42,277 nt of DNA from Chloroflexota bacterium. Its GTDB lineage: Bacteria > Chloroflexota > Anaerolineae > UBA4142 > SHND01. How positions within the stretch are numbered: the first letter of the stretch is position 1; each line of letters opens with the position of its first letter. The notes below the pieces were generated by a model, which was not told the DNA's origin, made no database searches, and saw only the letters and a list, made by a program, of their open reading frames with translations. Shown one piece after another: positions 1-42,277 of the stretch. The translations under genes and the position numbers were made by a program. The stretch lies in contig JAKOPZ010000174.1 in NCBI GenBank assembly GCA_029778615.1, positions 1-42,277 of the forward strand. The letters are read 5' to 3'.

Positions 1-154
1 AATCACCCGATTCGATTTTTTTGATGGTGATGGTGGAACAGCCGACGCGCCAGGCGAGTTTTTCACGCGTGAGGTCAAGCGCGCCGCGCCGCCGCCTCAG
101 CCATTCGCCAAACGTCAGCAGATTCGAGTCTGTCCTTTGCGCGGTTTGCAGCAT
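1..154 (-). CDS. XRE/Cro-type HTH transcriptional regulator, N-terminus only
   Basis: Reading the minus strand from the ATG at 154 gives about 51 residues that run off the window edge, so the gene is partial. The visible part contains FGEWLRRRRGALDLTREKLA followed by a turn (RVGCSTITIKKIESGD), a typical lambda-repressor-like HTH. In Chloroflexota this kind of N-terminus often heads large SARP/NB-ARC/TPR or ATPase regulators, but the rest of the protein lies outside the window. A GGTGA stretch lies just upstream of the ATG, and a TATAAT box lies about 30 nt upstream. The family call is seen in the sequence; the identity of the full protein is unknown. Confidence 0.7.
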   Translation of the reverse strand, partial: MLQTAQRTDSNLLTFGEWLRRRRGALDLTREKLAWRVGCSTITIKKIESGD

Positions 155-185
155 CTTGTCACCGAGCGGTCGCCTTGTATCAGTG

Positions 186-214
186 ATTATATCCCTAATG
201 GATATTACTCGGAA
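186..214 (-). promoter_or_regulatory. Promoter with palindromic operator-like site for the HTH gene
   Basis: On the minus strand there is a perfect TATAAT at 191-186, with a weak -35-like TTCCGA at 214-209 (17-bp spacing). The -10 box overlaps one arm of the palindrome ATATCC-CTAAT-GGATAT (189-205). A symmetric site over the -10 of a gene for an XRE repressor-type protein is a natural candidate for autoregulation; that role is inferred. Confidence 0.4.
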
Positions 215-301
215 CCCGGCACTCTGCTTTAATGCGCACTGTCAACGGCAAACAACTTAACGCGAATCACCGTTCGCAAGTTCAGAAGGAGAACCCTCAA
301 A

Positions 302-1978
302 ATGAAAACCTTATTCACACGGCTCACGAAATTCATTCTCGCGCTGGCGCTGCCCGGTCTCTTGGCGCTTTTGCTCTCTGCGAGCGCGGCGGCTGCGCCC
401 GACACGACGCCTTGGTTCACTGTGACGAGCGCGGCGGACAACAACACCGCCGACAGTCAGCTTACGCTGCGCGAAGCGCTCTTGGTTGCGTTTGACGGCA
501 CGAATAATACGTACGGCTTGGCTCGCCCGGTCACCGATACGGAAAAGAATTTGCTCTCTGGCTGCCATTTTCAAGGGTACGAACCGGACCATTGGTGGAT
601 TGATTCGGGCTGTGGCTTGAATGCCTCTGAAACGATTGCGTTCTATCTTGCAAATTGTCCTTGCACAATTGCGCCGACGACGGCACTCCCGTTTGTGGCA
701 AGCGGCACGACGATTGATGGGTATTCGGGTCAGCCCGGCGCGAGTTTTAATACGTCGCAGAACGGATTCAATGCAAATATCATGATTCGTTTGTACGGCG
801 GAAACGTGGCAAACGCGCACGGCTTGGACATTGGCGTCAATGTTACCGTCAAGGGACTGGAAATCTATAACTTTGACGGCGCGGGCATTCACGCTTCGAG
901 CGGCGGCGACACAATTACGGGAGACATTATTGACACCAACGCGCAGGACGGCATCGCCTTGTACGCATCGGGCAATCACATTGGCGGAAATACGTTAGCG
1001 GCGCGCAACGCGATTTATCAAAACGGCTGGCACGGCGTCGAAGCGTTTTCCGGCTCGACGGGAAATCAAATCGTCAACAACTTGATTGGCGTTCCGGCGG
1101 ACAATGACAACGCGACGGGGAATACAAATTCAGGCATTTCGATTTATTCTTCCAGCAATTATATTTCGGGCAACACCATCGCGTACAACGGCAATACAGG
1201 AATTCTTGTGCTGAGCGGCAGTCAAAATAATTTTTACAACAATTCATTTCACGATAACGGCAATCTCGCCGTTGACCTCGGAAACAATGGCGTAACGCTC
1301 AATGACTCCGGCGATGGCGACACGGGCGCGAACGATTTGCAAAATTTCCCCGTGCTGACCTCTGCGGTGACGAATGGCGGCACGACGACTATCAAAGGGA
1401 CATTGAACACGAGCGCCAACACCCAGTCCATTCAAATTGATTTTTACGCGAGCGGTGCGTGCGATAGTTCGGGATATGGTGAAGGCGCGACGCGGCTCGG
1501 TTATACAACCGTAGCGACGGATGCAAATGGGAATGCAAATATTTCGTTTGTCCCAGCGAGCGCCGTGGCAGCGGGAAAATACATTACGGCATTGACGACC
1601 AAACCCGGCGCGGGCACGTCAGAATTTTCAAAATGTTTTCAAGTGACGAATGGTGGTGTGCCGACGCCGACACCGACGCCGACGGGCTGCAATACTAAAC
1701 CTGCCAAGCCAACGCTCCAAACACCAAAGAACAATGCGACCGTAAAGAAACAAGTGGTGACGTTGAAATGGAACGCGGCGCAGTGCGCGACAACCTACAA
1801 ATTCATCGTCAAGCAAGACAGCGCCGCCGGTCAGCCGATTGAAAAAAGTCCCGCGCTCTCGGTTACGAACGCGAAAACAAAAACATTGAGCAAAGGGCAT
1901 ACGTATTTTTGGAAAGTGAAAGCGTGCAACAGTTTTGGCTGTAAAGGTTCCAAGATGGCACAGTTCACGATTCAATAA
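302..1978 (+). CDS. Secreted right-handed beta-helix protein (CSLREA-like) with C-terminal Ig/Fn3-like domain
   Basis: 558 residues. Residues 1-32 are a signal peptide (KFILALALPGLLALLLSASA, then A-rich cleavage region). VTSAADNNTADSQLTLREAL resembles the CSLREA-type motif that precedes beta-helix domains in secreted bacterial proteins. Residues about 60-390 contain repeated G-N-x-I and N-x-I-x-G-N strands typical of NosD/pectate-lyase-like parallel beta-helices. [10 protein letters not shown] linker near residue 456 leads to a final domain of about 95 residues ending in a YFWKVKACNSFGCKGS stretch, which resembles fibronectin-type folds. No sortase motif or membrane anchor is visible, so it is probably released or carbohydrate-bound. 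The start is supported by AGAAGGAGA 8-10 nt upstream. The substrate cannot be told from sequence. Confidence 0.8.
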   Translation: MKTLFTRLTKFILALALPGLLALLLSASAAAAPDTTPWFTVTSAADNNTADSQLTLREALLVAFDGTNNTYGLARPVTDTEKNLLSGCHFQGYEPDHWWIDSGCGLNASETIAFYLANCPCTIAPTTALPFVASGTTIDGYSGQPGASFNTSQNGFNANIMIRLYGGNVANAHGLDIGVNVTVKGLEIYNFDGAGIHASSGGDTITGDIIDTNAQDGIALYASGNHIGGNTLAARNAIYQNGWHGVEAFSGSTGNQIVNNLIGVPADNDNATGNTNSGISIYSSSNYISGNTIAYNGNTGILVLSGSQNNFYNNSFHDNGNLAVDLGNNGVTLNDSGDGDTGANDLQNFPVLTSAVTNGGTTTIKGTLNTSANTQSIQIDFYASGACDSSGYGEGATRLGYTTVATDANGNANISFVPASAVAAGKYITALTTKPGAGTSEFSKCFQVTNGGVPTPTPTPTGCNTKPAKPTLQTPKNNATVKKQVVTLKWNAAQCATTYKFIVKQDSAAGQPIEKSPALSVTNAKTKTLSKGHTYFWKVKACNSFGCKGSKMAQFTIQ

Positions 1979-2003
1979 GCGGCGTGACGGCTGCCGAATA
2001 CAA

Positions 2004-2037
2004 AAAAGGTAGAGCAAATTCTGCTGCTCTACCTTTT
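2004..2037. terminator. Bidirectional intrinsic terminator
   Basis: AAAAGGTAGAGCA (2004-2016) pairs perfectly with TGCTCTACCTTTT (2025-2037), and T-rich sequence follows on the plus strand. It lies 26 nt after the beta-helix gene and between convergent genes. Confidence 0.85.
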
Positions 2038-2145
2038 GTTTTTCCGTCGCGACGGAAATCAAACTGCCGCTTAATTCGCCAATATTCTCACCCAATGCCC
2101 GGATAGCAGGTGCGATGTACTATATTGCCCCAATCATTTGTACGA

Positions 2146-2162
2146 AACGACTGGAAGTCGTT
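2146..2162. repeat. Short palindrome AACGACT-gga-AGTCGTT
   Basis: A perfect 7-bp inverted repeat with a 3-nt loop between the stop of the M20 gene (minus) and the terminator of the plus-strand gene. It has no T-run, so it looks like a dispersed palindrome rather than a terminator. The rest of 1979-2182 shows no gene. Confidence 0.5.
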
Positions 2163-2182
2163 ACTACGATTTGGCGAACATA

Positions 2183-3535
2183 TTAGTTCGCGGCAAAGTT
2201 TTTGATCAACTCGCGCACGAACGTGATGCCCTCAAAATAATCTGCGACGCGGATATTTTCATTCGGCGCGTGTCCGCGCGATTCAGGATAGCCCGCGCCC
2301 GCGCTGACGGCGGGAATGTTCAACTGTTGACACAATTCGTACATCGGACCACTGCCCGCCGCTGTCGGATAAACAACGGGTTCGCGTCCGTATGTTGTGC
2401 GCGCGGCTTGCTGCGCGGCTTGCACAATAGCGCTGTCGAGCGGCGAACGCGCGACGTGTTCGCCCGCTTCGGTGAGTTGAATTTCAATGTCCGCGAAACC
2501 GTGCGCGTCGAGATGTTGGCGGAGCAGTTTCAAAATCGCGTCGGGCGTTTGGTCGGGCACGAGGCGAAAATCCAATTTCACAAACGCGTGATTCGGCAAA
2601 ACGGTTTTGCCGCCGGGTCCCGTATAGCCCGAATGCAGCCCGCAAATCGTGACCGTCGGCGTGAAATATAATTTTTTCACCGCGTCGAAATCGCGCACGC
2701 CGTTGATGAATTGTTTCACGCCGAATTTTTCCAGTTCCAGATTGGTGTCAAAGGGAATGTGTGACGCGGCGTCCAATTCCAACGCGGTGGGTTCGCGCAC
2801 CGTTTCCGCATAGCCGTCAATCGTAATTTCATCGCGCGAATTCTTTAATGTAGATAATGCCCACACCAAACGCCACGCAGGATTTTCCACAATGCTCGCC
2901 GCGCCGGAATGCAAATCACGATTGGCACCGTGCGCGTGCAGCTCGACATAGAGAATACCTTTCAAGCCGCAAATCAACATCGGATTCTCGTGCGAATCTT
3001 TCGCGCCAAATTCCCACAAACAGCCGTCGGCGCCTTGAATCAGAGCGTGATTCGCCGCGACAAATTTGCCCAGATTCGGACTGCCGATTTCTTCTTCGCC
3101 TTCGATGACCCACTTGATTTTGAGCGGCAGTGCCCCTTCGGTGGCGAGCCAACTTTCCACTGCCTGAAGACGCAGGAGCAAATCTGCTTTGTTGTCGGCG
3201 ACGCCGCGCGCGTAAAATTTCCCGTCGCGAATTTCCGGCGCCCACGGCGGCGAGTCCCACAACTCGAACGGTTCGGGCGGTTGTACATCATAGTGGTCAT
3301 AAATCAACAGCGTTTTCGCGCCGCTGCCGATTTCGCCGTACACGACGGGGAATCCGCTTTCGACAGGAATCACGCGCGCCTGCGCGCCCAACTTTTCCAA
3401 ACGCGCTTTCACCTTTTGCGCCATTTCGTCCATGCCCAGCTTTTGCGCGGCAACACTCGGCTGCGAGGTAAAGTCTTTGAGCTCGTCCAAAAATCGTTCG
3501 CGGTTTTGTGCCACGTACTCGTCAAATGTTGGCAT
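2183..3535 (-). CDS. M20-family metallopeptidase (dipeptidase)
   Basis: 450 residues from the chosen ATG, close to the usual 450-460 of this family. Metal-site motifs are present in order: LLIYDHYDVQPPEPF (His81, Asp83), GVADNKAD (bridging Asp114), WVIEGEEEIGSPN (catalytic Glu147 and metal Glu148), and SRGHAPNENI near the C-terminus with the final His ligand. The family hydrolyses dipeptides or N-acyl amino acids using two zinc ions, and the protein is probably cytosolic because no signal is seen. A longer reading (MHNAQCQMHKEG...) is created by an upstream TGCATTG-type repeat. The real start follows AAGGAG at 3541-3546 with 5-nt spacing. Exact substrate unknown. Confidence 0.9.
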   Translation of the reverse strand: MPTFDEYVAQNRERFLDELKDFTSQPSVAAQKLGMDEMAQKVKARLEKLGAQARVIPVESGFPVVYGEIGSGAKTLLIYDHYDVQPPEPFELWDSPPWAPEIRDGKFYARGVADNKADLLLRLQAVESWLATEGALPLKIKWVIEGEEEIGSPNLGKFVAANHALIQGADGCLWEFGAKDSHENPMLICGLKGILYVELHAHGANRDLHSGAASIVENPAWRLVWALSTLKNSRDEITIDGYAETVREPTALELDAASHIPFDTNLELEKFGVKQFINGVRDFDAVKKLYFTPTVTICGLHSGYTGPGGKTVLPNHAFVKLDFRLVPDQTPDAILKLLRQHLDAHGFADIEIQLTEAGEHVARSPLDSAIVQAAQQAARTTYGREPVVYPTAAGSGPMYELCQQLNIPAVSAGAGYPESRGHAPNENIRVADYFEGITFVRELIKNFAAN

Positions 3536-3550
3536 CATCGCTCCTTCTTT

Positions 3551-3582
3551 GTGCATTTGGCATTGTGCATTGTGCATTCCGC
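3551..3582. repeat. CATTGTG-type heptad short tandem repeat
   Basis: The sequence gtgcattTGGcattgtgcattgtgcattc has a 7-nt periodicity and matches the larger array at 9180-9268. It lies between the divergent M20 and beta-helix genes. Confidence 0.6.
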
Positions 3583-3616
3583 ATTATACGCCTCTTGCGT
3601 GATTTTGGAGATTGCG

Positions 3617-3622
3617 TACAAT
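3617..3622 (+). promoter_or_regulatory. -10 box (TACAAT) of the large beta-helix gene
   Basis: TACAAT lies 16 nt before the ATG at 3639, and no Shine-Dalgarno lies between them. This implies a very short untranslated leader. Confidence 0.4.
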
Positions 3623-3638
3623 CCATGCGGCTCCCCCT

Positions 3639-6600
3639 ATGAAACAACATTCGGCGCTCCGCACGCCAAAAGCAATTCGCGCCCTTTTGGCAGCTCTGCT
3701 TGGCATTTGCTTTATCCTCTTTGCCCTCACTGCAAAAACTCCCGCGACCCCTGCCGCGCACGCCGATGCGCCCAACGCCGATTTGGAAATTTCGGTCGCG
3801 TTCGCCTCGGCGGAAACGGCGGCGGGCGAAACGATTACCTACACGTACAGCATTCAAAATAACGGACCCGCCATCGCGAAACGCGTCAAAATGAACGCGC
3901 GCATTCCAAAGGGCGCGACGATTCAAGTCGTGGAACCTGCGCGCGGAAATTGTGTTGCTCCCGCGCCGGGCGAACGCCGCGTGCTCGTCTGCAAACTCGG
4001 GCGTCTGCGCGCGAACGCGCAGGTGACGATTCAAGTGCGCGCGCAAATTGAAACGACAAAAAGCGAATTGAGATTCAAGGCGAATGTTTCGAGCGCGACG
4101 AGCGACATTGTAAAGGCGAACAACAAGACGACGGCAGCATTGATGGTTCAAAAAGTCGCGCCGCCGGCTGCGCCAACTGTTTCCTACCCCGCGCCGAATT
4201 CGCCAAGCGCTATCCACGCGACATTTCTCGTCACCAACACGAATACGAGTGGCGCCGGCTCTTTGCGCCAAGCGATTCTTGACGCCAACGCAAACAATCC
4301 TGTCCATGACACCATAACGTTCGATATTCCGGGCGTTGCCAACACAATCATTCTTGCCTCGCCATTACCCGCGATTACAGACGCGGTCACAATTGATGGA
4401 ACCACTGACCCGGACTATGACTCGACACTGCCTCCGATTATTGCCATTAGCGGCGGCGCGTTGGCGAGCGGCGACGGTCTCGTTTTGGATACGGGCTCGG
4501 ACAATAGCATCATCAAGGGCTTGGTCATTCAGAATTTCCCCGGCGATGGCATTGTCATTCGCACGGACGGCAACACAATTCAGACCAACTGTATTGGTAC
4601 TACGTTGGGGTGTAACGACAATGGCGACAACAACAACGGTATCGTCATCGAGTTGGGCGCGTCCGGCAATGTAATTGGCGGGAGTCGTACCTCGCTCGCG
4701 CAGTGTGATGGCGAGTGCAATGTTATTTCCAGCCATCGCAATACCGATGCCGTCGGTATTTGGATTCGCGATGCCGCAAGCGGCAGCAACACCATCACCG
4801 GAAATTTTATTGGCGTGAATTGGGATGCAACGCTTTCGCTGCCCAATACGTACGGCATTCGCATTGACGATGCTTCAAATAATATTGTCGGCGGACCGAA
4901 TCACGGCGGCATCAACGGTTTCGAAGATAACGTCATCGCGGGAAACAATCAAAGCGGAGTGCAAATTCGCAACGCGACCGCGACCAACAACAAGGTCGTC
5001 GGCAATTACGTTGGCAATTCGCCCAACCCCGCCAATGCAGGGAATGTTTCGAATGGCGCGAATGGTATCGAAATCACCGGTTCGGATGCCAACATCATTG
5101 GCACCGCGCTCGCGGGCGAACAAAACACTATCACGGGCAACGGCGGCGACGGAATTTTTCTCAGCAACGCGAGCAATAATTCCATCACCAGCAACCGTAT
5201 CGGCACAAACCCGGCGGGCACAGGAGTCATTCAGGACAGCACGCTGACGGACGTACTAAACGTTGGCGATGGTGTTCACATTCTCGAAGGTTCGGGCGCG
5301 TCAACCGACAACAACATTATCGGCAACATCATCGGCTTGAACGGCGCGAATGGCATCGAGATAGACGGCGGCGGAAATACCGGCAACAGCATTCAGGGCA
5401 ATCGCATTGGCATTGGCATTGATGGAAGCACTGACCTCGGAAATTCTGATTTCGGAATTTCGCTAACCGCTGCGGCGTCTGCGACCATGAGCACCATTGT
5501 CGGCACAGCCACCAAAACGGATGGTGCGTGCGACAACGGCTGCAACATTGTTTCGTACAACGGCGCGCCCGGAATTTTTCTCGGCAGCTCTGACGGCAAC
5601 ACCATTCAAGGCAATTACATCGGCGTTCAAGCGGATGGCACAACGGCTGCAACCAACAGCGGCGACGGAATTTCCATTGTTGACAGCAATAGCAATACCG
5701 TTGGCGGAACGAACACCACTGAAGGCGCGTGCGATAACGCCTGCAATGTCATCGCCCATAATCGCGGCGATGGTGTTTCGGTAGCGGCGCCGGGAGGTGT
5801 TGCCGCGCATCTGAACCGTATCCTTGGCAATTCCATTTTCAACAATTCCCAAGGCATCAATCTCGTTCCCAGCACTGTAACCGGAAACGACGGACAAATT
5901 TCCCAAGTCCTTACATCGGCAGAATCGGGGAGTACGACGATTGTGTGGACAATGAGCGGTAGCGTTGGTGATTCGTACCATTTTGAATTTTTTGACAATC
6001 CAACTTGTCCCGCCCAAGGGAAATTATTCATTGGCTCGTTTGACGCAACACTTGTCAGCACTTCAGATTCGTTTGTTCACACCTTTACTACAACTTCGCC
6101 CGTAGGCAATGGAATTTCCGGTACCACAACGTACACCGGACCGAGCGCAACTCAAACCAACAACACCTCCGAATTTTCCAACTGTGTTGTTGTCGCTGCC
6201 GCGCCGACTTTTACTCCCACCAATACACCCAGCGACACACCAACGGCAACACCAACTAACACGCCAACCGATACACCCACCGATACGCCCACCGCGACGG
6301 CGACGGATACACCGACGGATACGCCCACCGCGACGGCGACGGATACACCGACGGATACACCAACCGCGACGGCGACGAATACACCGACGGATACGCCGAC
6401 GAATACCGCAACTGCCACCGCAACAAGTACGGCGACGAATACCGCAACCGCAACATCAACCAACACCGCAACGCCAACCGCGAGCAACACCGCGAGTGCG
6501 ACGCCAACGAATACGACAACCGCCACCGCTACCACAACGCCGTCGAAAACCCCGAAACCAACGAAAACATTTACATCAACCGCAACGCCGGGCACCGCGA

Positions 6601-8174
6601 CGCCAACCAACACCAAAGTCCCGACCAAAACCAATACGCCCTTTGTTCCGACTGCCACCAACACTCCCAAAGAAGGTCCCGAAAAACCCACCGCGACCTT
6701 TACACCGTTCGTTCCCACCGCAGGTGCGAGCAACACACCTTCGGCAACCGGCATTGCGCCAACATCTACGCCAACTCTATTGTTGGTGACCTCGCAAACG
6801 CCCACCGAAACATCTGTCGCGACGGTCACAGAGACGGCAACGCCGAATCTTTTACTTACCGCAACCGTTACGCCCGCAGTCCTCGGCACAAACACGCCGG
6901 ATGCTGTGGGAACCAACATTGCTGCGACGCAGACCGTACTTGCCCAGACCTCTGTCGCTCAAACTGCCGCCGCGCAAACGGGGACAGTGGTTGCTCAAGC
7001 AGGAACAGAGACGGCAACCCCCGGCGCGCCGCTCGGAACTCCCGGTCTTTTGGAATCACCCACGCCGCTCGGAGGAATCGCGGGCGGACCGACCCCCACG
7101 CCGACACCGACGGGTACAGCAGGCGGCGGCGCACTCGGCGTCGGCGGCGGGTTCCCGCTGATTGCCATTGGCGGGCTTGCGGATTTCAACATGCCGTGGT
7201 TTGTGCAGAACGTCAAGACACCGCAGCAAGCATTCAGCGGCGGCTTTGCCAAAGTCCTTCCCAATCTTTTGCTCGCGCTCATTCTTGCCTTGCTGTTTGG
7301 CTTTTTCGGTACCGTGCAGAGCAATGTACTGGAAGAACACGAAGATGAAATCAAGGGCTGGCTCGCGCCGCTTACGCGTCCCCTCGCGGCGATTGTGGCA
7401 GCGGGCGCGGCGTTGGACGCGAACATGGAGACGCGCGGTCTGCATTGGGTGTGGGAAGGCATCAAGCTCCTCATCGTCTTGTTTCTCTATGGCTTGATAT
7501 TTTCTTTCCTCGACCCGAGTTTCAGTTTTGGCAACCCCGGTTGGCTGCTGCTCGTCGTCGCCGTGATGTTGAGTGTCGGACTTGTGAGTGTGATTGACGA
7601 CATCGCGATTGTAATTTACTCGCGGCGTTATGGTGGACAGGCAAGTGTGAGCGTTAATGGCGCAAACGCGGGGCTGGCGATGGCTTCGATGGTCTTGTCG
7701 CGGTTTGTAGGACTCGCGCCGGGCATTGTGTTTGGCAGCGCGGGCAGCGCGCGCGGGGAACTCAAGGGACATCCGGCAACGCTTGCGACATTGGGGCTCG
7801 TGGCGGTTGGCATTACCGCTTTGCTCGGTTGGGCAGTCTCGGCATTGATTCCTCAAACGCCGGGCGCGGACATGTGGCTTGCCACATTGTTCCTTTTAAT
7901 TTTCGCGGTCGGAATTCAAACCCTGTTCTTTGAATTGGTTCCCGTGTACGGCAATATGGGACGCGACTTTTTCGCGCACAACAAATTGTTGTGGGGCGTG
8001 TTTTTCACAGTTGTACTATTTCTCTTTATCCAGACACAGCTGAATCCTGAGGGTGAGTTTGTGCAGGCGTTCAATCAGCGCAACATGATGATGCTCATCA
8101 TTGTCGTCGCCGTGTTTTGCGTAATCAGCGCGGGGTTGTGGTTTTACTTTTGGAATCGGGAACGCCGCAGATAA
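3639..8174 (+). CDS. Giant surface protein: DUF11-like domain, beta-helix, Thr/Pro stalk and polytopic membrane domain
   Basis: 1511 residues from the ATG at 3639; an in-frame TTG at 3612 is the alternative. Order: an export signal ([18 protein letters not shown]); a DUF11-like domain (about 45-170; [20 protein letters not shown]); a SLRQAI motif ([16 protein letters not shown]) and a long parallel beta-helix (about 200-750) with NxIxGN repeats; a Thr/Pro-rich stalk (about 850-1150; [11 protein letters not shown] repeats); then about eight hydrophobic helices to the end (for example [18 protein letters not shown] and [20 protein letters not shown]). The stalk would carry the helix away from the membrane. 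The C-terminal membrane domain contains polar and charged motifs ([31 protein letters not shown]), so it may be more than an anchor. It was not recognised as a known enzyme family. Function unknown. Confidence 0.8.
6230..6620 (+). repeat. Coding tandem repeats of the Thr/Pro stalk
   Basis: Degenerate ACA/ACG/CCN repeats, including roughly three copies of a 36-nt unit around 6278-6390 (encoding [12 protein letters not shown]). They are in frame throughout. Copy number probably varies between strains, changing stalk length. Confidence 0.7.
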
Positions 8175-8177
8175 AAA

Positions 8178-8209
8178 ACTCGCCGGTAACATGCCGGCGA
8201 GTTTTTTTT
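8178..8209. terminator. Bidirectional intrinsic terminator
   Basis: ACTCGCCGG (8178-8186) pairs with CCGGCGAGT (8194-8202), with a T8 tract on the plus side and an A6 tract on the other. It serves the convergent beta-helix and zincin genes. The stop codon of the minus gene lies in the T-tract. Confidence 0.9.
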
Positions 8210-8576
8210 AATATGCTCCAATTTCCATCAGACGGTCATCGTCAATCCCAAAGTGATGGGCAATTTCGTGATGCACCACCCGCATCACCATCGCGCGGAT
8301 TTCGCTTTCCGTGCGGCACTGCGCGAGAATCGGTTGGCGATAAATGCTGATACGGTCGGGCGCGACGTTCGCATAATTTTGCGTGCGTTGGGTCAAGGGC
8401 ACCCCGTGATAAAAGCCGAGCAAGTTGTACGGACTGCTCGCGCCGACAGATTGCAGCGTCCACGCGTCCGGAAATTCTTCCACCACAATCGCGAGATTGT
8501 CAATCGCATTCCGAAAACGCGCGGGAATGGCTGCCACTGCTTCATCCACCAAAATTTCAAACTGCTCATTCGTCAT
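8208..8576 (-). CDS. Zincin-like metallopeptidase family protein (MTH/PF06262 type)
   Basis: 122 residues. The C-terminal half carries VVHHEIAHHFGIDDDRL, a HExxH zinc site followed by the HFGIDD sequence characteristic of the small 'metallopeptidase family protein' group, usually 110-130 residues. No signal peptide is present, so it is probably cytosolic. Substrates of this widespread family are not known. It is the last gene of the minus-strand run starting at mfd/pth. The terminator just beyond it closes the run. Confidence 0.88.
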   Translation of the reverse strand: MTNEQFEILVDEAVAAIPARFRNAIDNLAIVVEEFPDAWTLQSVGASSPYNLLGFYHGVPLTQRTQNYANVAPDRISIYRQPILAQCRTESEIRAMVMRVVHHEIAHHFGIDDDRLMEIGAY

Positions 8577-8593
8577 AGTTCAATGTCTTGCGC

Positions 8594-9151
8594 CTAACGT
8601 TCAACGTCTGGCGCTTGGCTCTGCTTGAAGAAATACCACAACAGCCCCGTCGCCGACATGCCATCCAGAATTTCATTGCGCGCCAGCATCGTCCGCACCG
8701 CGTCCGCGCTGAACCAACGCGCGTCGTCCACTTCATTCGTGTCCTGAATCGCGCCATCTTTTTCCATGCCGCGCGCGACAAACAAAATAAATTCCTGATT
8801 CGACGAACCGTTCGACGGATGGTAATGCGCGAGCGGTTCCAGCACGCGCGCGTAATGTCCCGTTTCTTCGCGCAGCTCGCGCCGCGCGGCATCTTGCGGC
8901 AGCTCGTTCGTCTCGACGCGTCCCGCCGGAATTTCCCAGCCGCTTGTACGCGTAGTGAAACGGAATTGATGCACCAACAAAATCGCGCCGTCATCCCGCA
9001 CCGCCACAACGCCGACGGCGGGCGCGTCAAAAGCGAGCCAGTACCAGCCGCGTCCCACCGAACCGTCTGCCAATTCCAAATCCGATTGTTGAATCGAAAA
9101 CCAATTGCCGCGAAACACTTGAACGCGTTTCAGCTCATCCCATTTGCTCAT
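8594..9151 (-). CDS. NUDIX hydrolase (ADP-ribose pyrophosphatase-like)
   Basis: 185 residues from the ATG at 9151 (MSKWDELKRVQVF). The NUDIX box is complete: GRVETNELPQDAARRELREE followed by TGHY. The N-terminal half, with VGVVAVRDDGAILLVHQFR and WEIPAGR, resembles the ADP-ribose/nucleoside-diphosphate-sugar pyrophosphatase group, which hydrolyses X-linked nucleoside diphosphates with Mg2+ in the cytosol. The longer reading (MHNAQC...) is again repeat-derived. The last residues (SQAPDVER) are encoded by a short repeat (GCCAGACGTTGAACGTTAG) that continues into the gap before the zincin gene, so the natural C-terminus may have been replaced by repeat sequence. Confidence 0.88.
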   Translation of the reverse strand: MSKWDELKRVQVFRGNWFSIQQSDLELADGSVGRGWYWLAFDAPAVGVVAVRDDGAILLVHQFRFTTRTSGWEIPAGRVETNELPQDAARRELREETGHYARVLEPLAHYHPSNGSSNQEFILFVARGMEKDGAIQDTNEVDDARWFSADAVRTMLARNEILDGMSATGLLWYFFKQSQAPDVER

Positions 9152-9179
9152 GAATATTGCCTGTCGCAAATCGCGCATT

Positions 9180-9268
9180 GCCAATTCATTGCGCCTTGTG
9201 CATTGTGCATTGTGCATTGTTCATTGTTTGTTGCCCGTTGTGCCTTGTCCATTGTCCATTGTGCATTC
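9180..9268. repeat. Array of TTGTGCA/TTGTCCA heptad repeats
   Basis: About 90 bp of 7-nt units (TTGTGCA, TTGTCCA, TTGTTCA and TTGTTTG variants) fill the space between the histidine phosphatase stop and the NUDIX start. No coding or promoter signal is seen inside. It resembles the short tandemly repeated repetitive sequences known from cyanobacteria and Chloroflexota. Confidence 0.75.
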
Positions 9269-9271
9269 TCT

Positions 9272-9898
9272 TTACGCGTCCTTGCCGCGCTCGTGCTCCC
9301 ACTCATTGCATTCCAAATGTTCCGTGCGATTGATGGCGAGAATGTGCCAGCGTTTTTCTTGCCACCGCAAAATGTGCATCCCCGTATTTTCCGTGTTGAG
9401 CGAAAAATGATGACTGCCCGCGAGCGCGCGCAAAATCGTGCCCATCGTCCCGCCGTGAGAGACAATGCCGATTTGCGCGTCGGTGTCGAACCAAGCTTGA
9501 TGCGCGGTCAAAATTTTTCGCACTCCGTCGAGTACGCGCGCGTGAAACGAAATATAGTATTCGGAAATTTGCGCGGGCGGCACCGCAGAGTTCAATTCGA
9601 GCGCGGCGATGGGCGAATCGAACTGCAACATGAATTGGGAATACTCTTCACTGAACTCGCGCAGTTCATCCAGATACGCAATCTCTTCCAGTTTCAAAAA
9701 CGAGTTGATGATTTGTGCCGTGTCTTGGGCGCGCGCGTACGTGCTCGCGTACAGCGCGCGCAGTTTGAATTGCGCGCGGCAATAGATGCCCGCGCGGCGC
9801 GCCTGTTCGCGTCCGAGCGCGGTCAGCGGCGCATCTTCGCCGCCCGTCTGGTCGGCATTCCACTGCGATTGTCCGTGTCGAATCAAAATTAAATCCAT
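9272..9898 (-). CDS. Histidine phosphatase family protein (phosphoglycerate mutase-like)
   Basis: 208 residues from the ATG at 9898. The N-terminus MDLILIRHGQSQWNADQT contains the catalytic RHG motif. LTALGREQARRAG and YASTYARAQDTAQI are the usual following segments, and GIVSHGGTMGTILR supplies the second catalytic His. These cytosolic enzymes transfer a phosphate via phospho-His; the substrate cannot be chosen between phosphosugar, alpha-ribazole-5'-phosphate (CobC-like) and others. Despite the B12 cluster in this window, nothing links it to cobalamin directly. It begins 2 nt after the MFS stop codon, so the two are co-transcribed. Confidence 0.88.
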   Translation of the reverse strand: MDLILIRHGQSQWNADQTGGEDAPLTALGREQARRAGIYCRAQFKLRALYASTYARAQDTAQIINSFLKLEEIAYLDELREFSEEYSQFMLQFDSPIAALELNSAVPPAQISEYYISFHARVLDGVRKILTAHQAWFDTDAQIGIVSHGGTMGTILRALAGSHHFSLNTENTGMHILRWQEKRWHILAINRTEHLECNEWEHERGKDA

Positions 9899-9900
9899 GT

Positions 9901-11229
9901 CTATTCCGCCCCCAACGGCGGCGCGTCCGCGTGTTCTTGAACAAACTCGTGACTCATCGAACCCTCTGTCCATTTTTCGGGCGCGTGGCGTTGACTGAGG
10001 AACACGCCGGCAGACCAAAACGCGCCGTAACAAATAAACGTGATGCCCAACGCGAGCGCGACGTAATGCGGGCTAAAGTTATCTACCGCAATGCCGGTGA
10101 TAAAGGTCGAGGCGGCGAGCGTCAGCGTGAGAATGCCCAAGTCCATCGAAAAAATTCGTCCGCGAATATGGTCGGGCACCAGTCGCTGCAACAGCGCCGC
10201 GCTCAACGTCCAATTGCTGCCCCAGCCCGCGTGCGCGAGAAATACAAAGACCATGCCCACCACAATGGTCGGCGCGATGCCAAAGAAAATGTAACTCGTC
10301 CCCGTCAGCAAAAAGCCGAGCATAATCAATTTTTGCGCGCGTCCGATTTGATTGCCCACCACGCGCGCAATCAACAGCGGACCGATGAGAATGCCCAAGC
10401 CGCGCGCCGCTTGTAACAAGCCCACGCCTGCGCCTTGCGTATTCGCGTCCGCATGCGGGAAAAAGACCTCGAAGGAAAAAACGGTGAGCAGCAAAATTAC
10501 TCCGCCCGCGACGCCGCCGCCCGCCTTGACGAGCATCAACCAAAACACTTGCGGGCGCGCAATCGCGTACTTGAATCCTTCCGAAAAATCGGCAAACGGA
10601 TTGAGTCCGCGCTGTGCCGTGCTGCGTTGTTCGGAAAAGGAACGCGCGATGCGCCACACAAAAAACGCGGACGCGAAAAACGAAAGCGAGTTCAACACAA
10701 ACGCCATATCGCGTCCCAACGTCGCAATCGCCACGCCCCCCGCGAAACTTCCCACCGCGAGCATCGTCCCCCACGTCGCGCTCGATAACGCGTTAGCCGT
10801 GAGCAGTTGGTCGCGTTTCACCAAGTTGGGAATCGCCGCGTTCAGCGCGGGATTGAAAAAACTCGCAAACAACACCGACAGCGTTTGAAACACATACACC
10901 ATCCAAATTTGGTCGGCGGTGCGGACCAGCAACAACGACAGCGCAATGACCGCGCGCACCAAATCCATTGCAATCATAATTTTGCGGCGGTCAAAACGGT
11001 CGGCGATGGAACCGGCAAGCGGAATCAAAAAGAACGCGGGGAGATTGGAAGCGATAATGGCAAGTCCGGCGGCGAGTCCCGAATTGGTCAATTGAAAGAC
11101 GAGCGTTTGAACGGCGATGTATTCAAACCAATCGCCGAGCAGGGAAACGATTTGTCCGGAATACAATTTGCGATAGTCGGGATTTTCGCGGAGCAGGACG
11201 AGGTATTTGTTTTCGGTAAAGGCGGACAC
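9901..11229 (-). CDS. MFS transporter (drug/siderophore exporter-like)
   Basis: 442 residues from a GTG at 11229 (SAFTENKYLVLLRENPDYRK). Twelve hydrophobic segments follow. SGQIVSLLGDWFEYIAVQTL and LAGSIADRFDRRKIMIAMDL (the MFS loop-2-like DRFDRRK motif) are typical of the MFS_3/enterobactin-exporter-like group. A longer reading to 11304 would overlap the upstream gene. The GTG is preferred because TAAAAT (11242-11237) lies exactly 7 nt before it, giving a leaderless transcript. It is followed at 2 nt by the histidine phosphatase. Substrate unknown; family assignment firm. Confidence 0.85.
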   Translation of the reverse strand: MSAFTENKYLVLLRENPDYRKLYSGQIVSLLGDWFEYIAVQTLVFQLTNSGLAAGLAIIASNLPAFFLIPLAGSIADRFDRRKIMIAMDLVRAVIALSLLLVRTADQIWMVYVFQTLSVLFASFFNPALNAAIPNLVKRDQLLTANALSSATWGTMLAVGSFAGGVAIATLGRDMAFVLNSLSFFASAFFVWRIARSFSEQRSTAQRGLNPFADFSEGFKYAIARPQVFWLMLVKAGGGVAGGVILLLTVFSFEVFFPHADANTQGAGVGLLQAARGLGILIGPLLIARVVGNQIGRAQKLIMLGFLLTGTSYIFFGIAPTIVVGMVFVFLAHAGWGSNWTLSAALLQRLVPDHIRGRIFSMDLGILTLTLAASTFITGIAVDNFSPHYVALALGITFICYGAFWSAGVFLSQRHAPEKWTEGSMSHEFVQEHADAPPLGAE

Positions 11230-11236
11230 GGCGAGA

Positions 11237-11242
11237 ATTTTA
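11237..11242 (-). promoter_or_regulatory. -10 box (TAAAAT) placing the transcript start at the MFS GTG codon
   Basis: Minus-strand TAAAAT with 7 nt to the GTG at 11229 and no Shine-Dalgarno. This matches the leaderless pattern seen at several other genes in the window. Confidence 0.4.
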
Positions 11243-11264
11243 ACACAGCTTTCAAACGGCGAAT

Positions 11265-13100
11265 TTAGCGGCGCGCATACAACACCGTCCAGCGGTCTTC
11301 CCAAACCGGCTCATCGGGCAAATCATTGTCGGCGGGATTCTCGTTGCGCGTGAGCAGCGCGTAATCATAGATACCGCCTTTCGTCGCGTTATGAATTTCG
11401 GAATACGCGACGCGCCCATCGCCAAACAACGGATGCGCGCGCAAAAAATAGGCAGCCCAATACAAGCGCGGATTCGGACGGCGTGTCAACGCCAAGTAAA
11501 TCGAAGCGTTGGGCGCAAGAATGTTTTGACTGTTGGACAATTGAATCAACTTGCGCGTAACCACCGGCGCGCGCTGCGCGAACGTGTTTTGAAACCAGAA
11601 CATGCTGACGCCCAAGAGCAAAAATAGAAACACAATCATCAGCGTCGGCACAACGAGCCAGCGTTTCCCACGCGCCGATGCACGCCAGCTTTCAATCCAG
11701 ACCTGCGCGCCGAACGCAATCAACGCCACAAACACAAACAGACTCGTCGCGAGCACTTTGAAAAATCCGTACGGATACTTTTGCGCGAAAACCATCCAGC
11801 CCGTCAGCGCCAATAAGGTGACTCCACTCGCGGCGAGCAGTGCGCGTTCGGTTTTGAAACTCACGTACAAGCCCACGCCTCCCAACGCACTCGCAATCAA
11901 AACGCCGCCCCACGCCAACACATCCCACACCGCGCGCACATGCGTATCCCACGCGACGAGTTCGGGATGTTCCAACACGCGCAGCGCGTTAAAGCCCAAC
12001 CCTTCGGCGGGGGAAAGAAATGTTTGCAGCGTTCCGCCGATGGCTTGCGCCACCATTCCCACTTCGGGCACAGAATTTTCATACAACATCCAAACGGCGA
12101 CGGGACAAAGCAGTGCTGCCAGCACGCCGACGCGCGCCCCACTTTCGATGTGCCGCAGGGTGTTTGCGCCGCGCAGGGACAGTGCAATCTCAAGCGCAAA
12201 GGGCAGGAGATAGAATGGTGTTGCTTGCGGATAACAAATCACTTGCGCGCCGAACGAGCTGGCCGCGAGCAAGAACGCGCGGCGCGTGCGGGTTTCAAAA
12301 TACAGTTGTGTTGCCATCCACTCTAAAGGCAAAAGGACCAGTCCAAACGTGTGCGGCGCAAAATTGTCGAGCGGAATCAAAAGCCGCGTGCCATTCAACG
12401 CGAGCGCGGCGAGGGCGAGGATGGCGGTCCAGAAATGTAAACGAAACATTCTCCGATATAGCACGAACACGCCGAGAAAACTTGAAGCGTGCCACAACGC
12501 CAACACCGGCGCAAACAAATAAAAAGCGTCGCGCTGCCACAATTGGCTATAGAGCGAGAGCCACAACGACGCGCCCACACCCACACCGGCTTCGATGACC
12601 TCAGCAGCAGGAACCGCAAACGGCGATGGAATCGAGCGCAGTTGTTGGCTAGAGAGCCCAACTTGTTTTGCGAATTCCGCTTGTGCGACATAGACCGTGC
12701 CGTCCATGTTATAGCCCAGCACAGTGAGATAGCCGTAGGCGAAAAGCGGCAGTACTGCAAAGAGGAACGCACCGCCTGCAATAATGAGGGGCGCGACCAT
12801 TTCGCGCTGTGCTATGGGGTCCCGGACGCGCGGCGCGCGCCACCACGCCGACGCGTTCACCACCGATGCAAGCGGCAACAAAATCCACAGCAAGGTCGCA
12901 CTGTTCACTCCCAACAACGCGAGGGGGGGCGCGACGAGACTGAACAGCGTCAAGCCGACGGCAGGCATGAGCAGCCACTGGTACGGCGCGAGTTCGCGCG
13001 GCAGCAGCCAACGCGCCGCCCCATACCCGAACCAATACGCGAGGACGATGCCGCCAATGAGAATGCCCGCGAGTTGCGCGGGCAGTGAGGTCAGTCCCAT
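11265..13100 (-). CDS. Large polytopic membrane protein, glycosyltransferase-C-like
   Basis: 611 residues with about 11-13 hydrophobic helices through residue about 510, then a soluble tail of about 100 residues containing NSQNILAPNASIYLALTRRPNPRLYWAAYF. The layout (many helices, then an extracytoplasmic tail) and the loop between the first helices resemble GT-C membrane glycosyltransferases or O-antigen-type proteins. However, no DxD/ExD catalytic motif could be placed confidently, so the call is tentative. It starts 21 nt after the mfd stop and probably shares its transcript. A G7 run lies inside the gene (about 12922-12928). Confidence 0.6.
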   Translation of the reverse strand: MGLTSLPAQLAGILIGGIVLAYWFGYGAARWLLPRELAPYQWLLMPAVGLTLFSLVAPPLALLGVNSATLLWILLPLASVVNASAWWRAPRVRDPIAQREMVAPLIIAGGAFLFAVLPLFAYGYLTVLGYNMDGTVYVAQAEFAKQVGLSSQQLRSIPSPFAVPAAEVIEAGVGVGASLWLSLYSQLWQRDAFYLFAPVLALWHASSFLGVFVLYRRMFRLHFWTAILALAALALNGTRLLIPLDNFAPHTFGLVLLPLEWMATQLYFETRTRRAFLLAASSFGAQVICYPQATPFYLLPFALEIALSLRGANTLRHIESGARVGVLAALLCPVAVWMLYENSVPEVGMVAQAIGGTLQTFLSPAEGLGFNALRVLEHPELVAWDTHVRAVWDVLAWGGVLIASALGGVGLYVSFKTERALLAASGVTLLALTGWMVFAQKYPYGFFKVLATSLFVFVALIAFGAQVWIESWRASARGKRWLVVPTLMIVFLFLLLGVSMFWFQNTFAQRAPVVTRKLIQLSNSQNILAPNASIYLALTRRPNPRLYWAAYFLRAHPLFGDGRVAYSEIHNATKGGIYDYALLTRNENPADNDLPDEPVWEDRWTVLYARR

Positions 13101-13121
13101 TTCATTTTTACACGAACGCGT

Positions 13122-16100
13122 TCACTGCGGCGCGTCCGTCCGCGTGCGCGCCAGCCAATTGAGCACGGCCAACAAATGGTCGCGCCACTGCGCGTCCACT
13201 TCGGGACCGGGCAGCCACATGCGGTCACGCGAGGCGCGCACGCGCTGTCCGTACTTTTTATTCACGCGTTCCATGCGCGCAGTGTCCTCGCCGCGAAAAC
13301 GTACCATGATGCGCGCATCGTCGAGCGTCACGCTGGCGGCATGGACGCGCGTGGCGGCGAGTTTGACGCGAATCAAGTACAACAAATTTTGCACTTGTTC
13401 GGGCAGGGGACCAAAGCGGTCTTGAAATTCGCGCGTCAAATCGTTCACGTGCGAATCGTCGTTCACATCGGCGAGGCGGCGATACAGACGCAAGCGCAGG
13501 GCATTGTCGGTCACATAGTCTTGCGGGATTTGCGAAACGAGCGGCAAATCAATCGAAGGCGCGTTCAAGATGCGCTGGGCGGGATTCAGTGGTTCGCCTT
13601 CGCGTAAAGTATGTTTGCCGTTGCCGCGTTCCGGTTCTGCGGCTCGGCTCGACGCGCGCGCGTCTTGAATCGCGCCCGCGAGCAAGCGCGCGTACAAGTC
13701 CAGACCGACGGCAGCGATGTGTCCCGATTGCCGCGCGCCGAGAATTTCCCCCGCGCCGCGAATTTCCAAATCGCGCATCGCCACTTGAAAACCCGCGCCG
13801 AGTTCGCTTGCTTCGGCAATGGTCTGCAAACGCGCGCGCGCGTCGTCGGAGATGTTTGCTTGTTTGTTGTATAAAAAATACGCATACGCGCGCGCCGCAC
13901 TGCGCCCCACGCGCCCGCGCAATTGATACAGCTGCGCGAGTCCGAATTTGTCCGCGTTGTTGATGATGATGGTGTTGGCGTTGGGAATATCAATGCCGCT
14001 TTCGATAATCGTCGTGCACACCAGCACATCGTACTTGCCCGCGGCGAATTCGCTCATCACCGTTTCGAGCTGCTCTTCGGGCATTTGTCCGTGTCCGATG
14101 CCGATGCGCGCTTCGGGTACGAGTTTGCGTAATTGCTCTGCGATGATGCCGATGCCTTGTACACGATTGCGCACAAAAAACACTTGCCCGCCGCGGTCCA
14201 GTTCGCGCAAGATCGCGTCGCGCACCAGACCTTCTTCATACGCGGCGACATAGGTGCGAATCGGCAAACGTTCGTCGGGCGGCGTTTCAATCGTGCTCAT
14301 GTCGCGCGCGCCGCTTAACGAGAGATACAGCGTGCGCGGAATCGGCGTCGCGGTCAAGGTGAGTACGTCCACATGCGCGCGCAGTTGCTTTAAACGTTCT
14401 TTGTGCTGTACGCCAAAGCGCTGTTCCTCGTCCACAATCAACAGCCCCAAATCTTTGAACGAAACATCTTGCGACAAAATGCGGTGCGTGCCGATGACAA
14501 TATCAATCGCGCCCTCTGCCAAATTTTTTACAATTTCATCCTGTTCGCGGTCCGAACGAAAGCGCGACAACATTTCGACGTTGACGGGAAACGGCGCGAG
14601 ACGTTCTTGAAACGTATTGTAATGCTGCTGCGCGAGCACGGTGGTGGGCACCAGAATCGCGACTTGTTTGCCGTCCATCACTGCTTTGAATGCGGCGCGC
14701 AGTGCGACTTCGGTTTTGCCATAGCCCACATCGCCGACGACGAGTCGGTCCATCGGGCGTTTTTGCATCATGTCGCGTTTCACTTGCTCGATGACATTGA
14801 GTTGGTCGGGCGTCTCGACGTACGGAAACGACGCTTCGAGTTCGTGCTGCCACTGTGTATCATCGGAAAACGCGTGCCCGCTCACAATTTCGCGCGTGGC
14901 GTACAATTCCAACAAATCGCGCGCAATATCGGCAACCGCTTTTTTCGTGCGCTCTTTGACTTGGGCCCATTCTGCCGTGCCGAGACGATGCAGTGTCGGT
15001 TTGTGTCCGCCGGGCGCGATGTAACGACTCAGGCGGTCGAGTTGATGCACGGGGACGTACAATTTATCGCCGTGCGCGTATTCGAGCAACAGATATTCGG
15101 TGTCGGGTCCGCCGAAATCCATTTTCTGCAGACCCTTGAATACGCCGATGCCGTGGTCAATGTGAACAATGTAATCGCCTTCCGCCAAATCCGCGAAAAA
15201 TGCTTCGGGCGCTTGCGCGCGCGTGTACTGTGTCGCAATGCGGCGCGGCTTGGGACGCGACCAACCGAAAATTTCGGCATCCGTCAACAACAAGAGATTA
15301 GAGACTGGAGACTTGAGCTTGGAGTCTCCGGTCTCCAGTCTCCATCCCTCTGTCAACGCGCCTTGCACCAAAACAATGTGTCCCGGCTCGGGCGCAAAAG
15401 TGATTTCGGTTTTGGGCTTGACATGGAAATCGCGGTCGCGCAAAAGTTCGCACAACCGTTCCGCTTGCCGCGTCACCGCAATGACGCGCGCGCCGCTTTC
15501 GCGCTGTGCCATCATTTCATCCACGACGCGGCGTACCTGTCCGCCAAAACGTTCGCCCGGCGCAAAGGGCAGAGTCGGCGCCTCTTGAATACCGCGATAA
15601 TCAAACAGCAAACGCGCAAACCGGAACATTTTCTCGCGCAGCTCATGCCACGTAAAGTACGGTTTCAAAAGATTGCGCGGAATTTCGCCGCGCGCTTCCA
15701 AATCTTCGCGCACTTGTTCGGCTTGCTGTTCAAATTGCTCGGTCATCGCCTCCAGCTCTGGCCAATCGTCGGCGACGATGAGCGCGTCCGGCGGCATATA
15801 GTCCAACAGCGTCGCGGCGTCCGCATAAAAGTAGGGCAAATAAAATTCAATGCCGCGAAAGCGCTGCTTGTTTTCGAGCTGTTCAAAATCTTGGCGAAAG
15901 CCGTTCGCCGCGACGGGATGCACATTCGTCATGTCCCACGCGCGCGCGGTGTCTGCCACTTGCGGCGCGCGCGAAATTTCCGCCTCGCTCGCGGGCGTAA
16001 TCATCAGCGCATCAATCACTTTGCCCGAACGCTGGGTCGCGGGGTCGAATTCGCGCAGGGTTTCAATTTCGTCGCCGATGAGCTCGATGCGCACGGGACT

Positions 16101-16682
16101 GGTTTGCGAAGGCAGCCAAATATCCACAATCCCGCCGCGCCGCGAATACAGCCCGGGCGCGTCCACTACGGGCGATGAGACATAACCCAATTCTGTCCAC
16201 GCGCGCAGTAAATTCGTCAGCGATAAACTTGCGCCGCGCCGCAGCACAAACACGCCGCGTTGAAATTCCGCGTGCGGCGCGGTGCGCGTCATCAGCGCGC
16301 GCATTGTGGTGAGAATGACGGGCGGTGAACCGGACGCCGTGACCGAAAGCGCGGACAATGCCGCAAGTCGCGCGGCGATGGTTTCCGTCGTCCACGGCAT
16401 CCGTTCGTACAACAGCGGGTCGGGTTCCGCAAAAAAGAAAACGCGTTCGGGCTGTGCGCTCCACGCGGTCAAATCCACAAACAATTGTTTCGCGCGTTCC
16501 GTCCGCGCGGTAACAATCACCATCGGCTGCACGCGTTTTTCTTGCAACGCGGCAAGGACGTACGGACGCGCCGCATCGAGCACCTGAAGCGGTTCTGTCA
16601 CGCGCGGTTTTTCCAGCCGCGCCAACAGCGCCTGAAATTCAGGCGTTTGGTCGAGGAGAGCTAACAGTCCGGATAAATTCAT
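13122..16682 (-). CDS. mfd: Transcription-repair coupling factor Mfd
   Basis: 1186 residues from the ATG at 16682 (MNLSGLLALLDQTPEF), a normal length. Mfd removes RNA polymerase stalled at DNA lesions and recruits UvrA. Visible parts: a UvrB-homology region at the N-terminus (FFFAEPDPLLYERMPW); the RNA-polymerase-interacting segment near 500 (GDYIVHIDHGIGVFKG); helicase motif I GDVGYGKTE (about 648) and motif II DEEQ (about 747); GTHRIL, TATPIPRTL and a LYQLRGRVGRS motif VI; and a C-terminal TRCF domain (LRLRLYRRLADVNDDSH). Around residues 446-460 a palindromic repeat is inserted in frame (WRLETGDSKLKSPVSN), just before the usual LLLLTDAEIFG segment. The longer N-terminus (MSIVHLR) is repeat-derived. 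Confidence 0.97.
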   Translation of the reverse strand: MNLSGLLALLDQTPEFQALLARLEKPRVTEPLQVLDAARPYVLAALQEKRVQPMVIVTARTERAKQLFVDLTAWSAQPERVFFFAEPDPLLYERMPWTTETIAARLAALSALSVTASGSPPVILTTMRALMTRTAPHAEFQRGVFVLRRGASLSLTNLLRAWTELGYVSSPVVDAPGLYSRRGGIVDIWLPSQTSPVRIELIGDEIETLREFDPATQRSGKVIDALMITPASEAEISRAPQVADTARAWDMTNVHPVAANGFRQDFEQLENKQRFRGIEFYLPYFYADAATLLDYMPPDALIVADDWPELEAMTEQFEQQAEQVREDLEARGEIPRNLLKPYFTWHELREKMFRFARLLFDYRGIQEAPTLPFAPGERFGGQVRRVVDEMMAQRESGARVIAVTRQAERLCELLRDRDFHVKPKTEITFAPEPGHIVLVQGALTEGWRLETGDSKLKSPVSNLLLLTDAEIFGWSRPKPRRIATQYTRAQAPEAFFADLAEGDYIVHIDHGIGVFKGLQKMDFGGPDTEYLLLEYAHGDKLYVPVHQLDRLSRYIAPGGHKPTLHRLGTAEWAQVKERTKKAVADIARDLLELYATREIVSGHAFSDDTQWQHELEASFPYVETPDQLNVIEQVKRDMMQKRPMDRLVVGDVGYGKTEVALRAAFKAVMDGKQVAILVPTTVLAQQHYNTFQERLAPFPVNVEMLSRFRSDREQDEIVKNLAEGAIDIVIGTHRILSQDVSFKDLGLLIVDEEQRFGVQHKERLKQLRAHVDVLTLTATPIPRTLYLSLSGARDMSTIETPPDERLPIRTYVAAYEEGLVRDAILRELDRGGQVFFVRNRVQGIGIIAEQLRKLVPEARIGIGHGQMPEEQLETVMSEFAAGKYDVLVCTTIIESGIDIPNANTIIINNADKFGLAQLYQLRGRVGRSAARAYAYFLYNKQANISDDARARLQTIAEASELGAGFQVAMRDLEIRGAGEILGARQSGHIAAVGLDLYARLLAGAIQDARASSRAAEPERGNGKHTLREGEPLNPAQRILNAPSIDLPLVSQIPQDYVTDNALRLRLYRRLADVNDDSHVNDLTREFQDRFGPLPEQVQNLLYLIRVKLAATRVHAASVTLDDARIMVRFRGEDTARMERVNKKYGQRVRASRDRMWLPGPEVDAQWRDHLLAVLNWLARTRTDAPQ
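15301..15342. repeat. Palindromic repeat element inserted in frame within mfd
   Basis: GAGACTGGAGAC (15301-15312) and GTCTCCAGTCTC (15331-15342) are perfect inverted arms, with a nested pair GGAGACT/AGTCTCC inside. The element is read through as part of Mfd and encodes LETGDSKLKSPVSN-type residues at a position where Mfd proteins normally have a short loop. Confidence 0.75.
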
Positions 16683-16716
16683 TCGCAAATGGACAATGGA
16701 CAATAAACAATGGACA
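16683..16716. repeat. ACAATGG heptad repeat upstream of mfd
   Basis: The sequence aaatggacaatggacaataaacaatggaca shows the same 7-nt period as the arrays at 3551 and 9180. It fills the start of the 82-bp gap between pth and mfd. Confidence 0.6.
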
Positions 16717-16764
16717 AATCAAGTTGTATGTTTTGTGCGACGCCCGATGGCAAAAGGAATGCGC

Positions 16765-17415
16765 TCACGGTCCATTGTATTCGTTCATCGCCTTGACAAT
16801 CCCATCCCGTACCCACACGCGCAGCGCGTTCTCGGCGCGGCGCAGCACATCATCCAAAATACTCTGTTCGTCATCCGAAAAATTTCCGAGCACGTGTCCC
16901 ACATCCTGTTTCGAGTCGGGGCGTCCGATGCCGATACGCAAGCGCGGAATGTCCGTGCCGCCGAGCGCGTGGATGATGGATTCCATGCCGTGATGCCCGC
17001 CCGAACTGCCGTTTGCGCGCAGCCGAATTTTTCCGAGCGGTAAATCCAAATCATCGTACACGACGAGCACCGCCGGACGCGGCAAATGATAAAACGCGGC
17101 GAGTCTTGCCACCGCGCTGCCGCTCGCGTTCATGTACGTTTGGGGTCGCGCTAAAAGCACGCGTTCGCCGTCCAATTTGATTTCTGCCAACTGCGCGTTA
17201 AAGCGTTGACGCTTAAATTCGACGTGTTCGCCGGAACGCGAATGTTCACTGCGCGCGAGATGCGCGAGCGCCATGAAACCAACGTTGTGCCGATTGCGCG
17301 CGTACTTGATTCCCGGATTGCCGAGTCCGACAATCAGCTTGAGCGGCTTGTACGCCTCGAGCACGGTATCGCCGCGTTGTAATTTGCGCGCGAGCCATTT
17401 CGTGGAAACGGGCAT
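16765..17415 (-). CDS. pth: Peptidyl-tRNA hydrolase
   Basis: 216 residues as drawn. Family motifs are complete: LKLIVGLGNPGIKYARNRHN (with Asn and catalytic His), ARPQTYMNASG, YDDLDLPLGKIRLRANGSSG followed by GHHGMESI, and RLRIGIGRP. The enzyme cleaves the ester bond of peptidyl-tRNA released by stalled ribosomes and acts in the cytosol. The N-terminus is about 26 residues longer than usual: Pth normally begins at MKLIVGLG. The extension (MPVSTKWLARKLQRGDTVLEAYKP) has no good Shine-Dalgarno, so an internal GTG (V in DTVLEAY) may be the true start. It lies 82 bp upstream of mfd, the usual order in many bacteria. Confidence 0.95.
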   Translation of the reverse strand: MPVSTKWLARKLQRGDTVLEAYKPLKLIVGLGNPGIKYARNRHNVGFMALAHLARSEHSRSGEHVEFKRQRFNAQLAEIKLDGERVLLARPQTYMNASGSAVARLAAFYHLPRPAVLVVYDDLDLPLGKIRLRANGSSGGHHGMESIIHALGGTDIPRLRIGIGRPDSKQDVGHVLGNFSDDEQSILDDVLRRAENALRVWVRDGIVKAMNEYNGP

Positions 17416-17426
17416 GTAACATAGGC

Positions 17427-17495
17427 GTAGGGGCGACGCATTTGCCGGGCTGTCTTACAATTACGCAAGAAACGTTGCAAATGCGTTGCCCCTAC
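17427..17495. repeat. Inverted repeat element with GTAGGGGCGACGCATTTGC arms
   Basis: The left arm 17427-17445 and right arm 17477-17495 match at 18 of 19 positions. It lies between the 46-residue ORF and pth. 'GTAGGGGC...GCCCCTAC' arms are common in dispersed palindromes of Cyanobacteria and Chloroflexota (from memory). It could act as a transcription pause or terminator, but no T-run follows. Confidence 0.65.
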
Positions 17496-17496
17496 T

Positions 17497-17637
17497 CTAA
17501 AGATAACGACGCAAAAATGAAATGATGCCAAGCAAAATAAAAATGCCAATCGCGTACTGTCCGCCGCGCCAGAATGCGTCAACCAAATCAGGCATGGAAG
17601 AGAGCAGCGAGTTGAGGAGCTGATTAAAGTCCGGCAT
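17497..17637 (-). CDS. Small single-helix membrane peptide (46 residues)
   Basis: The ATG at 17637 lies 5 nt beyond the stop of the Ig-like surface protein gene. It reads MPDFNQLLNSLLSSMPDLVD, then a transmembrane stretch YAIGIFILLGIISFL and a positive RRYL tail before TAG. The upstream gene ends in the same kind of segment (helix plus RRVL), so both would have a short basic cytosolic end. Tight coupling and good composition support a real gene. It is not recognised as a known family. Confidence 0.55.
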   Translation of the reverse strand: MPDFNQLLNSLLSSMPDLVDAFWRGGQYAIGIFILLGIISFLRRYL

Positions 17638-17642
17638 AGGCG

Positions 17643-18386
17643 TTACAGCACGCGGCGCACGAAATAGACGACGCCAACGAAAAAGAAAATACTCGCCATC
17701 GCGATGACGCCAAACAAAAAGATGCGTCCGAGCGCGACAAAGAAATCGCCGACCGCCGCCACAATTTGGTCAATTTCAATTCCACCAATGCCGCCGGAAC
17801 CCGCTTCGGGTGTGCGTGACGGAACCGCGCGCGGCGGGGTGATGGTTGCAGCAGGTGTGCCTTGCGCGGAAGGCGTTGTCGGAACGGGCGTGGGCACCGC
17901 GTTTTGAATCGGCGGCGCTTCGGTCTCTTGCGGCGTGGGTGGTTCAAAAACGGTCGGCGTGGGCGGCGACGAATTTTGCACTTTGATATTGGTGACGGTC
18001 GCTTCGCAATAATTGCCGGTGGGGTCCACCACGCGCAAGCGAATCATGTACGCGCCGTCGCTCACGGACGCGCTGTCCCATACGCCCAATTGTCCGTTCA
18101 CCACCTGTTCCTTTGCCTGCCCCGCCAAATCGCCCCATGCTTCGGTGCCCATTGGCGCGACCTCCAGCTTGTAATATTGGAAATCGCCGCCGAGCGAAGC
18201 GGTGCCTTCAATTTGCACAATCCCGGCAACCGTCGCGCCGCTTTGCGGTGTGAGAATGGTCGCGTTGCCCGCGCTGCAATCGCGCGCGTTCGGCGCGGCG
18301 CGCACGCGCGCAAGAGGCGCCGCAAGCCAAATTCCCGTAATCAAAACGGCGAGCGCGAGACGTATTATTTTTTGTGTATCACGCAT
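17643..18386 (-). CDS. Membrane-anchored surface protein with Ig-like domain and Pro/Thr stalk
   Basis: 247 residues from the ATG at 18386, supported by CAGGAGA with 5-6 nt spacing. Signal peptide LALAVLITGIWLAAPLARVRA; one Ig-like domain (about 45-145: ATILTPQSGATVAGIVQIEG ... SDGAYMIRLRVVDPTGNY), similar in style to the 'Ig-like/PBP1C-linked' domains of Chloroflexota surface proteins; a Pro/Thr-rich stalk (about 150-210); and a C-terminal membrane helix (IFLFGVIAMASIFFFVGVVYF) ending RRVL. So the Ig domain faces outward on a stalk. Followed at 5 nt by the 46-residue membrane peptide. Function unknown. Confidence 0.75.
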   Translation of the reverse strand: MRDTQKIIRLALAVLITGIWLAAPLARVRAAPNARDCSAGNATILTPQSGATVAGIVQIEGTASLGGDFQYYKLEVAPMGTEAWGDLAGQAKEQVVNGQLGVWDSASVSDGAYMIRLRVVDPTGNYCEATVTNIKVQNSSPPTPTVFEPPTPQETEAPPIQNAVPTPVPTTPSAQGTPAATITPPRAVPSRTPEAGSGGIGGIEIDQIVAAVGDFFVALGRIFLFGVIAMASIFFFVGVVYFVRRVL

Positions 18387-18424
18387 GATTCTCCTGTGCG
18401 TTTCGTTCACACACATAGCAACGC

Positions 18425-18430
18425 ATTGTA
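18425..18430 (-). promoter_or_regulatory. -10-like box (TACAAT) for the Ig-like surface protein gene
   Basis: Minus-strand TACAAT about 38 nt before the ATG at 18386. No clear -35 is seen. The leader contains the Shine-Dalgarno. Confidence 0.3.
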
Positions 18431-18522
18431 CTACAACGCAGCGCAAAAATGGAAATGATGCAAGCTCTGCTTGTAAATCAATGGGTCTCGTTTTGGGCGG
18501 ATAGAATTCGCAACAACATATG

Positions 18523-18542
18523 GCAAAATCGGCCTTTGCCGA
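18523..18542. repeat. Hairpin AATCGGC-cttt-GCCGATT
   Basis: A small perfect palindrome of the same type as the one at 33782-33799 (AATCGGC/GCCGATT). It is part of a non-coding stretch, 18387-18907, that holds several palindromes, the promoter of tRNA-Val and no convincing gene. Confidence 0.5.
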
Positions 18543-18580
18543 TTAGTGAACTCGGCCAAAAGTTGCAGTCTGTAGCGTTC

Positions 18581-18614
18581 AGACGTGACAGGTTTTCGGA
18601 AACCTGTCACGTCT
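18581..18614. repeat. Perfect 15-bp stem with TCGG tetraloop
   Basis: AGACGTGACAGGTTT (18581-18595), loop TCGG, AAACCTGTCACGTCT (18600-18614). A very stable stem without a T-tract. It looks like a dispersed palindrome and is not linked to any nearby gene end. Confidence 0.7.
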
Positions 18615-18722
18615 TGATGCGGAATCTATTTGGGTTGTCAATGAATCGCCCGATTAAACTCACCCCAAATGTGAGCTGCAACCTGCCGCACTAAGGCGAC
18701 CGCAAAGTCCCTTGACAAGGAT

Positions 18723-18847
18723 ATGTCATTTCGAACCCCTCAATCCTTCGGGGTAAACTCTGTGAGAAATCTCATTTGTCACGAAAGGTTGAGATTTCTC
18801 GCATCCGCTCGAAATGACAATTGGCGCGACTTTGCAGTTGCCTTGCC
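18723..18847 (+). repeat. 125-bp repeat element, copy 1 (inverted copy at 40909-41033)
   Basis: By eye, all 125 bases match the reverse complement of 40909-41033. The element contains 11-bp inverted ends TGTCATTTCGA/TCGAAATGACA and a second internal pair GAGAAATCTCA/TGAGATTTCTC. A 27-bp tail beyond the palindrome is shared too. It has no protein-coding sense of its own. It ends just before the tRNA-Val promoter. Confidence 0.85.
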
Positions 18848-18863
18848 TGCCGCACGAAACGAA

Positions 18864-18892
18864 TTGACAAACCTTCAGGGCAATGATACATT
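18864..18892 (+). promoter_or_regulatory. Promoter of tRNA-Val
   Basis: TTGACA at 18864-18869 and TACATT at 18887-18892 with exactly 17 bp between them, ending 15 nt before the tRNA 5' end. Confidence 0.65.
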
Positions 18893-18907
18893 CGCGTCCG
18901 AGTGTTT

Positions 18908-18981
18908 GGGCGAGTAGCTCAGTTGGTCAGAGCGCCTCGTTTACACCGAGGAGGTCGCGGGTTCGACCCCTGCCCCGCCCA
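18908..18981 (+). tRNA. tRNA-Val, anticodon TAC
   Basis: 74 nt folding as a standard cloverleaf: acceptor GGGCGAG/CCCGCCC; D-arm GCTC..GAGC with AGTTGGTCA loop; anticodon stem CCTCG/CGAGG with loop TTTACAC, giving anticodon TAC at 18942-18944; T-arm GCGGG-TTCGACC-CCTGC; discriminator A. CCA is not encoded. The sixth acceptor pair is an A-C mismatch. It reads valine codons GUA/GUG. Confidence 0.95.
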
Positions 18982-19020
18982 TTTGGCAGCTGTCAAGTTG
19001 CCCCTTCCACGTTCCGCTTC

Positions 19021-19058
19021 ACCCGGATGCGTAAATTTTTTTGCGCGCCGGGTTTTTT
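19021..19058 (+). terminator. Intrinsic terminator after tRNA-Val
   Basis: ACCCGG (19021-19026) pairs with CCGGGT (19048-19053), followed by T6. It lies 40 nt beyond the tRNA and just before the hydrolase Shine-Dalgarno. Confidence 0.6.
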
Positions 19059-19075
19059 ATTTAAGGAGGAAACCA

Positions 19076-20152
19076 GTGACCGAGCCACACCGCGATGACA
19101 GTTTGAAACAATATTTGATTGACGAGTTCATCGAAGATTACGAACAAGGACATTTGTCGCGCCGTGATGCGTTGAAACGTCTCACAGGCCTTGTCGGCGC
19201 GTCGGCGGCAGCGGCAATGATTGCGGCGTGCGCGCCCGCGCCCCAAGCCACGCCGACCACCGCGCCGCCGCCCACTTTGGTTTCACCGACGCAAGCCCCG
19301 CCGACTCTGGTTCCCGCGACGGCTGTGGCGACCGCAGCGCCTGCCGCCACTACAGCTCCCGCAACCGCGACGACCACTGCGCCCGACCCGACGCTGACGG
19401 TGCAAGCGACGGCGACCGTGATGCCAAATACCAACAATGTGCCGGTGAGCCAAGACGACCCCGCGATTCAATGGCAGGACGTAGAATTTCCTTCACAAGG
19501 CGCAACGGTTCAAGCGTACCTCGCGCGCCCGAACGATAATGAGACGCACGCGGCGATTCTGGTGTGCCATGAAAATCGCGGCTTGACGGCGCATATCAAG
19601 GATGTTGCGCGGCGTCTGGCAAAGGCGGGCTATGTGGCACTCGCGATAGATTTGCTTTCGCGCGATGGCGGCAGCGCGGCGGTGGGCGAAGCCAATGCGC
19701 CCGGCAAGCTGGGAAATTATCCGCCCGCGCAAATGGTCGGCGATTTTCAAGCCGGCTTGGAATTTCTCAAGCCACTGCCATTCGTCGCGCAAGGACAGTA
19801 CGGCATGACGGGTTTCTGTTTCGGCGGCGGCATCACGTGGCGCTGTGCGACGCAAATGCCTGAACTGCGCGCGGCGGTGCCGTACTATGGACCGAATCCG
19901 CCGCTCGACGATGTGCCAAAAATTCAGGCGGCGGTGTTTGGGCAGTACGGCGCAAATGATTCGCGCATTGACGCGGGCATTCCCGCCATCGAACAAGCCA
20001 TGAAAGCGAATAACAAAATTTTCGAATACAAAATTTATCCCGGCGCGGGACATGCTTTTAATAACGATACCGGCGGAAACTATAACGCGCAAGCGGCGCA
20101 CGAAGCGTGGGCAACTACGCTCGCGTGGTTTGAAAAATATGTGCGCGCGTAA
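19076..20152 (+). CDS. Exported dienelactone hydrolase-family lipoprotein (Tat type)
   Basis: 358 residues from a GTG at 19076, preceded by AAGGAGGA with good spacing; readings that start earlier run through the tRNA. The N-terminus has LSRRDALKRL followed by a hydrophobic Ala-rich stretch and AAC (Cys52), which looks like a Tat signal with lipobox. A Thr/Pro/Ala-rich linker (about 55-125) leads to an alpha/beta-hydrolase of the dienelactone hydrolase family: nucleophile in GFCFGGG, acid in GQYGANDSRID, base His in GAGHAFNN. It probably hydrolyses esters or lactones on the outside of the cytoplasmic membrane. The substrate is unknown. A strong terminator follows. Confidence 0.88.
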   Translation: MTEPHRDDSLKQYLIDEFIEDYEQGHLSRRDALKRLTGLVGASAAAAMIAACAPAPQATPTTAPPPTLVSPTQAPPTLVPATAVATAAPAATTAPATATTTAPDPTLTVQATATVMPNTNNVPVSQDDPAIQWQDVEFPSQGATVQAYLARPNDNETHAAILVCHENRGLTAHIKDVARRLAKAGYVALAIDLLSRDGGSAAVGEANAPGKLGNYPPAQMVGDFQAGLEFLKPLPFVAQGQYGMTGFCFGGGITWRCATQMPELRAAVPYYGPNPPLDDVPKIQAAVFGQYGANDSRIDAGIPAIEQAMKANNKIFEYKIYPGAGHAFNNDTGGNYNAQAAHEAWATTLAWFEKYVRA

Positions 20153-20157
20153 CGCAT

Positions 20158-20207
20158 ACCTCGCAGGTTGCGAGACAAGCCATCGCGACCTGCGAGGTCT
20201 TTTTTTT
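20158..20207 (+). terminator. Strong intrinsic terminator
   Basis: ACCTCGCAGGTTGCGA (20158-20173) pairs with TCGCGACCTGCGAGGT (20183-20198) with a single G-T pair, followed by a T8-9 run. Confidence 0.92.
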
Positions 20208-20217
20208 CAACTCGCGT

Positions 20218-20223
20218 TATAAT
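20218..20223 (+). promoter_or_regulatory. -10 box TATAAT for a leaderless transcript
   Basis: Perfect TATAAT, 8 nt before the ATG at 20232, without any Shine-Dalgarno. Transcription would start at or next to the ATG. Confidence 0.6.
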
Positions 20224-20231
20224 ACGTCGCC

Positions 20232-21557
20232 ATGAGCATCTCTCTCGAAGCCAACACGCGTTCGGCAGAATTGTTTGCGCGCGCACAAGAATCGGTCGCG
20301 GGCGGCGTTACGTCGGTGGTGCGCGGTACGTCGGCGGGCTGGCTGCCATATCCGCCCATGATTCAACGCGGCGACGGGTCGCACTTGTACGATGTGGACG
20401 AGAACGAATACATTGATTACGTGCTCGGACACGGACCGCTGATTCTGGGGCATCGCCCGCGCAATGTCACGCAAGCCGTCGCGCAAGCGATTCTCGAATA
20501 CGGCAACATGTTTGCGCTGCCGTACGAAATGGAACAGCGCGTCGCGGAAAAAATTCGCGAGCGGTTTCCCTCGATAGAGCTGGTGAAATTTTCCAATTCG
20601 GGTTCCGAAGCGACGCATTACGCGGTGCGGCTCGCGCGCGCACTTACGGGACGCGACAAGATTATCAAATTCGAGGGACAGTATCACGGCTGGACGGACG
20701 CGACCGAATACAGCTATCATCCCGCCATCAAAGATTTGGGACCGCGCACTGCGCCGCGCACCATTCCCGCCGCTGCCGGAACGCCGATGGATTATGCGCG
20801 TTTGGTCATTACGCAGCCGTGGAACGACGCGGATATTTTGCGTAAAACTTTACGCGACCATCGCGGCGAAATTGCCGCAATCATCACCGAACCGATTATG
20901 GCGAACTGTGGCGTGATTCCTCCCGCGCCCGGTTATTTGAAATTTTTGCGCGAGGTGACGCGCGAGAATGACATGCTCTTGATTTTTGACGAAGTGATTA
21001 CGGGACTGCGCGCGTCACGCGGCGGCGCACAAGAATTGTATGATGTGAAACCCGACGTGACCGTTTTGGCAAAAGCGTTGGGCGCGGGGTTCGCCGTCGC
21101 CGCGTACGGCGGCTCGCGCGCAGTGATGGAACCGGTGGCGCGCGATGAAATTTTGCACGCGGGAACATACAACGCGAATGTGGTGGCGATGAGCGCGGCG
21201 AATGCTACGCTCGACGAATTGAACAAGCCGGGAACGTACGAAAATTTGGAACGCGTGAGTGCAAAATTGGCGAATGGTGTACAAGAAATTTTTGCGCGCG
21301 CGGGCATTCCCATACAGGTGCAGCGCGTCGCGTCGTTTTTTCAAATCTATTTTTCGCCAAAACCAATTCGCGAATATCGTGACGCGGCGCAACATGCAGA
21401 CCTCGTGAAATTTCGCAAACTGCAAGTGGCGTTGCGCAAACGCGGTGTGTTGATTTATCCCAACGGGTTGGGACGCTGGTTCCTTTCGACCGCGCACACG
21501 AATTCGGATATTGAAGCGACGCTGAACGCGGTGGAAGATTCTGTCGGAGAAATCTAA
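20232..21557 (+). CDS. Class III PLP aminotransferase, glutamate-1-semialdehyde 2,1-aminomutase-like
   Basis: 441 residues, the family length. It shows SVAGGVTSVVRG near the N-terminus, ELVKFSNSGSEATHYAVRLA (PLP phosphate-binding), FEGQYHGWTD, LLIFDEVITGLR (Asp contacting the PLP ring) and VTVLAKALGAGFA with the PLP lysine at 281. This is the HemL branch of class III aminotransferases. HemL makes 5-aminolevulinate for tetrapyrroles, but many paralogues act on other amino compounds. The PPMIQRGDG and WFLSTAHTNSDIEATL segments do not settle this. No other haem gene is nearby, so the substrate is left open. The transcript appears leaderless. Confidence 0.82.
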   Translation: MSISLEANTRSAELFARAQESVAGGVTSVVRGTSAGWLPYPPMIQRGDGSHLYDVDENEYIDYVLGHGPLILGHRPRNVTQAVAQAILEYGNMFALPYEMEQRVAEKIRERFPSIELVKFSNSGSEATHYAVRLARALTGRDKIIKFEGQYHGWTDATEYSYHPAIKDLGPRTAPRTIPAAAGTPMDYARLVITQPWNDADILRKTLRDHRGEIAAIITEPIMANCGVIPPAPGYLKFLREVTRENDMLLIFDEVITGLRASRGGAQELYDVKPDVTVLAKALGAGFAVAAYGGSRAVMEPVARDEILHAGTYNANVVAMSAANATLDELNKPGTYENLERVSAKLANGVQEIFARAGIPIQVQRVASFFQIYFSPKPIREYRDAAQHADLVKFRKLQVALRKRGVLIYPNGLGRWFLSTAHTNSDIEATLNAVEDSVGEI

Positions 21558-21685
21558 ATGTCACTTGAGCGCAGTGAGAAATCTGAATGTCATTTCGAAC
21601 GCAGTGAGAAATCTGAATGTCATTTCGAACGCAGTGAGAAATCTCGATGTCACATAAGGAGATTTCTCGTTGCCCTCGAATGACT
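21557..21685 (+). repeat. Tandem 30-bp repeats plus inverted half (GTCATTTCGAACGCAGTGAGAAATCT)
   Basis: Three units of 29-30 bp (21557-21585, 21586-21615, 21616-21645) are followed by an inverted piece (GAGATTTCTCgttgcCCTCGAATGAC). The ends match the TIR-like ends of the 125-bp element at 18723, so this is a related palindromic repeat with an amplified half. It is not a CRISPR because there are no spacers. Confidence 0.8.
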
Positions 21686-21694
21686 CGAGACGCA

Positions 21695-22387
21695 ATGACC
21701 ACAATTGAACTGGCACAACTGGGCACAGAATTGGTGAACGACGCGGAGGCGCGCGGAATTACTTTGCGGATGACGGGCGGTGTAGCAATTTATGCGCGCT
21801 GTCCGGGCATGGAGACCAATCCGAAATTGCGGCGCGCGAACGCGGACTTGGATTTTGTCGTGGATGCCAAAGATTGGGCGCGCGTGGGTGAAATTTTTAC
21901 GGCGCGCGGCTTTATGAAAAAAGATGTGGCGGCAACCGAACAACATTTCGTCAAAGAGGATGTCGAGGTCCAGGTCATCTTGCCGAACCACCGCGAAGAT
22001 TTTGCGATTGATTTTTCAACGCGTTTGAATGTGACGCCTTTGACGTTACCATTAGTAGATTTGTTATTGTTGAAACTGGCGCGCGTGAATTTCAAGACCA
22101 AAGACATTCAAGACGCGGCGGCGCTGTTGGTGGAGCATCGCGTAACCACCGGCGGCGATGAACAAGAAGAAATCAATCGCGAACGCCTTTATCAAGTTGC
22201 CAACCAAGACTATCGTTTGTGGAAGACCATTTTTGACAATACGGTGACGTTGGAAAAAGTATTTGACCAATATCTCGAGCCGGAAGAAGCACAGCTGGCG
22301 TGGCGGCGCATCGAGCTGCTGCAAGAGGTATTGGACGCACAGAAACATTCACTCGGTTGGTGGGCGGGACGCGTTCTGGTTCGCTAG
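21695..22387 (+). CDS. Nucleotidyltransferase-fold protein (AbiEii-like, stand-alone)
   Basis: 230 residues from the ATG at 21695; earlier in-frame ATGs fall in the repeat. GITLRMTGGVAIYAR followed by RANADLDFVVD matches the GG...DLD pattern of the nucleotidyltransferase superfamily as seen in AbiEii/COG2253-type proteins. Then come a VEVQVI/FAIDFS stretch and an alpha-helical C-terminal half (QLAWRRIELLQEVLDAQKHS). AbiEii toxins usually sit beside an AbiEi antitoxin, and none is seen here. The next genes are a membrane protein and YwbE. The fold is fairly clear; the function is not. Confidence 0.6.
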   Translation: MTTIELAQLGTELVNDAEARGITLRMTGGVAIYARCPGMETNPKLRRANADLDFVVDAKDWARVGEIFTARGFMKKDVAATEQHFVKEDVEVQVILPNHREDFAIDFSTRLNVTPLTLPLVDLLLLKLARVNFKTKDIQDAAALLVEHRVTTGGDEQEEINRERLYQVANQDYRLWKTIFDNTVTLEKVFDQYLEPEEAQLAWRRIELLQEVLDAQKHSLGWWAGRVLVR

Positions 22388-22418
22388 AACGTTTCCAAAA
22401 ATACGGGTAGGACGGCGC

Positions 22419-23060
22419 ATGAATTCGACGATGGTAAAAAATCCACGCGCATTTTTGGCAGGCGCATCGCTGGCAGGCGCGCAAGGTTTTGCGATTGCCT
22501 TTGCGGCGATGGGGCTGCTCATGCGCGTAGTTACAATCAATGTAAGCGACGCGAGCATGATGTTGGCGCTGGGGACAATGCTGTATGGCGCGGCGGGCGC
22601 GCTGGGCGCGGCGTATCTCGCTTCGACGATGCACTGGCGCGCGTTGACGGTGTTGTTTGCGCTCGGCGGCATTTTGGGCTGCGGCGGAGGTTATTTGGTC
22701 ACGGGGCTTTTGCTCACGGCGCGCGTTCAGCCGGAAATTTCCAATCGCACGATGGTGGAAGCGGTGTATATCGCGCAACATGCCGTTATCGGCGCGCTGC
22801 TCGGAATGTTTCTTGGCATCGCGTTGTGGGACCCGAAAAAATTGGTGCTGCTCGTTCTCGCCGGCGCGGTGGGTTTTGGCATTGGTTATTTGATGCAGGC
22901 ATCGCTGAACGATTTGTTGGCGGAACCGTTGAGTGATTTGGTCGGACGCTTTACGCAAAGCGACGCGCTGAATTTGATTGCGGCGAGTTTGTTGTGGGGA
23001 CTGGGCAGCGCCGTCGGCGGCTTGCTCGGCGGCGGTGTATTGGGTTACGCGCTCGAGTAA
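22419..23060 (+). CDS. Six-helix Gly/Ala-rich membrane protein of unknown function
   Basis: 213 residues from the ATG at 22419, preceded by a weak AGGA. Six hydrophobic segments are visible, including AGAQGFAIAFAAMGLLM, LGTMLYGAAGALGAAYLA, AVIGALLGMFLGIALW, LVLLVLAGAVGFGIGYLM and LLWGLGSAVGGLLGGGVLGY, rich in GxxxG-type packing motifs. No enzymatic motif was found. It lies 31 nt after the nucleotidyltransferase-like gene and 15 nt before ywbE, so the three are probably one transcript. Confidence 0.65.
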   Translation: MNSTMVKNPRAFLAGASLAGAQGFAIAFAAMGLLMRVVTINVSDASMMLALGTMLYGAAGALGAAYLASTMHWRALTVLFALGGILGCGGGYLVTGLLLTARVQPEISNRTMVEAVYIAQHAVIGALLGMFLGIALWDPKKLVLLVLAGAVGFGIGYLMQASLNDLLAEPLSDLVGRFTQSDALNLIAASLLWGLGSAVGGLLGGGVLGYALE

Positions 23061-23075
23061 TGAAGGGTCGGACTC

Positions 23076-23288
23076 ATGAGTGTGACCAAACGCAGTGAAA
23101 TTCAAATCGGCGCGCGCGTGTTCGTCGTCGAAAAACAAAATCAACGCACGGGTGAATTGACGCAAGGCATCGTCGCGCGAATTCTCACGCCCAGTTCCAA
23201 TCATCCGCGCGGCATCAAAGTCATGTTGGAAGACGGGCGCGTGGGACGCGTGCAAAAAATTGTGAATGATGATACACACCGCGCGTAG
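23076..23288 (+). CDS. ywbE: YwbE family protein (DUF2196)
   Basis: 70 residues, the usual length of this family. The sequence has the family pattern: IQIGARVFVVEKQNQRTGEL, then TQGIVARILT, HPRGIKVMLEDGRVGRVQKI. This is a small KOW/SH3-like beta-barrel of unknown biochemical role, presumed cytosolic. It is the last gene of the three-gene run and is followed by a shared terminator. Confidence 0.9.
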   Translation: MSVTKRSEIQIGARVFVVEKQNQRTGELTQGIVARILTPSSNHPRGIKVMLEDGRVGRVQKIVNDDTHRA

Positions 23289-23321
23289 AGGGCTTTCGCA
23301 AGCGCACCAACAAAAATGATG

Positions 23322-23350
23322 AACCCGCCGTTAATCGGCGGGTTCTGTTT
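23322..23350. terminator. Intrinsic terminator between convergent genes
   Basis: AACCCGCCG (23322-23330), loop ttaat, CGGCGGGTT (23336-23344), then CTGTTTTTT on the plus strand. The stop codon of the minus-strand MntA-HepT ORF is inside the hairpin. Confidence 0.85.
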
Positions 23351-24149
23351 TTTCGGCATTGTCAATGCCGCGACGCTTCATTTCAGCGTTGAGCATGTCT
23401 CGCACCAATGGCAAGTATTTCGGAATGGATTCATGAATCGTATCCCAAATGATTTGATACGAGAGGCGGTCGTAGGCATGCGAGATGATATTTCTCATGC
23501 CCACCATGTTTACCCAAGGAATGTCAGGGTACATTCTGCGAATTTCAGACGGAATACGCGTTGCCGCTTCACCGACGCGTTCGATTGTCCGCTCAACCGA
23601 GTCGCGTCGCATTCTGTCTGCAACCATCTCCTCAAAAGTAATCCCTTTAACATATTCTTGAGCCAACTCCATACTTTCCACAATATCTTGCAGAAAATCC
23701 AGATACTCGCGTTTGGGTTCCATCGTTCTCCCATTCTGTTTGCCATTTTGAGTGCGCCGCGGCAATCGAACAATTTGCGGCACGCCATCTTTTTGCAGCC
23801 AAATCACCTGAGGCAGTACATTCTTACTAATGTAGGTTCTGAGAGACCGCAATTCATGCATTTCCACATTTGTCCCAACCAACCCCGATAACTCTCGTTC
23901 CAAATCCATCCATTCAGAAAAGGTAATTGCTCCTCCATATTCCACCAACACATCCAAATCACTCATCACCTTTTGTTCCCCGCGCGCATACGAACCAAAG
24001 ATGCCGAACGATTTGATATTGTATTTTTCAGACAACGCGGGCAATGCGCGTCGCAACGCACGCACGATGGACGCGCGCGAGCGCGGGCGCACGCGTTTGC
24101 GATTTGTTTTCATACTTGCCGATTTGATGGCAACGGCTGTCGTTTTCAT
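23331..24149 (-). CDS. mntA-hepT: Fused MntA-HepT (MNT nucleotidyltransferase antitoxin + HEPN RNase toxin)
   Basis: 272 residues in one uninterrupted ORF. The N-terminal half is a minimal nucleotidyltransferase: GIFGSYARGEQKVMSDLDVL keeps the GSX10DXD motif (Gly52, Ser53, Asp64, Asp66). The C-terminal half (about 143-272) is a HEPN/DUF86 domain with GEAATRIP and RNIISHAY, which is the RX4HXY motif of HepT RNase toxins. In the known MntA-HepT systems these are two genes, and MntA adenylylates the Tyr of RX4HXY to silence HepT. Here the linker contains an ATG (23723, MEPKREYLDFL) preceded by GGGAGA, so free HepT could also be made. The upstream start is a leaderless ATG at 24149. Confidence 0.85.
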   Translation of the reverse strand: MKTTAVAIKSASMKTNRKRVRPRSRASIVRALRRALPALSEKYNIKSFGIFGSYARGEQKVMSDLDVLVEYGGAITFSEWMDLERELSGLVGTNVEMHELRSLRTYISKNVLPQVIWLQKDGVPQIVRLPRRTQNGKQNGRTMEPKREYLDFLQDIVESMELAQEYVKGITFEEMVADRMRRDSVERTIERVGEAATRIPSEIRRMYPDIPWVNMVGMRNIISHAYDRLSYQIIWDTIHESIPKYLPLVRDMLNAEMKRRGIDNAEKTEPAD

Positions 24150-24156
24150 CACAAGA

Positions 24157-24162
24157 ATTGTA
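24157..24162 (-). promoter_or_regulatory. -10 box TACAAT for a leaderless mntA-hepT transcript
   Basis: Minus-strand TACAAT with 7 nt to the ATG at 24149 and no Shine-Dalgarno. Confidence 0.5.
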
Positions 24163-24182
24163 ACGGCGAAAAAGGAAATCCG

Positions 24183-24540
24183 TCAAACCTGACCTTTGAC
24201 AATGGCTATCTCCGCCTCACTCAACCCGTACAAAGCAAACACCGCGTCGTCAATCTGCTCATCCGTCCGCGCAATCCGTTCTTGTAATTCCGCGCGCCGT
24301 TCCGCGTCCAATTCATTCGTCGCCTGCAAATCCTTGTGCAGTTTCAGCATCCGTTCCACCAACGCGACGATGGTGTCATGCGCGCGTTTTTCGGCAACGT
24401 CGGAAAAAAATGAATTGATGCCGTGTATCCGATTCATTGCGCGTCATGCGCTCGTGCGGCGACAAATGTTTGAATTTGCCCACGAGCTTGCCAACCTTTT
24501 CGTATGCCGATTCTTTTGTCACAGGCGCAAAATCCAACAT
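24183..24540 (-). pseudogene. Remnant of a type II (Eco57I/PglX-like) restriction-modification gene: N- and C-terminal ends joined
   Basis: From 24540 the minus strand encodes MLDFAPVTKESAYEKVGKLV followed by LSPHERMTRNESDTRHQFI, which resembles the N-terminus of restriction-modification proteins (NE..TR..FI). That frame then stops. In another frame, 24437-24183 encodes FSDVAEKRAHDTIVALVERM ... LYGLSEAEIAIV, which is the typical C-terminal tail of Eco57I/TaqI-type methylase-specificity proteins. The methylase core is absent, so a large deletion with a frameshift around 24405-24420 explains the layout. The C-terminal tail is recognised with good confidence, the N-terminal piece less so. Confidence 0.6.
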
Positions 24541-24602
24541 GAGCAGTTTCTCCCAAACATAGATGTGCTGATTCTAACAAAGGCAAAACAACGCGTCAAT
24601 GA

Positions 24603-24608
24603 TATAAT
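24603..24608 (+). promoter_or_regulatory. -10 box TATAAT for smc
   Basis: Perfect TATAAT, 12 nt before the smc ATG, with no Shine-Dalgarno. The leader would be only a few nucleotides. Confidence 0.5.
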
Positions 24609-24620
24609 CTCTCTTCGACT

Positions 24621-27600
24621 ATGCGCCTCAAAACCGTCCAAGTTCACGGATTCAAAACGTTCGCCCATCCCACCACCTTTCATTTTCAAGATGGCATCAC
24701 CGCCATTGTTGGACCGAACGGCTGCGGCAAATCAAACATCGCCGACGCCATTCGTTGGGCGCTCGGCGAACAATCGCCTTCCAACCTGCGTACCAAAAAA
24801 ACCGAAGACCTCATTTTCACCGGCAGCGCGACGCGTCCCAAAATGGGCATGGCAGAAGTCGCATTGACGTTAGAGAACCCGTTTTCGCTGGAGGAGCGGG
24901 AACAGGAGGTAGGGGATAGCACTGAAATTTCGAGCAACGGTCATCCCCCATCCCCCAGCCCCCGACCCCCTTCCTCCATCGTCGAAGAAATTTTGCGCGC
25001 GCGTCCGAGTGAAGTGACGGTGCTGCGGCGCGCGTATCGCAGCGGCGAAAATGAATATCTCATCAATCGGCAGCGCGTGCGTTTGCGCGATGTGCAGGAA
25101 TTGTTGCAGCGCTGGGGACTCGCGCGTTTGACGTATGCGGTCATCGGGCAGGGCTTGATTGACCAGGCATTGTCACTGCGCGCCGAAGAACGCCGCGCGC
25201 TGTTTGAAGAAGCGGCAGGCATCGGACTGTATCAAAACAAAAAAGCCAACGCGCTCGAAAAGTTGGAAGAGACGCAGCAAAATTTAATTCGCGTCAACGA
25301 CATTATCAATGAAATCGCGCCGCGTCTGCCCTCGCTCGCGCGGCAAGCCGACCGCGCCGGAAAATACGAATCCGTTGCCGCCGCGCTCTACGCGCATTTA
25401 AAGCAGTGGTACGCCTTTAATTGGAAACACGCGCAGGAAGGATTTCTCGTCGCGTCCAAACAAGAAAGTGACGCGCGCGAAAAATTGAACGCGCAGCGCG
25501 CGACCATGCAAGACCTCGCCGCGCAGCTCACCGAATCGCGCCGCACCGCGCAAACGCTCCGCGCCAAACTGGACGCCCAGCGCCGCGCACAGCAGCAGCG
25601 CGAAATGGAATTTGCCGCGCGTGAACGCGACCTCGCCGTTTTGCAAGAACGCATGCGGTTCACCGAAACCCAACTCGCGGACGCGCAGCGCGAATGGGAT
25701 AAAGCGAACGAATTGGTCAACGCCACGCACGCGCTGCTCGAACAATTTCAAGCACAGCCGACAACGCTGGCGGTTACAGAAGCGCCCGCCGAAAGCGCGT
25801 CGTTCGAAATGGACACGCGCACCGAGGCCGAACAATTGGCGCAGCTGGAGCGCGCACACCGCGCCGAAATCGAAACCCTTGCCGCAGAGTTCCAACAGGC
25901 GGACGCCGCACACCGCGCGCAGATGGAGCAACTCGACGCCAGCGTGCAGGACGCGGACGCCGCGTGGAATGCCGAAAGCGCAAAACTTGCCGCCGCGTGG
26001 CGCGCATCCCTACAAGAAAAACACGCGCAGTTGGACGCGCACGCGCAGCAGCGCGCAGAGGAACGCGCCCAGCGCGAAGCCGAACGCGCGCGCGCCCTCG
26101 TCAAACAGCGGCTCGCCAATTTGCGCCTCCAAGAATTCGCCGCATCCCAGTACGGAACGCTCGCCGTAGCGTTCCCCGACGCCGTAGCGTTCCCCGACGC
26201 CGTAGCGTTCCCCGACGCCGTAGCATTCCCCGACGCCGTAGCATTCCCCGACGCCGTAGCGTTCCCCGACGCCGTAGCGTTCCCCGACGCCGTAGCGTTC
26301 CCCGACGCCGCAGCGCTCCCCGACGCCGCAGCGCTCCCCGACGCCGCAGCGCTCCCCAAAGCCGCAGCGTTCCCCGAAGCGGCTCCGCCTGATTTAGAAA
26401 TCAAATCGGATTTGGAAGCCAAATCCGATTTGGCAGCGCACCTCATTTCGCTCCAAGAAAAATTGCCGCTGTACGAATCCGCACTCGCAGCTGTCGCGGG
26501 TCTCGCCGCGCGCGCGGACGACCTCGCGCGCCGCGAACGCGCATTACGCGAGCGCGAACGGTTACTCGAACGCGTGCGCCAGGAACAACTGGAAACGAAA
26601 AACGCGCTCGCGCTTGCCGAGCGCGAAGTGGAATTTGCGCGCGCGCAGCAAGTGAATGCCCAACGCGAACGCGAACGCGCCGAACAAGCGCTGGAGCAAG
26701 AACGCGCACGCGCGCAGCAGGAACGCGAACGCGAACAGACGCAGCGGCGCGAACAGCTGGCGCGGGCGCGCGAACAACTGCGCCGCGAGCACGCGCAGCT
26801 CGTCCGCGAACGCGAACGTCTCTTGCAAGAACGCACGCGCGAACAGACACGCGAACGCGAACGCCGCCGCGAACGCGCGTTGGAACAACAGCGCGCTGCC
26901 GAACGCGAACGCGCGCGCATACAGCGCGAACAACAAGAAACACGCGAACGCTTGGCGCGGGAACACGAACGCGCAGTGCAAGAAGAACGCGCCAAACGCG
27001 CGCGCGTGGAAAGCTTTGCCGCGCAGCGCGCCGAAATCGCGGCTGCGCGCGCCATCGCACAGGCGCAGGTGGACGAAATGCGCGCCGCGCTCCAAGAGCT
27101 CAACGCGGTGGCATTTCCCGACGAAGCGGCATTGAACGAGAGCGAACGCTTGCAGACCGAATTGGAAGAACGCGAAGCCGCGCTCCGCAGTGAATTGACG
27201 ACTGCCGAAGAATTGTACAATCGCGCGGTGCTGGAAGCGGAACGCCGCCGCGCCGAAATCGCGCGCCTGGAACAAGAAATCGAGGACGACCTCGGACCCG
27301 TCGAGTTGGATTCTGCCGCGCCGCGTCAACTGCGCTTGCGCCTCGTGGTGCGACCGCGCGCAAATCCCAGTGGAGCGGAAGAAAGCGCATCGCTGACGGA
27401 CCTGTCGCCGGAAAATGTGGAAACGCCGGAACAGGAATTGGTCACGCTGCCCGAAGTGGACGCGCTGCCCGACGGCTTTGAAAAAGAAATTCGCCGCCTG
27501 AAAAATCAGATGCGTTACATCGGCAATGTGAATCCGAACGCGCCGCAAGAATACGCAGAACTCAAAACGCGACACGCGTTCCTCACCGAACAGGCGACCG

Positions 27601-28121
27601 ATTTGGCAAACGCGATTGAAAAATTGCAGTTGGCGACGGCAGAGCTGGATGCGATGATGAAGCAAAAATTTATCGAGACCTTTAACGCTATCAACGCCCA
27701 GTTCAAAAATTATTTTACGATGCTGTTTGGCGGAGGCAGCGCGCGTTTGGAACTCACCGACCCGAACGATTTGATTCGCAGCGGCATCGAAATTTCCGCG
27801 CGCCCGCCCGGCAAACGCGCCGCGCAGCTGGTGCTGCTTTCCGGCGGCGAGCGCGCTCTCACAGCGGCGGCGTTGATTTTTTCGATTTTGAAAGTGAGCC
27901 CCACGCCGTTTTGCGTCATGGACGAAGTGGATGCCGCGCTGGACGAAGCGAATGTGGGACGTTTTCGCGAGGCCTTGCAAGAATTGGCGCACGCGTCCCA
28001 GTTCATTGTCATTACGCACAATCGCGTGACAATGGAAGGCGCGCGCGCGATTTACGGCGTCTCGATGGGCGAAGACGGCGTGTCGCAAGTGTTGTCACTG
28101 AAAATGGAACAAGTAGCATAG
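24621..28121 (+). CDS. smc: Chromosome segregation ATPase SMC, with the hinge apparently replaced by a repeat
   Basis: 1166 residues. Both ATPase ends are intact: GPNGCGKSNIADAIRWALGE (Walker A, about 31) and FEEAAGIGLYQNKK at the N-terminal lobe; LLSGGERALTAAALIFSILK (signature, about 1072) and FCVMDEVDAALDE (Walker B, about 1097) at the C-terminal lobe. Two long coiled coils occupy about 170-510 and 595-1000, the second very rich in Arg/Glu/Gln. Between them, where the 120-150-residue hinge dimerisation domain belongs, there is only a 12-fold AVAFPD/AAALPD repeat (about 515-586) and a short palindrome-encoded segment. No hinge motifs and no CxxC hook are visible. A Pro-rich insert (PPSPSPRPPSS) occurs near 107-120 in the N-lobe. 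SMC normally compacts and segregates the chromosome with ScpA/B. Confidence 0.9.
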   Translation: MRLKTVQVHGFKTFAHPTTFHFQDGITAIVGPNGCGKSNIADAIRWALGEQSPSNLRTKKTEDLIFTGSATRPKMGMAEVALTLENPFSLEEREQEVGDSTEISSNGHPPSPSPRPPSSIVEEILRARPSEVTVLRRAYRSGENEYLINRQRVRLRDVQELLQRWGLARLTYAVIGQGLIDQALSLRAEERRALFEEAAGIGLYQNKKANALEKLEETQQNLIRVNDIINEIAPRLPSLARQADRAGKYESVAAALYAHLKQWYAFNWKHAQEGFLVASKQESDAREKLNAQRATMQDLAAQLTESRRTAQTLRAKLDAQRRAQQQREMEFAARERDLAVLQERMRFTETQLADAQREWDKANELVNATHALLEQFQAQPTTLAVTEAPAESASFEMDTRTEAEQLAQLERAHRAEIETLAAEFQQADAAHRAQMEQLDASVQDADAAWNAESAKLAAAWRASLQEKHAQLDAHAQQRAEERAQREAERARALVKQRLANLRLQEFAASQYGTLAVAFPDAVAFPDAVAFPDAVAFPDAVAFPDAVAFPDAVAFPDAVAFPDAAALPDAAALPDAAALPKAAAFPEAAPPDLEIKSDLEAKSDLAAHLISLQEKLPLYESALAAVAGLAARADDLARRERALRERERLLERVRQEQLETKNALALAEREVEFARAQQVNAQRERERAEQALEQERARAQQEREREQTQRREQLARAREQLRREHAQLVRERERLLQERTREQTRERERRRERALEQQRAAERERARIQREQQETRERLAREHERAVQEERAKRARVESFAAQRAEIAAARAIAQAQVDEMRAALQELNAVAFPDEAALNESERLQTELEEREAALRSELTTAEELYNRAVLEAERRRAEIARLEQEIEDDLGPVELDSAAPRQLRLRLVVRPRANPSGAEESASLTDLSPENVETPEQELVTLPEVDALPDGFEKEIRRLKNQMRYIGNVNPNAPQEYAELKTRHAFLTEQATDLANAIEKLQLATAELDAMMKQKFIETFNAINAQFKNYFTMLFGGGSARLELTDPNDLIRSGIEISARPPGKRAAQLVLLSGGERALTAAALIFSILKVSPTPFCVMDEVDAALDEANVGRFREALQELAHASQFIVITHNRVTMEGARAIYGVSMGEDGVSQVLSLKMEQVA
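26163..26378 (+). repeat. 12 x 18-bp in-frame tandem repeat inside smc
   Basis: Twelve contiguous 18-bp units of the type GCCGTAGCGTTCCCCGAC encode AVAFPD (units 1-8), AAALPD (9-10), AAALPK (11) and AAAFPE (12). Two units carry the same silent GCG-to-GCA change, which shows recent duplication within the array. A diverged single AVAFPD also occurs near 27107-27124 in the second coiled coil. Confidence 0.95.
26403..26431. repeat. Perfect 13-bp palindrome in smc
   Basis: AAATCGGATTTGG (26403-26415), loop aag, CCAAATCCGATTT (26419-26431), read in frame as KSDLEAKSDL. It directly follows the tandem repeat and resembles the intergenic AATCGGC/GCCGATT hairpins. Confidence 0.75.
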
Positions 28122-28136
28122 TGCGAGAGTTATGTA

Positions 28137-28197
28137 GTGCGATAGTGCGGTAGTGATTATCGCACTATCGCACGATTGCACTATCGCACTCTTTTTT
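28137..28197 (+). terminator. Terminator built from GTGCGATA repeats after smc
   Basis: GTGCGATAGTGCG (28137-28149) pairs perfectly with CGCACTATCGCAC (28161-28173). A second copy of the right arm (GCACTATCGCACT, 28178-28190) is followed by CTTTTTT. The left arm could pair with either copy, and only pairing with the distal one places the stem directly before the T-tract. Confidence 0.65.
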
Positions 28198-28989
28198 ATG
28201 ACCGCTTTACTTTTCGCTGCGCACATTTCTTTTTCCTACTCGGACGCGCCGACACTGCATGACATTGATTTTACGCTGGCGCGCGGCGCGCTGCGCGCGT
28301 TGTTGGGTCCGAACGGTTCGGGCAAAACGACGCTGTTGAAATTGCTCACGGGCATTTTGCAACCGACGCGCGGCGAAATTTTTTTCCAAGACACGAACCT
28401 TAAACAAATGGCGCGCCGGGAAATTGCAAAACGCATCGCACTCGTGCCGCAAGAAATGAATTTGCAGTTTGGTTTTACGGTGGAACAGATGGTGATGCTC
28501 GGGCGCACGCCGCATGTGAGCGCGTTGAGCGGCGCGTCAAAACAAGACCACCGCGTTGTGCAAGAAATGATGGTGATGACGGAAATCTCCGAAATGCGCG
28601 AACGCGTGGTCACGGAGCTTTCGGGCGGGGAGCAGCAGCGCGTTGTCATTGCGATGGCGCTCGCGCAAGAACCCCAAGTGTTATTGCTCGACGAGCCGAC
28701 GGTGCATCTCGACATCAATCATCAAATTGAAATTTTGGAACTGCTGCGAAAATTGAATCGCGAACGCGGGCTGACCGTTCTCGCGACGATGCACGATTTG
28801 AATCTCGCCGCGTTGTATTTTGACGATTTGGTTTTGTTGGAACGCGGACGCGTGGTCGCGCAAGGCGCGCCGCAAACGGTTTTGAACGCGGAACAAATTC
28901 GGGAAGTGTTCCACGCGAATGTAATGATTCAGCCGCATCCGACGCGCGAAAATTCGCCGCAAGTGATTTTGGTGCCGGGCGCCGATTGA
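28198..28989 (+). CDS. btuD: ABC transporter ATP-binding protein, FecE/BtuD type
   Basis: 263 residues from the ATG at 28198, directly after the T-run of the repeat terminator; earlier ATGs fall in the repeat. Motifs: LGPNGSGKTTLLKLL (Walker A, about 37), LVPQEMN (Q-loop), LSGGEQQRV (signature, about 141), VLLLDEPTVHLDI (Walker B), and TMHDLN (switch His). It belongs to the iron-siderophore/haem/cobalamin importer ATPases, which power FecCD/BtuC permeases. The only such permease in the window is BtuC at 38335-39441, and that cluster lacks its own ATPase, so this is the likely partner. This is inference: the gene is about 10 kb away and has no riboswitch. Confidence 0.85.
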   Translation: MTALLFAAHISFSYSDAPTLHDIDFTLARGALRALLGPNGSGKTTLLKLLTGILQPTRGEIFFQDTNLKQMARREIAKRIALVPQEMNLQFGFTVEQMVMLGRTPHVSALSGASKQDHRVVQEMMVMTEISEMRERVVTELSGGEQQRVVIAMALAQEPQVLLLDEPTVHLDINHQIEILELLRKLNRERGLTVLATMHDLNLAALYFDDLVLLERGRVVAQGAPQTVLNAEQIREVFHANVMIQPHPTRENSPQVILVPGAD

Positions 28990-29020
28990 GCGGCGATTTT
29001 GGGAATCGCGCGTTATCCTC

Positions 29021-29026
29021 TACAAT
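29021..29026 (+). promoter_or_regulatory. -10 box TACAAT for a leaderless transcript
   Basis: TACAAT, 8 nt before the ATG at 29035, without a Shine-Dalgarno. Confidence 0.5.
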
Positions 29027-29034
29027 CTCTCGCC

Positions 29035-30099
29035 ATGTTACGGGGTCGTCAGCGGGGCAAGCAGCGTCGGTTGCTGCGAACCCCCTTTTTGTTGGCTCTG
29101 CTCGCCGTGTGTGTGGGCGCAGTGGGCTTTACGCAATTGAATACGCCGTTCGGTGCATTGAGCCAAATCAGTTTCTTTGCCACCGCCACGCCAACGTTTA
29201 CCGCTACCGCAACCGCAACCAAAACGCCAACTCAAACGACAACGCCCACATCCACACAAACGCTTACGCCAACCTTCACGCCGACTGCGACGAAAACGGC
29301 GACGGTGACGCCCACGCTAACGCATACCCCGCGCGCGAGCGCAACTGCCGCCGCGACAGAAATTCCGACCGAGACGGCAACGCCCGCGCCTATCACGCGC
29401 GAACTGCGCGTGCCAATTTTGATGTATCACCACGTCGGCGACTTGCCGCCCGACGCGGACGCGGTACGCAAATCGCTCACTGTTTCGCAAGAAAATTTTG
29501 AACAGCAAATGAATTTTCTGGTCGAGCAGGGCTACACCACGCTCAAGATTGCGGATTTGGTCAACGCGCTGCAAAACGGCGCGCCGCTGCCCGATAAACC
29601 GATTGTGCTCACCTTTGACGACGGGTATGATGACAATTACACGAATGTGTTTCCGACCCTCAAAGACCATCATTTGGTTGGAACATTTTTTGTCATCGGC
29701 GCGCCCACCGATTACGGTTCGCCCGGTTATCTGCGTTGGGAACAAATTTTGGAAATGTACAACAACGGCATGGAAATCGGCGCGCACTCGCTGACGCATC
29801 GTTACAATTTGGGACAGATGCGCAACTCGACGCAGGACGGCGAAATTTTACCCGACCACAAATTGATGGTGGACCATCTGCCGAATTGGACGCCGATTTT
29901 TTCGTATCCGTCCGGCAGTTACAATCAGTACACGCTCGACACTCTGCAAAAACTCGGTTACATCGCCGCCGTGACGACGAAACAGGGCACCCTGCAATCG
30001 AGCAAACTGCCGTATGAACTGCGCCGCATTCGCATTCGCGGCGAATGGAGCATGAGTCAATTCCTCTATTGGTTCAATTATTGGACTGCGCGCCCGTAA
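29035..30099 (+). CDS. Membrane-anchored polysaccharide deacetylase (CE4/NodB domain)
   Basis: 354 residues. One N-terminal membrane helix (FLLALLAVCVGAVGFTQL) follows a strongly basic start (MLRGRQRGKQRRLLR). Next is a Thr/Pro-rich spacer (about 50-115), then the NodB domain: ILMYHHVG, IVLTFDDGYDDNY (motif 1), IGAHSLTHRY (motif 2, zinc His residues), FSYPSGSYN (motif 3), and a C-terminal IRIRGEWSM. CE4 enzymes remove acetyl groups from peptidoglycan, chitin or other cell-surface glycans in a zinc-dependent manner. The spacer puts the enzyme outside the membrane. Which glycan is the target cannot be told. Confidence 0.9.
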   Translation: MLRGRQRGKQRRLLRTPFLLALLAVCVGAVGFTQLNTPFGALSQISFFATATPTFTATATATKTPTQTTTPTSTQTLTPTFTPTATKTATVTPTLTHTPRASATAAATEIPTETATPAPITRELRVPILMYHHVGDLPPDADAVRKSLTVSQENFEQQMNFLVEQGYTTLKIADLVNALQNGAPLPDKPIVLTFDDGYDDNYTNVFPTLKDHHLVGTFFVIGAPTDYGSPGYLRWEQILEMYNNGMEIGAHSLTHRYNLGQMRNSTQDGEILPDHKLMVDHLPNWTPIFSYPSGSYNQYTLDTLQKLGYIAAVTTKQGTLQSSKLPYELRRIRIRGEWSMSQFLYWFNYWTARP

Positions 30100-30107
30100 G
30101 AAAACGA

Positions 30108-30129
30108 AACCCGTCCGTTTGGACGGGTT
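30108..30129. terminator. Bidirectional intrinsic terminator
   Basis: AACCCGTCC, loop gttt, GGACGGGTT, between the convergent deacetylase and folK genes. The minus-strand copy is followed by a T-rich stretch. Confidence 0.75.
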
Positions 30130-30135
30130 CTTGAT

Positions 30136-30624
30136 TCATGTCCACGGCGCAAACAAATGCACATCGCTGTCATCCGCCAATTGCGCCAACAATTCGCGCA
30201 TCGTCTTGCCCAAAACGGGATGCGCCACCTCCGACGCAATTTCCGCCAACGGCTGTAACACAAAGCGGCGTTCGTGCAAACGCGGATGCGGAATTTCCAA
30301 CACCTCACCCGGAATGCGCGCGTTGTCGTACAACAAAATATCAATATCAATCACGCGCGGTCCATAGCGCACGCCCTCCGTCCGCCCCATCGCGCGCTCG
30401 ATGCTTTTGACCGAATCCAACAGCGCGTGCGGCGCGAGTTCGGTTTCGCCTTCGAGGACAATATTCAAAAAACGCGGTTGGCTGACGACGCCCCATGGTT
30501 CGGTATCGTACACCGCCGAGACATTGGTCACGCGCACGTGTGCTTGCAGCCGCTGAACTGCATCGCGCAAATTCTGCAGCCGATTTCCAAGATTGCTTCC
30601 CAGAGCTAAATAAACATGTGCCAT
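30136..30624 (-). CDS. folK: 2-amino-4-hydroxy-6-hydroxymethyldihydropteridine pyrophosphokinase
   Basis: 162 residues from the ATG at 30624. It transfers pyrophosphate from ATP to 6-hydroxymethyl-dihydropterin in folate synthesis. Motifs: YLALGSNLGNRLQNL at the N-terminus, VYDTEPWGVVSQPRFLN, and GPRVIDIDILLYD with the Mg-binding acidic residues, then IPHPRLHERRFVLQPLAEIA. Length and motifs fit the monofunctional enzyme. No other folate gene is next to it. The TTG at 30630 is an alternative start but would fall 5' of the predicted transcription start. Confidence 0.95.
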   Translation of the reverse strand: MAHVYLALGSNLGNRLQNLRDAVQRLQAHVRVTNVSAVYDTEPWGVVSQPRFLNIVLEGETELAPHALLDSVKSIERAMGRTEGVRYGPRVIDIDILLYDNARIPGEVLEIPHPRLHERRFVLQPLAEIASEVAHPVLGKTMRELLAQLADDSDVHLFAPWT

Positions 30625-30630
30625 AGTCAA

Positions 30631-30663
30631 ATTTTAGCAGGGGAATTGGGAATATGCTATACT
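30631..30663. promoter_or_regulatory. Divergent -10 boxes for folK (minus) and the GDE_N gene (plus)
   Basis: Minus strand: TAAAAT at 30636-30631, 6 nt before the folK ATG (leaderless pattern). Plus strand: TATACT at 30658-30663, ahead of the mini-ORF at 30680. Confidence 0.45.
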
Positions 30664-30679
30664 CTTGCTTCGCTCCCCT

Positions 30680-30694
30680 ATGAAATACGTATGA
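30680..30694 (+). promoter_or_regulatory. Four-codon mini-ORF (MKYV-stop) coupled to the downstream start
   Basis: ATG AAA TAC GTA TGA at 30680-30694 overlaps the two candidate start codons of the next gene (ATGATG at 30691). Termination-reinitiation could set translation of the downstream gene, which lacks a Shine-Dalgarno. Confidence 0.3.
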
Positions 30695-31575
30695 TGAACG
30701 TTATTGAACGCGAAATTTGTCGTGACAAAGACCGGGCGCCGGCGCACGAATGGCTGGTGCATAACGGACGCGGCAGCTATGCCGCCGGGAGTATTACGGG
30801 GGCGCTGACGCGCTCGCAGCACGGACTTTTGGTCGCGTGCACCGATGCCGCGTCAAGTTCGGTCACACTCGCCAAAGTGGATGAAGAAGTGGACGTAGAT
30901 GGGCGCGTGTACAAACTGGGCACCAATGAATACGCGGGCGCAGTTGTGGAACCCGATGGCTATTTGTTTCTACAGCAGGTGCAGTGTGATGGCATCGTCG
31001 CGAAATTTTTTTTTGAGGCGGGACTGTTTCAATTGACCAAAAGCGTTTGGATGGAACCCGCACAGCTGACAACTTTTGTGCAGTACGAGTTGGCGCGTTC
31101 TTCGGCGCCCATCGCGTTGACGCTCGTTCCCATGTGCGACTATCGTCCCGCCGACCAGGTAACGCAGGGCAGTGAACAGTGGCGTTTCCAAATTACGCGC
31201 CAAGAAAACGGAATTGAAATTACTGCGCGCGAGGACGCCAAACCGTACCGCATTTTCGTCGTGCCCACCGCTACGTTTACGCCGCTCGATTTGTGGTACT
31301 GGCGCTTTCAACTGCGCGCGGCGGACAATGCGCGGACGGATTTGTTTGTGCCCGGACTGTTTCGTATCAATTTAGAGCCGGGCGACGCGCTGACGTTGAT
31401 TGCGACAATGGAACCTCAACTCGACACGGATTTCGCGACGGCGCGCGCGCGGGCATACGCGCGCGTCGCGCAAACAGCATTCAGATTGCCCTGTTCCAAT
31501 GAATTTACGTCAGACACATTCCGTGCGATTCTCCCGCGCGGCGATGAATCTGCGTTCCCCGTTCCCACGCCTTGA
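30691..31575 (+). CDS. Glycogen debranching enzyme N-terminal domain (GDE_N) without catalytic domain
   Basis: 294 residues. HEWLVHNGRGSYAAGSITGA and LTRSQHGLLVA are the start of the archaeal/bacterial-type glycogen debranching enzyme N-terminal domain. EYAGAVVEPDGYLFLQQ, VWMEPAQLTTFVQYEL and LTLVPMCDYR match its beta-sandwich. The full enzyme is about 650-700 residues, with a C-terminal alpha/alpha-barrel (amylo-1,6-glucosidase). Here the ORF stops at the point where that barrel should begin, ending in LPRGDESAFPVPTP, whose DNA (CTGCGTTCCCCGTTCCC) looks repeat-like. It is either a degraded debranching enzyme or a stand-alone binding domain. The next gene starts 3 nt later. Confidence 0.75.
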   Translation: MMNVIEREICRDKDRAPAHEWLVHNGRGSYAAGSITGALTRSQHGLLVACTDAASSSVTLAKVDEEVDVDGRVYKLGTNEYAGAVVEPDGYLFLQQVQCDGIVAKFFFEAGLFQLTKSVWMEPAQLTTFVQYELARSSAPIALTLVPMCDYRPADQVTQGSEQWRFQITRQENGIEITAREDAKPYRIFVVPTATFTPLDLWYWRFQLRAADNARTDLFVPGLFRINLEPGDALTLIATMEPQLDTDFATARARAYARVAQTAFRLPCSNEFTSDTFRAILPRGDESAFPVPTP

Positions 31576-31578
31576 CGT

Positions 31579-32250
31579 ATGCCTTCGCTGGATGACCTTG
31601 CGCGCGCCTTTGCGGCGGTCTCGTCATTTCAATTGCTGATTGGTCTCTTGCTCGCGGTGGCAATTGTGATGCTCATCGCCGATTGGCGCGTTTCTCTTCT
31701 CGCGCTCGCAGGGCAATATATTTTGGTTGCCATTCTGCTCTCGACGTTGATTCCTCTGCAAATTGCGGCGGTGCGTATGATTGCGGGCGGACTCGTGGCG
31801 ACCATGTTTTATATCACTGCCCGCCGCGTCAAAGGCAGTCGCCGTCAACGCTCTCCTTCCGACCCTCCGGTATTGGAGGAACCAATCCGCAGCGGTGTGT
31901 TTTGGATGAACATGCCGTTCCGCATTATCGCGCTTGCTCTCGTGGCGTTGAGCGTCATTGCGTTGAGTGGACAATTTGTTTTATTGAACGCGCCGACATT
32001 ATTTTGGGTGACCGGTTTGTGGTTGGCGATGGGCGGGCTGGTGACGATTGCGCTCACGCGCGACGCGCTCAAGTTGGGCATGGGCTTGTTATTTTTTACG
32101 TCGGGCTTTGGAATTATCTACCTGTCCATTGACAGCTCGCTGTTGGTGTACGGCTTGCTCGTGGTCTCCGATTTGGTCATCGCGCTCGCCGTATCTCACA
32201 TTGCCAGTGTGCCTGCCCAAATGGAAGGCAGACGGCGCGGAGAACTTTGA
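31579..32250 (+). CDS. Six-helix membrane protein with NuoK-like C-terminal part
   Basis: 223 residues. The N-terminal half has about three helices (SSFQLLIGLLLAVAIVMLIA, LLALAGQYILVAILLSTLI). The C-terminal half has three more, with LGMGLLFFTSGFGIIYLSID and LLVYGLLVVSDLVIALAVSH, which look like the core of NuoK/MrpC-type subunits. It ends 1 nt before the GTG of the next gene, an antiporter-like subunit, so the pair form an operon. No redox or quinone-site motifs are visible. The complex I/Mrp link is an inference from fold-like pattern and neighbour. Confidence 0.55.
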   Translation: MPSLDDLARAFAAVSSFQLLIGLLLAVAIVMLIADWRVSLLALAGQYILVAILLSTLIPLQIAAVRMIAGGLVATMFYITARRVKGSRRQRSPSDPPVLEEPIRSGVFWMNMPFRIIALALVALSVIALSGQFVLLNAPTLFWVTGLWLAMGGLVTIALTRDALKLGMGLLFFTSGFGIIYLSIDSSLLVYGLLVVSDLVIALAVSHIASVPAQMEGRRRGEL

Positions 32251-32251
32251 C

Positions 32252-33727
32252 GTGGCATTGCCTCTGTTACTTGGTCTGCTCGTTGTGACTGCCGTCGGCG
32301 TACATGTTGCGCGGTATTGGCGACCTCTCGCGTTTGTTGCCAGTGTTGCCGCGACGCTTGGCTTGGTGTGGGCGATGCAAAACGCGGGCGCGAGCACGTT
32401 CGAGTTGTTTGGCGTATCCTTTGCCTTCCAACCTCTCTCACGCGATTACGTTCTCGTCGCGTTCGCCTGCTCGGGTGTGTTGGCGATCGCCACATCGTTT
32501 GACGCATCGCGGCGGACGCTCGGCTTTTTGTATTGGAGTTGGATTGTTTGGCTCATTGCGCTGCTCGTAGACAATTTCGTCGTCGGCGTGTTCGCGTGGG
32601 CGGCGGGTCTGGCGACAATGGTGCTGGCGATGGAACCGCGTCGGTTACAACGCGTTGGCGGCGCAGCGTACTATTTGGTCTTGATTATCGTCGCGGGCGC
32701 GCTGTTATTGCTCGGCAACCGCTTTGCGCAGCTCTATCCGCTGATGCCGGACCAAATATCCTTGATTGATTCGGCGGTCCTGTTTTTGACGTGGGGCTTG
32801 GGTTTAATGCTTGCCGCGGTGCCGTTTTCCGTGTGGCTCGGACCGATGGCAGATGAAACGCCGCCGCCAAACATTGCGGTCTTGCTCGGTTTCGGACAGC
32901 CCATCGGGTTGTGGCTTTTGTACTCGTTGATTGGGCAATATCCGCGCCTGCTCGAACTTTCCAACCTTGTGACGATTCTGAATCTGGGCGGCATCGCCGC
33001 GATTGCGGTGGGCGGCGTACTGTGCGCGCTGGAACGCCGCGCGGGACGCTTTATGAGTTTCGCCGCGTTGTATGTGCTCGGCTTTGCGCTTTTGGATTTG
33101 GCGCGCAGCACACCCGAAGGCATGACCAACGCCGTGCTCGAACTTTTTACACGCGCGTTGGGGCTGACGCTCATCGCGGCGAGCGTGACCGTCGGACGCG
33201 CGATTCCGAATCGTTGGGTCAATTATGTGGCGGTGGGCGTCTTTATTTTGGGCGCGTTGACCATGGCGGGCATCGCGCCCGGCGTTGTGCTGGCGACGCG
33301 GTGGAATCTGCTGCTCGAACTCGAAGCGACCGACGCGCGTTTTTTCTATATGACCGTGCTGGCGACAATGGGCATTTTGATTGGCGCCGTGCGTTTTGTC
33401 ATGCTGTGGCTTGAACAGCTCGAACCGCAAACGCGTGTGCCAAGCGAGCCGCCGCCCGCGCCGAGCGTCAAAGTGCCCGCGCCGTTGTTGGCACGCCTGC
33501 GCCGCCGCGCGGTGGAACAATTGAACGCGCTGGGCAACAAGCTTGCGCAACGTTTTCCCCCCCCCCTCCGGCGCGGCGCGGGCTGGATTGCGAATGAATG
33601 GCGCGCGGTGGGCGCCGTGGCGCTGCTGCTCCTGCTCGCGCTCTTTGTGTTGTACTATAGCGCGACCCCGAATTTCTGGTCGCAGCGCGCACTCGAATCT
33701 TCACAGCAGTTGTACTTTCTCCGCTAG
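32252..33727 (+). CDS. Proton-conducting antiporter-like membrane subunit (NuoN/NuoM/MrpD-related)
   Basis: 491 residues from a GTG at 32252. About 13-14 hydrophobic helices, with LSRDYVLVAFACSGVLAI, LFLTWGLGLMLAAVPFSVWL followed by GPMADETPPPNIAVLLG, an order that recalls the KA.VPFH.WLP.A...AP..VSALL segment of proton-pumping NuoL/M/N subunits. The key Lys/His of the canonical motif are replaced (AVPFSVWLGPMADETPPP), so proton or ion transport may be altered. The last part is a basic linker and one final helix. A C10 run lies within the gene at about 33557-33566. Membrane location certain; function tentative. Confidence 0.6.
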   Translation: MALPLLLGLLVVTAVGVHVARYWRPLAFVASVAATLGLVWAMQNAGASTFELFGVSFAFQPLSRDYVLVAFACSGVLAIATSFDASRRTLGFLYWSWIVWLIALLVDNFVVGVFAWAAGLATMVLAMEPRRLQRVGGAAYYLVLIIVAGALLLLGNRFAQLYPLMPDQISLIDSAVLFLTWGLGLMLAAVPFSVWLGPMADETPPPNIAVLLGFGQPIGLWLLYSLIGQYPRLLELSNLVTILNLGGIAAIAVGGVLCALERRAGRFMSFAALYVLGFALLDLARSTPEGMTNAVLELFTRALGLTLIAASVTVGRAIPNRWVNYVAVGVFILGALTMAGIAPGVVLATRWNLLLELEATDARFFYMTVLATMGILIGAVRFVMLWLEQLEPQTRVPSEPPPAPSVKVPAPLLARLRRRAVEQLNALGNKLAQRFPPPLRRGAGWIANEWRAVGAVALLLLLALFVLYYSATPNFWSQRALESSQQLYFLR

Positions 33728-34000
33728 TACTACTTTGTCATTTTACGGTCGGGCGATTCAAATCGCGGCAACCCAGAGCGAAATCGGCCTCCGCCGATTG
33801 AGATTTTTCAGAATTTTGAGCCGTTTCAAGTCTGCATAGGCAGACTTGGCTATGGGTCGCTTCGATTTCTAATCGCCAAGAATTGAACTGCGATGAACTG
33901 CATCGCAATTTACAGGATTTTTTTTCATCCTGTTAATTCCGCAAGTCCTGTCAAAAATGCTTTTTTGTAAGCAAAGTGCGTAATGAGTGTGTAAAAGAAA
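33728..34000. other. Intergenic stretch with several palindromes, no gene
   Basis: The region holds four small hairpins: AATCGGC/GCCGATT (33782-33799), CAAGTCTGC/GCAGACTTG (33827-33848), TGCGATG/CATCGCA (about 33889-33907) and ACAGGAT/ATCCTGT around a T-run (33912-33933). No ORF with coding character is present. It separates the antiporter-like operon from the convergent dapA-like gene. Confidence 0.7.
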
Positions 34001-34022
34001 ACCCGTCCGCGTTCGGACGGGT
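34001..34022 (-). terminator. Intrinsic terminator of the minus-strand operon
   Basis: ACCCGTCCG, loop cgtt, CGGACGGGT, followed on the minus strand by TTTTCTTTT. It lies just past the DapA-family gene. Confidence 0.85.
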
Positions 34023-34027
34023 CTTGG

Positions 34028-34915
34028 TCATATCAATTCCGCTTCGCGCAAAATTTCGCGCAGCGCGTTGCGTTCGCTTTCGCCCAGCGGCAAAAGCGGT
34101 GGACGCGGCGCGCCGCCGTAATAGCCCACTTCGTCCATCGCCGCTTTCATCCCCGGCACGCCCCACTTTGACGTAATCGCACCGTTCGGTCGAATCATCC
34201 GTAACTGCAAATTGCGCGCCTGTTCCATTTTTCCTTCTTGAAAAAAATTGTAAATCGCCACACACTCGCGCGGCGCGATATTGCCTAACGCGGGCACCGC
34301 GCCGTTCGCGCCGATGCACAACGCGGGAAAGATTGCGCCGCCCGTTCCGACCAACACGGCAAAATCGAACGGCGCAAAGCGCAGCACCTCGCCCATCTTG
34401 AGAAAATTCGCGGAGCTGTCTTTCATGCCCACAATATTTTCGTGCCGCGCCAATTCAATTACCGTTGCCGCATCAATGTCCACGTTCGTATACGCGGGCA
34501 CGTTGTAAACCAAAATCGGAAGCGGCGACGCATCCGCGACGGTGCGATAATGTTTGAGCAGAGCCGCGCTGTTCATCTGCGGGCGATAGTAATGCGGTGT
34601 GACAACGAGCGCGGCGTCCGCGCCCAACTGCGCCGCGCGTTTGGTGAAATCAATCGTCTCGCGTGTGGAATCGGTCCCCGTGCCCGCAATCAACAGGCGG
34701 TCTTGCGGAATTGCCGCGCGCGCAATTTCAAGCACGCGCAATTTTTCCTCTTTGGTCAACAACGAATATTCGCCATTGGAACCGAGAATGACAAAGCCGT
34801 GCAAACCGGTTTCGACATAGCGCGTGAGATTGGCAGCAAAATGTTCCGCAGAAACATTTCCCTCTGCATCGAACGGTGTAGCCACCGGGGGCAAAACTCC
34901 GCGAATTTCTTTCAT
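34028..34915 (-). CDS. dapA: DapA/dihydrodipicolinate synthase family aldolase
   Basis: 295 residues from the ATG at 34915, with GAGGAG 5-6 nt upstream. A TIM-barrel class I aldolase: GSNGEYSLL (pyruvate-binding GTTGE-type loop at 45-50), VTPHYYRP, ILVYNVPAYT (Tyr137) and GMKDSS (Schiff-base Lys165). DapA condenses pyruvate with aspartate semialdehyde in lysine synthesis. Close relatives are N-acetylneuraminate and keto-acid aldolases, and the GSNGE variant at the loop leaves room for one of these. It follows the UbiA gene at 49 nt, on the same strand as the B12 operon, and may have its own promoter (TACAAT at 34956-34951). Confidence 0.85.
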   Translation of the reverse strand: MKEIRGVLPPVATPFDAEGNVSAEHFAANLTRYVETGLHGFVILGSNGEYSLLTKEEKLRVLEIARAAIPQDRLLIAGTGTDSTRETIDFTKRAAQLGADAALVVTPHYYRPQMNSAALLKHYRTVADASPLPILVYNVPAYTNVDIDAATVIELARHENIVGMKDSSANFLKMGEVLRFAPFDFAVLVGTGGAIFPALCIGANGAVPALGNIAPRECVAIYNFFQEGKMEQARNLQLRMIRPNGAITSKWGVPGMKAAMDEVGYYGGAPRPPLLPLGESERNALREILREAELI

Positions 34916-34964
34916 AAGGCTCCTCAAAAGAGATTGGAATGAGAACCAAAATTGTAACACAGGG

Positions 34965-35831
34965 TCACTGAATCGTTGCGAGCGCGAGGCGAAGAAAAAT
35001 CCACGCGAGAAACGGCAGCGTCACCCCGGCGTACAAACGCATCACCGTTTTGAAATTTTGCATCACGGTATAGGTGAAAAATTTCTTGTGCCACTGCGCG
35101 ACGGCGAACAAAAACGCGGCAAGAAATAGGGCGAGCCCCGCCGCTTCGCCCCACGAAAATTTTGTCGCGGCAACATACACCGCGCCCGCGCCGCCGAGCG
35201 CAATCGAACCAAGCGCGAGGTGGAATGAATTTTGTACGCCGAGAAAACGCGCCGACGTAAAATCACCGCGCTGGGCGTCCGCATCGAGTTGATAAATTTG
35301 CGTCAGCGGATACATGCCGCCCGTAATGAACGTAGCCGAGAGCGCGGCGAGCATGACCCACCACGCGCCGCCGTCGCCCAAACTGCCGCGCGCAGTTGCC
35401 CAGCCCGCGTAAAAGGGCAAGATGCCTTGCCCCAGCATAATCGTCACCAACGCGCCGAGCGGTTTCCCTTTGAGCCGAATGCGCGGGTGCGAATATGCGA
35501 CCGACATCCAGAACATGAGAAAATAAATCGCGGCGACCCAACCATTCACCGCGAGCGCGAGGACAAACCCGATGAGCTGCCAGCCGAGCGAAAACGCCAA
35601 GAGATGTGGAGGCGGTGGGGGGGGGTGCGCCAATCCGCCAACGGGTCCCTCATCGCGGTCATAGTACGAATTGAGCGCGGTGCCGCCCGCGTACAAAAAA
35701 AGATGGAACGCCGCATAGGCAATCAGCAACTGCCCATTCAACGTTCCACCCGCGAGCAATGCGCCCCACAAAAAAATAGGCGAGAGCAAAAATTGAAACG
35801 GCAGACGCAGGTGCGTCAGGTACGGCTTCAT
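34965..35831 (-). CDS. UbiA-family prenyltransferase in the cobalamin operon
   Basis: 288 residues with eight to nine hydrophobic helices. First acidic motif LNSYYDRDEGPVGGL (Asn54-Asp60), second YPLTQIYQLDADAQRGD: the two metal-diphosphate-binding sites of UbiA enzymes, which attach isoprenoid chains to aromatic or other acceptors in the membrane. The ATG at 35831 overlaps the stop of the methyltransferase by 4 nt (ATGA) and has GGAGAAAA in front, so it is translationally coupled. A C9 tract (in 35617-35626) encodes part of HPPPPPPH right after the first motif. The acceptor is unknown; menaquinone-type or another lipid is possible. Confidence 0.85.
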   Translation of the reverse strand: MKPYLTHLRLPFQFLLSPIFLWGALLAGGTLNGQLLIAYAAFHLFLYAGGTALNSYYDRDEGPVGGLAHPPPPPPHLLAFSLGWQLIGFVLALAVNGWVAAIYFLMFWMSVAYSHPRIRLKGKPLGALVTIMLGQGILPFYAGWATARGSLGDGGAWWVMLAALSATFITGGMYPLTQIYQLDADAQRGDFTSARFLGVQNSFHLALGSIALGGAGAVYVAATKFSWGEAAGLALFLAAFLFAVAQWHKKFFTYTVMQNFKTVMRLYAGVTLPFLAWIFLRLALATIQ

Positions 35832-36490
35832 TTTTCTCCGAATCCGATAATGCCCAATCCTTCGATTGCCAATTCCGTGCCGTTGTTTTGAAAACCCGCG
35901 CGCGCCAGCGTTTCGGGAAATTTTTGCTCGTCCAAACGTCCGTGCATTTTGCTGTACGGTCGCCACAAAAGCACAGACACCATAAAACGCACATTCGTCC
36001 AATGTTTCGCAATCCAATTCGAGGTTTTGCCGTCGCGCGGCTCCATCGAGACCCAACGCCCGCCGCGCCGCAGCACACGATATGCTTGGCGCAAAACACC
36101 CGCGCGGTCGCCGACGAGATACAAAAACGAATGCCCTGTCGTCACGTCGAATGTGTTTTCTGCGAAGGGGAGGGCGGTCGCGTCGGCGAGGACGTACGCA
36201 ATGTTTTGCGTCAAACGCGCGCGGCGCGTTTCGTTTTGGGCGAGACGCAGCATCGTCGGCGCGAGGTCGAGCCCCACAATAAACACGTCGGGACGTACAC
36301 GCGCCATTTCAATCGCGGTGTTGCCGGGTCCGCAGCCCAAATCCAAGACCCGCGCGCGCGGCGCGTTTTCCGTTCGCGGAAAATGCGCGGTCAGCCGCGC
36401 GCACGAGGCGCGCCAAACGTTTTGCGCGTTGAACCAATTGTAAATCGGCGCGCCCAGTTCAAAGAGCCACGGGAAATCGAGGAGCCGCAT
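35828..36490 (-). CDS. SAM-dependent methyltransferase (UbiE/MenG-like)
   Basis: 220 residues, class I fold. RVLDLGCGPGNTAIEMA is the SAM-binding motif I (48-59), FIVGLDLAPTMLRLA motif post-I, YVLADATALPFAENTFDVTT motif II, and VLRRGGRWVSMEPRD motif III. It starts 2 nt after cobO and overlaps the UbiA gene. A methyltransferase next to a UbiA prenyltransferase is the arrangement expected for quinone-type head-group modification. No corrin-ring methyltransferase (CobI/J/M/F-like) features are present, so a direct role in corrin synthesis is unlikely. Confidence 0.85.
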   Translation of the reverse strand: MRLLDFPWLFELGAPIYNWFNAQNVWRASCARLTAHFPRTENAPRARVLDLGCGPGNTAIEMARVRPDVFIVGLDLAPTMLRLAQNETRRARLTQNIAYVLADATALPFAENTFDVTTGHSFLYLVGDRAGVLRQAYRVLRRGGRWVSMEPRDGKTSNWIAKHWTNVRFMVSVLLWRPYSKMHGRLDEQKFPETLARAGFQNNGTELAIEGLGIIGFGEK

Positions 36491-36492
36491 GT

Positions 36493-37014
36493 TTAGAATT
36501 CGACGCCCGCTTGCGCGAGAATTCCTTTTTGATACGGATGTTTGATTTCGCGCATCTCGGTCACGAGGTCGGCATAGTCAATCAATTCGGGCGGCGCGTC
36601 GCGTCCGGTAAAAATGAGATGCAGTTCGGGCGGTTTGTGCGCGCGCAGCCATTCAATCACCTCTTTCACGTCGAGCCAGCCGTAATTCAGCGCGTAGGTA
36701 ATTTCGTCGAGCGCGATAAGGTCGTACATACCGCTCGCGATTTTTTCTTGCGCGAGTGCCCACGCCTTGCGCGCCTTGTTACCCGATTCGTCCAAATCTT
36801 TGGAGGTCCATGTAAAGCCGTCGCCGAGTGCGTACCATTCCAGATTCAATTTGCGCGCCGCTTTGATTTCACCCCAATTCCCCGTCTCCGCTTTGATGAA
36901 TTGAATCACGCAGACGCGCATGTCGCGTCCCCACGCGCGCAACAGAGTGCCAAACATTGCGGTAGATTTGCCTTTGCCATTCCCCGTATTGACTATCACA
37001 ATGCCTTGTCGCAT
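36493..37014 (-). CDS. cobO: Cob(I)alamin adenosyltransferase (CobO/BtuR type)
   Basis: 173 residues from the ATG at 37014 ([20 protein letters not shown]), with GGAG upstream. The P-loop [24 protein letters not shown], and [15 protein letters not shown] with [20 protein letters not shown] are hallmarks of the CobA/CobO/BtuR family, which transfers the adenosyl group of ATP to the cobalt of reduced corrinoids. A longer N-terminus ([10 protein letters not shown]...) is possible but overlaps the space to cobU and lacks a Shine-Dalgarno. It lies 31 nt downstream of cobU. Confidence 0.93.
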
Positions 37015-37045
37015 GACGGCTGCTCCATCCGGATTGAAACCCAAA

Positions 37046-37603
37046 TCATTTGTCAAAAATCGAATACGCGCGCGTTTTGAGTTCAAGCGGCAGTCCCGCC
37101 ATCATCCAAAACACTTGGTGCGCGTGCTGCGCGGCGCGCGCATTAACGCGCCCCAACACATCGCGGAAATTTCGTGCGAGCGCGTTGTCGGGCACAATGC
37201 CCTGTCCCACTTCATTTGAAATCAGCACGAGGTCAATATCTTGCACGCGCACCCATTCGCACAACAAATCGAGTTGATAAAAGAGACGCTGTTCCAAACC
37301 ATTTTCATTTGCCAACAATTCATTCGTCACCCACAACGTCAAACAATCCACCACAATCAAACGCGGCATCGTATGCCAAGTGCGCAGCGCTTCCAACACA
37401 TCGCGCGGCGCTTCGAGCGTTTGCCACGCGGCGGGACGCCGGGCGCGATGTTCGGCAATGCGCGCGCGCATTTCGTCATCCAACGCTTCGGCAGTGGCAA
37501 TGAACAAAACATTTTCGTGCCCGCGTTGTTCTGCCCATTCTTGGGCGAACGCGGACTTGCCGCTGCGTGCGCCGCCGAGAATCAAAATAGTTCGAGCTTG
37601 CAT
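37046..37603 (-). CDS. cobU: Adenosylcobinamide kinase / adenosylcobinamide-phosphate guanylyltransferase
   Basis: 185 residues, the normal length. P-loop [16 protein letters not shown] (10-17), the [16 protein letters not shown] segment containing the conserved guanylylated-His region, [14 protein letters not shown], and [20 protein letters not shown] are all diagnostic of CobU/CobP. It phosphorylates adenosylcobinamide and adds GMP to make adenosyl-GDP-cobinamide. It begins 1 nt after cobS ends. Confidence 0.95.
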
Positions 37604-37604
37604 T

Positions 37605-38312
37605 TTATCTGATAAACACCGCGCCGACCATCAAGACACTCACTTCCACGCTTTCACAAATCATCCCGTACACGTCGCCCGTCAGACCGCCGAGCCGCCC
37701 AAGCGCAAACCGCGCGCCAAGTGTGGCAACCAACGCGGCGACCACCCACATCACAACGCCCGTCCACCCCAACGGCAATACGCATACAAAAACGGTGAGC
37801 GTCGCCAACGTGATTTCGCGACGCGTCAAACCTTGCGTAAAGAAAACAGCCATGCCCTGCCGCCGCGCAAGCGGAAACGTCGCCGCATACACCAGCGCCC
37901 AACGCGCCAACAGCGGCGCAAAAAAAATGGCGAGGGGATGGATTTGCGTGAGCGCGGAAAATTTCAACAGCAAAATCAAAACCAGTCCCGTCGCGCCGAA
38001 CGCGCCAAGATGCTCATCCCGCAAAATTTCAAGCCGCCGCTCGCGCGATACGGCAGCAAACAGTGCATCGCACGCATCGCCCAAGCCGTCGAGATGCAGT
38101 CCGCCGGTGAGCAGCGCCCACAACGCGACGACGAACGCCGCGCATACGAGCGGCGGCAAAATCAAACGCGCAAGATAAAAACTCACCGCGAGCGCAAGTC
38201 CCAGCGCCGCGCCGACGAGAGGAAAAAAAGAAAACGCGCGCGCAGAAAAAACGGGTTCGCCGCGAATAGGCAAAATCGTCAGCAGCGCGCACGCCGCGCG
38301 CAAATCATTCAT
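37605..38312 (-). CDS. cobS: Adenosylcobinamide-GDP ribazoletransferase (cobalamin synthase)
   Basis: 235 residues, polytopic. LTILPIRG near the start, TGGLHLDGLGDACDALF (conserved acidic Mg-binding motif), EILRDEHLGAFGATGLVLIL, and GGLTGDVYGMICE near the end are the family signatures. The enzyme joins alpha-ribazole to adenosyl-GDP-cobinamide in the membrane, the last-but-one step of cobalamin assembly. No cobT (which makes the alpha-ribazole phosphate) is in this window. Confidence 0.95.
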   Translation of the reverse strand: MNDLRAACALLTILPIRGEPVFSARAFSFFPLVGAALGLALAVSFYLARLILPPLVCAAFVVALWALLTGGLHLDGLGDACDALFAAVSRERRLEILRDEHLGAFGATGLVLILLLKFSALTQIHPLAIFFAPLLARWALVYAATFPLARRQGMAVFFTQGLTRREITLATLTVFVCVLPLGWTGVVMWVVAALVATLGARFALGRLGGLTGDVYGMICESVEVSVLMVGAVFIR

Positions 38313-38334
38313 TCTCGGCGCAAAGGTTGCTCGC

Positions 38335-39441
38335 TTAAAACGTGTACTTGGATTTGGCGCGACGCAAGAGCCAAATAAAAAATGGCGCGCCGACCAACGC
38401 GGTGATGACGCCGAGCGGAATTTCTTGCGGCGCGAGCGCGAGACGCGCCGTCATATCCGCGAGCGTGAGAAAAATGGCGCCGCACAAAAACGACGCCGGC
38501 AGTAACAAGCGATGGTTCGGGCCCAGAACGATGCGCGCAAAATGCGGCACAATCAAACCGACGAATCCGACGAGTCCGCTCAACGCCACTGCCGCGCCCG
38601 TCATTAACGCGCCGATGCACAACAAAACAAATTTTTTGCGTTCCACATTGACGCCCAACGCCGCCGCTTGTTCTTCGCCCAACAAAAACGCGTTGAGGTC
38701 ATTCGAAAACATAAACGCCAGCGCGGTGCCGAGCAGTATCAACGGCGTCACCGTCAGCAACATGCCCCAGCCGCTCGCGCTCACGCCGCCGAGCGTCCAC
38801 AACACGATGCGTTCAAGCGTGCCGCGCGTGAGGAGCATCATGGCGGACATGAACGCGCCGAGCATCGAACTCACCGCGAACCCCGCGAGCAGCAGCGTCG
38901 TAATCGGCGTGTACATACCCACGCGCGCGAGACGGTACACAATCAACACCGCCACCAACGCGCCGCAGAATGCCGCAAGCGGTACCAAACCAAAGGTGAT
39001 GAATCCGAGCGTGAACGGAATTGCAAACGCAATCGTCGCCGCCAGCGCCGCGCCGCCCGACGTGCCGAGCAGATACGGGTCTGCCATCGGATTGCGCAAG
39101 AGTCCTTGAAACACAACGCCCGCGCTCGCGAGTCCCGCGCCCACAATCGCCGCGCCGAGCACACGCGGCAATCGAATTTGCCAGATGATAGATTCTGCCG
39201 CCGCGCTCCACGTCAAGCCCAAATCGAAACCGAACGCGCGTTTGAAAATAATCGCCACAATCTGCGCGGGTTCGATTCCGACCGTCCCCAGACTCATCGC
39301 GAGAATGAGCGTGCTGAGGAGCAAAACGCCGAGCGCGCTCAAAACGAACGCGGGATGTTTCCAGTTTACACGAAACTGCGCGCGCGCGGGCATTTCAATA
39401 TTGAGCGAGTTTGTTTTTGAAATAATGTGTTGTCGTGCCAT
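38335..39441 (-). CDS. btuC: Corrinoid/iron ABC transporter permease, FecCD/BtuC family
   Basis: 368 residues with about ten membrane helices. LPRVLGAAIVGAGLASAGVV then FQGLLRNPMADPYLLGTSGG, and GLVGFVGLIVPHFARIVLGPNHR with LGVITALVGAPFFIWLL near the end are the classic FecCD/BtuC segments. Placed between btuF and cobS under a cobalamin riboswitch, the substrate is very probably cobalamin or cobinamide rather than iron. No ATPase gene follows; the nearest candidate is the one at 28198-28989. Confidence 0.92.
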   Translation of the reverse strand: MARQHIISKTNSLNIEMPARAQFRVNWKHPAFVLSALGVLLLSTLILAMSLGTVGIEPAQIVAIIFKRAFGFDLGLTWSAAAESIIWQIRLPRVLGAAIVGAGLASAGVVFQGLLRNPMADPYLLGTSGGAALAATIAFAIPFTLGFITFGLVPLAAFCGALVAVLIVYRLARVGMYTPITTLLLAGFAVSSMLGAFMSAMMLLTRGTLERIVLWTLGGVSASGWGMLLTVTPLILLGTALAFMFSNDLNAFLLGEEQAAALGVNVERKKFVLLCIGALMTGAAVALSGLVGFVGLIVPHFARIVLGPNHRLLLPASFLCGAIFLTLADMTARLALAPQEIPLGVITALVGAPFFIWLLRRAKSKYTF

Positions 39442-39448
39442 ACAAATT

Positions 39449-39520
39449 GGGGCGAGTCCTTTGAGGGCGTTGGCTGCTTTACGTCACGCGTGAGATGAAA
39501 AACCTCAAGGGCCTCGCCCC
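39449..39520. repeat. Long inverted repeat in the btuF-btuC gap
   Basis: GGGGCGAGTCCTTTGAGG (39449-39466) and CCTCAAGGGCCTCGCCCC (39503-39520) match at 16 of 18 positions around a 36-nt loop. It lies between two cotranscribed genes without a T-run, so it may be a dispersed palindrome, or an RNA stem that tunes the btuF:btuC ratio. Confidence 0.65.
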
Positions 39521-39529
39521 GTACCTCGG

Positions 39530-40489
39530 CTACGGCGAAAACAGTTCGGGATGAATCAATTTCGCCGCCGCTTCCAAACCATCCACCACACGCGGCCCTG
39601 GACGACTCACCAAATTGTCGTCAATCGGAAACACGCGATTGTTTTTTACCGCGTCAATGACATTCCAGCCCGGACGCTTGCCGACCGTTTCCGGTGCAAT
39701 GCCGTACGCGGCATCGCTCATAATAATAATTTCGGGATTTGACTGGACCACCTGTTCCGCGTTGATTTGTACATACGGCGAATCGGCGCTGCCCGCGATA
39801 TTTTCGCCGCCCGCGAGCGTGATGAGTTCATTGACGAACGTGCCCGGTCCCGGCGTAAAAGGTTTCGCGGGGTCGGTCGCGTCCAATTCCCAAAACACGC
39901 GCGGCTTGGTTTTTGCGCCCGCGAGTTTTGTTTTCAATTCCGCCAGGCGCGCGTCCATGCTGTTGACGACCTGCGTCGCCTGCGCGTCCGCGCCCAATGC
40001 TTTGCCGACGAGTTGAATATCCTGTTTCACACTCTCGAAATTCGAATTGACCTTGCCGACGACGAGGATGGGCACGTGCAATTCCTCCAGTTTTTGAATC
40101 ACGTCGGGCGAAGAAATCGCGGCGACGAGCACAAGGTCAGGTTTGGCGGCGACGATTTGTTCGTAATTTGGATTAAAGCCATCGCTCATCGCGGGGATGC
40201 TTTTGACCGAAGCGGGAAAATCGGAAAACTGGTCGCGCCCGACGAGCAAATCACATTTGCCCAACGCGCAAACAATTTCAGTGTTGCTCGGCGCGAGCGA
40301 AACGATTCGCTGCGGAATTGCAGCGAGCGAGACCGAACGCCCCGCGCCGTCGGTGAGAGTGATGCCTGCGGCGGGCGCAACGGTTGGCGCGGGCGCGGCG
40401 GGTACGGGTGGCGCACCGCACGCGACCATCGCGGCAAGGATTGCCGCGCACAGCAAGACGATATTTAGTTTTTTGATTCGGATGTGCAT
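39530..40489 (-). CDS. btuF: Cobalamin-binding lipoprotein of the ABC importer
   Basis: 319 residues. Lipoprotein signal with lipobox LAAMVAC (Cys24), a short Pro/Ala linker, then the periplasmic-binding domain of the BtuF/FhuD type: ITLTDGAGRSVSLAAIPQRI, VSLAPSNTEIVCALG, LVGRDQFSDFPASV, AKPDLVLVA, and a final RPGPRVVDGLEAAAKLIHPE. It would capture corrinoids outside the membrane and pass them to BtuC. The start has GGAG about 7 nt upstream. It is the first structural gene behind the riboswitch. Confidence 0.93.
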   Translation of the reverse strand: MHIRIKKLNIVLLCAAILAAMVACGAPPVPAAPAPTVAPAAGITLTDGAGRSVSLAAIPQRIVSLAPSNTEIVCALGKCDLLVGRDQFSDFPASVKSIPAMSDGFNPNYEQIVAAKPDLVLVAAISSPDVIQKLEELHVPILVVGKVNSNFESVKQDIQLVGKALGADAQATQVVNSMDARLAELKTKLAGAKTKPRVFWELDATDPAKPFTPGPGTFVNELITLAGGENIAGSADSPYVQINAEQVVQSNPEIIIMSDAAYGIAPETVGKRPGWNVIDAVKNNRVFPIDDNLVSRPGPRVVDGLEAAAKLIHPELFSP

Positions 40490-40530
40490 GTTGCTGCTCC
40501 AATCGGAAATGGATTAATCAGACTGCCGAT

Positions 40531-40560
40531 AAAAAAACCTCTTGTCTATTCGACAAGAGG
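40531..40560 (-). terminator. Riboswitch expression-platform terminator in front of btuF
   Basis: On the minus strand CCTCTTGTC (40560-40552), 5-nt loop, GACAAGAGG (40546-40538), then T7 (40537-40531), 42 nt before the btuF ATG. This would be the OFF structure when the riboswitch binds B12. Confidence 0.88.
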
Positions 40561-40596
40561 TGGAGAAACAACACGCTGAAACGTAAACCGCTTCAT
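40546..40596 (-). CDS. 16-codon leader ORF overlapping the riboswitch terminator
   Basis: The ATG at 40596, preceded by AAAGGGGGCGGGAGC, reads MKRFTFQRVVSPPLVE and stops with TAG at 40548-40546. Its last codons cover the 5' arm of the terminator and the stop codon reaches the first base of the 3' arm. A terminating ribosome would physically block the hairpin. Translation is not proven; a chance ORF remains possible. Confidence 0.4.
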   Translation of the reverse strand: MKRFTFQRVVSPPLVE

Positions 40597-40633
40597 GCTC
40601 CCGCCCCCTTTCTCGCGAAGGTTACAAGGACAG

Positions 40634-40850
40634 GCGCCAAACGAACCCGTTGGAATTTGGCGCGGACGACAGACAGGCGACCTGGCTTGGCAGTGAGAGA
40701 GCGGCGTAGTTCGAGAGTGCGAGAACTGAGACTTGTACTCGCACGAACACACGCCCGCACTCTGGCACTCGCGTTACAGTTGCGGGACAGCGCGGGATTT
40801 GCACCCAACTTCGCTGTGTGTCGTAAATGGATTGTTAAATGCTGCGCGAA
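40634..40850 (-). ncRNA. Cobalamin (adenosylcobalamin-type) riboswitch
   Basis: On the minus strand the conserved core is present: GGGTGCAAATCCC (40806-40794), then CCCGCAACTGTAA (40786-40774), GCCACTG-like CACTGCC, and the B12 box AAGCCAGGTCGCCTGTC (40688-40672). A following stem GCGCCAAA/TTTGGCGC (40634-40664) is placed where the P13 kissing-loop stem occurs. It precedes btuF and a terminator, as expected for transcriptional control of B12 uptake and salvage genes. The 5' limit is approximate. Confidence 0.92.
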
Positions 40851-40862
40851 CGCAACACGACG

Positions 40863-40890
40863 ATTATAACGGAATTGTCCGAACGCGCAA
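40863..40890 (-). promoter_or_regulatory. Promoter of the B12 riboswitch operon
   Basis: Minus-strand TATAAT at 40868-40863, with TTGCGC at 40890-40885 as a weak -35 (16-bp spacing), just upstream of the riboswitch. Confidence 0.55.
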
Positions 40891-40908
40891 ACGGCGTAAC
40901 GTCCGCAG

Positions 40909-41033
40909 GGCAAGGCAACTGCAAAGTCGCGCCAATTGTCATTTCGAGCGGATGCGAGAAATCTCAACCTTTCGTGACAAATGAGATTTCTCACAGAGTT
41001 TACCCCGAAGGATTGAGGGGTTCGAAATGACAT
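40909..41033 (-). repeat. 125-bp repeat element, copy 2 (inverted relative to 18723-18847)
   Basis: By eye identical over 125 bp to the reverse complement of the copy upstream of tRNA-Val, with the same TIR-like ends. It fills the space between the riboswitch promoter and the promoter of the divergent PEP-utilising gene. Confidence 0.85.
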
Positions 41034-41046
41034 GCGTAACATCAGA

Positions 41047-41052
41047 TATAAT
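41047..41052 (+). promoter_or_regulatory. -10 box TATAAT for a leaderless transcript
   Basis: Perfect TATAAT, 7 nt before the ATG at 41060, without a Shine-Dalgarno. It sits 13 nt beyond the end of the 125-bp repeat, whose terminal ATGACA might serve as a -35, though the spacing (14 bp) is short. Confidence 0.5.
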
Positions 41053-41059
41053 TCAACGC

Positions 41060-42277
41060 ATGGACAATGCAAGTGACATTTTGTGGACTGCCGCGTTTCT
41101 GAATGAACGTTTTACCTCTATCGTCTCACCGCTCGGCTGGTCATTCATCGGCGCGCTGTTTGAACAACTCGCGCTGCGCGACCCACTGCGCTTTATGGGC
41201 TTTCCCGGCGCGGATACGATTCCCGCGACGCGTTTGTGGCACGGACATCCTTATCTCAACGCCGAAATTTTCGCAATTTTCTACAAACCATTTCCCCACG
41301 TGTTTGTGCCGGATGACGCAGTGCGTTATTTTCCAAACGGCGATGTGTCCTTTCGCGAACGTGCGCCCTATCCGCACTCGATGTTTCAACCGCGTTTTTT
41401 GTTTGCGCTCGCGTATCACTTGTTGCGCGACCCGCTTGTTACCTCGCCGCTGAATTTCTTGGCATGGTCAAAATTCACGCCTTATCACGACGCGCAAACG
41501 CGCGCACTGCACGCGCAGTTGGAACGCGCCACGAACGCGCAGCAGGTCCTCCGCGTCATTAACGCGACGTACGCGCTGGACGCGCAGCTGCTCCACATTC
41601 ACCGTTGGTCGCTCACCTACGCGGATATCTTTTACAAATTGCTCAAACATTTGTACGGCGACGACGCGCAAATTTTAATGAGCGATGTGCCAAACAAAAC
41701 GCGCGAGGTGAACGCCGAACTCGCCGCCCTCGCGCGCCTCAAGCCGCCGCTTTCGGCAGAGCTCTTGACGCGTCTTGCCAACGGCGAAGCATTGAAGGCG
41801 GACGAACAAAAAACGGCGCGCGCGCTGAAACGCTTTTTGCGGCGGCATGGACACCGCGCCTTTTCGCTCGACATTGCGCAGCCAACCTTTCGCGATGAAC
41901 CCGCGCAGCTGCTGCCGCTGTTGTCCGATGCCGGCGCGCGGCTTGAAACTGCGCCGCGCGAATTTTCTGCCGCGTCGTTTGCGCGCAACAATCCGCTGGT
42001 CGCGCTGGCGCGGCGATACGCGCAGCTGCGCGAAGACCAACGCTATTACTGGCAAAAATCGTTGGCGCTCACGCGGCAGGCATTTCTGATTTTGGGCAGA
42101 GATTTGGCGGCGCGGAACTTGATTGACACCGCGCGTGCTATTTTTTATGCCACGCGCCAAGAAATTTCCGCGTACTATGGCATGGCATTGGAACCGCGCG
42201 CACTGTCCGAAAGGATTGCGGCGCGTCAGAACGAATGGGCGAATTATGCCGAGCAAGAACGCGCGCAGAATCCCGAC
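41060..42277 (+). CDS. PEP-utilising enzyme family protein (PPDK/PEP synthase/rifampicin phosphotransferase-like), 5' part
   Basis: 406 codons are open from the ATG at 41060 to the window end; the gene continues beyond. The sequence starts with MDNASDILWTAAFLNERFTS and contains VSPLGWSFIGALFEQLALRD, FLRRHGHRAFSLDIAQPTF followed by DEPAQLLPLL, and YYWQKSLALTRQAFLILGRD then TARAIFYATRQEI. These match the linker region that precedes the swivelling phospho-His domain in rifampicin phosphotransferases and PEP synthase-like proteins (GHRG..E.D...PRW.ED pattern). The usual N-terminal ATP-grasp domain is missing, so it may be a stand-alone PEP-utilising/mobile subunit. The His domain would lie just past the window. 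Confidence 0.7.
   Translation, partial: MDNASDILWTAAFLNERFTSIVSPLGWSFIGALFEQLALRDPLRFMGFPGADTIPATRLWHGHPYLNAEIFAIFYKPFPHVFVPDDAVRYFPNGDVSFRERAPYPHSMFQPRFLFALAYHLLRDPLVTSPLNFLAWSKFTPYHDAQTRALHAQLERATNAQQVLRVINATYALDAQLLHIHRWSLTYADIFYKLLKHLYGDDAQILMSDVPNKTREVNAELAALARLKPPLSAELLTRLANGEALKADEQKTARALKRFLRRHGHRAFSLDIAQPTFRDEPAQLLPLLSDAGARLETAPREFSAASFARNNPLVALARRYAQLREDQRYYWQKSLALTRQAFLILGRDLAARNLIDTARAIFYATRQEISAYYGMALEPRALSERIAARQNEWANYAEQERAQNPD

Follow-up and report, generated by a model that had tools for sequence, protein, structure and literature searches.

How could a type VII toxin–antitoxin system balance its toxin against its antitoxin if both were encoded by a single open reading frame (ORF)? 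This question is raised by a locus in the window, by which we mean the whole 42,277-nucleotide stretch analysed here, contig JAKOPZ010000174.1 of a Chloroflexota bacterium. Yao et al. 2020 (PMC7641770) showed for HepT/MntA systems that RNase activity, neutralisation and the adenylylation of HepT, which adds three AMP units at Tyr104 (tri-adenylylation), depend on two sets of motifs. An earlier note on this DNA had placed the GSX10DXD motif of MntA and the RX4HXY motif of HepT in one 272-residue frame, with an ATG at 23723 following GGGAGA at the place where a separate hepT would start.

Domains and motifs of the fused ORF

The fused mntA-hepT ORF is encoded on the minus strand at 23331–24152, and the plus strand at the same coordinates does not encode this protein. 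It runs from a GTG at 24152 or an ATG at 24149 (272 amino acids from the ATG) to a stop codon ending at 23331, and is seen in the ORF listing, in Pfam matches and, in frame, in an orthologue (L003/L050). The stop codon is contained in a bidirectional terminator-like hairpin (23321–23345) common to the fusion and the DUF2196 gene. The nucleotidyltransferase (MNT) domain, at 23811–24056 on the minus strand, matches PF18765 (Polbeta; 40.9 bits, cut-off 26.9) and PF01909 (NTP_transf_2; 38.1 bits, cut-off 21) over residues 33–114 numbered from the GTG, and holds the GSX10DXD motif (23952–23996; G52, S53, D64 and D66 numbered from the ATG). The HepT-like ribonuclease (HEPN) domain, at 23400–23678 on the same strand, matches PF01934 (90.4 bits, cut-off 23.5; residues 159–251 numbered from the GTG) and holds RX4HXY at 23472–23495 (R219, H224 and Y226 numbered from the ATG). 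A linker of about 23 residues (residues 120–142; 23724–23792, minus) joins the two. The motifs and coordinates given in the earlier note thus stand, with the minus strand as the coding one. Against the HepT and MntA equivalog models of NCBIfam (NF047751/NF047752; cut-off 60 bits) the fusion scores 44.3 and 42.8 bits and the orthologue 39.5 and 53 bits, all of them below the cut-off.

An AF2 model from a 57-row alignment (mean pLDDT 87.2) has two confident domains, with a pTM of 0.66 that makes their relative orientation uncertain. The MNT domain found its best fold match in 1wot (Z 13.2, rmsd 1.8 over 98), and the HEPN domain matched the HepT of S. oneidensis (6m6u_G, Z 12.3) and the A. flos-aquae HEPN (7ae2/7ae9, Z up to 11.8). 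Whole-length Foldseek matches to aminoglycoside nucleotidyltransferases superposed poorly (rmsd 10–12, TM about 0.3). By DSSP and pLDDT the linker region is of low confidence at about residues 126–149, and helix alpha-4, as in MNTs of the S. oneidensis and A. flos-aquae type, was not found between residues 116 and 149 of the model. MNTs without alpha-4 reportedly failed to neutralise in two systems, and the Legionella MNT, which also lacks it, modifies weakly (PMC11586414). Separate MntAs of the same order are short as well, so the fusion does not stand out by lacking this helix.

An orthologue, a paralogue and selection

The orthologue lies in G404, a genome of the same genus, on a contig (L003/L050) of an 'uncultured Chloroflexi' MAG. 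It is 73% identical, open throughout, and keeps both motifs and the internal Met. The earlier note had proposed looking for a missed stop or frameshift near 23725–23760 and for orthologues split at the junction; the orthologue has no such lesion, and no orthologue is split into two genes. At the codon level the fusion ORF is under purifying selection, with dS 0.68, dN 0.17 and dN/dS about 0.25 overall between window and orthologue. By part, dS/dN was 0.47/0.145 for MNT, 0.36/0.13 for the linker and 1.04/0.18 for HEPN, the last corresponding to a dN/dS of 0.17. The linker has zero indels or stops relative to the orthologue and a pN of 0.12 against a pS of 0.29, an estimate from 25 codons that is too short for a firm test. 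R219, H224 and Y226 are kept in both proteins although the 31 surrounding residues are only 58% identical. The HEPN domains of these two proteins sit together on a long branch of the HEPN tree (1.25), and given this branch their activity may have changed.

A second copy in G404 (L049) is a distant paralogue, with 43% identity over the matching stretch and about 40% in alignments. It is in frame across the junction and ends inside HEPN at the contig end. The pattern WL-(Q/R)-(K/R)-DG...RL.R...M..KREYLDF is common to the window fusion and L049 (in outline WL-DG-RLPR-M-KREYLDF), so the linker predates their split. A scan of genome contigs returned one orthologue only. Among five same-genus genomes the orthologue is present in G404 alone, which argues against a strong core function. 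Viral contigs searched with the fusion gave zero matches, and four matches from a phage collection were all distant (25–27% identity).

Relation to two-gene pairs and to other fusions

The earlier note also held that MntA and HepT are normally separate genes. This stands insofar as two-gene pairs are ordinary in the phylum; it has to be qualified in that fusions were already known (PMC3710099) and we found several more. In 43 of 46 two-gene pairs the hepT start precedes the mntA end, mostly by 4, 8 or 11 nt, and the overlaps (usually 4–29 nt) place hepT in another reading frame. Since the ordinary arrangement in the phylum is thus a pair of separate, mostly overlapping genes in different frames, the fusion is the derived state. 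For the same reason, loss of a single stop cannot alone create it: its origin had to bring the frames together and add a linker. The MNT tree places the fusions of the genus inside two-gene MntAs, among them those of the same order.

The search for other MNT–HEPN fusions suggested in the earlier note returned further in-frame cases with both motifs: L005 (G319), L010 (G023), L105 (G574) and a tandem pair, L106 (G659). The L106 genes (L106:1373-3130) have identical C-terminal ends. Two weaker plasmid cases, L047 (pUO1) and L048 (Aeromonas), are open across both domains, with record annotation covering the DUF86 part only. L004, masked at the junction, was left out of the count; G412:C67 and G413:C106 looked fused in tabulated results and were rejected, each being two genes. 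That the examined fusions keep both motifs is partly by construction, as the motif search required RX4HXY; similarity-search rows spanning both domains in one open frame also carry it. Mapped on the tree with the other fusions included, the fusion label changes 5–6 times, and supported HEPN-tree branches make at least 4 of these changes unavoidable. On this phylogenetic evidence, MNT–HEPN fusion is an event that arose several times independently.

Two candidate translation starts

The internal ATG (Met143; 23721–23723, minus) would give a 130-residue HepT, and its Met is kept in 3/3 genus fusions. It is preceded by GGGAGAACG, and the Shine–Dalgarno (SD)-like GGGAGA (23727–23732) has its GGAG core 4 nt before the ATG; this spacing, also found in L050, is shorter than usual. 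The site lies where a separate hepT would start, as the earlier note had it, and its anti-SD pairing is strong: −7.3 kcal/mol, with pairing at least as strong at 0.8% of the 904 internal ATGs found in the window and in about 218 kb of its genome. The corresponding energies were −8.4 in L050 (0.3% of internal ATGs) and −6.5 in L049 (1.8%), so that pairing is strong in 3/3 genus members. An exact SD k-mer count had been equivocal, with the internal SD weak and lost in L050, and was reversed by duplex energies that allow wobble pairs. Because the SD sequence and spacing of L049 differ from those of the window yet pairing is strong in both, the site looks kept for function. We did not find lowered synonymous divergence around the internal start (6/24 vs 30% overall). 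Together, the sequence comparisons support an internal start at Met143 whose ribosome-binding site is strong and has been maintained. In the phylum, 33/46 two-gene pairs carry an SD at the hepT start. Among other fusions, L105 and the second L106 copy lack a strong internal SD, and L010 lacks a junction Met.

The fusion's own start is without an SD (+1.2). Upstream is a promoter-like TTGACG-18-TACAAT (24157–24186, minus) whose −10 element ends 7 nt before ATG 24149. Of the −10-like hexamers within 60 nt upstream of SD-less genes of this genome, 13/22 sit 6–17 nt before the start, compared with 0/10 for SD-bearing genes, in both cases small numbers. This clustering suggests that leaderless starts are likely common in this genome, and the fusion's own start looks leaderless. 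Inspected by eye, the regions upstream of L050 and L049 do not show the signature, and a leaderless start may be specific to the window fusion.

Genomic context

The gene order at the locus is DUF2196 (+), the terminator-like hairpin, the fusion (−), an Eco57I-type methylase remnant (−) and SMC (+), and it is the same in G404. G402 and G401 show the empty site, with DUF2196 and SMC 97 bp and 65 bp apart, respectively, and in G403 and G400 other genes occupy the interval; the module is therefore a mobile insertion, gained at a variable site. The window's genome holds at least one further ordinary MNT/HEPN two-gene pair (L002).

Several other features were observed. The remnant (24183–24590, minus) is of the Eco57I/TaqI restriction-modification type: its 84-aa ORF aligns with the C-termini of 940–1100 aa frames with Eco57I and TaqI_C domains from the same order, and immediately upstream, in a different frame, is an N-terminal-like piece. 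In G404 the same place holds a smaller remnant; a short frame located upstream of the fusion orthologue there (L050:5180-5300) may, by eye, be a fragment of another small antitoxin-like gene. In the central region of the SMC gene, an 18-bp repeat present 12 times (26162–26377; 95% match) encodes a VAFPDA repeat that is missing from the G404 SMC (1097 aa vs 1166). Elsewhere in the window are a long array of 12/24/36-bp repeats at 6212–6493 (consensus e.g. TACACCCACCGA) and, between two genes at 21547–21652, a 30-bp unit repeated 3.6 times (GAGAAATCTGAATGTCATTTCGAACGCAGT).

Discussion

The window fusion, like its orthologue, is a single ORF, and this makes it a variant, not a standard member, of type VII HepT/MntA. 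It shares with the systems of S. oneidensis (SO_3166/SO_3165), A. flos-aquae and L. pneumophila both motifs, both folds and an MNT upstream of HEPN. It differs in being one polypeptide rather than two adjacent genes, in a short MNT that, like the Legionella one, lacks alpha-4, in a full-length chain that is equimolar, and in a putative internal start in place of overlapping genes. We favour, at a probability of about 0.55, a single-gene type VII module in which a self-modifying fusion is accompanied by an internally started HEPN, with a role in defence or addiction. Full-length protein would start at the leaderless GTG/ATG and form HEPN–HEPN dimers. Its MNT would adenylylate Tyr226 of HEPN, equally possibly in its own chain or across the dimer, and block the RX4H RNase site, with the linker perhaps replacing the docking helix alpha-4 missing from the MNT. 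Initiation at Met143 would supply an extra 130-residue HEPN without an antitoxin of its own, which would join and be modified by the fused MNT; both this short product and the RNase activity of HEPN are predicted from sequence. Loss or saturation of modification, through low ATP, slow synthesis or AMP removal, would then free active RNase. The probable role would be that of a defence or addiction module acquired beside the SMC gene.

A built-in control of the toxin:antitoxin ratio via the internal start is plausible in view of the solved complexes, where each MNT is accompanied by one or more HEPN (MNT:HEPN 2:6, 2:2, 1:4; PMC11586414). We would go further only tentatively, to a scheme in which the two starts themselves set the ratio, a leaderless self-adenylylating fusion against an SD-led free toxin, a shift favouring SD-led initiation releases toxin, and such catalytically intact fusions are recurrent.

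What if only the full-length protein works, autoinhibited in cis, and Met143 and its SD-like site are unused leftovers of a former hepT? Both could have been inherited from a two-gene ancestor, as hepT starts carry an SD in most pairs, some other fusions do without a strong internal SD or a junction Met, and a cis antitoxin–toxin chain has a precedent in EzeT (PMC4826407). However, pairing is strong throughout the three genus members, even in L050 (dS 0.68) and in L049, whose sequence and spacing are very different, and we regard idle leftovers as possible but less likely. A domesticated MNT–HEPN nucleotidyltransferase whose HEPN is not an RNase would fit the published view that MNT-fused HEPN is typically inactive (PMC3710099), the whole-length Foldseek matches and the long HEPN branch. 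It is made improbable by R219, H224 and Y226, all kept amid less conserved residues, by poor superpositions on aminoglycoside enzymes and by the good matches of the single domains to MNT and HepT.

Chance survival of a decaying mobile module beside a degraded restriction-modification gene would account for the broken Eco57I-type remnant immediately upstream and for the patchy distribution in the genus. It is hard to reconcile with the lack of stops or frameshifts in either orthologue and a dN/dS of about 0.25 at dS 0.68, and we give it very little weight. Finally, since pairs usually overlap by 4–29 nt in another frame, one indel error in sequencing or assembly could join them. Yet an independent assembly has the same frame and a linker of equal length, the paralogue has a different in-frame linker, and overlapping pairs contain no such linker; the in-frame orthologue and paralogue rule out assembly error, and the chance of any such artefact is negligible.

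EzeT of E. coli and CapRel likewise hold an antitoxin and a toxin domain in one chain, with unrelated toxins. Their antitoxin domain acts by binding the toxin and is not known to modify it. The fusion's architecture fits such single-chain toxin–antitoxins in principle. Reported HEPN–MNT fusions also place both domains in one chain: HEPN-M is 'occasionally fused to MNT', with MNT-fused HEPN domains that 'typically lack' RNase residues (Anantharaman 2013, PMC3710099), and a fusion is carried by pAgK84 (Makarova 2009, PMC2701414). The 305-aa pAgK84 protein is without RX4HXY, whereas the window fusion keeps it. In aminoglycoside nucleotidyltransferases and GlnE, too, a Pol-beta nucleotidyltransferase precedes a helical domain that resembles HEPN, the latter without the RNase motif (PMC3710099); in contrast to domesticated enzymes whose HEPN lacks the RNase residues, the window fusion and L050 have R, H and Y present. 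A literature search that reached few subscription journals found no description of a catalytically intact, dual-start HepT/MntA fusion, and an HEPN–MNT fusion with intact catalytic motifs and apparently two starts is apparently new here.

The intact fusion qualifies the expectation that HEPN domains are dead when fused to MNT. A natural fusion fixes the MNT:HEPN ratio within one chain, with the internal start as a genetic handle on that ratio, and it makes in-chain modification and the need for extra free HEPN addressable by point mutations. Recurrent fusions offer a simple route to testing how the HepT toxin family is controlled. If the two-start reading is true, this would be a single-gene type VII system that sets its own toxin:antitoxin ratio.
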